Under the pieces are notes generated by a model. It did no database searches. It was not told the DNA's origin and worked only from the letters and a program-made list of their open reading frames with translations. From Bifidobacterium breve (lineage in GTDB: Bacteria; Actinomycetota; Acidimicrobiia; Acidimicrobiales; Ilumatobacteraceae): a stretch of DNA of 44,368 bases. Shown in pieces: positions 1 to 44,368 of this stretch. The first letter of the stretch is position 1. Each line of letters starts with the position of its first letter. Location: assembly GCA_945889715.1 (NCBI GenBank), contig CAMDCI010000003.1, forward strand, positions 1 to 44,368. Direction: 5' to 3'. The position numbers were made by a program, and so were the translations under genes.

Positions 1-735
1 GTTGACGGAGTCACAAACCTTGCCGACGGCGTGTTCAAACTGCCTGAGTTAGCAATCAACGTGGCCGAGCCCAAGGTATTCATCGGTCTGCTGATCGGTG
101 GATCCATTCCGTTCTTGTTCTCGGCATTGGCAATTCGCGCCGTTGGTCGCACCGCTGGAGTTGTTGTGCAAGAAGTGCGTAATCAGTTTGCTGATGGCGG
201 CATCATGGCCGGTACCAAGCAGCCCGACTACGGCCCAGTGATTGACATCTGCACCAAGGCCTCATTGCGCGAACTCACCACACCAGCTCTGTTGGCAGTG
301 CTAGCTCCCGTTGTGGTCGGCTTCGGCATTGACTGGAAGGCTCTCGGCGCATTCTTGGCCGCAGTTATCTTGGTTGGTCAGTTGATGGCCAACTACCTCA
401 GCAATGCTGGTGGTGCTTGGGATAACGCCAAGAAATACATCGAAGATGGTAAGTACGGTGGCAAAGGTAGCGAATCCCATAAGGCTGCCGTCATTGGTGA
501 CACTGTCGGCGATCCGTTCAAGGACACTGCTGGTCCGGCGTTGAACCCGCTGATCAAGGTCATGAACTTGGTTTCCTTGCTGATTCTTCCGGCAATCATC
601 ACACAGGCAGACAATGGTTCGCGTTATGTGATCGCTGGAGTAGCTCTCGTGGTCATCATTGGATCGCTGATCTTCTCAGGTCGTCGCACTGACGGCATCG
701 CTGCTCTTAGCAAAGAGACAGTTGCTGCTCACTGA
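1..735 (+). CDS. hppA: Membrane-bound proton-translocating pyrophosphatase, C-terminal part (5' truncated by window)
   Basis: Frame is open to base 1; GGSIPFLFSALAIRAVGRTAGVVVQEVRNQF and GGAWDNAKKYIEDG..GSESHKAAVIGDTVGDPFKDTAGPALNPLIKVMN are H+-PPase signatures. Confidence 0.95.
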   Translation, partial: VDGVTNLADGVFKLPELAINVAEPKVFIGLLIGGSIPFLFSALAIRAVGRTAGVVVQEVRNQFADGGIMAGTKQPDYGPVIDICTKASLRELTTPALLAVLAPVVVGFGIDWKALGAFLAAVILVGQLMANYLSNAGGAWDNAKKYIEDGKYGGKGSESHKAAVIGDTVGDPFKDTAGPALNPLIKVMNLVSLLILPAIITQADNGSRYVIAGVALVVIIGSLIFSGRRTDGIAALSKETVAAH

Positions 736-756
736 CCAGTTGTATTCATAGAACTG

Positions 757-788
757 CACAAGAGGCGCCCGTAAGGGCGCCTCTTGTG
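757..788 (+). terminator. Intrinsic terminator-like hairpin after hppA
   Basis: CACAAGAGGCGCCC-GTAA-GGGCGCCTCTTGTG, perfect 14-bp arms with GNRA-type loop, followed by TTTGT. Confidence 0.85.
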
Positions 789-843
789 TTTGTCGAGATA
801 TTTAGAACGGTCATACCGACGTAGCGGCAAGTAAGGTCGTCAC

Positions 844-1458
844 ATGCTTGCGTTGTTTGATATCGAGTCCTGGCTCGACAAGGGTGGTCTCGCTCTTTTG
901 GCCGCCATTGTGTTCGCCGAATCCGGATTACTCATTGGGTTTTTTCTCCCTGGTGATTCGTTGCTCTTTATCGCTGGTTTTCTTTCTTCGTCCGCCGGGG
1001 GCAACGTTCTCCCCGCTCTACCGATAGTTGCTCTCGTCACTTTTGTCGCAGCAGTAGCCGGCGACCAAGTTGGATATCTCTTTGGACGCAAGGTTGGCCC
1101 AAGTTTGTTTGATCGGCCCCAAAGCCGACTCTTCAAACCAAAGAATATTGAGAAAGCCCACGCATTTTTTGAAAAGCATGGTTCAAAAACCATCGTGATG
1201 GCGCGTTTTGTCCCGATCGTACGTACCTTTGCACCCATCGTCGCTGGCGTCGGCAAGATGAACTATCGCACTTTTGTGATGTACAACATCATCGGTGGAG
1301 CTCTCTGGGGAATCGGCATCACCACGCTTGGATACTTCTTAGGTGAAGTGTCGTGGATTGAGAGCAATATCGAAGTCGCCCTCATTCTCATCGTCCTCAT
1401 TTCGGTTTTACCGATGCTGATTGAAATACTGCGCCACCGTCGTGCCAATCGCAAGTAA
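844..1458 (+). CDS. DedA family membrane protein
   Basis: ESGLLIGFFLPGDSLLFIAGFL, GDQVGYLFGRKVG, FVPIVRTFAPIVAGVGKMNYRTF motifs. Confidence 0.92.
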   Translation: MLALFDIESWLDKGGLALLAAIVFAESGLLIGFFLPGDSLLFIAGFLSSSAGGNVLPALPIVALVTFVAAVAGDQVGYLFGRKVGPSLFDRPQSRLFKPKNIEKAHAFFEKHGSKTIVMARFVPIVRTFAPIVAGVGKMNYRTFVMYNIIGGALWGIGITTLGYFLGEVSWIESNIEVALILIVLISVLPMLIEILRHRRANRK

Positions 1459-1484
1459 CGAATTTCGCTGGCAGACTAAACGCT

Positions 1485-1889
1485 ATGAGTAATAACGCCG
1501 TTCGCTATTTAAGCCTCGAGTGGATCGACGCTCTCACCAAGGCTGTGGCAGCCAATGAAGCAATGGCAGCGGTTGCCGGCGATCACACTGTTGGTATTAC
1601 TCAAACCGTTACAGGTGGACCCGAAGGCGATGTCACGTATCACCTACAAGTTGCCGATGGTCGAGCAACTTTTGGTGCTGGTGCCGCCTTTCCCGAAGAC
1701 GTGCGTTTTGAACAAGATTGGGAAACAGCCACAGCAGTTGCGACCGACAAGTTGAACGCTCAACAAGCCTTTATTACTGGGCGTATTCGCCTGTATGGCG
1801 ATCAAGAAAAACTGGTGGCAAGTACCCCGGTGTTTGCTGCATTAGATGGCGTATTTACCACCGTGCGCACGTTTACTGAATACCGCTAA
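1485..1889 (+). CDS. SCP2 sterol-binding domain-like protein
   Basis: 134 aa; VADGRATFGAGAAFPEDVRFEQDWETATAVATDKLNAQQAFITGRIRLYGDQEKL resembles SCP2-like domains. Confidence 0.65.
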   Translation: MSNNAVRYLSLEWIDALTKAVAANEAMAAVAGDHTVGITQTVTGGPEGDVTYHLQVADGRATFGAGAAFPEDVRFEQDWETATAVATDKLNAQQAFITGRIRLYGDQEKLVASTPVFAALDGVFTTVRTFTEYR

Positions 1890-1897
1890 TCAGTTCG

Positions 1898-3079
1898 TTA
1901 TTTCTTTGAAGAAATAACAGCCAAGGCGACTCCGCACAGTGCTCCGCCAACCAGATACGGCGAACCAATTGATACGTGGTCATACAACACACCAGCGAGG
2001 GCAGGGCCAGCAACACGCCCAAATGCGTTCACGCCTTGTTGAAAACCAAGTGCCTCACCACGACGATGATCGGGAACACGGCCCGATACCAAACTCGACA
2101 AGTTCGGAGTTACTAAACCTTGGCCGACAGTCAATAAGGCCAAAGCCACAATTAAGAGCGTCCAATTTTCAGCCGCTGATAACACAATCAAACCCGCGCT
2201 GTTCAGCACAAGCCCCACTTGCAACGAACGTTGCGTTCCGAGCTTGGCGTTAATGGGTCGAATCAAACCACCTTGCACCGCTACCAACACAACACCGACG
2301 CCAACGAATATCGCCGCGACTCCGCCTTCGGTCAAACGAAAGCGATCACCAGCAAGGAGCGAAAAAGTTGCTTCAAATCCGCTGAAAGCAACGATGGCGG
2401 AAAAGCCAGCAACTGCGAGTCCCCACAAGCGCACTTTGGCCTTGGTATCACTTTTGGCTGCATCGCGAGCGGCCTGTCGCACATCGGCTGGACGAGTTTC
2501 TGGCAATCGACGCCACGCCACGATTGCATTGATCAACGCAACTGTGCCGGCGACAAAGAATGGAATATGTTCACCACCGAGCGAAGCCAATCCGCCAAGT
2601 GCCGGACCAACGACAAACCCAACACCGAATGCAGCACCCAACAAACCCAACAAACGTGGACGTTCTGATGGAGGAGCTAAGTCAGTGACGGCACCTTGAG
2701 CGACTGCCACGCTTGCGCCTGATGCTCCATCAAGAATGCGACCAAGAAACAACACCCACAATGCACCGGCTGCACCAGTTACAAATGAACCAACTGCGGT
2801 ACCAAGCAACGAAATCATGATGACCGGTTTGCGTCCAATGCGATCAGAGAGACGTCCAAGCAAAGGTGCAAATACCAACTGTGCCAACGAGAAAGATGCA
2901 AACAACAATCCGACTTCAAGACCGCTTGCGCCAAATCGCTCGGCATAGCGACCCAAGATGGGGACAACAATGCCAAAGCCCACGAGATCGAGGGCGACGG
3001 TTATCCAAATAGTGCCAAAACCTTGGGGCAACGGAACTTTGGCAGCCTTGTCACGATGGCCTACGGACTTCTTGAACAC
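1898..3079 (-). CDS. MFS transporter
   Basis: LVGFGIVVPILGRYAERFGAS, GRLSDRIGRKPVIMISLLG (MFS loop 2-3 motif), 12-TM-like hydrophobicity. Confidence 0.9.
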   Translation of the reverse strand: MFKKSVGHRDKAAKVPLPQGFGTIWITVALDLVGFGIVVPILGRYAERFGASGLEVGLLFASFSLAQLVFAPLLGRLSDRIGRKPVIMISLLGTAVGSFVTGAAGALWVLFLGRILDGASGASVAVAQGAVTDLAPPSERPRLLGLLGAAFGVGFVVGPALGGLASLGGEHIPFFVAGTVALINAIVAWRRLPETRPADVRQAARDAAKSDTKAKVRLWGLAVAGFSAIVAFSGFEATFSLLAGDRFRLTEGGVAAIFVGVGVVLVAVQGGLIRPINAKLGTQRSLQVGLVLNSAGLIVLSAAENWTLLIVALALLTVGQGLVTPNLSSLVSGRVPDHRRGEALGFQQGVNAFGRVAGPALAGVLYDHVSIGSPYLVGGALCGVALAVISSKK

Positions 3080-3095
3080 GATGATTCACCATACG

Positions 3096-4454
3096 TCAAC
3101 GACGTACGGTGGTGCCTGCTTTATTCGTTTCTACAATCCATCCGGCCGCGGTTAACTCGGTGCGCAAGGCATCGGCCAGTGCGAAATCTTTAGCCGCACG
3201 CGCTGCATCAAGTACCGCTGCTTTGTCGGCGACGTCTGATGGGATTTCGGATGCTTGCTTGAGTTCTAAACCGAACGCAAGACAAATCTCGTTCACTGCA
3301 GCCGACAACGACGATGCACTCTGATCGTTGGCATCGAGTGCCGCGTTGGCTCGACGAACCGTTTCAAAAAGCAATGCAACTGCCGATGAGGTGTCAAGAT
3401 CGTTATCCATAAATTCGCGGAACTTGGCAATGACTTCCGAGTCTGGCATGGCCCCTTGCGACACAGCCGACGTGCGCGCTGCAAAAGAATCAAGTCCGGC
3501 CAAAGCATTCACTGAAGCATCAATGTTGTCTTGACCAATACGAACTGGCCCACGATAATGCGTTTGCAGCAAAACTAAGCGATAAGCACGTGGATCATAA
3601 TGCTCAAGAAGATCAAGCAGATTGGCCACATTGCCCAAACTCTTCGACATCTTTTCGCCTTCGGTATCAACGACGAAACCGTTGTGCATCCAATGATTGG
3701 CAAACGTCTTTCCAAGAGCAACCGCCTGAGCGCGTTCGTTTTCGTGGTGCGGGAACTTGAGGTCCATACCACCGCAATGCAGATCGAAGCCTTCGCCCAA
3801 AATGTCGAGACTCATGACGACACATTCACTATGCCAACCGGGTCGGCCTTCGCCCCACGGTGACTGCCATGCTGGTTCGCCAGGCTTGCTGAACTTCCAT
3901 AATGCGAAGTCGGCAGGATTCTTTTTGTTACCAGCACCAAAAACTTCGCGATCGCCACCACCCGACAACATGTCGTCAAGAGATTGGTGCGCAAGTAATC
4001 CGTAATCGGGCACCTTTAACACATTGAGGTACACGCCATCTGCAGTGACATAGGCGTTATCTCGGCCGATGAGTTCGCCAATCATGGCAACCATTGATTC
4101 AACGTAGTCAGTCGCGTGCGGCACATCGGTTGGACGCTGGACATTCAACTTGCCCATCGCCTTGAACCACACGTCTTCGCACTTGAGGGTAATTTCTTCC
4201 CACGGGCGGCCTTCTTTGTTGGCGCGGTCAATGATCTTGTCGTCGATATCGGTGATATTCGAAACCAGGCGCACTTCAAGACCCGACCATTCGAGGTAGC
4301 GGCGCAAAATGTCATACACCAAAGTGGCTCGGCCATGACCAAGGTGGGGTGGGCCATACACAGTCGGGCCGCACAAATAGATACCGACTTTTCCGGGGGT
4401 GCGCAAAGCGAGTTCGCGGACCTCTGAAGTTGCGGTGTCGTACAGCCTGAACAT
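3096..4454 (-). CDS. cysS: Cysteine--tRNA ligase; start taken at MFRLYDT (4454) rather than 4526
   Basis: CGPTVYGPPHLGHGR (HIGH), GWHSECVVMSLDILGEGFDLHCGGMDLKFPHHENERAQ, KMSKSLGN. Confidence 0.95.
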   Translation of the reverse strand: MFRLYDTATSEVRELALRTPGKVGIYLCGPTVYGPPHLGHGRATLVYDILRRYLEWSGLEVRLVSNITDIDDKIIDRANKEGRPWEEITLKCEDVWFKAMGKLNVQRPTDVPHATDYVESMVAMIGELIGRDNAYVTADGVYLNVLKVPDYGLLAHQSLDDMLSGGGDREVFGAGNKKNPADFALWKFSKPGEPAWQSPWGEGRPGWHSECVVMSLDILGEGFDLHCGGMDLKFPHHENERAQAVALGKTFANHWMHNGFVVDTEGEKMSKSLGNVANLLDLLEHYDPRAYRLVLLQTHYRGPVRIGQDNIDASVNALAGLDSFAARTSAVSQGAMPDSEVIAKFREFMDNDLDTSSAVALLFETVRRANAALDANDQSASSLSAAVNEICLAFGLELKQASEIPSDVADKAAVLDAARAAKDFALADALRTELTAAGWIVETNKAGTTVRR

Positions 4455-4504
4455 GAAAAACGAGCCTACGCCCCCACGGCCAAGACACCTATAACCTGCA
4501 ACCC

Positions 4505-7093
4505 ATGGCAGTGACCGAATCGGCATTTGATCCGACCCAAATTCCCGAAAAGCCCACCCTTGACGGCATCGAAGCCGAATGGGCTCAACGGTGGCAAGAC
4601 GAGGGCGTCTACGCCTTCAATCGTTCAGCAACTCGCGATCAGGTGTACTCAATCGACACGCCACCACCGACGGTCAGCGGTTCGTTGCACATGGGCCACG
4701 TCTTTTCATACACCCACACCGACACCATTGCGCGTTACCAACGTATGACCGGCAAGTCGGTTTTCTATCCGATGGGATGGGATGACAACGGTTTGCCGAC
4801 CGAACGTCGCGTCCAAAACTTTTTTGGTGTGCGTTGCGACCCGAACGTCGCGTATGAACCTGGCTTCACTCCCCCATTTCGCGGTGACCCGCCCAAAGAT
4901 CACCAACCCATCGCAATTTCACGACCCAACTTCATTGAGTTATGTGAAGAACTCACGCACGAAGACGAAAAGATCTTTGAAGACCTCTTCCGTCGACTCG
5001 GCTTGTCAGTCGATTGGGATTATCTCTACACAACAATTGAAGACCGCAGTCGCCGAGCCAGCCAACGCGCGTTCTTGCGCAACTTGGCCCGCGGTGAGGC
5101 GTACACACAAGAAGCACCAACTCTGTGGGATGTCGATTTCAAAACCGCGGTTGCGCAAGCAGAACTTGAAGATCGTGAACGTCCGGGCGCATATCACAAC
5201 GTGGCTTTCGCTCGTAGCGACGGTGAAGGCGACGTTGTCATTGATACAACACGACCAGTTTTGTTAGCCGCTTGTGTTGCACTCGTTGCACATCCAGATG
5301 ACGATCGCTACAAACCACTTTTCGGTCAGACAGTTCGCACTCCGCTGTACGGAGTTGAAGTACCCGTTCTTGCTCACCCACTCGCCCAAATCGAAAAGGG
5401 CACTGGCATTGCGATGATTTGTACGTTCGGTGACCTCACCGACGTCATTTGGTGGCGCGAACTCAACTTGCCAACTCGCGCCATCATCGGTCGCGACGGT
5501 CGCATCATTGCCACTCCACCAAACGGACTTGAATCTGCGAGTGGTATTGCAGCGTACGAACAAATCGCTGGTTTGTTCATCAACCAAGCGCAAACCAAAG
5601 TTGTTGAAATGTTGCGTGAATCCGGAGCAATGCTCGGCGAGCCGCGCGCCATCATGCACCCCGTTAAGTTTTTTGAAAAGGGCGATCGTCCGCTCGAAAT
5701 CGTGACAAGCCGTCAGTGGTATATCAGTAATGGTGGTCGCGACACCGACCTGCGCGGCACATTCTTAAACCGTGGTGAAAATTTAGTGTGGCACCCCGAC
5801 CACATGCGTCACCGTTATTCAAATTGGGTTGAAGGACTCAATGGTGACTGGCTGATTAGCCGTCAGCGTTATTTCGGGGTTCCTGTTCCGGTGTGGTATC
5901 CAGTTGATGCCGACGGTGAAACAGTGCACGATTCGCCGATCGTTCCAACGGAAGACATGTTGCCCATCGATCCATCAACTGACGTGCCATCTGGATACAC
6001 CGCCGATCAACGCAATCAGCCCAATGGTTTCATCGGTGACCCCGATGTCATGGACACCTGGGCCACCTCTTCTTTGTCGCCGCAGATCGCGGGCAAATGG
6101 GAAGATGATGCCGATCTGTTCGGACGAATATTCCCGATGGATCTGCGCCCGCAAGCACACGACATCATTCGTACGTGGTTGTTCAGCACAGTTGTGCGTT
6201 CAAACTTTGAACACGATTCATTGCCGTGGAAAAACGCCGCATTGTCAGGTTGGATTCTCGATCCCGATCGCAAAAAAATGTCAAAGTCAAAGGGCAACGT
6301 CGTCACTCCCATCGACTTGTTTGAAAAGTTTGGCTCTGATGCCGTGCGTTATTGGGCAGCATCAGCTCGACCCGGAATTGACACTGCGTTCAGCGAAGAC
6401 CAAATGAAAGTTGGCAAGAAGTTGGCAACCAAGTTGCTTAATGCCACCAAGTTTGTTTTAACTTTCCCGCAACCCGATGTTGACGCAACACCCACCCATC
6501 CCGTTGATCTCGCGATGTTGGCACGCGTTGGCGAAACTATTCGCGATGCAACAGTGGCTTTCGATCAGTACGACTATGCGCGCGCTCTCGAACGAACAGA
6601 AGCCATGTTCTGGTGGTTTTGCGACGACTACGTCGAACTCGTCAAGGGCCGCGTGTACAACAGCCAAGGCGCCGACGCATCAGGCTCTGCCATCAGCGCC
6701 TTGCGACTTGCCTTATCGGCGCTACAACGTCTCTTGGCCCCCTTTATGCCTTTCACAACCGAGACCGTGTGGCGTTGGTGGCAAAACAGTTCGGTGCACA
6801 CCGCAACCTGGCCAACTGTGGCCGAACTTGGCCCCATCGGAGACAGCACCATTCTTGACCCGATTGGTGAGATCTTGAGCCAGGTGCGCCGCGCCAAAAC
6901 CGACGCCAAGACCTCGCAGAAGACTGCCGTGACTGAGGCCACGGTTTCGGCGAGCGATGTCGTCTTGAGGGCTTTTGAGTTAGGTCGCGGTGACCTCAGC
7001 GACGCCGGAAGCGTTCGTTCATGGGTCACCGTCACGAGCGCCGGCGAAATAACAGTCTCGGCAGTTCTCGCACCGCCTGAACCCGCTTCCTGA
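4505..7093 (+). CDS. valS: Valine--tRNA ligase
   Basis: PPPTVSGSLHMGHVFSYTHTDTIARYQRM, MGWDDNGLPTERRVQN, KKMSKSKGNVVTP. Confidence 0.95.
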   Translation: MAVTESAFDPTQIPEKPTLDGIEAEWAQRWQDEGVYAFNRSATRDQVYSIDTPPPTVSGSLHMGHVFSYTHTDTIARYQRMTGKSVFYPMGWDDNGLPTERRVQNFFGVRCDPNVAYEPGFTPPFRGDPPKDHQPIAISRPNFIELCEELTHEDEKIFEDLFRRLGLSVDWDYLYTTIEDRSRRASQRAFLRNLARGEAYTQEAPTLWDVDFKTAVAQAELEDRERPGAYHNVAFARSDGEGDVVIDTTRPVLLAACVALVAHPDDDRYKPLFGQTVRTPLYGVEVPVLAHPLAQIEKGTGIAMICTFGDLTDVIWWRELNLPTRAIIGRDGRIIATPPNGLESASGIAAYEQIAGLFINQAQTKVVEMLRESGAMLGEPRAIMHPVKFFEKGDRPLEIVTSRQWYISNGGRDTDLRGTFLNRGENLVWHPDHMRHRYSNWVEGLNGDWLISRQRYFGVPVPVWYPVDADGETVHDSPIVPTEDMLPIDPSTDVPSGYTADQRNQPNGFIGDPDVMDTWATSSLSPQIAGKWEDDADLFGRIFPMDLRPQAHDIIRTWLFSTVVRSNFEHDSLPWKNAALSGWILDPDRKKMSKSKGNVVTPIDLFEKFGSDAVRYWAASARPGIDTAFSEDQMKVGKKLATKLLNATKFVLTFPQPDVDATPTHPVDLAMLARVGETIRDATVAFDQYDYARALERTEAMFWWFCDDYVELVKGRVYNSQGADASGSAISALRLALSALQRLLAPFMPFTTETVWRWWQNSSVHTATWPTVAELGPIGDSTILDPIGEILSQVRRAKTDAKTSQKTAVTEATVSASDVVLRAFELGRGDLSDAGSVRSWVTVTSAGEITVSAVLAPPEPAS

Positions 7094-7151
7094 AAGACGG
7101 CACCCTGAAAGACAAGGGGCCTGAAAGACAAGGGGCCTGAAAGACAAGACA
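7089..7151 (+). repeat. Short tandem repeat, about 16-bp unit, 4 copies
   Basis: CCTGAAAGACaagggg begins at 7089, 7104, 7120 and 7136; first copy overlaps the valS stop. Confidence 0.9.
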
Positions 7152-7179
7152 TAGCCAAGACGGGTAGTTTGTACCTTCT

Positions 7180-8610
7180 GTGACGGACTCTGTAGAACCC
7201 GGCGAACAGTCGCCAGGCACCGACCCCCGACCTGAGGGTGACACCTTGACGGGACTTCCTCGTTTGACCGCCGAACCGTTACGTCAGCGTCATCGCTCGT
7301 GGCCGCAACGCTTGGTTTTGACATTCAACTCGCTCTTGGTTGTCGCATGTTTGGCAACTGCAGTCACCGTTTACTACGGCAATGAGAAAGCCAACGATCG
7401 TAAAGTTGTCTCAATTCTCGGGGCCGAAGGCGGACCGACACTCACAATGCCGACCACGACAACCCCAATTGATCCAGCGACTGGTGAGCCGGTTATTACT
7501 GATCCGCCCGTTCCAGTTGATCTCACCGCCAAGAACTTCTTGATTACTGGTAGCGATAACGGAGCATGTGTCGATCCAAATTCGCCGTACGCCTCAGCCT
7601 TCGGAGATCGCAACGGCTTGGGCGAGCGCGCCGACACCATCATGATTCTGCGGCTCGATCCTAAGACCAATGCCGCAGCAGTTTTGTCGTTTCCTCGTGA
7701 CCTATGGGTGCGCATCAACGGCAAAAAGACTCAGGGTCGTATCAACAGTGCTTTCAATCGTGATGATCCGAATCCGCTCATCGTCACCATATTTGACAAC
7801 TTCGGCATCTTGGTCGATCACTATGTCAACATTGACTTCTGCGCTTTCAAGGAAATTGTTGATGCCGTTGGTGGAGTGCGAGTCCCCTTCGCAACGCCGG
7901 TACGCGACAAGAACTCAAACTTGTTGATTGAGGCTGCTGGTTGTCACACTTTTGCCGGCGAAGAAGGTTTGGCTTACGTGCGTTCACGCCACTTCCGCTA
8001 TTACGACGCCAAGACAAAAAAGTGGATTGAAGATCCAGCCGCCGATCGTGGTCGAATTTCGCGTCAACAAGACTTCTTGCGTCGAGCCATCCAAAAAGCC
8101 CTCGACAAATCGGCGGGAAATCCAACGATTGCTAAAGATCTGATTGATGCCGCCTTGACCTTTGTCATTCTTGATGCCAACCTCACCACTGGCAGGTTGC
8201 TCGAGTTAGCGAATGCTATGAAAAACCTTGATCCGTCGACCATGAAGACCTATCAGGTTGAAGGTACGGGAAAAATGGTGGGCGAACTGGCCGTTATTGA
8301 ACCGCGCATTAAGACCGACAACATGAAAGCAGTCTTGGCGGTCTTCCAGGGTCGTGCACGTTTGGTCGACGCACCTGAGCAAATCTTTGAAGCGCCAACG
8401 ACAACTGTTGCACGGACGACCACTGTGGCGACTGCAACAACTGTGGCGGCAACATCTGTAAGTACCGCAGTTGGCGAAACTGTTCCGCCAACGACGAAGG
8501 CCCCAAAGACCACAACGACGACCAGCACCACACCCACAACATTGGTGCCGGTGTATGTCGAGTCAAATAGTGTCGGTGTCTTACCGACCAACGACCCTTC
8601 CTGCCGCTAA
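7180..8610 (+). CDS. LytR-CpsA-Psr (LCP) family protein with Thr-rich C-terminus
   Basis: RADTIMILRLDPKTNAAAVLSFPRDLWVRI, GRINSAFNRDDP, FKEIVDAVGGVRV, EEGLAYVRSRH, DRGRISRQQDFLRR. Confidence 0.93.
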   Translation: MTDSVEPGEQSPGTDPRPEGDTLTGLPRLTAEPLRQRHRSWPQRLVLTFNSLLVVACLATAVTVYYGNEKANDRKVVSILGAEGGPTLTMPTTTTPIDPATGEPVITDPPVPVDLTAKNFLITGSDNGACVDPNSPYASAFGDRNGLGERADTIMILRLDPKTNAAAVLSFPRDLWVRINGKKTQGRINSAFNRDDPNPLIVTIFDNFGILVDHYVNIDFCAFKEIVDAVGGVRVPFATPVRDKNSNLLIEAAGCHTFAGEEGLAYVRSRHFRYYDAKTKKWIEDPAADRGRISRQQDFLRRAIQKALDKSAGNPTIAKDLIDAALTFVILDANLTTGRLLELANAMKNLDPSTMKTYQVEGTGKMVGELAVIEPRIKTDNMKAVLAVFQGRARLVDAPEQIFEAPTTTVARTTTVATATTVAATSVSTAVGETVPPTTKAPKTTTTTSTTPTTLVPVYVESNSVGVLPTNDPSCR

Positions 8611-8623
8611 ACACGCGCCGAAT

Positions 8624-9034
8624 TCAGACCGAGATAATCTCGACCAGACTCACAATCGCGGAAAAGTCCTGAGGATTTCGCGTGTACAGCGGCATGCGAT
8701 GAGACATTGCGGTAGCAGCAATCATTAAGTCAAGCGCTCTGGATCCGCGGGCTTTATTCCCCTGTTTATAAACGCTCGCATATAGCCGCCCAAACGCTCT
8801 GGCTGCTTCGGTATCAAAAGGCAACGGGTCCAACGAAGCTTCAACTCGTTGGAGTAAATCCTGACGCCGAGCCCGCTCCTCTGCATCCAAAGTTGCATGT
8901 GGCCCAGCAGCCAACTCCGCCATCGTGATTGCACTCACAGCAAATTCGTTCGGCAATAAGTCGCGTTGTATCCGAGTGAGATCAATGATGACGGAGGTAT
9001 CAAGAACTCCTACATGCGGTTGCTGATCAAGCAC
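8624..9034 (-). CDS. vapC: VapC-like PIN-domain ribonuclease toxin
   Basis: LDTSVIIDL, SAITMAELAAGPH, ALDLMIAATAMSHRMPLYTRNPQDF; overlaps upstream antitoxin by 8 bp. Confidence 0.92.
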   Translation of the reverse strand: MLDQQPHVGVLDTSVIIDLTRIQRDLLPNEFAVSAITMAELAAGPHATLDAEERARRQDLLQRVEASLDPLPFDTEAARAFGRLYASVYKQGNKARGSRALDLMIAATAMSHRMPLYTRNPQDFSAIVSLVEIISV

Positions 9035-9281
9035 GTGGCGTCACATCTTCGTCGAGTACTGAATCAAGATCAGAGCGAAATCTCGCAGCGTCAATCACTG
9101 GAGCATTTTGCATAGTGGCAAGAAAATGATCCACGGATACAAATCGTTGTCTACGAAGAGGCGTCAACTCTCCAACACTTTGACCATTCCGAGTGATGAT
9201 GAAACTTTCGCCCAGATCAAGACGCCGCATGATTTCGGCTGAATCGTTCCGGAACTCTCTTTGAGAAATAACTTGTGCCAT
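9027..9281 (-). CDS. Phd/YefM-type antitoxin
   Basis: SQREFRNDSAEIMRRLDLGESFIITRNGQSVGELTPL is a Phd/YefM N-terminus; overlaps vapC. Confidence 0.88.
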   Translation of the reverse strand: MAQVISQREFRNDSAEIMRRLDLGESFIITRNGQSVGELTPLRRQRFVSVDHFLATMQNAPVIDAARFRSDLDSVLDEDVTPRA

Positions 9282-9288
9282 AAATCAA

Positions 9289-9309
9289 GTGTAGCACTTA
9301 GTGCTACAC
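9289..9309. promoter_or_regulatory. Palindromic operator upstream of the TA pair
   Basis: GTGTAGCAC-TTA-GTGCTACAC, perfect 9-bp arms, 7 bp upstream of antitoxin start. Confidence 0.8.
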
Positions 9310-9324
9310 ATCCACCGCTGGGTT

Positions 9325-10218
9325 TTAGTCGCCGAGAACGGTCTGCAATGCAGACGGAATATCGCTTGGTCCGTCAATACAGGCAATGCGTGCACCGACT
9401 TGCGACGCCAACACGCGGGCTTCGGCGTCATCGCCTAACGGCGCCAAAATAACGACTTCATCAAGAGCCCTCGCTGCAGCCTGCACATCACCCTCAACGG
9501 TGGCACGGCAATCACTCAAGATGACGGTGATTCGCCGACCAGCACGGGTGCGCGACAACTGATCACCAGCAGCAAGTAATGCTCCAGCTAAATCGGTCGT
9601 ACCAAAACCACGCAATGCCAGCACATCATTCACAACTTGTTCGCCAGACTTCGTTGACGTTTGACCTTTTGCGACAACAACATCTTTTCCAAAGGCAATC
9701 ACGCTGTAATCCTCGGGACTTCGCCAGGCGACGGCTGCCGCAGCCATCGCAGAAGTTGCAAGTGGCTTGCCACCCATTGATCCGCTGCGATCAACTAAAA
9801 GTGCAATCGCGGTTCCGGGCTTGACCCAACTGCGAACTTTCAAACCTTCTGGATCAATTGCTTGTCGCGAAGCACGAGCGTCAAGAATTGCGTCCATTGA
9901 CGCATCGAGATCAATATCGCCAGCATCGGGTCGATACGGACGCGTCGCCATCTTGCCGATTCCACGTGGTGACACTGGGCCACGTTTCGAAACATCCAAA
10001 AACAAACGGCCGGCCAAACGCTTGGCGAGATCACGTAATTTCTGGTCGGTTGCGCCCGTCAGGTCGGCGAGCAACGCCAACATCGCATCAGGATCTTCTT
10101 CAAGACCTTCTTCAACTGCGGTCTCATCAAGTTCACCAACTTCAGGTGACACTTGTTCAAATTGCGGATTACGTGACAACTCACGTCGCGACAAAGTTTT
10201 CTTTGATGCTTCATTCAC
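9325..10218 (-). CDS. VWA domain protein (MoxR partner / CoxE-BchD-like)
   Basis: AIALLVDRSGSMGGKPL (MIDAS DxSxS), GFGTTDLAGALLAAGDQLSR, ITVILSDCRA. Confidence 0.85.
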   Translation of the reverse strand: MNEASKKTLSRRELSRNPQFEQVSPEVGELDETAVEEGLEEDPDAMLALLADLTGATDQKLRDLAKRLAGRLFLDVSKRGPVSPRGIGKMATRPYRPDAGDIDLDASMDAILDARASRQAIDPEGLKVRSWVKPGTAIALLVDRSGSMGGKPLATSAMAAAAVAWRSPEDYSVIAFGKDVVVAKGQTSTKSGEQVVNDVLALRGFGTTDLAGALLAAGDQLSRTRAGRRITVILSDCRATVEGDVQAAARALDEVVILAPLGDDAEARVLASQVGARIACIDGPSDIPSALQTVLGD

Positions 10219-10247
10219 TGCCTCATCAGCAGCCGCACCTTCTTTGG

Positions 10248-11165
10248 CTAGTGGGTCGCCCCCGCCGGGGCGTTCGCTTTTCCCGATTCACCTTGCGGAG
10301 CTGGGGCAAACACCTCATTCCACAATTCGGTGATGATGTCTTCGGCAGTTCGCACACTTCCTTCACGAACACGCACGCGCCCCGACAACGCAACAAGTGC
10401 CGCATCAAGCCCGACACCCGCATCAAGAACCGTCAGTGAACGAACGCTTGCGAGCGACACAGTCACTGCAGCCATGTCAATTGCTCCACGTACTGAAGAG
10501 CCAACACGTAGATCGCTGTGAGTACGTGTACGACGAACGAGTTCAACAACTTTGTCGAGCCAACCATCGGGAAGGTTCTTCGTGTCCCGTCCTGCAATGC
10601 GCTGTTCGACTTCGGCATTTTGATAGCCGACCGATACACGGCACACGCGATCGTAAATTGCCCCAGAAATACGCGCAGTTCCAACGGCATCAAATGGATT
10701 CATCGCTGCCACCAAACGGAAACCCGATGCTGCGGCAACGCGTCCGTATCGCGGAACGTTCAGTTCACCTTCGCTCATAACTGTGATTAAAACATTCAAT
10801 GTTTCTTCGGGAATGCGATTGATTTCTTCAACGTACAACAACGAACCATCACGCATCGCTATCGCCAACGGCCCATCAACAAACACATCGGGTTCATAAC
10901 CATCAGTCAGTACTCGTGCTGGATCAAAGTGGCCGACAAGTCGTGCTGGAGTCAGTTCGGCATTGCCTTCTACGAAAACGAAACCGATGCCCAGTCCTTC
11001 GGCCACTGCACGCAACAGCGTGCTCTTGCCAGTTCCCGGAGGTCCTTCAAGCAAGACATGCCGATCAGCATCAAGTGCTGCGACTACTAGTTCAACTTCA
11101 CGTCGTCGCCCGATGACGGTGTCATCGAGCGACGCGATCAGATCACGACGAGAAGATTGAGTCAT
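10248..11165 (-). CDS. MoxR family AAA+ ATPase
   Basis: LLEGPPGTGKSTLLRAVAEGLG (Walker A), SLLYVEEINRIPEETLNVLITVMSEGELNVPRYG (Walker B), VAAMNPFDAVGTARIS. Confidence 0.92.
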   Translation of the reverse strand: MTQSSRRDLIASLDDTVIGRRREVELVVAALDADRHVLLEGPPGTGKSTLLRAVAEGLGIGFVFVEGNAELTPARLVGHFDPARVLTDGYEPDVFVDGPLAIAMRDGSLLYVEEINRIPEETLNVLITVMSEGELNVPRYGRVAAASGFRLVAAMNPFDAVGTARISGAIYDRVCRVSVGYQNAEVEQRIAGRDTKNLPDGWLDKVVELVRRTRTHSDLRVGSSVRGAIDMAAVTVSLASVRSLTVLDAGVGLDAALVALSGRVRVREGSVRTAEDIITELWNEVFAPAPQGESGKANAPAGATH

Positions 11166-11178
11166 TGATTAATGACAA

Positions 11179-12339
11179 TCAGGCGTTGACAATGACGCCA
11201 CGAAGGTTCGTGCCGTCACGCATAGCTTCGTAACCCTCGTTGATATCTTCAAGCTTGTAGGTCTTAGTGATGAGTTCATCAAGCATCAGTTGACCAGCAC
11301 GGTACATATCGAGTAGCGCTGGGATATCAGCACGTGGGTTCAACGAACCAAAGATGGTTCCCTTGATTTCTTTGTTCCACATAGCCAAGTTGAACAAGTT
11401 GATGTTGGCGGTTTCGCTTGTCATCGGTGAAATTGCGGTCACAACAACCGTGCTTCCCTTGCCAGCCAAGTTCATTGCCTCGCCCATCATTTCGCCGTGC
11501 AACACGCCAGGGGTCATGATGACACGGTCGGCCATTTGGCCGTACGTCATTTCCATGACCGACATCATCGCGTCAGCCATCGATGGGAATGTGTGCGTCG
11601 CACCGAATTCCATGGCCTTTTCACGCTTGAACTCAACTGGATCAATGGCGATGATGCGCTTCGCACCAGCCATACGAGCACCTTGTACTGCATTCATACC
11701 AATGCCACCGATTCCGACGACAACAACGGTGTCACCAGGCTGCGTACCAGCGCGATTTGCTGCTGATCCCCAACCGGTTGCCACACCACACGACACGAGT
11801 GCGACACACTCAAGCGGGATGTCCTTTTCAACCTTGATGATCGACTGCTCGCTCACACATGCGAACTCAGAGAATGTTCCAACCTTGGCCATCAACGTGA
11901 TGGGCTGACCATTAACGAAGTGACGATGAGTGTCATCAGTGATCATGCCACCAACAAATGTCTTGGCTCCGTTGTCACACAAGTTCTGACGACCCGTGCT
12001 GCAGTAACGACAACGTCCACACGACGGAACGAACGAAGCCGATACGTGATCGCCAACTTCAACGCTCGTGACACCAGGACCGACTTCAACAACAACGCCA
12101 GCACCTTCGTGACCACCAATGATGGGGAAGAAACTTTCGATGCCCATGAGTGGCCAGAACTCTTCGGGCGGAACCATGTCGCCAGTGACCAAGTGTTCGT
12201 CGCTGTGGCACAAACCTGCAGCGCGCCAGTGGACAATCACTTCACCGGTCTTGGGTGGGTGGATTTCGATTTCCTCGATCTTCCACTGCTGATTCAAGCC
12301 CCACAATACGGCGGCCTTTGACTTACGGATTCCAGACAT
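11179..12339 (-). CDS. NDMA-dependent (mycofactocin-type) Zn alcohol dehydrogenase
   Basis: GLCHSDEHLVTGDM, IIGGHEGAGVV, CGRCRYCSTGRQNLCDNGA, GIGGIGMNAVQGARMAGAKRIIAIDPVEFKREKA. Confidence 0.9.
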   Translation of the reverse strand: MSGIRKSKAAVLWGLNQQWKIEEIEIHPPKTGEVIVHWRAAGLCHSDEHLVTGDMVPPEEFWPLMGIESFFPIIGGHEGAGVVVEVGPGVTSVEVGDHVSASFVPSCGRCRYCSTGRQNLCDNGAKTFVGGMITDDTHRHFVNGQPITLMAKVGTFSEFACVSEQSIIKVEKDIPLECVALVSCGVATGWGSAANRAGTQPGDTVVVVGIGGIGMNAVQGARMAGAKRIIAIDPVEFKREKAMEFGATHTFPSMADAMMSVMEMTYGQMADRVIMTPGVLHGEMMGEAMNLAGKGSTVVVTAISPMTSETANINLFNLAMWNKEIKGTIFGSLNPRADIPALLDMYRAGQLMLDELITKTYKLEDINEGYEAMRDGTNLRGVIVNA

Positions 12340-12388
12340 GGCGGTCTCCCCTTCGTGGCACGACCTTCGCGCCTATCAAGGGAACGCT

Positions 12389-12420
12389 ACTCGCCGAGAA
12401 CCTCAGGGCTCTAGGCGAGT
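12389..12420 (-). terminator. Hairpin between the two ADH genes
   Basis: ACTCGCC...GGCGAGT arms with inner GAG/CTC, immediately downstream of the 12432 gene end. Confidence 0.55.
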
Positions 12421-12431
12421 CACGCCAGATT

Positions 12432-13544
12432 TCATTCGTATACGAGAACTCCACGAATGTTTTCGCCAGCCCGCATGGCTGCGTAACCATCGTTGACACC
12501 GTCCAGCGAATACGTGCGGGTGACCAGACCATCGAGGTCAAGTTGACCCTCGCGATACAGACCAGCCAACTTCGGGATGTCGGCACGGGGATTACCCGAA
12601 CCAAACAACGAGCCAACAACTTGCTTTTCCATCAAAGTGACATCAAGCAGGTTCATGGTGACGCCCATTTCCATTGCTGGGTGAATGTTCGTGACGACCA
12701 CGCGACCGCGCTTTGATGCCAAGGCCATGGCTTCAGCCATCAGGGCTCCGGATCCGACGCCCATGGTCAAAATGACCTTATTGGCCATCGTTCCCCAGGT
12801 GACTTCTTGGAGCAGTGCGACCGCATCAGTCATTGAGGCAGCAGTGTGTGTGGCGCCAAATTCCATGGCCTTTTCGCGCTTGAACTCAACCGGGTCAATG
12901 GCGATGATGCGCTTGGCGCCAGCCAAACGAGCACCCTGAATGGCGTTGGCACCGATTCCGCCAACACCCACAACGGCGACTGTGTCACCAGGCTTCACTT
13001 CGGCCGCGTACACCGCCGAACCCCAGCCAGTCACAACGCCACAGCCCAAGAGGCAGACCTTGTCAAATGGCAGATCGTCGTCAACCTTGATGCAACTGGC
13101 TTCGTTCACCACGGTGTGATGAGCGAAGGTTCCGAGCAAGCACATCAGGCCCAGTTCTTGACCACGAGCGTGGTGACGTGAACCGCCATCAGTGATCTGG
13201 CGTCCGCCACCCATCAGTGCACCGAGGTCGCACAGGTTCTGGTGGCCAGTTGAACAGCTCGGGCAACGACCACATGACGGGATGAAGCCAAAAACCACAT
13301 GGTCGCCAGGGGCCAGCCAACTGACTCCTTCGCCAACTTTGCGGACGATTCCGGCACCCTCGTGACCGCCGATAATCGGCAGTGCAAAAGGCAGGTCACC
13401 GGTCATGAGGTGCTCGTCGCTGTGGCACATTCCTGATGCCTTCATTTCGACGAGTACTTCGCCAGCTTTGGGATCGTCGAGTTCGATCTCTTCGACGCTC
13501 CATGGCGTGTTGGTTTCCCACAAAATTGCGGCCTTCGACTTCAT
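12432..13544 (-). CDS. NDMA-dependent (mycofactocin-type) Zn alcohol dehydrogenase, second paralog; start taken at MKSKAAILW
   Basis: GMCHSDEHLMTGDLPFALPIIGGHEGAGIV, CGRCPSCSTGHQNLCDLGALMGGG, GVGGIGANAIQGARLAGAKRIIAIDPVEFKREKAMEFGATHT. Confidence 0.92.
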   Translation of the reverse strand: MKSKAAILWETNTPWSVEEIELDDPKAGEVLVEMKASGMCHSDEHLMTGDLPFALPIIGGHEGAGIVRKVGEGVSWLAPGDHVVFGFIPSCGRCPSCSTGHQNLCDLGALMGGGRQITDGGSRHHARGQELGLMCLLGTFAHHTVVNEASCIKVDDDLPFDKVCLLGCGVVTGWGSAVYAAEVKPGDTVAVVGVGGIGANAIQGARLAGAKRIIAIDPVEFKREKAMEFGATHTAASMTDAVALLQEVTWGTMANKVILTMGVGSGALMAEAMALASKRGRVVVTNIHPAMEMGVTMNLLDVTLMEKQVVGSLFGSGNPRADIPKLAGLYREGQLDLDGLVTRTYSLDGVNDGYAAMRAGENIRGVLVYE

Positions 13545-13564
13545 GTGCACCCCCGGGATTAGGT

Positions 13565-13583
13565 GGTCATCAGTTTGATGACC
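13565..13583. promoter_or_regulatory. Palindromic operator-like site between ADH and mftA
   Basis: GGTCATCA-GTT-TGATGACC, perfect 8-bp arms, in the divergent promoter region. Confidence 0.65.
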
Positions 13584-13654
13584 TGAATAGATATCCATAG
13601 TAGATCAAGCGAACGGTAGTCGCTCCCAAGCCAGAGCGTTGTACGCTTCTAGGC

Positions 13655-13819
13655 ATGGAAAGCCCGATTGCCACCGCAGATACTTCTGTCGTTGAAGAGT
13701 CCCCCGTCGCCCAGGTCGTTGGTGACATGGTTGCCGACATGGTTGCCGACGTTCCTGCCATTGAAGCCGAACTGCTCATCGAGGAAATTTCCATCGATGG
13801 CATGTGCGGCGTTTACTGA
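13655..13819 (+). CDS. mftA: Mycofactocin precursor peptide (54 aa, not in supplied ORF track)
   Basis: MESPIATADTSVVEESPVAQVVGDMVADMVADVPAIEAELLIEEISIDGMCGVY*; the IDGMCGVY C-terminus is the MftA hallmark and mftB/mftC follow. Confidence 0.97.
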   Translation: MESPIATADTSVVEESPVAQVVGDMVADMVADVPAIEAELLIEEISIDGMCGVY

Positions 13820-13848
13820 GCCTCGCTTTTACGGCAACCGAGACCGTC

Positions 13849-14127
13849 ATGACTGTCGCTCTCGAGTCAGTTCTCGAAATTCATCCACAGGTCGCAGTGC
13901 GTCCAGAAACTTTTGGAGCTCTTGCGTACCACTACGGCAATCGCCGATTGATTTTCTTGAAGCACCCAGACGTTGTCACGGTCGTTCAGGCCTTGAATGA
14001 TCACCCCGATGTGCAATCCACTTTGAGTGCCTGTGGGGTTACTCAAGATCGTTGGCCGTCTTTTGTTGCAGCATTGTCATCGCTCGAAACTTCGGAGGTT
14101 GTGCGTGAGCGCCAAATCGCTAGTTGA
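13849..14127 (+). CDS. mftB: Mycofactocin precursor-binding chaperone MftB (RiPP recognition element)
   Basis: Between mftA and mftC; MTVALESVLEIHPQVAVRPETFGALAYHYGNRRLIFLKHPDVVTVVQAL. Confidence 0.92.
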   Translation: MTVALESVLEIHPQVAVRPETFGALAYHYGNRRLIFLKHPDVVTVVQALNDHPDVQSTLSACGVTQDRWPSFVAALSSLETSEVVRERQIAS

Positions 14128-15241
14128 AGAAATGAAGCGCGGTCTTGACGCGCCAATTTGTCTGACATGGGAACTTACGTATGCCTGCAACTTGCAGTGC
14201 GTGCACTGTTTATCATCAAGTGGTCAGCGTGATGAGCGCGAACTTTCAACCGCAGAAGCAAAGAAGATTCTTGACGATCTGCGCGATTTGCAAGTGTTCT
14301 ATATCAATATCGGTGGCGGCGAACCAATGGTGCGCCGTGATTTCTTTGAACTGCTCGAGTACTCAGTTGCTAACGGCATCGGCGTGAAGTTCAGTACCAA
14401 CGGCGCATTCATTGATTCAGAAAAAGCACAGCGCTTGGCAGCAATGGATTACCTCGATATCCAGATCAGCCTCGATGGTATTGATGCAGCAACGAATGAT
14501 GCCGTGCGCGGTGAAGGTTCATACGACATGGCCATTCGTGCCATGGAAAATCTGAAGGCTGCCAACTTTGGTCAATTCAAAATCTCGGTCGTGGTGACCC
14601 GCCATAACGTTTCACAACTCGATCAATTCAAAGCACTCGCCGATCACTACGGTGCACAGTTGCGCATTACGCGTTTGCGCCCCGCGGGTCGTGGTGCCGA
14701 TACCTGGCACGAACTACACCCGACCAATGCACAGCAGCGCGAAATCTATAACTGGTTGTTGAAGCACGGAGAAAATGTCTTAACTGGCGATTCATTTTTC
14801 CACCTCAATGCACTTGGTGAATCACTGCCTGGTCTCAATATGTGTGGAGCCGGCCGCGTCGTGTGTCTCATCGACCCCATCGGCGATGTGTACGCCTGCC
14901 CATTCGTGATTCATGACGAATTCAAAGCTGGAAATGTGCGCGACGAGGGCGGCTTTGGCAAAGTCTGGAAAGAAAGCGATTTGTTCCTGTCGTTGCGTGA
15001 GCCACAATCGGCTGGCGCCTGTGCTTCGTGTGGTGCATTTGATGCTTGCCAAGGTGGATGCATGGCTGCCAAGTTCTTTACCGGACTTCCGCTTGACGGA
15101 CCCGACCCCGAATGTGTGGGTGGCGATGCCGATGAAGCGCTGGCGATTATTTCGCGCGGTTCAGAACCAAAACCAAGCATGGATCATTCAAAGCCCATCA
15201 CTCTGACGCGCAAAAAGCTTTCGGTTTCAGCCGCTAACTAA
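14105..15241 (+). CDS. mftC: Mycofactocin radical SAM maturase MftC; GTG start at 14105 overlapping mftB
   Basis: LTYACNLQCVHCLSSSG (CX3CX2C), NIGGGEPMVRRDFFELLEY, C-terminal SPASM Cys cluster CGAFDACQGGCMAAKFFTGLPLDGPDPEC. Confidence 0.96.
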   Translation: MSAKSLVEEMKRGLDAPICLTWELTYACNLQCVHCLSSSGQRDERELSTAEAKKILDDLRDLQVFYINIGGGEPMVRRDFFELLEYSVANGIGVKFSTNGAFIDSEKAQRLAAMDYLDIQISLDGIDAATNDAVRGEGSYDMAIRAMENLKAANFGQFKISVVVTRHNVSQLDQFKALADHYGAQLRITRLRPAGRGADTWHELHPTNAQQREIYNWLLKHGENVLTGDSFFHLNALGESLPGLNMCGAGRVVCLIDPIGDVYACPFVIHDEFKAGNVRDEGGFGKVWKESDLFLSLREPQSAGACASCGAFDACQGGCMAAKFFTGLPLDGPDPECVGGDADEALAIISRGSEPKPSMDHSKPITLTRKKLSVSAAN

Positions 15242-15306
15242 ATCCCGCTGAAAATTACTCAACTAAGAGTTTCCGATTTCATCCAAAATCGGCGAGACTG
15301 TAAGCG

Positions 15307-17202
15307 ATGTCCTTAGTTCAGCCGCTGTCGCTCGGTTCTCGAACCGCACCCAATCGGGTGATGTTCGGTCCTCATGTCACGAACTTAGGGAATGACGAAC
15401 GTTCATTCTCGGCTGATCATGTCGCGTATTACGAACGTCGCGCCATTGCTGGTTGCGGAGTCATTGTTGTCGAAGGAGCAAGCGTTCACGAGAGTGACTG
15501 GCCATATGAACGTGCTCCTCTCGCAAGTCGTTGTGCTGATGGGTGGGCCAATATTGCCGAGGCCTGTCATCGCCATGGTGCGCTCGTCATTGCATCACTC
15601 GATCACGCCGGAGGACAAGGCTCATCGGCGTATTCGCAACAACCGCTGTGGGCACCGTCACGTGTTCCCGAGGTGAACTCACGTGAAGTGCCAAAATGGA
15701 TGGAACACGAAGACATTGTTGCGGTGATCGAGGGTTTTGGTGTAGCCACTCGCCTCGCTCTGAGCGCTGGTTGCGATGGCGTCGAAATCAATGCGGGTCA
15801 ACATAGTTTGGTCCGCCAATTTTTATCAGGCCTCACTAATCAACGTGGCGACGAATACGCCGATCGTTTGTTGTTTGCCCGCCAAGTTATTCAGGCAATT
15901 AAGAGCGCAGCGCTTGCTGTGCGTGCTGATGCACTTGTTGGCCTGCGCTTGTCATGCGATGAACTAGCGCCATGGGCTGGCATCACTCCCGAAATGGCAC
16001 CCGATATTGCTCGCGAATTATGCGAAATCGGGATTGATTATGTCGTCGTGGTCCGTGGGTCAATTTTCTCCATAGAAAAGACTCGCCCCGACTTCCATGA
16101 ACCAACTGGTTTCAATATTGATGTCTGTCGTTCTATTCGCTCTGTACTACCTGCGCATGTCGCGGTTTTCTTGCAAGGATCAATCGTTGATGTTGGTCAA
16201 GCCGAATGGGCAATCGGCGATGGCGTGTGCGATGCAGTCGAGATGACTCGAGCACAAATTGCCGATCCCGATCTGGTGCAGAAAATCAGCAAAGATCAAC
16301 ACTCACAAATTCGTCCATGCATTCGTTGTAATCAAACTTGCCAAGTACGTGATGCCCGAAACCCCATTGTGACTTGTGTGGGTGAACCAACATCAGGCCA
16401 CGAAATGCAAGATCCCGATTGGTACGTGTCTTCGATGTCGCCACAAACAGTCACGGTCGTCGGTGCAGGCGTCGCCGGGCTTGAAACTGCGCGCGTTGCT
16501 GCGTTGCGTGGTCACGCGGTCACCATCGTTGAAAAGTTGTCGAGCATTGGTGGCGTCGCTGCCGTTGCTGGGCCGGGCCAACCGTTGGTTGCTTGGCTGA
16601 AATCAGAAGTTGAACGGCTCGGTGTGAAAGTTGAACTCAGTAGCGAATGTAAAAATACATCTACCATTCAGTCGCAAGTTGTCGTTCAAGCCACTGGAGC
16701 CCAACGTGGAGTCGCCGAATACGAAGTTGGCGTTGGTGCTGAAGTACTTGAAATCGCCGATGTTCGTTGTGGGAAATCGATACTCCCCGAAACTGGACTC
16801 GTCACTATTCTTGATCCAATCGGTGGACCCATCGGCGTGTCGCTCGCCGAAGAACTCGGCGAGCGAGCAATCTTGGTGACCCAAGACAATATTGCCGGAA
16901 ACGAATTGTCACGTACGGGCGATCTTGCCCCCGCAAATGTTCGACTTGCTCAACGTGGCGTTCACATTCAACGCCGAAGTGTGGTTCGTGCGGTTGAACA
17001 ACGCGGAACAGACTTTGTCGTGCGCGTACAAGATCGCTTTTCGGGCAAAATGACCGAACTTGAATGTGCTGCTGTTGTTGATGCTGGTTTCAGATTGCCG
17101 ACTGCGCCAATTGAAGGGACCATTCAAGTTGGCGACTGTGTTGCACCGCGAACAATCCTTGAAGCAATTCTTGAAGCCCGTCGCGCTGCCCTCACTATTT
17201 AA
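15307..17202 (+). CDS. Mycofactocin-associated FadH/OYE (2,4-dienoyl-CoA reductase-like) family oxidoreductase
   Basis: LGSRTAPNRVMFGPH, CDGVEINAGQHSLVRQFLS, CIRCNQTCQVRDARNPIVTC Fe-S cluster, VTVVGAGVAGLETARVAALRGHAVTIVEK Rossmann fold; follows mftC on same strand. Confidence 0.9.
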   Translation: MSLVQPLSLGSRTAPNRVMFGPHVTNLGNDERSFSADHVAYYERRAIAGCGVIVVEGASVHESDWPYERAPLASRCADGWANIAEACHRHGALVIASLDHAGGQGSSAYSQQPLWAPSRVPEVNSREVPKWMEHEDIVAVIEGFGVATRLALSAGCDGVEINAGQHSLVRQFLSGLTNQRGDEYADRLLFARQVIQAIKSAALAVRADALVGLRLSCDELAPWAGITPEMAPDIARELCEIGIDYVVVVRGSIFSIEKTRPDFHEPTGFNIDVCRSIRSVLPAHVAVFLQGSIVDVGQAEWAIGDGVCDAVEMTRAQIADPDLVQKISKDQHSQIRPCIRCNQTCQVRDARNPIVTCVGEPTSGHEMQDPDWYVSSMSPQTVTVVGAGVAGLETARVAALRGHAVTIVEKLSSIGGVAAVAGPGQPLVAWLKSEVERLGVKVELSSECKNTSTIQSQVVVQATGAQRGVAEYEVGVGAEVLEIADVRCGKSILPETGLVTILDPIGGPIGVSLAEELGERAILVTQDNIAGNELSRTGDLAPANVRLAQRGVHIQRRSVVRAVEQRGTDFVVRVQDRFSGKMTELECAAVVDAGFRLPTAPIEGTIQVGDCVAPRTILEAILEARRAALTI

Positions 17203-17203
17203 T

Positions 17204-17250
17204 TCATTGGGCTAACTCATTGGGCTAACTCATTGGGCTAATTCATTGGG
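17204..17250 (+). repeat. Short tandem repeat, 13-bp unit, 4 copies
   Basis: TCATTGGGCTAAC/T starting at 17204, 17217, 17230 and 17243. Confidence 0.95.
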
Positions 17251-17260
17251 CGCGAAAACA

Positions 17261-17274
17261 CCTCGGAAACGAGG
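17261..17274 (-). terminator. Small terminator-like hairpin downstream of the methyltransferase
   Basis: Minus strand CCTCG-TTTC-CGAGG followed by TGTTTTCG. Confidence 0.5.
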
Positions 17275-17276
17275 GT

Positions 17277-18644
17277 CTAATCGCCCAACACTGGGTGATG
17301 CCGTGCCGATTCAAAATCGCTGATATCAATCACTGCTGTAATCGGCATTCCAGGTCCAACTACTGCCGACAGAGCATTTCCACCACTCAATTTTTCGGGG
17401 AGTCCAGAAGTAAAGACCACCAATCTTTCCCCTGGAAAAACTTCAGTCACAACTGCGGCCCGCCCGATAGCACGCCACAATAAATCGCCACGCGATAAAC
17501 CCGGTCTGACATTCGTCAGACCACCAGCAATGTCAAACAATATTGATCGGCCATCGGGGCGAATCGCTTTTCCAGCAATTTCAAATCCAGTCAGAACTTT
17601 TTGACCCCACACGATCTTGTGAAAATGATTGAGCGTCAAAATTTCTTCAACGACATCACGAATTGAACGTGTCTCAACATTGGTGCGAGGTTCACCGTCT
17701 TTCGCAACACGTTGCAAGGCGCGATCAACATAATTCTCATCAGTATCAAACCCGACAAATGATCGCGACAGACGTGAAGCAGCAAGGGCGGTTGAACCAG
17801 ATCCCATAAACGGGTCAAGAACGAGGTCACCTTTGAACGAGTATAATTCGATACAACGCTCAGCAAGAGTGACCGGGAACGGTGCGGGATGATTAACACG
17901 CGTCGCGCTTTCGGGTTGAATCTCCCATACATCGATCGTGGCCTCAATGAACTCATCTGACGTTGACGTTGAAACTGATGGCAGTCCGCGTTTGGCACGT
18001 TTGGCTGGCACGATCGCTCGATCGAAACGACCCTTGCTCGCCATAATCAACCGTTCAGTCGTGTCGCGCAGGACCGGATTCGTCGGCGACCTAAACGAAC
18101 CCCATGCACAACTGCCTGATGAGCCTCGTTGTTTCAGCCACACCACTTCCCCGCGCAATAAGTACCCAAGTTCGTCTTGCAAAATCGAGGTGATGTCAGA
18201 CGCCAAAGAACGGAATGGCCGGCGGCCTAAATTGGCTACATTGACGACGATTCGCCCGCCGGGTTCGAGCACCCGCTTACATTCAGCGAATACTTCCGTG
18301 AGCATTTCCAAATATTCGACATAGTCAGCCGGGATATGCCCTTGGCCCAAGGCCTCTTCATAGGCCTTCCCTGCGAAATAGGGCGGTGACGTGACGACAA
18401 GACCGACTGAATTATCCGGGATTCGCGACATATCTCGCGAATCGCCGACAAAGATCTGATTTCGAACAGGGTCGACCGTGAGCGGATCGGCCAATGTCTC
18501 GTCTGCCGATATATCTGGTGTCCGAAAGCGTGCATAAAAGGCCGTCGCATCGTGACCTTCGCGTTTCGATGCACCAAAGGCTGATGTTGCGGTGCTGCGT
18601 CGAACTCGAGGCGCGCTTTCACCGAAACTTGACACGTCAGCCAT
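17277..18644 (-). CDS. Site-specific DNA methyltransferase (SPPY type, N4-cytosine or N6-adenine) with C-terminal extension
   Basis: LVVTSPPYFAGKAY (motif IV), LVLDPFMGSGSTALAASRLSRSFVGFDTDENYV (motif I), LEPGGRIVVNVANLG. Confidence 0.88.
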   Translation of the reverse strand: MADVSSFGESAPRVRRSTATSAFGASKREGHDATAFYARFRTPDISADETLADPLTVDPVRNQIFVGDSRDMSRIPDNSVGLVVTSPPYFAGKAYEEALGQGHIPADYVEYLEMLTEVFAECKRVLEPGGRIVVNVANLGRRPFRSLASDITSILQDELGYLLRGEVVWLKQRGSSGSCAWGSFRSPTNPVLRDTTERLIMASKGRFDRAIVPAKRAKRGLPSVSTSTSDEFIEATIDVWEIQPESATRVNHPAPFPVTLAERCIELYSFKGDLVLDPFMGSGSTALAASRLSRSFVGFDTDENYVDRALQRVAKDGEPRTNVETRSIRDVVEEILTLNHFHKIVWGQKVLTGFEIAGKAIRPDGRSILFDIAGGLTNVRPGLSRGDLLWRAIGRAAVVTEVFPGERLVVFTSGLPEKLSGGNALSAVVGPGMPITAVIDISDFESARHHPVLGD

Positions 18645-18746
18645 TGAAGGCAGGGTACCGACCTCACCCGCGCGCCCGCGCGATACTCATGTCCAAAATT
18701 GTGTGCCGCGGGATAGTCCCCCAATCACTCTGCGAGAACCATAAAG

Positions 18747-19340
18747 ATGGATGAAGTGATCGCCATTTTGTTACTCATTCCCGTGGCCTACATGCTCGGC
18801 ACCTTCCCCAGTGCGGTCTTGCTCGCGCGTAGTCGTGGCATCGACATCACCACCTCTGGCTCCGGAAATCCTGGGGCTTCAAACGTAGGGCGAATTTTGG
18901 GTCGCAAACTTGGCATTCTTGTTTTTGTTCTCGATGGACTCAAAGGAGCAATTTCTGTCGGTGTGGGCTTCGCGATTGCGGGTTACGCCGGAGCATTGGC
19001 ATTGGCGTGTGCGGCGGTTGTCGGCCATGTCTTTCCAGTCACTCGAAAATTTAAAGGTGGAAAAGGTGTCGCGACGACCGGCGGCGGAATGATTGCGCTC
19101 TACCCCCTACTCGGCGTGGCAATGACATTGCTCTGGCTCATCACCGCCAAGCTGACAAAGAAAGCATCACTTGGCTCTTTGGCCATTGCGATTGGCCTGC
19201 CGATTTCACAAATCATTATCGGTCGTCCTGCCGGCGAAGTACTCACTGGTGTTGGTCTATGTACTTTTGTTGTTTGGCGTCATATTCCTAATCTCAAAAG
19301 ACTTTTTTCAGGAAGCGAAAACAGTCTCAAGACGAAGTAA
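18747..19340 (+). CDS. plsY: Glycerol-3-phosphate acyltransferase PlsY
   Basis: AYMLGTFPSAVLLARSRGIDITTSGSGNPGASNVGRILGRKLG, GHVFPVTRKFKGGKGVATTGG. Confidence 0.93.
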   Translation: MDEVIAILLLIPVAYMLGTFPSAVLLARSRGIDITTSGSGNPGASNVGRILGRKLGILVFVLDGLKGAISVGVGFAIAGYAGALALACAAVVGHVFPVTRKFKGGKGVATTGGGMIALYPLLGVAMTLLWLITAKLTKKASLGSLAIAIGLPISQIIIGRPAGEVLTGVGLCTFVVWRHIPNLKRLFSGSENSLKTK

Positions 19341-19367
19341 CACGCGCGTCAATGGCAAGATGTTGCC

Positions 19368-20279
19368 ATGGCACTTCACCCACAAACTGCAGCACTATTA
19401 GTTGTCATGGAGCAGTTCAATGCTCCTGCACTTGAAACTCAAGAACCAACCGTCGCTCGAGCAGGCATGGAAATGATGACCGCTCCATCAGCCGTTCAGC
19501 TACACGAAATTCGTGACCTCGATGCTGATGGAGTGCCAGCGCGGTTGTATCGACCAAACGATCGAAAAGACCTTGGCCTGTTGGTGTATTACCACGGAGG
19601 CGGTTGGGTATGCGGGAGTATCAATACTCACGACGATGTATGTCGCAAGCTTGCTCAATCAATGGGCCACGCCGTGTTGTCGGTTGATTACCGATTGGCC
19701 CCTGAGTTCGCGTTCCCTGAGCCATTGAACGATTGCATTGTTGCTTTGCGTTGGGCTCACGCCCACGCCAGTGAACTAGGAATTGATGCTTCACGAATTG
19801 CGGTAGGCGGTGACTCTGCAGGAGGAAACTTGGCCGCTGTCGTCGCCAACTTGCAACCAGTGCCATTGAAGTTTCAGATGCTCATTTATCCAGTCACAGA
19901 CGCTACTCGTAGCTCACAAAGTTACAAAGACAATGGTGAGGGTTATCGCTTAACCGCCGCTGGTATGAAATGGTTTTGCGATCACTACCTCAGTGGTTCA
20001 ATCGGTACACCAACCGATCCACGAGTTTCACCCTTGTTCGCCGACGCACCCACGCTGGCCTCAGCGCCACCCGCGATTGTGATTACAGCTGAATACGATC
20101 CACTCCGCGATGAAGGCGAACAATACGCGCATCGCCTCATCGATGCCGGCGTGGCATGTTCATTGACGCGTTACTACGGACAAGTTCATGGATTCTTTTC
20201 AATGAGTCACTTTGTCGACGACGGAGCTTCCGCAATCACCCAGGCAGCCACTGCAACTCGTATCGCCCTTGAGCGCTGA
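19368..20279 (+). CDS. Alpha/beta hydrolase (HSL / lipase-esterase family)
   Basis: YYHGGGWVCGSINTHDD, VDYRLAPEFAFPEPLNDC, VGGDSAGGNLAA, EYDPLRDEGEQYA. Confidence 0.92.
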   Translation: MALHPQTAALLVVMEQFNAPALETQEPTVARAGMEMMTAPSAVQLHEIRDLDADGVPARLYRPNDRKDLGLLVYYHGGGWVCGSINTHDDVCRKLAQSMGHAVLSVDYRLAPEFAFPEPLNDCIVALRWAHAHASELGIDASRIAVGGDSAGGNLAAVVANLQPVPLKFQMLIYPVTDATRSSQSYKDNGEGYRLTAAGMKWFCDHYLSGSIGTPTDPRVSPLFADAPTLASAPPAIVITAEYDPLRDEGEQYAHRLIDAGVACSLTRYYGQVHGFFSMSHFVDDGASAITQAATATRIALER

Positions 20280-20308
20280 CAGGGCAAAGTTGTCAAATTG
20301 CCACTAGG

Positions 20309-20980
20309 TTGAGACGTAATATGACTGCCAAGAAAGCCGCAAAATCGGCCCCACCTTCATCAACATTGGTGTTGCTTGTTCGTCACGGACAGACGCCGAC
20401 AACTGGAAAACTTTTGCCAGGTCGAGCCGCCGGATTACATCTTGCCGATATCGGAATCAAACAGGCCGAAGCCGCCGCCGAACGTTTTGCTGGGCTGAAG
20501 AAAGTTGATGCCATATATGCATCACCACTTGAACGCGCCCGCGAAACGGCTGCTCCTATTGCTCGCGCTCTTGGCCTTCGTACCAAAATCGACAAGGGTC
20601 TTCTCGAATGCGAATTCGGCGATTGGACTGGGGCTGAACTCAGCAAACTGATGGAGCTTCCCGAATGGTCAACGGTGCAACGTGCTCCGTCAACTTTCCG
20701 CTTCCCACGTGGTGAAAGTTTCACTGAGATGCAAACACGTATGGTCTCGGCAATCGATCGCCTAGTTGCACAACATCGTGGCGGAGTCATTGTTTGCGTT
20801 TCACACGCCGATCCCATTAAGGCAGCTGTTGCACACGCTATGGGAACTCATATCGATCTTTTTCAACGCATTGTGATTAGCACATGTTCAGTTTCGGCGA
20901 TTGCTTACACCACCGGTGGCCCCATTGTTCTCAATGTCAATTCGACAGGCGGGTCGCTCGGCGATCTTCGCCCGTCGTGA
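20309..20980 (+). CDS. Histidine phosphatase / MSMEG_4193-type phosphomutase (start may be 20321)
   Basis: VLLVRHGQTPTTGKLLPGRA, YASPLERARETAAPIA, EFGDWTGAELSKL, VCVSHADPIKAAVAHAMG. Confidence 0.88.
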   Translation: MRRNMTAKKAAKSAPPSSTLVLLVRHGQTPTTGKLLPGRAAGLHLADIGIKQAEAAAERFAGLKKVDAIYASPLERARETAAPIARALGLRTKIDKGLLECEFGDWTGAELSKLMELPEWSTVQRAPSTFRFPRGESFTEMQTRMVSAIDRLVAQHRGGVIVCVSHADPIKAAVAHAMGTHIDLFQRIVISTCSVSAIAYTTGGPIVLNVNSTGGSLGDLRPS

Positions 20981-20988
20981 GGTAGCCA

Positions 20989-21531
20989 ATGGATTTCTTC
21001 GCCGACTTTGATTTTGTTGATGTCATTACATCGGGCGCCGTTGGCGAACCTGGTCAACGTACTTTTTATATTCAGGCTCGTGCCGGAGCTCGCACGGTGA
21101 CAATCAGATCCGAAAAGCAACAAGTTGCTGCGATCGGCAAATACCTTCGTCGCGCGCTTGCCCATTTGCCAGTTCCTGAAGGCCAACCCCCACGCTCAGT
21201 CATGCAACTTGTCGAACCAATTCAAGAAGCATTTGTTCTTGGTGCGGTTGCACTTGAGTTCAATCGCACCAACGACGAATTTGTCTTGCATCTCAAGGAA
21301 TTTGCGCCTCTCGCACAAAGCGATGACGAAGATGAATTTGGTGACGATGAAGACGATGAAGAATCCATTGAAGATGCCGCCGGCGCCCGCGCCCGCGTCA
21401 GCATGACCCGCGCTCAAGCAATGGCTTTTTGCGACAACGCTGACCGGATTGTGTCGGCTGGTCGACCCGATTGCGAACTGTGCGAGCTCCCCATAAACCC
21501 CGATGGCCACTTCTGCCCACGCATGAACTGA
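20989..21531 (+). CDS. DUF3090 family protein
   Basis: GEPGQRTFYIQARAGARTVTIRSEKQQ, MTRAQAMAFCDNADRIVSAGRPDCELCELPINPDGHFCPRMN with C-terminal CxxC and C. Confidence 0.85.
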   Translation: MDFFADFDFVDVITSGAVGEPGQRTFYIQARAGARTVTIRSEKQQVAAIGKYLRRALAHLPVPEGQPPRSVMQLVEPIQEAFVLGAVALEFNRTNDEFVLHLKEFAPLAQSDDEDEFGDDEDDEESIEDAAGARARVSMTRAQAMAFCDNADRIVSAGRPDCELCELPINPDGHFCPRMN

Positions 21532-21549
21532 CGATTTCGATTTGTCATC

Positions 21550-22242
21550 ATGAATATTTTGGAATTACTGCAACACGGCGAAATTGAAGTTGAAGGTCGC
21601 ATGCCATACAGCAGCAATGCGACCTTCCTCGTCAACCTGACTTTGGGCGATCAAGTTGGTCAAGCAATTTACAAACCGTTGCGCGGCGAACGACCCCTAT
21701 GGGATTTTCCATCTGGTTTGTACCAACGTGAAGTTGCTGCATACCTTCTGTCCGAGGCCATGGATCTACACGTGATTCCACCAACTATCGAACGCGACGG
21801 TCCTTTCGGTGTTGGTTCATTGCAATGGTTCATTGATGCGCGCTTTGAAGAGCACTACTTCACTTTGTACGAGGCCCGCGAAGATCTTCATGACCAGTTT
21901 CGTAAAATGGCGGTATTTGACATAGTTGCCAATAACACCGATCGCAAAAGCGGGCATTGCCTCATTGATAGCGATGATCGTATTTGGGGAATTGACCAAG
22001 GCTTGTGTTTTTCTGCTGAGTTCAAACTGCGCACAGTGATTTGGGAATTCGGTGGAGAGCAAATTGAGGCTGATTTGATTGAGAAGATTCAACGAATTGT
22101 TGATCGTCCTCCGCTTGAAGTTGCGGCACTGCTTAACGCCGATGAAATTGATGCAATGATTGAGCGGGCTTCGATGCTCGCTCAAGGTGGTATGTTCCCC
22201 ATTGATGCATCTGGCCACCGCTACCCCTGGCCAATGGTCTGA
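21550..22242 (+). CDS. SCO1664-family, PI3/4-kinase-like protein
   Basis: SNATFLVNLTLGDQVGQAIYKPLRGERPLWDFPSGLYQREVAAYLLSE; kinase-like FDIVANNTDRKSGHCLID..IWGIDQGLCF. Confidence 0.85.
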   Translation: MNILELLQHGEIEVEGRMPYSSNATFLVNLTLGDQVGQAIYKPLRGERPLWDFPSGLYQREVAAYLLSEAMDLHVIPPTIERDGPFGVGSLQWFIDARFEEHYFTLYEAREDLHDQFRKMAVFDIVANNTDRKSGHCLIDSDDRIWGIDQGLCFSAEFKLRTVIWEFGGEQIEADLIEKIQRIVDRPPLEVAALLNADEIDAMIERASMLAQGGMFPIDASGHRYPWPMV

Positions 22243-22257
22243 AGAGTTTTGTAATTC

Positions 22258-23283
22258 GTGATGAATGACGATGACCTTGATCCTTTGATCGATCGCGCCG
22301 ACCTCGATGGACTCGTGCGACTCATCGATGCTCGTTGCGAGACTCGCGATTGGGAAGGCCTCTTTCGTATCCGCGAACGGGCCCGACTCGCCACAGAAAC
22401 TGGTCGTCAAGTCTGGCCCGCTACAACATTGGCCGAATACCGACTCGCCTTGCACGCAGATACCAAATGGGCGGCACAAGTGTTGCAAGAGGACGGCGGC
22501 CGATTCACGATTGGTCCACTCACCGAAGTAGTTGCACAAAATCATTCGTGGTTTGACTTAAGGGAACTATTGACCGATGGACCGCGCTCGGCATTCATCG
22601 CCCACGAGCGCGTGATCCGTGGTGAAGCAATTGAACGCGCTGACGTTGGTGATGTCCTCGATGTTTTAGACCTACCACTTGAATTGCAATCATGGGAACC
22701 CACATATCCAGTCGCAACGTATTCAGATAATGGAATTGATGCGCCTTCACCAAGTGATATCTGGCGCCATGAATGGACCGATATTGAAGCCGACGAAGTT
22801 TTCGACGAGATGATTGTCGATGACCCATTTGTGCGGGATGCGTTGCGATCATTGGTTGAGCCATGGACTTCTTCGTCGGCCGGTCAAGCGAGTTCAGTTG
22901 TGGTTGATGGAACGGTCAATGATGCAATGAGTGCACTTGGTCATCAATCTTTTCGAGTGACTCCGTTGACAACCGAGCAAGCATTGCAATGGCTCGCTTG
23001 GTGCGGATCATCAGGCGGCGCCCACGGACGTCGTCGCGGAGCTGCGCTCGGTCGCTTCGGGGTGTGGTGGTTGCTGGCTGCGATCGGTGGATTCACCGAA
23101 GATTGGGACGAGTTACGAGATACCGGCGCGCTCAGTCATGAGGTGGGCGACACGGCTCAAGCAGTGCGATGGTTCCGGGTCGATATTGACGGTCATCATC
23201 CGTATGAGTTGACCCTGGTAGCAGAAGATCCCGATAACGACATCGCCGTCGCTCTGATCGCCCACGACCCATCCAACCATTAA
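22258..23283 (+). CDS. Hypothetical protein, possibly DUF6183-like
   Basis: 341-aa ORF, 15 bp after the SCO1664-like gene; HGRRRGAALGRFGVWWLLAAIGG and adjacent context; family call weak. Confidence 0.7.
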   Translation: MMNDDDLDPLIDRADLDGLVRLIDARCETRDWEGLFRIRERARLATETGRQVWPATTLAEYRLALHADTKWAAQVLQEDGGRFTIGPLTEVVAQNHSWFDLRELLTDGPRSAFIAHERVIRGEAIERADVGDVLDVLDLPLELQSWEPTYPVATYSDNGIDAPSPSDIWRHEWTDIEADEVFDEMIVDDPFVRDALRSLVEPWTSSSAGQASSVVVDGTVNDAMSALGHQSFRVTPLTTEQALQWLAWCGSSGGAHGRRRGAALGRFGVWWLLAAIGGFTEDWDELRDTGALSHEVGDTAQAVRWFRVDIDGHHPYELTLVAEDPDNDIAVALIAHDPSNH

Positions 23284-23294
23284 CTGACAATAAA

Positions 23295-23349
23295 CAGCCA
23301 CTTTGGAATCTCGCTGCCGCTAGGCGGCAGCCAAATTCCAAAGTGGCTG
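23295..23349. terminator. Long bidirectional terminator hairpin between convergent genes
   Basis: Outer arms CAGCCACTTTGGAAT / ATTCCAAAGTGGCTG (15 bp perfect) and inner arms GCTGCCGC / GCGGCAGC (8 bp perfect). Confidence 0.88.
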
Positions 23350-23373
23350 GAATGGGTCAGTGGGAAGTGTGGG

Positions 23374-24336
23374 TCAGAGGGACTGGAGGGCTTCGATGAG
23401 CTTGGGCAGAACCTTGTGCACATCGCCAACAATTCCGAGGTCAGCAATTCCGAAGATCGGTGCTTCCTTGTCCTTGTTAATAGCGATGATGTTCTTCGAA
23501 CCCTTCATACCCACCATGTGCTGAGTCGCTCCCGAGATACCACAAGCGATGTACACGCTCGGCTTCACAACCTTGCCGGTCTGACCGACTTGGTAGCTGT
23601 ACGGAACCCAGCCAGCGTCGACGATGGCGCGTGATGCACCAGGCGCACCCTTGAGCAACTTGGCCAACGTTTCGATCATTGCGTAGTTGGCACTCTCGCC
23701 AAGTCCACGTCCACCCGACACAACAACATTGGCTTCGTCGAGCTTGGGACCAGTTGTCTCTTCAACATGCACTGCAGTGATCTTTGCGGTTCCGGTTGCA
23801 CCGAGGTCGGGAACACTGACCGCCTGCACTGCAGCTGCTGATCCACCTGAAGCCTCGGGGTTGAATGACTTCGGGCGGAAGGCTGCCAAATACGGAGCAC
23901 CTCCGGTGAAGGTTGTCGTGACCAAAGTGTTGCCACCAAAGATTGGCGTGGTAGCCGCAACTGAATCACCAACTGCTTCAATATCAACACTGTTGGTGAG
24001 CACAGTACGACCGAGCTTGACTGACAAGCGAGCCATGACGTCACGGCCTTCGTATGACTGCGGGAACATGATGAGGTCGGGCGATTCGCCGCCGTCAATT
24101 GTTGCTTTCATTGCCGATGCAACTGAAACTCCTGCCAAGTTCTGGCCGTAGTCAACTGCGAACACTTTGCTGGCGCCGTATTCACCAAGTGCACCAGCAA
24201 CCGCAGCGCCGTCACCAGCAACCCACACGCTGACTGATCCACCAAAAGTGCGGGCCTTGGTCACCAATTCGAGTGAACCCGATGTTGGTGCGCCATTGGC
24301 GACTTGAGCGAATACCCAAATGTTGCTAATTCCCAT
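23374..24336 (-). CDS. etfA: Electron transfer flavoprotein alpha subunit
   Basis: VVSGGRGLGESANY, PYSYQVGQTGKVVKPSVYIACGISGATQHMVGMKGSKNIIAINKDKEAPIFGIADLGIVGD. Confidence 0.96.
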   Translation of the reverse strand: MGISNIWVFAQVANGAPTSGSLELVTKARTFGGSVSVWVAGDGAAVAGALGEYGASKVFAVDYGQNLAGVSVASAMKATIDGGESPDLIMFPQSYEGRDVMARLSVKLGRTVLTNSVDIEAVGDSVAATTPIFGGNTLVTTTFTGGAPYLAAFRPKSFNPEASGGSAAAVQAVSVPDLGATGTAKITAVHVEETTGPKLDEANVVVSGGRGLGESANYAMIETLAKLLKGAPGASRAIVDAGWVPYSYQVGQTGKVVKPSVYIACGISGATQHMVGMKGSKNIIAINKDKEAPIFGIADLGIVGDVHKVLPKLIEALQSL

Positions 24337-24392
24337 TGTTCTGTCCGTTCTCGTTCTTTTTGGTCGTTAAGTAGTTGTAGTTGTTGATCATC

Positions 24393-24408
24393 AAACCGCA
24401 AGCGGTTT
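24393..24408 (-). terminator. Small hairpin immediately after etfB stop
   Basis: AAACCGC-AA-GCGGTTT between etfB and etfA. Confidence 0.45.
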
Positions 24409-25185
24409 TCAGATGACCTTCAAACCTTCGAGGAAGGTCACGATCTTGCCAAATGTTTCGCCATCATCTTCGATGACTTCGCCAGCAGCACGAGCTTCAG
24501 CCTGCGCAATATTGCTGATCTGCTGACCGGCACCAGCCCAGCCAACTGGAGTCACACCAAGATCGGCGGCAGTGACTTCATCAACTGGCTTTGACTTTGC
24601 AGCCATGATGCCTTTGAAGCTTGGGTAACGCGGCTCAACAACACCAGCAGTCACCGAGATGAGTGCGGGCAGCGGACAGGTCACTTCGTCATAACCTTCT
24701 TCGGTCTGACGATTGGCCTTCAGAACTCCGCCTTCAATCGAAACTTTCTTTGCAAAAGTCACCGATGGCAATCCGAGAACTTCGGCAATCTGCTCGGGAA
24801 CAGTTCCGGTGTAACCATCGCTCGATTCGGTTGCCGCGATAATCAAATCGGCGCCACCCAAACGCTGAATCGCTGCAGCCAAAATCTTGGCCGTCGTGAG
24901 TGCGTCTGAACCCTGCAATGCCGGATCGGATACGAGCACTGCTTTGGCAGCACCCATCGCAAGCGCTGTGCGCAGACCAGCGGTCTCGCTATTTGGCGCC
25001 ATCGACACCAAGCTGACTTCACCGCCACCTGCTGCGTCAACCAACTGCAAGGCCATTTCAACGCCGTAACTGTCGGACTCGTCAAGGATCAATTTGCCTT
25101 CGCGCTTGAGCGTGTTTGACGAGGCGTCAAGGGCTCCGGGGTTGGCGGGGTCGGGGATCTGCTTCACACAGACGATTACGTTCAT
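24409..25185 (-). CDS. etfB: Electron transfer flavoprotein beta subunit; start at MNVIVCVKQ
   Basis: MNVIVCVKQIPDP, DESDSYGVEMALQLVD, ATESSDGYTGTVPEQIAEVLGLPSVTFAKKV. Confidence 0.95.
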   Translation of the reverse strand: MNVIVCVKQIPDPANPGALDASSNTLKREGKLILDESDSYGVEMALQLVDAAGGGEVSLVSMAPNSETAGLRTALAMGAAKAVLVSDPALQGSDALTTAKILAAAIQRLGGADLIIAATESSDGYTGTVPEQIAEVLGLPSVTFAKKVSIEGGVLKANRQTEEGYDEVTCPLPALISVTAGVVEPRYPSFKGIMAAKSKPVDEVTAADLGVTPVGWAGAGQQISNIAQAEARAAGEVIEDDGETFGKIVTFLEGLKVI

Positions 25186-25314
25186 AGTTCGCCATTCTTG
25201 CGGCTTATGCGCCGTTTCACACAACCGATCGGATATCTAAATAAGTGACTCCCGACCTACTCGACGGGGCGTCGGCTCAACTCCCTCCCAAATGGGCTGG
25301 TACCGTCTCAGGCG

Positions 25315-26316
25315 GTGCGGATTCTGCTGGTCGTCAACTCCTTTGCCTCCTCGGTCACGGCGCGAAACACGGTCATCGTGCATCGGGCCTTATCGAGGCA
25401 ACATGACGTGCAAATTGTCGAGACCAACCGCCGTGGTCACGCCACCCGTTTCGCCCAAGATGCCGCCCATCGTGGTATCGATCTGGTGATTTCGTTTGGC
25501 GGAGACGGAACCCTGAACGAGGTCGCCACCGGCGTCGCTGGCTCAGATACCGCTCTTGGCGTTTTACCCGGTGGAAGCACGAACGTGTTTGCTCGCACCA
25601 TCGGGCTTCCAAATGATCCTGTTGCGGCAGCTTCACTTTTAGTTGCCGGGCTCGAAGACCCCGCTGCAAATATTCGCCCAATCGGACTCGGTCGCGTCAA
25701 CGGTCGCTTCTTTTGTTTCCACACCGGCATCGGATACGACGCAGCGGTCGTACGCACAGTTGAAACTCGTGCCTCACTCAAGCGATGGGCTGGCCATCCA
25801 CTTTTCATTTATGCAGCTCTTCACACATGGCTCAGTAAATACGATCGCCATCACCCACACTTCAGCGTTGCTGCCGATTCAGCGATCGGTGGTCCAGGCG
25901 GACTTTCAGATATTGAAAATCTGAACTACGACCCGACTCGATTTGTTGATGATGGATATTTCACTGTTGTGCTCAATACGAATCCGTATTCATTCCTTGG
26001 CAATCGGCCATTGGATTTGTCGCCCGCCGCTGGTCTCGACAAACCGCTGGTTGCAGTCACTTTCCGCACGATGTCGGCAGTCGCAATTATTCGCACGCTT
26101 GCAGGTGCGCTTAAAGGTGGCGGAGTCACACCAAGTAAACACGTTGCGTGTTTCAACGATGTACATGAACTCATTGTTGAGAATGCGCAACCATTCCCTT
26201 ATCAAGTTGATGGCGATTACCTAGGCGAATCAACTCGTTTGCATTTCAGGCATGTGCCTGAAGCGGTGAAATTATTGTTCCCAGTGCAACCTGAGCTTCA
26301 GTCACTTAAGGATTGA
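25315..26316 (+). CDS. Diacylglycerol/lipid kinase family protein
   Basis: DLVISFGGDGTLNEVATGVAGSDTALGVLPGGSTNVFARTIGLP. Confidence 0.92.
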   Translation: MRILLVVNSFASSVTARNTVIVHRALSRQHDVQIVETNRRGHATRFAQDAAHRGIDLVISFGGDGTLNEVATGVAGSDTALGVLPGGSTNVFARTIGLPNDPVAAASLLVAGLEDPAANIRPIGLGRVNGRFFCFHTGIGYDAAVVRTVETRASLKRWAGHPLFIYAALHTWLSKYDRHHPHFSVAADSAIGGPGGLSDIENLNYDPTRFVDDGYFTVVLNTNPYSFLGNRPLDLSPAAGLDKPLVAVTFRTMSAVAIIRTLAGALKGGGVTPSKHVACFNDVHELIVENAQPFPYQVDGDYLGESTRLHFRHVPEAVKLLFPVQPELQSLKD

Positions 26317-27005
26317 TCGCGTACTCGCATCGCGACATCAGGAACATTCGTACAAATTCCGTCAATACCCCAAGTAATCAGCTCAGCCATGCGCGATGGG
26401 TCGTCACAGGTCCACGCATTCAAAGCCAGGCCGTGTTGATGACACGCATCAATCGTTTCTTGAGTCACAAAGTTGACCCACGGGTGCAATGCACTATGAC
26501 CACTCTCGACCAGACCGGGCAATACCACGTCAAATTCTTCGGGACGAACGCCAACAGTCAGCCATGCCGTCGCAATAGACGGTCGTAATTGCTGACAACG
26601 ATCAATGGTTTCTCGCCGGAAAGACGAGATCAACCACCGTTCGTCACCTTCGGGACGTCGCACCAAACAGGCAATTGTCTCATCAGCGATTGATTCGCTC
26701 ACGTCAAAGTCTGGTTCTTCAGGATCATTCTTGATTTCAACATTGACCCACATCGGCATACACGCATCGAGTGCCTCATCAAGTCTGCAAACGTCATCGG
26801 GCAATTCCGAATAATTCACTTGCGAAATGATTCGCCCATCTTCGAGTGTCGCATTGTGATGTACGACCAAAACGCCATCAAGAGTTCGGCGAACATCGAG
26901 TTCGGCCGCATCAGATCCCATCGAAACTGCACGTTTAAAGGCAGAAATTGTGTTTTCCTTCTCGGCGGCCGAGGCTCCTCGATGAGCGAGTACTTGAATT
27001 CCCAT
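26298..27005 (-). CDS. Glycerophosphodiester phosphodiesterase
   Basis: VLAHRGASAAEKENTISAFKRAVSMGSDAAELDVRRTLDGVLVVHHNATL. Confidence 0.93.
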   Translation of the reverse strand: MGIQVLAHRGASAAEKENTISAFKRAVSMGSDAAELDVRRTLDGVLVVHHNATLEDGRIISQVNYSELPDDVCRLDEALDACMPMWVNVEIKNDPEEPDFDVSESIADETIACLVRRPEGDERWLISSFRRETIDRCQQLRPSIATAWLTVGVRPEEFDVVLPGLVESGHSALHPWVNFVTQETIDACHQHGLALNAWTCDDPSRMAELITWGIDGICTNVPDVAMRVRDQSLSD

Positions 27006-27207
27006 ACCTTGAGTTAACTCTGATTACACACCAACCAGCACATTTATTTTTCTTTCTCTTGACAAAAAATTTGCCATGTGACAAAAAACTTAGACCCGAC
27101 CCCTTGCGTGTTCACCAGTTGTTTGCCAACCTTGCACAGTCAGTTAATCCACCAAGTTCTCATCAGGAGAACCCACCCCTCAACCCCTTACTTGCCTGGA
27201 GCACACC

Positions 27208-27525
27208 GTGTCAATCCTTGCCTCTTCACTTGCCCTTGGTTCCGCCGATTATTCATGGCGCGACGAAGCCGTCTGCCGTGACACCGATCCCGATTTGTTT
27301 TTCCCAATCGGCACCACCGGCCAAGCCCTTCTTCAGATTGACCGCGCCAAGCAGGTCTGCAATGAATGCACAGTTCAAGTGAGTTGTCTGGAATTTGCAC
27401 TTGAAACCAACCAAGACTCTGGTGTCTGGGGCGGAACCTCCGAAGAAGAGCGCCGCGATATTCGTCGCATGATTGCTGCTCGAAATCGTGCTGCCCAGTT
27501 GGCAGCACGTTCGTTCGCTTCCTAA
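27208..27525 (+). CDS. WhiB family Fe-S transcriptional regulator (WhiB1-like by context)
   Basis: WRDEAVCRDTDPDLFFP, CNECTVQVSCLEFAL, GVWGGTSEEERR. Confidence 0.95.
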   Translation: MSILASSLALGSADYSWRDEAVCRDTDPDLFFPIGTTGQALLQIDRAKQVCNECTVQVSCLEFALETNQDSGVWGGTSEEERRDIRRMIAARNRAAQLAARSFAS

Positions 27526-27536
27526 AATTTGTTGAA

Positions 27537-29018
27537 CTAGCGCGGCAAGCGCAAATCAACCACAGTGCCATCGCCGCGACGATGGGCTTCGATACCTACA
27601 GCGACAAAATCTTCTGGAGCACCAGCACGGATTGAAATTGAACCATTGAGTTCAGTCGTCACCAAGGTGCGCACAATTGACAATCCAAGGCCGGTCGCAC
27701 CATTGAGATCAAATGATGGGTCGAGCCCGCGACCATCGTTGATGACTTTGATCGCAATTTCATCATCGTCTCCACCCAACTCAACAACAACCGTTCCGCC
27801 ATCGCTTCCCTCGGGGAACCCATGATCAACGGCATTTTGTAAAAGCTCGGTTAGTACAACTGAAAGTGGTGTTGCGATTGTTGCTGGCAAACGGCCACCA
27901 TCACCTTGCACAATAAACCGCACCGGGCGATCGGGCGACTGCAAACCTTCTTCGGCCAAACGCATCAGTGGTCGCACAATTTCAATGAACGCCACATCTT
28001 CGCCGGTTTCGCGCGACAAAGTTTCGTGCACTAACGCGATGGTGCGAATGCGTCGCACGCTTTCTTGAACTGCGGCCTTGGCTTCCGGTGATTCAAGACG
28101 TCGAGCTTGCAAACGCAACAGTGACGAAATTGTTTGCAAGTTGTTTTTCACCCGGTGGTGAATTTCACGAATAGTTGCATCTTTAGACAACAGCATTCGG
28201 TCACGTCGACGCACTTCGGTGACATCACGAATGAGCAACATTCCACCGGTAATCACGTCGGTTGAAATGATCGGGATGCAACGCACAAGCAATGTCACGT
28301 CGGCGGTTTGATCAAATTCTTCAATGACTGGCTCAAAACGTTCAAATGCTTGGCGCACCGGACTATCAGCGAATCCGAGTTCGCTTAACGATTGACCGAC
28401 AACATTGGCGGTGATTCCTACACGGTGAAGAGCCGAAACCGCGTTTGGCGATGCATAGCGAATAATCGCATTTTCGTCCAGTACAACCGCGCCATCGCCA
28501 ACACGTGGAGCAGCACTCAAGTCGGCGGCGCGACCCGGGAACGGGAAAGTGCCTTCGGTAATCATTTCGGCAATTCGCTGAAAGATTGACAAGTACGTAC
28601 GTTCAAGTTCGCCAGGTTGACGACTGGTCTTCGACGACCACTCGCGAGTCAAGACAGCAACGGGACCATCAGCACCTCGCACCGGGATCGCCAGCACATG
28701 CACCGAATCAAACATCTCGTGCTTGTGCAATTCGGCTTCACTAATCGCACCTGATGACATTGCCTGATCGAGCAACTCGGATTCGGCTGGATTGGCTGAA
28801 GACTCAACTAAGTCGGTGCGATAGATGGTTTGACCAGTAGCAGGCCGCACTTGGGCCCCAACGATCCAATCACCCTCGTGATTGCGCAAGTACAAGATCA
28901 TGTCGGCGAAACACAAGTCGGCGAGCATGCCCCATTCACCGATCAACTGCTGCAGATGAGCGCTGTCGTCTTTGGAAATTTCAGTGTGTTGGCGAAGAAG
29001 TTCGGCAAGTGTTGCCAT
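27537..29018 (-). CDS. PdtaS-like sensor histidine kinase (HisKA_2/HWE type)
   Basis: IREIHHRVKNNLQTISSLLRLQARR, VVLTELLQNAVDHGFPEGS, GLGLSIVRTLV; convergent with whiB. Confidence 0.9.
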   Translation of the reverse strand: MATLAELLRQHTEISKDDSAHLQQLIGEWGMLADLCFADMILYLRNHEGDWIVGAQVRPATGQTIYRTDLVESSANPAESELLDQAMSSGAISEAELHKHEMFDSVHVLAIPVRGADGPVAVLTREWSSKTSRQPGELERTYLSIFQRIAEMITEGTFPFPGRAADLSAAPRVGDGAVVLDENAIIRYASPNAVSALHRVGITANVVGQSLSELGFADSPVRQAFERFEPVIEEFDQTADVTLLVRCIPIISTDVITGGMLLIRDVTEVRRRDRMLLSKDATIREIHHRVKNNLQTISSLLRLQARRLESPEAKAAVQESVRRIRTIALVHETLSRETGEDVAFIEIVRPLMRLAEEGLQSPDRPVRFIVQGDGGRLPATIATPLSVVLTELLQNAVDHGFPEGSDGGTVVVELGGDDDEIAIKVINDGRGLDPSFDLNGATGLGLSIVRTLVTTELNGSISIRAGAPEDFVAVGIEAHRRGDGTVVDLRLPR

Positions 29019-29103
29019 ACCTACGAGTCTGCCCGAAAACCGACCTGCGCTAAGTCATACCCCTAGATCCGTCATACCCGACGTCTCAAGACTCAAAACT
29101 GCG

Positions 29104-29334
29104 TCATCCGCCGAAGCCGATGCGGCGATCTCCTTCGACCGATCCGATTTCGACATAGGCGATTTTGGCAGCGGGCACACCGACAGTGCGACCCTTCTTG
29201 TCAACAAGCCACAACACATCAACTGCACCTGACAAGGCTGCTTCAACCTTGGCTTTGGTGGCATCGCGTTCGTCATCAGCCTGCTCTAATGAAATTTCTC
29301 GGGCTGCTTGGGTAACGCCGATACGAATGTCCAC
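29104..29334 (-). CDS. DUF3107 family protein (GTG start with AGGAGG upstream)
   Basis: MDIRIGVTQAAREISLEQ...VLWLVDKKGRTVGVPAAKIAYVEIG. Confidence 0.85.
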   Translation of the reverse strand: MDIRIGVTQAAREISLEQADDERDATKAKVEAALSGAVDVLWLVDKKGRTVGVPAAKIAYVEIGSVEGDRRIGFGG

Positions 29335-29353
29335 GATATGCCTCCTGTTAGAG

Positions 29354-29383
29354 CGTTGTTGGCAGGTTCTGCCGCCAACAACG
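29354..29383 (-). terminator. Hairpin between SufR-like gene and DUF3107 gene
   Basis: CGTTGTTGGC...GCCAACAACG, perfect 10-bp arms. Confidence 0.6.
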
Positions 29384-29417
29384 TAGATGAGACGCTACCG
29401 CCCCAGTGGGTTCGAAC

Positions 29418-30170
29418 TCAGACGGCAGTGGCGCAAAAAGTATTGCCCTGCGCCAATGACTCCACGGTCGACACATCGGCATCGCCGTACAGCGCGCTCA
29501 ACATCCCCTTCACCATGCCGCGGTCAACAGCACAAATGACTGGATGCTCAATTGCCACATCACCAAAAGGACAGTGATTATTAATGATTTGCAACTGATT
29601 GTTGCGCTTTTCGGTGTGTGCGGCGAAACCATGAGCAGTGAGTGCATCGGCCACAGCCTGCATGGCTGAGCGAAGACTGCGCTGGCCTGCCTCGAGATCG
29701 GTGTCCGTGAGCGCTGCCGCCATGGCCCGTCCATATTCTTGGCCAACTTGTTCGGCAATCACTTCAGCCTGATCGGTCGGCAAGAGCGCAAGCGTCTTGC
29801 CGAGCAAACTGAGCACTAGATCGTCGCTTCGAACCGGGAACTCGCTCATCGGTAATTCAGCCGCTGCCGAATAACGCTTCGAGGGCCGACCGGCACCACC
29901 ACCTGGGGGGCGTACGACTGCAACATCGACATAACTTCCTGCCGCCAACTTGTCGAGGTGATGGCGAGCCACATTGGGGTGTAGGTCAAACTCAGAGGCC
30001 ACCTCAGCAGCCGTGACGCCTTCGTCAACACCGCGGACGAACAAATAGATGGCTCGTCGAGTGGGGTCGCCAAAAGCGTTGGTAATGGCCGTTACTGACG
30101 CCGCAAATCCACCGGTCGCCGTTGACGGTGACCCGTGACCTGATGTCTGAGGAGGGCGAACAGATGGCAC
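29418..30170 (-). CDS. SufR-like helix-turn-helix transcriptional regulator (start uncertain; ORF extends to 30248)
   Basis: FGDPTRRAIYLFVRGVDEGVTAAEVASEFDLHPNVARHHLDKL (wHTH); C-terminal HCPFGDVAIEHPVIC (CX12C) as in SufR-type Fe-S regulators. Confidence 0.82.
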   Translation of the reverse strand: MPSVRPPQTSGHGSPSTATGGFAASVTAITNAFGDPTRRAIYLFVRGVDEGVTAAEVASEFDLHPNVARHHLDKLAAGSYVDVAVVRPPGGGAGRPSKRYSAAAELPMSEFPVRSDDLVLSLLGKTLALLPTDQAEVIAEQVGQEYGRAMAAALTDTDLEAGQRSLRSAMQAVADALTAHGFAAHTEKRNNQLQIINNHCPFGDVAIEHPVICAVDRGMVKGMLSALYGDADVSTVESLAQGNTFCATAV

Positions 30171-30173
30171 CTG

Positions 30174-30230
30174 GGTATTATACCTATCTGCATAGTGCAA
30201 ATTAGTCGTGCACATTGATCGTGCAGAGTC
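30174..30230. promoter_or_regulatory. Divergent control region with palindrome and three 13-bp direct repeats
   Basis: GGTAT-T-ATACC at 30174-30184; GTGCA at 30195, 30208 and 30221 (GTGCAAATTAGTC / GTGCACATTGATC / GTGCAGAGTCTGA). Confidence 0.6.
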
Positions 30231-30250
30231 TGAAGTAGGGAGCCCCACCC

Positions 30251-31396
30251 GTGTCTGTCACCAATGAACAAGTCGTTGAAGCCCTTCGCCCAGTCGAAGA
30301 CCCCGAACTCCATCGTTCAATTGTCGACCTCGGCATGCTTCGAGATGTACAAATTGATGGCGGAAACGTCTCGATTTTGATTGCTCTCACTGTGGCCGGT
30401 TGCCCGTTGCGCAACGAAATCACCAATCGCGTCAAGGGCGCCGTTGCCCCCCTCGCCGGAGTCACAAACGTCAATCTCGATTTCACGGTGATGACTGATC
30501 AAGAACGCGAAGAGTTGCGCATGAAGTTGCATGGCGACCCTGGCTCAACCGCTGGCCAAGGTCAGGCGCATGGTCACGCCGAAGGTCGGGCGATTCCATT
30601 TGCCAATCCTGACAACAAGACGCGTCCGCTTTTGATTTCATCTGGAAAAGGTGGCGTCGGCAAAAGCAGCGTCACGACCAACCTTGCCGTTGCACTTGCA
30701 GCACAAGGACACAGTGTCGGTGTACTTGATGCCGACATCTACGGTTACTCAATTCCACGCATGCTTGGTGCAAACAACGACCCGGTTGCGATCGATCGCA
30801 TGTTGTTGCCTTCAGAGGCATACGGAGTTCGTTGTATTTCAATTGGTTACTTCGTTCCCGAAGGGCAAGCAGTTGTTTGGCGCGGACCGATGTTGCACAA
30901 GGCTCTTGAACAGTTCTTAACTGATGTCTTTTGGGATGAACCCGACTTCTTGTTGATCGACATGCCACCAGGCACTGGCGATATTGCGTTGAGCCTCAGT
31001 CAGTACTTGCCCAAGGGCGAGGTATACGTCGTGACAACGCCACAGCAAGCAGCGCAAAAAGTTGCTCGCTTGTCAGCAGCCATGGCAACCAAAGTTGGAT
31101 TGCCAGTCAAGGGTGTCATCGAGAACATGTCCTGGTTCACCGGCGACGATGGCAAGAAGTACGAATTGTTTGGCAGCGGTGGCGGTCAAGAACTTGCAAC
31201 TGAATTGAACGTTCCTCTGCTTGGACAGTTGCCGCTCATTCAGGAATTACGTGAAGGTGGCGACGATGGTCACCCGATCGCTGCGATTGCTCCCGAAAGC
31301 GAAGCTGGCAAAATCTTCCACGACATGGCCCGCATGATCGCAGCCGACAATAAGCCCCGTAAGAAGTTCAGCAAGTTCCTTAAAGTCAACGGCTAA
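30251..31396 (+). CDS. Mrp/NBP35 (ApbC) family ATPase, Fe-S carrier, with N-terminal DUF59/MIP18 domain
   Basis: VEALRPVEDPELHRSIVDLGMLRDV; LLISSGKGGVGKSSVTTNLAVALAAQGHSVGVLDADIYGYSIPRMLG; DMPPGTGDIALSLSQ. Confidence 0.95.
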   Translation: MSVTNEQVVEALRPVEDPELHRSIVDLGMLRDVQIDGGNVSILIALTVAGCPLRNEITNRVKGAVAPLAGVTNVNLDFTVMTDQEREELRMKLHGDPGSTAGQGQAHGHAEGRAIPFANPDNKTRPLLISSGKGGVGKSSVTTNLAVALAAQGHSVGVLDADIYGYSIPRMLGANNDPVAIDRMLLPSEAYGVRCISIGYFVPEGQAVVWRGPMLHKALEQFLTDVFWDEPDFLLIDMPPGTGDIALSLSQYLPKGEVYVVTTPQQAAQKVARLSAAMATKVGLPVKGVIENMSWFTGDDGKKYELFGSGGGQELATELNVPLLGQLPLIQELREGGDDGHPIAAIAPESEAGKIFHDMARMIAADNKPRKKFSKFLKVNG

Positions 31397-32670
31397 ATGT
31401 CGTACGGCGTGACCTTGTAGTAGATCGCCTTTAAGTAGGCGCCGAATTCAAAACCAATCGGATGATCGGCTGCGTGTTCGGTACGTTTGAATTCGTCAAT
31501 ATTTACTTGCGCAGTGCGTGCCGCAAGATATGCGGCGTCGGCTAGTTCATCAATGTTTACTCGACTCGAACATGATGCTTGCAACAAAGTTCCGCCTGGT
31601 GCAGTGAGTCGCAAACCAAGACGAGCCAGTCGTTCATACGAACTCAAAGCCCGCAAGATTGATGCCTGGTTTTGCGCAAACGATGGCGGATCCAAAATGA
31701 CGACATCGAATTGCTCGCCCCGTTCAACCATGTCTTCCAGAACTGCGAAGGCATCACCTCGAACATCAGTCACCTTGCACGCGGCGATTGAAGCAATTGC
31801 TTTGTTGTGCCCAAGATTGCGATGAGCAGTGGTAAGAGCAGGCGCGCTGACATCTACCATGTGTACCGACTTCGCTCCACCAGCTGCAGCCGACAAAGTG
31901 AAACCACCAGTACTCGAGAACACATCAAGCACTCGACAACCACTGGCTAAATTACGCACGATTGCGCGGTTATCGCGCTGATCTAAGAAATGCCCAGTCT
32001 TATGGCCAAACACAACATCGGCTTCAAGTGTGAGACCGTTTTCCAAAAACATGATGGGCCCAGTCGGATGTTCGCCATACAAAGTGTCGCCGTCGACCAA
32101 GCCGTACGTTTCGCCATCGCGCACTAGACGTGAAAAGCGAATGACTACTCGTTCAACTGGGCCAACTTCAATGAGTGCCTTCATAATTGAACGCAAATGA
32201 ACGAACCATGCACCGGTGTACAACTTGATCACCACGGTCGACGCATATTGATCAACAATCAAACCGGGCAAGCCATCGTTCTCGCCATGCACCCAACGAA
32301 ATCCCGTCGTCAATCCGTTACTCAACAATTCACGGCGCACATCTAACGCCTGTTGCATTTTGTTTCGCCACCAGTCATCGTCAATCGTGACTGGTTTACC
32401 CACATGCAACACCTTGACCCTGATCGGTGATTCAGGGTCCCACAATCCGATTGCCGCGAAACGACGATTGTCGTCAAACACCACTGCTAAGTCGCCGCTA
32501 GTACCAGCTGGTTTATGTGATTCAACTGCTTGATCGAACAACCACGGACTACCCGAGCGGATCGCACGAAGTCCGGGTCGACTCACCCGTACTGCTATGC
32601 GTGCATCAGATGACTGAGGAAGAACCGCGGCATCAACAAAACCTGGCGCGCGTTGTTCGACTTCTGACAC
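31393..32670 (-). CDS. Class I SAM-dependent rRNA methyltransferase (RlmI-like, PUA + MTase)
   Basis: LRAIRSGSPWLFDQAV, GHFLDQRDNRAIV, VLDVFSSTGGFTLSAAAGGAKSVHMVDVS, FDVVILDPPSFAQ. Confidence 0.9.
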   Translation of the reverse strand: MSEVEQRAPGFVDAAVLPQSSDARIAVRVSRPGLRAIRSGSPWLFDQAVESHKPAGTSGDLAVVFDDNRRFAAIGLWDPESPIRVKVLHVGKPVTIDDDWWRNKMQQALDVRRELLSNGLTTGFRWVHGENDGLPGLIVDQYASTVVIKLYTGAWFVHLRSIMKALIEVGPVERVVIRFSRLVRDGETYGLVDGDTLYGEHPTGPIMFLENGLTLEADVVFGHKTGHFLDQRDNRAIVRNLASGCRVLDVFSSTGGFTLSAAAGGAKSVHMVDVSAPALTTAHRNLGHNKAIASIAACKVTDVRGDAFAVLEDMVERGEQFDVVILDPPSFAQNQASILRALSSYERLARLGLRLTAPGGTLLQASCSSRVNIDELADAAYLAARTAQVNIDEFKRTEHAADHPIGFEFGAYLKAIYYKVTPYDI

Positions 32671-32685
32671 CCATGTAACGGTATC

Positions 32686-32862
32686 TCACAGATCGTCGTC
32701 ATCATCGCGATCATCGTCGTCTAATTCATCATCAGAGTCATCATCGGAGTTGGAGTCATATCCGTCCCCAGGCCCGAAATCGTCCCCGCAATTCGGACAT
32801 GAGCTTCGCGATTCAGTACCGATGTATTCATTACAGCTTGGACACAATCCGCTGTCAGACAT
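32686..32862 (-). CDS. Small zinc-ribbon protein with poly-Asp tail (58 aa, not in supplied ORF track)
   Basis: MSDSGLCPSCNEYIGTESRSSCPNCGDDFGPGDGYDSNSDDDSDDELDDDDRDDDDDL*; two CxxC knuckles; GAGGAG about 5 nt before ATG. Confidence 0.8.
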   Translation of the reverse strand: MSDSGLCPSCNEYIGTESRSSCPNCGDDFGPGDGYDSNSDDDSDDELDDDDRDDDDDL

Positions 32863-33005
32863 TTGCTCTCCTCACAATTGACAATGAATGCATCTTTGCC
32901 AAAGGGTGAATGGAAGTTCCCATAATCAGCCGATTGTCCTCTACTCATAATCGTGCATACACCTGCGACTCTATGTAATCTGACCTGACTACCAGGGGGT
33001 CAACA

Positions 33006-34166
33006 ATGGAATCACGTCAGTTTTCCAGTACTTCATTTCGTATTAGCGCAACATTCGCAGTCGTCGGATTACTTGCACTTGCCTCATGTGGCGGTGATGA
33101 CTCGGCAAGTTCAGCCGATACCGCTGCTTCATCAACCGAAGCCGTTGCGACTACTGAAGCTCCCGTTGCCGAGACCATTGCACCCGACCCAACTGATGCA
33201 CCAGTAGTTACACCAACCTGGGAAACAGTTGACGCCCCCAGCGATTGCATGTGTGCGGACGGAAGCGCCTTCCATTTCTATGTTCGTGAGGCGAGTCCTA
33301 CCAAAGTCTTGTTCTACCTCGAAGGTGGCGGTGCCTGTTTCAGCGGCGATATGTGCAAACCCGGCAGTGGCACGTACAGCGAAACCATTTCGCCGGTATC
33401 AAAACTTGAAGACTCTCCTGGAATCTTTGATTTCGCAAACCCCAAAAATCCATTCGCAGATTATTCAGTTGTGTATGTCCCGTACTGCACAGGCGATGTA
33501 CACGCAGGCAATACAACGAAGGACTACGGCAATGGAGTTGTTACTGAACACAAAGGTTTCGTTAACGCGTCAAACGCACTTGACACGATGATCAAGCGCT
33601 TCCCCAATACAACACAACTCGTTGTTGCCGGTTCAAGCGCTGGCTCATTCCCGACGCCAGTTTTCGCCGGCATGGCCGGAGATCAATTACCAAATGCCGA
33701 TCTCAAAGTATTCGCCGATAGTTCGGGTGCAGTACCCGATGCCATGGGATTTGTTATTGGCAATTGGGGAACCCTTGAAACCCTTCCCGATTGGCCAGAA
33801 ATTGAAGGTCTGACTGTTGAGCAATTCACACCGGCGTACACATTCATCAAAGCTGCTGAACACAACCCAAAGATCACGTTTGCTCGTCACGACTTTGCTT
33901 TCGACAGTGTCCTTTCAAGTTTCGCTCGCATGGCTGGTCTGTCCCCCGATGACTTGGTCTCAGTCATGCGCACAAATGAGTCAAAGGTTGAAGCCACAGG
34001 TGTGAATGTTGCCAACTGGATTTCACCAGGCACAGACCACACCATTGCTGTGGGCGACGGGTTCTACACCGAAGAAATGAACGGAGTGCGATTTGTTGAT
34101 TGGCTGACCGCGTTCATTAATGGAACTCCTGAGGCCGACAACTACTGCGTCAACTGCGCTGGGTAG
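33006..34166 (+). CDS. Pectinacetylesterase-family-like secreted lipoprotein
   Basis: Lipobox LLALASC; KVLFYLEGGGACFSGDMC, VPYCTGDVHAGN, VAGSSAGSFPTPVFAG. Confidence 0.8.
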   Translation: MESRQFSSTSFRISATFAVVGLLALASCGGDDSASSADTAASSTEAVATTEAPVAETIAPDPTDAPVVTPTWETVDAPSDCMCADGSAFHFYVREASPTKVLFYLEGGGACFSGDMCKPGSGTYSETISPVSKLEDSPGIFDFANPKNPFADYSVVYVPYCTGDVHAGNTTKDYGNGVVTEHKGFVNASNALDTMIKRFPNTTQLVVAGSSAGSFPTPVFAGMAGDQLPNADLKVFADSSGAVPDAMGFVIGNWGTLETLPDWPEIEGLTVEQFTPAYTFIKAAEHNPKITFARHDFAFDSVLSSFARMAGLSPDDLVSVMRTNESKVEATGVNVANWISPGTDHTIAVGDGFYTEEMNGVRFVDWLTAFINGTPEADNYCVNCAG

Positions 34167-34167
34167 A

Positions 34168-34220
34168 GAACCGTCGCTTCGCACAAATCCTTAACGCAGG
34201 GAGAGGAACCGTCGCTTCGC
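34168..34220 (+). repeat. Direct repeat pair of 15 bp
   Basis: GAACCGTCGCTTCGC at 34168-34182 and 34206-34220, each followed by an AAATCCT. Confidence 0.85.
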
Positions 34221-34245
34221 TCCTCCCAAATCCTGCACGGCCACT

Positions 34246-34290
34246 AAATTGTTTGAGGCCTGCCAGCAAGCTGGCAGGCCTCAAACAATT

Positions 34291-34291
<1 letters not shown>
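34246..34291. terminator. Very long hairpin abutting tRNA 3' end (convergent terminator)
   Basis: AAATTGTTTGAGGCCTGCCAGC-AA-GCTGGCAGGCCTCAAACAATTT, perfect 22-bp arms. Confidence 0.88.
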
Positions 34292-34367
<76 letters not shown>

Positions 34368-34427
34368 GCGGAAATGTGAAGTGTATGGGCAGATGGCACT
34401 ATCGGCAACGCCCGCCTCTATTCAGCC

Positions 34428-35153
34428 TTACGCGAGGTCAGCAATCGACCGTGGAGCGCAGAAATCAATGACCTGCAACAACTTTTCAGCTAAGCGGCGA
34501 GAGGCCATGAGCAAGTTCGCATCGAACTGGTCGGCTGTCGCGGTGTGATGGTCAACAAGATCAGTGATCGCCTTTAAGCCCATCACGGGAATCACCATCA
34601 TTTCGCAGACATAGGCTACGGCCGCCGCCTCCATCTCTTTGACCGCACCCCCGGATGCCGCTATTAAGCGTCGGTCGTCATCATTCTCATCAAGCGAGTT
34701 GCTGGTCGTCACGACACCCAATTTGAGATTCAACGCTTGCGCAAGACCCGCTGCGGGCACTGCTGGATACGAACCGATTCCATACTCATCAAATCCCGGA
34801 ATCGCAATACGACGATCGTGGTGAACAAACTTCTGATCACTCACGTACACCTCGCCGATCTCTGCACCTTGGCGCATCCACCCACCTGCTGTACCAGCAG
34901 TAATCAAAAGATCGGGGTTATATCGATCGGCAACAAAGTACGTGTTGAGTGCTGCCGCCTCGGTTCCGATCGAATCAACTCCATGTCGCTTATCGCGACC
35001 ATTAACCGAAATAATCACTCGACATCCGTTGCGATTCGCCTCAAAAAATTTGAAGGGCATCAACGGGATAGCGGGAATCGCCTGCGCATCAAGTTGCGTC
35101 AATATCGGCGAGGCTTCAGAAGCCATGGCCATGACCACCGCAATGCATTTCAT
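34428..35153 (-). CDS. MTA/SAH nucleosidase-like (PNP_UDP superfamily) protein; start at MKCIAVV
   Basis: AVVMAMASEASPIL, LLITAGTAGGWMRQGAEIGEVYVSD, GAVKEMEAAAVAYVCE..VMGLKAITDLVD. Confidence 0.85.
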   Translation of the reverse strand: MKCIAVVMAMASEASPILTQLDAQAIPAIPLMPFKFFEANRNGCRVIISVNGRDKRHGVDSIGTEAAALNTYFVADRYNPDLLITAGTAGGWMRQGAEIGEVYVSDQKFVHHDRRIAIPGFDEYGIGSYPAVPAAGLAQALNLKLGVVTTSNSLDENDDDRRLIAASGGAVKEMEAAAVAYVCEMMVIPVMGLKAITDLVDHHTATADQFDANLLMASRRLAEKLLQVIDFCAPRSIADLA

Positions 35154-35169
35154 GCCTTGATAGTAGGTG

Positions 35170-35907
35170 CTAGTCGTAGGAACGACGGAGCATGAGGCGC
35201 GTCCACAATTGTAAAAGTTGCAGCGCCGAGCGAGATATGGCTGGGATACGAAAGAACTGCGACTTACCGTGAGGACGGTGATAGTGACTGACGCCAACTT
35301 CTACAAAATTCGCATTCACACGATTGAGCGCATGCATCATTTCAACGCAGATCACACCGGTCGTCGACCGCAAGCGGACTTTTTCCAAAATTGCATTTCT
35401 GATCAAACGAAAATCGCAATCGGTGTCTCGGACTGGCAAGCGAAAAAGGAACCGCACACCATGGTGATACACCCGACCGATAACCCGGCGATGGATTGGA
35501 TCACCACGACCAATCTTGAATCCTTGGATTACATCAGACGATTCAGTGACAGCGGCGATACAGCGCACAATTTCACGAGCATCATACTGAGCATCACCAT
35601 CGGTATAGAAAACCCACTGTTTGTTTGAGGCTGCAAAACCAGACAGCAGCGCTCCTCCATAACCACGATTCACTTCATGGTTGACAATTCTCAGTTCACC
35701 GATTTCTTTTTGGAGTTCTTGCAAAACTTTGAGCGAGTTGTCGCCTGATCCATCATTAACCACGATGATCTCGAAATCATCAACAGATTCAACAAGAGAC
35801 TCACGAACGTCTCTCACCAACTTGCCTATTGACAGAGCGTCGTTGTAACAGGGAAAGAAAGCCGAAACCGAAGTAACTAGCGGATTTCGTTGTCGTACAT
35901 CAGTCAT
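35170..35907 (-). CDS. Glycosyltransferase family 2 (dolichyl/polyprenyl-phosphate sugar synthase-like)
   Basis: VSAFFPCYNDALSIGKLV, DDFEIIVVNDGSGDNSLKVL, NRGYGGALLSGF, WVFYTDGDAQYD, DTDCDFRLIRN. Confidence 0.92.
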   Translation of the reverse strand: MTDVRQRNPLVTSVSAFFPCYNDALSIGKLVRDVRESLVESVDDFEIIVVNDGSGDNSLKVLQELQKEIGELRIVNHEVNRGYGGALLSGFAASNKQWVFYTDGDAQYDAREIVRCIAAVTESSDVIQGFKIGRGDPIHRRVIGRVYHHGVRFLFRLPVRDTDCDFRLIRNAILEKVRLRSTTGVICVEMMHALNRVNANFVEVGVSHYHRPHGKSQFFRIPAISRSALQLLQLWTRLMLRRSYD

Positions 35908-36959
35908 TGTTCAAACTCTGACAAAGCTGCGCACACATCATCTACTTCACTGTCGGTCAGTTCTGGAAAACAAGGAAGGCTCACGCATTTGCTTGCCCAT
36001 TTTTCAGCAATAGGACACGCGGCCGAGACAAACTGTTGAAGCGCTGGTTGTTGTGTCAGGGACAATGGATAATGAATCCCAGTAGAGATTCCAAGCTTGA
36101 GCATCGATTGGCGAAAGTCATCTCGATTCACCGGCAGCGCCACTGCCCAGTGGTACACGTGATTCGAATGAGTGGCTTGCCACCGAATACTGGGATTGGC
36201 AAGTTGATAACGATTTGCTATGTCACGCCGCCGTTGATTTCCTTCTTCTAACTGTGAGAGCACAATATTGAGCCATGCTGCTTCGATTTCACTGATGCGA
36301 TGATTTTGACTGACCTCAATGTGTACATACTGTTCACTTTGACCATGCACCCGGAGTCGACTTAAACGTTCAGCAACTTCTGGATCATCGGTGACGACCA
36401 TTCCACCATCGCCAATACCGCCAAGGTTTTTGGTCGGATAAAACGAGTACGCACCGATGGAACCAGTCAGACCCTTTGTCGCCCCGTGGCTCTGTGCACA
36501 ATCTTCAACAACCTTCACCCCAAAATTGATCAGCTTGTCCAAATTGTCAACTGGACGACCGTACAGATGGACAGCAATCACCGCTTGGGTTCGTTCCGTC
36601 ATCGCTTGCTCGACGAGATCAAAATCTATTGCAGCAGTTTCGTCATCGATATCGACGATCACAGGTCGCGCACCAACTGCACACACGGCCGAGGCCGTAG
36701 GCACCGCGGTCATTGCCGGCACAATGACCTCATCGCCTTCGCCAATACCCATGGCCGCCAGGCTCAACTGAAGTGCCGATGCACCACTAGATACCGCAAC
36801 TCCATATTGAGTACCGACGAAACGCGTAAAAGCTTCTTCAAACTGAATCGTTTGAGATCCCAGTAGAACACTGCCACTTGACATGACTTGCTGAACGACC
36901 GCGGCAAAGGTCGCAGAATTAGCTTGTAAGCGACGCGATAAATCAATCAGAGGAACCAC
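35904..36959 (-). CDS. DegT/DnrJ/EryC1/StrS family PLP aminotransferase
   Basis: VGTQYGVAVSSGASALQLSLAAMGIGEGDEVIVPAMT, VVEDCAQSHGA, SFYPTKNLGGIGDGGMVVTDD. Confidence 0.93.
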   Translation of the reverse strand: MVPLIDLSRRLQANSATFAAVVQQVMSSGSVLLGSQTIQFEEAFTRFVGTQYGVAVSSGASALQLSLAAMGIGEGDEVIVPAMTAVPTASAVCAVGARPVIVDIDDETAAIDFDLVEQAMTERTQAVIAVHLYGRPVDNLDKLINFGVKVVEDCAQSHGATKGLTGSIGAYSFYPTKNLGGIGDGGMVVTDDPEVAERLSRLRVHGQSEQYVHIEVSQNHRISEIEAAWLNIVLSQLEEGNQRRRDIANRYQLANPSIRWQATHSNHVYHWAVALPVNRDDFRQSMLKLGISTGIHYPLSLTQQPALQQFVSAACPIAEKWASKCVSLPCFPELTDSEVDDVCAALSEFEQ

Positions 36960-37951
36960 GGATGCCCCCGATAAAAGTCCAGAGTTTGTTCAACACCATC
37001 GGTAAACGCTACTTGCGGAAGCCAATTCAATAAGCGATGTGCCATGGCGTAGTCGCCACTGAAACCACCGATGTCGATTCGGGCAAGTTCTTCAGGCCAA
37101 GGGATACAAGAAATCGTTGAACCTTGCCCCGCTCGCGCAACCACTAATTCAGCAATCTGCAACAGGCTCAGGACTTCGGTATGACCCAGATTGATGACTT
37201 CCCCTGGATTGACTGCACCGGCGGCAACTTGTAGGGCCGCTTTTCCTAAAGCCTCAACGACATCAGTGACATACAAACAATCGCGCTGCTGCTGACCATC
37301 ACCAAATACTTCCAGTGGCAAGCCCTTCATGGCTCGCGCCATAAACACTGGCAAAAATCCCAATCCCGTTTTTTGCAAACTTTGACCAGGACCAAAGACA
37401 TTGCTGAGTCGCAATGACACAGTTTTTATCCCGTGAACTGTTCCGTATAAACGGTGATAGTTCTCGCCAGCAAGTTTGTTCACGCCATTGATATCACGGG
37501 GCACCGTTGGATGTTTCTCGTCTACCGGCAAGTACTGGGGTGCGCCGTACACCTGGCGAGTTGATGTATGTACAACCACCGCTGATGGACGAGACCGACG
37601 AACAGATTCAAGAAATTTCAACTGTGACGTCACATTAAATTCAGCATCACGAAGTGGATCGACCATTGACTCGTGATGGCTGACTTGGCCAGCAATGTTG
37701 AAGACAAAATCAACTCCGTCAAGAATTGGCTCTACTACTTCATCATCAGCAATGTTTCCTCGGACAATGCTGATTGCATCATGCGCCGGGTCGATATTTC
37801 GTACATCTGCCCCGTGCTGTTCAATCAACGCATCAAGAACCCGCACATGCGCACCGGCCTCGGCCAAAGATTTGGCCATGTTTGATCCGATGAAGCCCAG
37901 GCCCCCCGTTACCAGACACGTTGAACCGGCAAATTGATTCAAGGCACCCAT
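36947..37951 (-). CDS. NAD-dependent epimerase/dehydratase; start at MGALNQF
   Basis: CLVTGGLGFIGSNMAKSLAEAGAHVRVLD, RQVYGAPQYLP, LRLSNVFGPGQ. Confidence 0.92.
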   Translation of the reverse strand: MGALNQFAGSTCLVTGGLGFIGSNMAKSLAEAGAHVRVLDALIEQHGADVRNIDPAHDAISIVRGNIADDEVVEPILDGVDFVFNIAGQVSHHESMVDPLRDAEFNVTSQLKFLESVRRSRPSAVVVHTSTRQVYGAPQYLPVDEKHPTVPRDINGVNKLAGENYHRLYGTVHGIKTVSLRLSNVFGPGQSLQKTGLGFLPVFMARAMKGLPLEVFGDGQQQRDCLYVTDVVEALGKAALQVAAGAVNPGEVINLGHTEVLSLLQIAELVVARAGQGSTISCIPWPEELARIDIGGFSGDYAMAHRLLNWLPQVAFTDGVEQTLDFYRGHPWFL

Positions 37952-39066
37952 GAGTACCTCACCACGTTGATGGCTAAGTAAAGAAACGAACTTCCTGCAA
38001 CTACAAAAAAAGTCAAGCGATAGATCTTTGGCCAATTCGCCAATGAAATCGCCACCATTGCCAACAACGGAGGAGTCAAAGATACGTAACGGGCCATCCC
38101 CTCGACACCGAGTAGTAGCGAAGGTACTAACAACACAAACGAAATGGCATGCCACCAACGAGGAATCTTCTGAATGGAAGGTGCTGCGACAACTGCAACG
38201 ATGACAAAAGTCGTGACATGTAAAAAGATCGCCGGTCGTTCGAATGGGTGCGACAGAAAATCCAAAATTGTCGTTTCGAGCCAGGTGTTCTTGGCTTCGA
38301 GAAAGGCCAGTGCATCACCCGTCTTATTGCGGCAATAAATCATCCACGCCACCACAAATATCAGTGACGGTGTGACAACAATGAACGCATTCTTGATACT
38401 TCTTTGCACAAACCAAACTGCCAAGAGAAGAGCCGGCACAATCAAAATCCCATTGGGTCGACTGGCACTCACTACCAAAACCAACAATCCGACCATCCAC
38501 CAAAGCCGATTCGTGTTTTGATTGTTGTCGACTCGCCACTCAATGCGATCAACTACTACCAAGGTCCAAATCAATGCAGCCACGAACATACTGTCGCTAT
38601 ACGACAACACCTGACCAACCGCTCCCGGCAAGAGCGCTAACGTCCAGACCGCATACTGAGCAACTGTGTCGCTTTCGCGGTGCCGCACTAGCTCAAATAT
38701 TCCGATCAGGGCGAACAATGCACAGATCCACGACACAAGAATCAACGAAGGACCAACTGGTGCCCCGACACGAGTGAATAGGTCGGCTACGAACGGATAC
38801 AACGGTGAAAATGGCCAGGCCGTACTGAACTCTGGCATCGGTCCATTTGGATAACCGATCGTCATGATGATTCGGTACCAACCACCATCCATGAATGTCA
38901 GCCCAAAGCTATTGAACCACTTACCTTCGGCTGTTGGCCATACGACCAACCCCACAACTCCGATCAATCGCGAAACAATCCACGCCAAAATTGGTATGTG
39001 CCATACCTTCACAGCAGATTTCAGCCGAGGCTGAGTGGAGGCTGGTGAAACATCCACGGTGGCCAT
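37939..39066 (-). CDS. PIG-V-like/GT-C membrane mannosyltransferase family protein
   Basis: Multi-TM; FMDGGWYRIIMTIGYPNG, AWPFSPLYPFVADLF, ALLPGAVGQVLSYSDSMFVAA. Confidence 0.78.
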   Translation of the reverse strand: MATVDVSPASTQPRLKSAVKVWHIPILAWIVSRLIGVVGLVVWPTAEGKWFNSFGLTFMDGGWYRIIMTIGYPNGPMPEFSTAWPFSPLYPFVADLFTRVGAPVGPSLILVSWICALFALIGIFELVRHRESDTVAQYAVWTLALLPGAVGQVLSYSDSMFVAALIWTLVVVDRIEWRVDNNQNTNRLWWMVGLLVLVVSASRPNGILIVPALLLAVWFVQRSIKNAFIVVTPSLIFVVAWMIYCRNKTGDALAFLEAKNTWLETTILDFLSHPFERPAIFLHVTTFVIVAVVAAPSIQKIPRWWHAISFVLLVPSLLLGVEGMARYVSLTPPLLAMVAISLANWPKIYRLTFFVVAGSSFLYLAINVVRYSWVP

Positions 39067-39141
39067 GCGTTCTAGTGTAAGAGTTTTATGACGTGAAGGT
39101 AAGAGAACTTACGTTTCATTCGGAAAATGGTGATCTCAGTT

Positions 39142-39882
39142 ATGGACGCAGCCGAATATCGCCGAATGGCCAAAGTTGAACAAACCCATTGGTGGTACCA
39201 AGCAACGCGCGCATTGCTCCGCCAATTCATTGTGAGTGAATTACGAGTAGATGAACAATCAACTCCCCGACGCTTTCTTGATGCTGGGTGTGGCACTGGA
39301 GCAACTGGTGCTTGGCTGGCCGATCTCGGCTTAGTGATCGCCCTCGATACCGAGCCCGAGGCACTGAATTTATACCGTCAGGCACATCCCGACGCCCAAT
39401 TGATTCAGGGCGATATTTCAGCGATTGACCTACCTGATGACTTCGTAGATGCTGCACTCTGTGTCACCGTCTTGTACCACGGTGAAGTGACCGACCCCGG
39501 TGCTGCAGTTCGCGAAATGGCACGAGTCGTGCAACCGGCTGGTTTGGTATGTCTGATGGAACCAGGTGTTCGTTCACTTCGTCGTAGCCACGATCGAGTC
39601 ACACATGCGGCACGCCGATTTAGCCGGGGTGATCTTGAACAGCTCGCACGCCAAGCCAACCTCGACATCGTTCGATCAACTGGCGCATATTCATTTCTTA
39701 TTCCACCAGCGTGGCTCAAATCGAAACTGGAAAAAGGTGAATCCACGAGCGATCTTGACAGCAACGCTTCAGGACTTTTCGGAATTCTCGGTTTCGTGGC
39801 CCGACTTGAGCGACAACTATTACGCGTGGTCTCACTCCCCTTCGGACTCAGCGTGATCGTCATCGCTCGCAAAAAACCCTGA
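39142..39882 (+). CDS. Class I SAM-dependent methyltransferase
   Basis: MDAAEYRRMAKVEQTHWWYQATRALL, FLDAGCGTGATGAWLADLG, VQPAGLVCLMEPGVRSL. Confidence 0.9.
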   Translation: MDAAEYRRMAKVEQTHWWYQATRALLRQFIVSELRVDEQSTPRRFLDAGCGTGATGAWLADLGLVIALDTEPEALNLYRQAHPDAQLIQGDISAIDLPDDFVDAALCVTVLYHGEVTDPGAAVREMARVVQPAGLVCLMEPGVRSLRRSHDRVTHAARRFSRGDLEQLARQANLDIVRSTGAYSFLIPPAWLKSKLEKGESTSDLDSNASGLFGILGFVARLERQLLRVVSLPFGLSVIVIARKKP

Positions 39883-39915
39883 TGCAATGCGCCAGAGCAG
39901 TACGGTAGAAGGCGC

Positions 39916-40281
39916 ATGGGATTGTTCAAGCGCACACCAAAGACCCCTCTGGTTGATCCAGCCGAAGTCGCCGAATTACGCGAGCAACTCGCTCAATTGC
40001 GCTCAGAGTTGGCTGCAGTCAATGCAGTTGACTCTGATCAATCGCGACGCCTTGAAGAAGTTGACGGAAAGATCATCAGCCTCAATGCTCGCGTCACTCA
40101 AGTTGGAACAGAAGTTACGCATCAACTCGGCGAGCTCTCAAGCGATATCGATTCTTTGGGACAACGCACCGATGCCGCCAATGTTGATCAGGTTCGACTT
40201 GCCACAGAACAAGCTCGCTACCAAATTGCCTTCCGTCAAGACTTGGCTGAAGTTGTTGAGTTGATCAACAAAAAGCGTTGA
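39916..40281 (+). CDS. Small coiled-coil protein of unknown function
   Basis: 121 aa, heptad-like ELREQLAQLRSELAAVN...; ATG about 34 bp after previous gene. Confidence 0.7.
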   Translation: MGLFKRTPKTPLVDPAEVAELREQLAQLRSELAAVNAVDSDQSRRLEEVDGKIISLNARVTQVGTEVTHQLGELSSDIDSLGQRTDAANVDQVRLATEQARYQIAFRQDLAEVVELINKKR

Positions 40282-40306
40282 TCAACTCACCTCACTACTT
40301 TGAGTT

Positions 40307-43255
40307 CTAGGCGCTCAGTTGAGTCAGCGCTTTGGCGATCAATGCCTGAGCCTCATCAACCTTGCTCTGATACGTCCCCAAATCACCATCTCGTAAAGCA
40401 ACATCGGCTTCGTCAAACAATGTCTGCGCCTCTTCAAGCAACACAACTGGATCGGTCGTCGAGCTGTCGGTTTCGGGCGTAGTTCCTGGATCAGTTCCCG
40501 TGTCAGTACCTGTGTCAACTTCAGTGTCAGTTCCGGTGTTTGAACCAGAGTCACCCACAACTTCACCGAGGTTGACTTTGGCTTTCGGGAAAAGGCGATT
40601 GATCGCTTCGGTCAATGTGTCGCCGATGACTGCTTCACCGTCGTACCATGCCAATACTCGTCGCACGAACACTTGCTTTGAACCAGTCTCATCAGGTCGC
40701 ACATACAACGGTTGAACCCAAATCAAGCCTTGGCCAATCGGAACAACCTGCAGTTGACCAAGAATGACTCGTGAGCCCTGTTGGTTCAGCAACGTGATCA
40801 CTGGCGAAATACTCGGATTACTGCTCAATTCTGCAGAGACCGTTGCTGGTCCAGCCGGCAGAGTGCCGTCGTATTTATAAACCTTGAGTTGGCCATAAGT
40901 CTCGGGGTCACTCGAGACCACCATGAATGCCCGCAGTTCTTTTCTCGTGTCATCTGATGAGAACGGAACAAATGGGCGAATCAACGAAAAGGTTGGGGCG
41001 GCGGTGGAACCAACTGTGTCGGGTGCATGGAACAACGTGTAGTACGGCTCGAAACGCGCCACGTTTGCATCGGCTACGTTGCCGGTATCGGCTTGTGACG
41101 TTGCGCCCGTGGTTGCAGTGACATCACCTGCGGTCGTCACAGCAACTTCTGGCTGACGTTGAGCTGCTTGAGCAACGCTCCAAGCTGAGTCACGGTTGAA
41201 GAATGCGTCGGTGTCAGTGAACTGATATCGACCATAAAGATTCGTCTGCACTCGGAAAAGGTCTTCGGGATACCGGAAGTGAGCCCGCAATGTTGCTGAA
41301 ACTTGATCGGCTGACGTGAAGAGTCCGGGGAAGGCTTTTGACCAGGCCCGCACGATTGGATCTGTCGGATCAACGACGTACAAAACCACTGAGCCGTCAT
41401 AGGCATCAACAACGGCCTTCACACTGTTGCGTACATAATTGAAATTGTGCTTCAGACCTGATCCTGCAGTGAGGTTGTCGGTATTTGCTTCTTGTGCATA
41501 GGGGTAACGAGAAGTGGTGGTAAATGCATCTATGACCCATAGGACTTTTCCGCCGTCAACGACAGGGTAAGGGTCGGCATCAAGATGCAAGAAAGGTGCG
41601 ACTTTTGAAACCCGATCGCTGACATCTCGAACATCAATGAGTCGCGATTCTTTGGTAATCAAACTAGAACCAAACAAGTTGAATTCACCAAAGTGAATTG
41701 CATAAGCAAGTTTCTTTGTGGCTGAATCAAGAACGACTCCACCTGCTCCTTCATAAGGAGTTGCTGCAGTGTCTGGACACGCTTGTTCAACTTGTTTCGT
41801 CTTGACGATTGCATAACCAGGCTGTTGAGTACCCACATATAACTGCGGTTTTTCAGCAGCGATCTCCTGGTAAATCGGGCGACCGTCAGACGTAATTTGC
41901 GAGGCACTTGCCGCGACTACACCACAACCGTGGGTATAGATCAAATGCTTAGATACCCAAGTTTTGTTTGGAATGCCGTCTGGGTTGAGTTCGCGTGCTG
42001 CGACCATTGTCTGCTGTGAACGGCCAGCGACGTCATATCTGTCAACATCAAGATCATTAATTGAATAAAACGCAAAGAGTCCTTGGTCAAGCGAATAGCG
42101 ATCTTTCATTTCTGATACGTCGAGTAATCGCGAGTCAGCCAAAGGAGCGGAGTCCTGGGCTATTTCGGCATCGGTCACTGTCCCAGAAGTCAAAGAAATT
42201 GTCTCAACTTTGTCGATTCCCATGGCGGCTCGTGTTGCGGTGACATTTCGACCGATATATGCATATTCGCGTGTTGTCACATTTGGCTGAACCACGAAAC
42301 GTTGAATCACTGCGGGATAAACAGTTCCGGCAACTATTGCCACGACCGCCCAAAGGGCCATTGACAAAAGTGGCAAACGCCAGCCGCCAAATCGAATACC
42401 TGCCAAAAAGAGAACGGCTACCAGCAAGCTCACCAAGATCAATAAGTTGATCGCGGGAAGTTGCGCGTTTACATCGGTGTACGTAGCTCCTTGAACAACG
42501 CCCCGGCCAGAAACAGTTAACTCAAAGCGCTGCAACCAATAATCGGCAGCCTTGATGACAGCGAGGATCGAGAAGAGAACGCTGAGATGAATTCGCGCCC
42601 CTTTCGAGATGCGATCGCCAGCAGTTTGCACTCGAATCGAACCATTCAAGAAATGCATCACCGCAGTGAGAATTGTGATCATCACGACTGCGGCGAATGC
42701 CCAATCGACCATGAATGTCAAAAACGGAAGTCTGAAAATATAGAACCCAACGTCGACCCCAAACAACGGATCATTGATTCCGAACGATTGCGAATTCTTA
42801 AAAAGCAACCAGTCCTGCCATTGCGCCATTGCGGGCAAGCCAACCAACAAACCAAATAAAACTGAAATTGCGATTCGCAATAAGCGGGTACGCCGTCCAA
42901 CGATCATCTTGAATCGCTCAACCACTTCACGCTCGGGTCCGGTTGGAAGTTCTTTCGGAGACAGACGTTCTGCGAGGGTCAAGCTAATAAAGGAAACAAT
43001 GGCGAAGCCAACGCTGAAGATCGCCCCCAGAAAAATCTTGGTCTTGATTCCGGTCCAAAAGACGTTGCCACGCTCAACTGACCGAAACCACAACAAGTCG
43101 ACGTAGAAGTTGGCGAGAGTGCGTGCCGACAAAAAGAGGACGAGGACAACCGCGGCAACGACAAAAAGTGCAATCCGACCCTTTGACATCCAGGCGGGCT
43201 GATTGGGGTTTCTGGGGCGGCGCGGGCTACGAGGTAAGTCCGAAGAAGGTTTCAC
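40307..43255 (-). CDS. UPF0182 family membrane protein
   Basis: 982 aa; N-terminal TM segments, YIGRNVTATRAAMGID, KTWVSKHLIYTHGCGVVAAS, GSRVILGQLQVVPIGQGLIWVQPLYVRPDET. Confidence 0.93.
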   Translation of the reverse strand: MKPSSDLPRSPRRPRNPNQPAWMSKGRIALFVVAAVVLVLFLSARTLANFYVDLLWFRSVERGNVFWTGIKTKIFLGAIFSVGFAIVSFISLTLAERLSPKELPTGPEREVVERFKMIVGRRTRLLRIAISVLFGLLVGLPAMAQWQDWLLFKNSQSFGINDPLFGVDVGFYIFRLPFLTFMVDWAFAAVVMITILTAVMHFLNGSIRVQTAGDRISKGARIHLSVLFSILAVIKAADYWLQRFELTVSGRGVVQGATYTDVNAQLPAINLLILVSLLVAVLFLAGIRFGGWRLPLLSMALWAVVAIVAGTVYPAVIQRFVVQPNVTTREYAYIGRNVTATRAAMGIDKVETISLTSGTVTDAEIAQDSAPLADSRLLDVSEMKDRYSLDQGLFAFYSINDLDVDRYDVAGRSQQTMVAARELNPDGIPNKTWVSKHLIYTHGCGVVAASASQITSDGRPIYQEIAAEKPQLYVGTQQPGYAIVKTKQVEQACPDTAATPYEGAGGVVLDSATKKLAYAIHFGEFNLFGSSLITKESRLIDVRDVSDRVSKVAPFLHLDADPYPVVDGGKVLWVIDAFTTTSRYPYAQEANTDNLTAGSGLKHNFNYVRNSVKAVVDAYDGSVVLYVVDPTDPIVRAWSKAFPGLFTSADQVSATLRAHFRYPEDLFRVQTNLYGRYQFTDTDAFFNRDSAWSVAQAAQRQPEVAVTTAGDVTATTGATSQADTGNVADANVARFEPYYTLFHAPDTVGSTAAPTFSLIRPFVPFSSDDTRKELRAFMVVSSDPETYGQLKVYKYDGTLPAGPATVSAELSSNPSISPVITLLNQQGSRVILGQLQVVPIGQGLIWVQPLYVRPDETGSKQVFVRRVLAWYDGEAVIGDTLTEAINRLFPKAKVNLGEVVGDSGSNTGTDTEVDTGTDTGTDPGTTPETDSSTTDPVVLLEEAQTLFDEADVALRDGDLGTYQSKVDEAQALIAKALTQLSA

Positions 43256-43270
43256 ACGATGAGACTAGTT

Positions 43271-44368
43271 CTATTGCTGAACAAGCGCACAGCGGCAGCC
43301 AGCATGGGCTGGCGCGAGGGTGTGACCCGTGGGGAACGCCTCTCCTGCACCGACAAATCCCGCAAGCGAATTATCTTCCGCGTCAGCACAGGCAGGTCCG
43401 TTGGGATCAACCTTCCAACAAATTTTCTCACCTGGTGTTAACGCAGCAAAAGCACCTCGACCAAATGAGGTCTGGGCAATATTGTCAACTTGTGTATCAA
43501 CATGCTGATTTTTCCACTCGCGATACACCAATCGCACGAGCGATGTGAGTTCGGCATTGTCGCCCGAAGCCTGAGAAATGCTTCGACTCAAACGTTCACG
43601 CAAAGGTACGACCACCGTTGCAATGACGTACTCATTAATCGCCGCCATTTGTGACGCAACCATTTTTTGTACTTCTTTGTCCGATGCGTCGCTCAAAGAC
43701 TGAGCGCCAGCCGAAGCAGCGGCCTTTAATGACGCCTCAAGCGCCTCAATCAGGCGCGCCGAGTGATCAACTTTTGGACCAACAATGGCATCAAGAGTTT
43801 TCACTGGAAGCTTTCCGCGCAAAATATCAAGAACTTCATTTTGCTCATCTGCAAGTATTCGCTTTAATCGGCGCGACATTGCGGCAATAACTGGGGCGAG
43901 AGCCTCATCGCGAAGTTCAAAAGGCGTTGGGGCTGCGATTTCTTCAACCGTCTTTTCAACGGCTTTTTCAACGACCTTTTCAACGACCTTTTCAGCCGTC
44001 TTTCCAACGACCTTTTCAGTGGTCTTTTTTTTCGGCTCAGCCTTTTTGACTTGAGTTGATGCAACTTCTTTGGCAACCGAATCCGCTCCGGAACGACGCA
44101 ACTTGGCGAAAATATCATCGGCTGGCGGAACGGCCACTCTTGCCTTGGGTTCGACAATCACAAGTGGCGGATCATTCACATCATCTTCGTCATCAAGATC
44201 TTCATCATCCATGTCAACGACTTGCACTTCTTGGCGGGCGAAAAGCGAAACCACGTTTGACACCGGTGCTTCGACAACAAGTTCGACCACAGGAGCGATC
44301 GGAGTTTCGTCTTCAACAACAGGCTTTTCAATAACGACAACGTCTTCAATCAACGCAGAGCGATCAAT
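43271..44368 (-). CDS. Protein of unknown function with acidic N-terminus, EKVV repeat and MuF-like C-terminal motif (5' truncated by window edge)
   Basis: Frame is open to 44368 (IDRSALIEDVV...); C-term WKVDPNGPACADAEDNSLAGFVGAGEAFPTGHTLAPAHAGCRCALVQQ. Confidence 0.75.
   Translation of the reverse strand: MDRSALIEDVVVIEKPVVEDETPIAPVVELVVEAPVSNVVSLFARQEVQVVDMDDEDLDDEDDVNDPPLVIVEPKARVAVPPADDIFAKLRRSGADSVAKEVASTQVKKAEPKKKTTEKVVGKTAEKVVEKVVEKAVEKTVEEIAAPTPFELRDEALAPVIAAMSRRLKRILADEQNEVLDILRGKLPVKTLDAIVGPKVDHSARLIEALEASLKAAASAGAQSLSDASDKEVQKMVASQMAAINEYVIATVVVPLRERLSRSISQASGDNAELTSLVRLVYREWKNQHVDTQVDNIAQTSFGRGAFAALTPGEKICWKVDPNGPACADAEDNSLAGFVGAGEAFPTGHTLAPAHAGCRCALVQQ
43941..44024 (-). repeat. 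12-bp tandem repeat inside CDS, 7 degenerate copies
   Basis: ttttcaacgacc-type units at 43941, 43953, 43965, 43977, 43989, 44001 and 44013, encoding TEKVVGKTAEKVVEKVVEKAVEKTVEE. Confidence 0.92.

Follow-up and report, generated by a model that had tools for sequence, protein, structure and literature searches.

Mycofactocin biosynthesis in mycobacteria is treated as requiring MftD, an enzyme known from most, not all, mycofactocin species. The window, by which we mean the whole stretch of 44,368 nucleotides analysed here, carries at 13655-17202 the genes for MftA, MftB, MftC and a FadH/OYE enzyme (OYE1), adjoined by two NDMA-type alcohol dehydrogenases (ADHs). M. smegmatis that has lost mftD makes no premycofactocin and accumulates AHDP, and glycosylated AHDP builds up with no mycofactocin formed (PMC7491314). 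A genome that lacks MftD therefore needs either another route or another product.

Gene identities in the window are matches scored against curated NCBIfam cut-offs (Table 1). The mftA-mftB-mftC-OYE series and the two ADHs of a preliminary description were all confirmed above cut-off, both ADHs by TIGR03989, and the DNA methyltransferase that it had placed on the opposite strand after the OYE gene is an N4/N6 DNA methylase. The translated precursor MftA ends in IDGMCGVY, with VY as the core, and is accompanied by MftB and MftC. The listed open reading frames of MftB and MftC open with GTG codons at 13804 and 14027, and both listed starts overlap the preceding gene; ATG codons at approximately 13849 and 14132 are the likelier starts, and the TIGR03962 profile begins at residue 33 of the listed MftC frame. 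Judged by cysteine counts, OYE1 retains its [4Fe-4S] cysteines, and it adjoins a second enzyme, OYE2, in the joined clusters of other genomes. The AAA-ADH-ADH gene order is repeated in many relatives, and the MoxR-like ATPase possibly helps the neighbouring ADHs.

Table 1. Features of the mycofactocin locus in the window and of the second locus (contig C7) of the same genome
Feature	Position	Strand	Match
CoxE-like VWA protein, partner of MoxR-like ATPase	9325..10218	-	PF05762 VWA_CoxE above cut-off
MoxR-like AAA ATPase, directly downstream of ADHs	10248..11165	-	PF07728, bpMoxR
NDMA-dependent (mycofactocin-coupled) alcohol dehydrogenase 2	11179..12339	-	TIGR03989, 548 bits (cut-off 440)
NDMA-dependent (mycofactocin-coupled) alcohol dehydrogenase 1	12432..13598	-	TIGR03989, 554 bits (cut-off 440)
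MftA precursor peptide, 54 aa	13655..13819	+	TIGR03969, 49.8 bits (cut-off 25)
MftB chaperone	13849..14127	+	TIGR03967, 96.8 bits (cut-off 33)
MftC radical SAM maturase	14132..15241	+	TIGR03962, 627 bits (cut-off 265)
OYE1, mycofactocin system FadH/OYE family oxidoreductase 1	15307..17202	+	TIGR03996 (mycofact_OYE_1), 683 bits (cut-off 628)
N4/N6 DNA methylase, opposite strand, after OYE1	17277-18644		
MftE peptidase	contig C7, 25130-25771		255 bits (cut-off 172)
MftF glycosyltransferase	contig C7, 25811-27127		367 bits (cut-off 280)

As had been noted, mftD, mftE, mftF and mftG are not among the genes of the window, and whole-genome family searches place none of them there; neither the gene list of the window nor the surroundings of mftEF showed an mftR. 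The suggestion that the missing genes are unlinked held for MftE and MftF, which lie together on contig C7 of the same genome, separate from the window locus. It failed for MftD, absent from 13/13 genomes of the genus in a profile search (cut-off 470.85 bits), and for MftG, for which the seven genus genomes searched gave no TIGR03970 match at E 1e-80. The C7 operon has the order OYE2-DedA-mft_EtfA-FixC-FixX-mft_EtfB-MftE-MftF. Both halves form a single cluster of approximately 16 kb in a genome of the same genus, G250 (97% complete, seven contigs), and the split into two loci is therefore secondary. Rather than an 'abbreviated' locus, the window contains half of what is still a single intact cluster in G250 and has been broken into two loci in this genus of uncultured actinobacteria. 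The two halves together probably form a complete mycofactocin system of a second kind, able to produce the cofactor without MftD.

That MftD is missing merely through incomplete metagenome assemblies, from a locus that is otherwise ordinary, might be argued from the 81% completeness of the source genome and from three genomes, in the second set described below, without either MftD or OYE2. However, all 13 genus genomes lack MftD, several of them being 90-97% complete, as do G250 and drafts of cultured organisms, for example, Saccharopolyspora and Prauserella; we regard this explanation as barely credible and rejected it. Nor did any MftD-family protein score above approximately 32 bits in the 13 genomes, so no paralogue of this family could stand in.

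Among 80 MftC-bearing Actinomycetota genomes, 58 carried MftD and 22 carried OYE2, with none having both and none having neither; in a second set (n=50), 27 had MftD only, 19 had OYE2 only, one had both and three had neither. In the 80-genome set, mft_EtfA scored above cut-off in 18 of the 22 OYE2 genomes and in 0/58 MftD genomes, and the remaining four OYE2 genomes had an ETF alpha match 3-5 kb from MftC. Fisher P values for this alternation ignore relatedness; on the MftC tree, the MftD/OYE2 state changed approximately nine times (8-9 in bootstraps, at least five forced), and a quick MftC tree gave 12 changes. Two Streptomyces clusters illustrate the alternative states: mftR-G-A-B-C-D-E-F in NBC_00080, and mftR-A-B-C-OYE1-OYE2-EtfA-FixC-FixX-EtfB-E in NBC_00564. 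On Streptomyces plasmids, the cassette takes the usual slot of MftD, between mftC and mftE. Frankia gtarii carries MftD together with OYE1/OYE2, on a contig that has no ETF gene, an observation that counts against replacement.

The cassette tracks the loss of MftD, not the loss of MftG, because approximately 40 MftD-positive genomes without MftG also carry no cassette. The near-exclusive alternation with MftD in the genomes checked suggests that the cassette does the job of MftD. It also counts against replacement of this kind that the alternation could arise if the cassette replaces another function of MftD.

On balance, we think it probable that OYE2 oxidatively deaminates AHDP and delivers the electrons via ETF and FixCX to quinone, thereby replacing MftD. 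In such a pathway, MftA, MftB and MftC would make the cyclised Val-Tyr core, which MftE would free as AHDP and MftF would glycosylate, as in mycobacteria; the five genes are identified here, and their reactions are taken from the literature. OYE2, a FMN/[4Fe-4S] flavoenzyme of the FadH/trimethylamine-dehydrogenase fold, would then, helped by OYE1, turn the amine of AHDP into the redox-active keto-amide, which is the step of MftD in mycobacteria. Electrons would pass from the OYE2 iron-sulfur cluster to mft_EtfAB, then to FixC/FixX and the quinone pool. Re-oxidation of the reduced cofactor may run through this chain as well, and this would account for the lack of MftG matches alongside the cassette. 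Replacement of MftD is supported by gene content, near-exclusive alternation, repeated switching, the shared operon slot and an OYE2 pocket that is unlike that of FadH.

The OYE2 pocket was read from HMMER alignments. In 27/27 sequences, Tyr166 of FadH is replaced by Ser and His252 by Ala or Phe, the position of trimethylamine dehydrogenase (TMADH) His172 and the FAD motif are retained, and the second Rossmann domain has no GxGxxG, as is also the case for TMADH and histamine dehydrogenase; the four cysteines are retained save one residue in one sequence. An ordinary dienoyl-CoA reductase is disfavoured, as both FadH catalytic residues are lost. Leu27 and Glu59 occur in 27/27 sequences, so that Cys30, which forms the 6-S-cysteinyl FMN of TMADH, and the aromatic bowl are missing, and the positions of W264 and W355 are not aromatic; on these grounds, we rejected its classification as either a genuine TMADH or a histamine dehydrogenase. 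The active site matches no characterized enzyme seen in the PDB alignments, and the haloarchaeal OYE2 pocket is different again. Over the whole sequence, the amine dehydrogenases are more distant from OYE2 than are naphthoyl-CoA reductase and FadH.

Among solved chains, mft_EtfB comes closest to the beta subunit of ETF in its complex with TMADH (1o94); for mft_EtfA, the ETF partner of TMADH is not the closest match. The best PDB matches of FixC and FixX are 7koe_C (3.5e-79) and 7koe_D (4.5e-15), the EtfC and EtfX of Thermotoga maritima, and mft_EtfB has weak similarity (30 bits) to the beta subunit of that complex, 7koe_A. The affinity of OYE2 to naphthoyl-CoA reductase and FadH, the missing Cys30 and aromatic bowl, the placement of mft_EtfA and the differing haloarchaeal pocket are all observations that count against replacement.

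The cassette genes look like those of a dehydrogenase-ETF-quinone oxidoreductase chain, and the cassette might instead be an electron outlet that re-oxidises reduced mycofactocin in place of MftG, with AHDP deaminated by an unlinked, unrecognized enzyme. None of the cassette-type genomes searched yielded MftG, and the MftG study poses as an open question whether MftG can be complemented by other enzymes (PMC11778925). However, most MftD-positive genomes lack both MftG and the cassette, and every MftD-negative genome of the 80 has the cassette; simple replacement of MftG is thus disfavoured, and we consider the outlet reading unlikely. The MftD/MftG pattern is fully compatible with a cassette that does both jobs.

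It is distinctly improbable, in our judgement, that the pathway stops without MftD at glycosylated AHDP or another derivative, which OYE1, OYE2 and ETF use or modify; a different end product was the second alternative of the preliminary description. The products that accumulate in M. smegmatis without mftD (PMC7491314) and the unfamiliar OYE2 active site would fit such an outcome, but MftE and MftF are kept, NDMA-type nicotinoprotein ADHs adjoin mftA in this genome, and an equivalent step is suggested by the way in which the cassette alternates with MftD. A related idea, which appears highly improbable, goes beyond replacement: a mycofactocin-derived cofactor would escape deamination wholly or in part, and OYE2/ETF/FixCX would be the dehydrogenase matched to it, cycling it directly against the quinone pool. 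Actinobacteria and Haloarchaea would then share a redox cofactor of distinct chemistry. Replacement of MftD would explain the data better than a different product, because genomes with the OYE2/ETF/FixCX cassette are almost exactly those that lack MftD.

MftD, held to be required in mycobacteria, is thus missing from 22/80 MftC-bearing actinobacterial genomes, and the cassette represents a named and testable candidate for the step left vacant. It also bears on a published question, the route of electrons from mycofactocin to respiration without MftG, as the cassette already resembles such a route. If replacement is correct, OYE2 would represent a new ETF-dependent amine dehydrogenase activity in the FadH/OYE family, and MftD-less clusters should be annotated as complete, not broken. 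In the open-licence literature, we found no paper on MftD replacement and none linking mycofactocin with an electron transfer flavoprotein; for mycofactocin with FixABCX or OYE, none of the papers listed addressed an MftD-replacement role. The families themselves have already been linked to mycofactocin by NCBIfam curators: the window OYE1 and the OYE2, EtfA and EtfB of the second locus score above the cut-offs of TIGR03996/TIGR03997 (OYE_1/OYE_2) and NF038209/TIGR04503 (mft_etfA/mft_etfB). The model descriptions give no role, and what is new is the alternation with MftD.

Compared with the mycobacterial mftRABCDEFG cluster, the system described here shares homologues of MftA, MftB, MftC, MftE and MftF above curated cut-offs and NDMA-type ADHs adjoining mftA, but has no MftD or MftG, possesses the six-gene OYE1-OYE2-EtfA-FixC-FixX-EtfB cassette and occupies two loci in this genus. 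With TMADH and histamine dehydrogenase, OYE2 has in common the FadH/OYE fold, the [4Fe-4S] cysteines, the catalytic His172 position, the lack of an NAD(P)H motif and a dedicated adjoining ETF gene, the beta subunit of which is closest to the TMADH partner; it differs in the flavin link, the bowl and its closeness to FadH and naphthoyl-CoA reductase. FixABCX/EtfABCX of T. maritima provides homologues of both FixC and FixX and likewise has an ETF pair in the same operon, with quinone reduction expected, but its beta subunit is far from EtfB, and the cassette is coupled to OYE enzymes. Lastly, MftD, the premycofactocin synthase, belongs to the FMN alpha-hydroxyacid oxidase family and is unrelated to the cassette proteins, one gene against six, yet the cassette is proposed to carry out the step of MftD, and in Streptomyces it fills the position of mftD between mftC and mftE.

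The mftA-mftB-mftC-OYE locus with two NDMA-dependent ADHs that the preliminary description placed in the window was borne out, with every gene scoring above its own NCBIfam cut-off, in a draft genome of 2.08 Mb (227 contigs, 81% complete), of which the window is the entire 44,368-base contig C3. The ADHs are followed on the same strand by genes for a MoxR-like AAA ATPase and a CoxE-like VWA protein, and because the AAA-ADH gene order recurs in dozens of relatives, it suggests that these two proteins are a helper pair for the NDMA-dependent ADHs. The N4/N6 DNA methyltransferase, at first reading considered unrelated, has a conserved position: it adjoins mycofactocin genes in several genomes of the genus as well as in a different family (f11). 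The window also encodes a second kind of ETF alpha/beta pair, of the general type and distinct from the mycofactocin ETF.

Features of the mycofactocin loci and their neighbours
Feature	Position	Strand	Remark
MoxR-like AAA ATPase, CoxE-like VWA protein	window 9325-11165	-	
Two NDMA-dependent ADHs	window 11179-13598	-	
MftA, MftB, MftC, OYE_1-family FadH/OYE enzyme (OYE1)	window 13655-17202	+	
N4/N6 DNA methyltransferase	window 17277-18644	-	
N4/N6 DNA methyltransferase	stretch L169 14589-15971		
N4/N6 DNA methyltransferase	stretch L187 11443-12333		
General ETF alpha/beta pair	window 23374-25224	-	~150 bits against mft_etfA model
FrhB-like protein	stretch L121 (contig C7) 4883-6121	+	
OYE_2 (OYE2)	L121 operon		TIGR03997, 936 bits
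mft_etfA	L121 operon		NF038209, 346 bits
mft_etfB	L121 operon		TIGR04503, 228 bits
MftE	contig C7 25130-25771		above cut-off
MftF	contig C7 25811-27127		above cut-off

The suggestion that the other mft genes are unlinked held for MftE and MftF, which lie on another contig of the same genome, C7, in a one-strand operon encoding OYE2, a DedA protein, mft_EtfA, a FixC-like flavoprotein, a FixX-like ferredoxin, mft_EtfB, MftE and MftF; the genome thus carries one mycofactocin system in two pieces. An FrhB-like protein, akin to the beta subunit of F420 hydrogenase, is encoded just before this second locus. The two-locus arrangement is a secondary break inside the genus, because a 97% complete genome of the same genus, in seven contigs (G250, stretches L171 and L046), has both pieces joined in the order ADH-ADH-MftA-MftC-OYE1-OYE2-DedA-EtfA-FixC-FixX-EtfB-MftE-MftF (MftB was not among the matches), a second (G003) has them ~35 kb apart on one contig, and two others (G004 and G008) have them on separate long contigs. 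The suggestion did not hold for MftD: against a model cut-off of 470.85 bits, no match above ~32 bits was found in any of 13 genomes of the genus, several of them 90-97% complete, nor in G016, a member of a related family that has MftC, MftE and MftF. In other genomes the model scored 200-310 bits against relatives of MftD within the alpha-hydroxyacid oxidase family. A search of seven genomes of the genus likewise gave no match to MftG.

In the established pathway, the Val-Tyr core is cyclised by MftC, AHDP is freed by MftE, and MftD deaminates AHDP to premycofactocin; Mycobacterium smegmatis without mftD makes neither premycofactocin nor mycofactocin and accumulates AHDP-glycosides (PMC7491314). 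A genome with MftA-C, MftE, MftF and NDMA-type ADHs that has no MftD therefore needs another AHDP deamination or makes another product.

A search of 398 Actinomycetota genomes for MftC gave 74 positives which, with six relatives, formed a set of 80 searched with the same models throughout. MftD exceeded its cut-off in 58, and the remaining 22 all had OYE2 (19 above cut-off, two cut by contig ends in G398 and G012, and one slightly under in G347, at 764 versus 793 bits), so that no genome had both or neither (Fisher's P = 4e-20, relatedness ignored). The mft_etfA model exceeded its cut-off in 18 of the 22 OYE2 genomes versus none of the 58 MftD genomes. The other four (G197, G330, G346 and G347) have an ETF alpha match 3-5 kb from MftC and the gene order MftC-OYE2-EtfA-FixC-FixX; only G347 has an OYE1 match as well, placed between those for MftC and OYE2. 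The loci of the first three (L173, L174 and L175) are divergent: an MftA-like peptide ends LAVDGICGVY, MftC (325-340 bits) is followed by OYE2-EtfA-FixC-FixX and MftF, and neither MftE nor MftB was detected with the queries used.

A second set of 50 genomes, three apparently identical by coordinates to genomes of the first, contained MftD only in 27 (once in two contig halves), OYE2 only in 19, both in one and neither in three. The genome with both, Frankia gtarii, also has OYE1, and no ETF gene was detected on the contig bearing the OYE pair (G450:C200, L245). The three with neither are drafts, having beside MftC an ETF and FixC (L109), OYE1 (L056) or neighbours like those of MftD-type loci (L055). 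Two Acidimicrobiia-type mycofactocin loci (L043 and L117) come from metagenome assemblies titled Bifidobacterium breve, apparently wrongly.

The two states have switched repeatedly. On a carefully built MftC tree (72 rows), nine changes were counted between MftD and the cassette (OYE1-OYE2-EtfA-FixC-FixX-EtfB), or 8-9 in bootstraps, versus a shuffled mean of 20.9, and well-supported branches force at least five; a quick tree of 83 rows gave 12, the clearest placing cassette-bearing G269 as sister to MftD genomes G358 and G120 with full support. In the family to which the window belongs, the cassette type comprises genera g1, g12, g17 and g18, and the MftD type g10, g11 and g13-g16. Annotated Streptomyces plasmids show the swap in the same slot inside one genus: NBC_00564 carries mftR-A-B-C-OYE1-OYE2-etfA-FixC-FixX-etfB-mftE and NBC_00080 carries mftR-mftG-A-B-C-D-E-F. 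Six of seven Streptomyces plasmid clusters have OYE2; cassette-type clusters on the SAT1 (L254) and NBC_00557 (L255) plasmids lie near type I polyketide synthase genes. Thermomicrobium and Tsukamurella plasmids have mftD and no cassette in the stretch read. Plasmids of Haloterrigena turkmenica and Halolamina hold mftA, B2, C and mftE/mftF-type genes together with ETF, ferredoxin, FixC-like and OYE2-like genes, and no mftD in the stretch read; the archaeal OYE2 scores 615 bits, well under the cut-off, and differs in its pocket, with His169, four Cys and the FAD motif retained.

As it is present where MftD is missing, the cassette is the best candidate to replace MftD in AHDP deamination. OYE2 would take electrons from the AHDP amine and pass them to ETF, by analogy with trimethylamine dehydrogenase (TMADH), and FixCX would be their exit to quinone. 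Among solved structures, the chain closest to mft_EtfB comes from the TMADH:ETF complex (1o94), where it is the beta subunit of ETF; in that complex ETF receives electrons from the [4Fe-4S] centre of TMADH (PMC8097209). FixC and FixX match Thermotoga maritima EtfC and EtfX, which convey electrons to menaquinone (PMC10734219). According to the MftG paper, MftG is missing from about one in four MftC genomes, and what takes its place there is left open (PMC11778925). The cassette tracks the loss of MftD rather than that of MftG, since MftG is missing from ~40 of the 58 MftD genomes, none of which has the cassette. The cassette may nevertheless do the job of MftG as well. It was already known that the MftD family is found in the majority of mycofactocin species but is missing from some (Haft 2011, PMC3023750), and NCBIfam labels OYE_1, OYE_2, mft_etfA and mft_etfB mycofactocin-associated. 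In the open-licence literature we found no statement that MftD alternates with the OYE/ETF/FixCX cassette, and this relationship appears to be new.

HMMER alignments of 27 OYE2 sequences set the enzyme apart from its relatives. At the positions of Tyr166 and His252, the catalytic residues of FadH, OYE2 has Ser (27/27) and Ala or Phe, respectively. Of the active-site features of TMADH, His172 is matched by His in all 27, whereas Cys30 and the aromatic bowl are missing. OYE2 retains the FAD GxGxxG and, save for one sequence at a single site, the [4Fe-4S] Cys residues; the second Rossmann domain has Asp-x-x-Gly-x-His and no GxGxxG (27/27). A predicted structure (pLDDT 79 from 23 sequences, loops poor) matched naphthoyl-CoA reductase, FadH, histamine dehydrogenase, TMADH and the HisD amine oxidase over its full length (query-normalised TM ~0.76-0.82). 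Together, the residue alignments and structural matches place OYE2 within the FadH/TMADH fold group, yet with an active site like that of none of these characterised enzymes.
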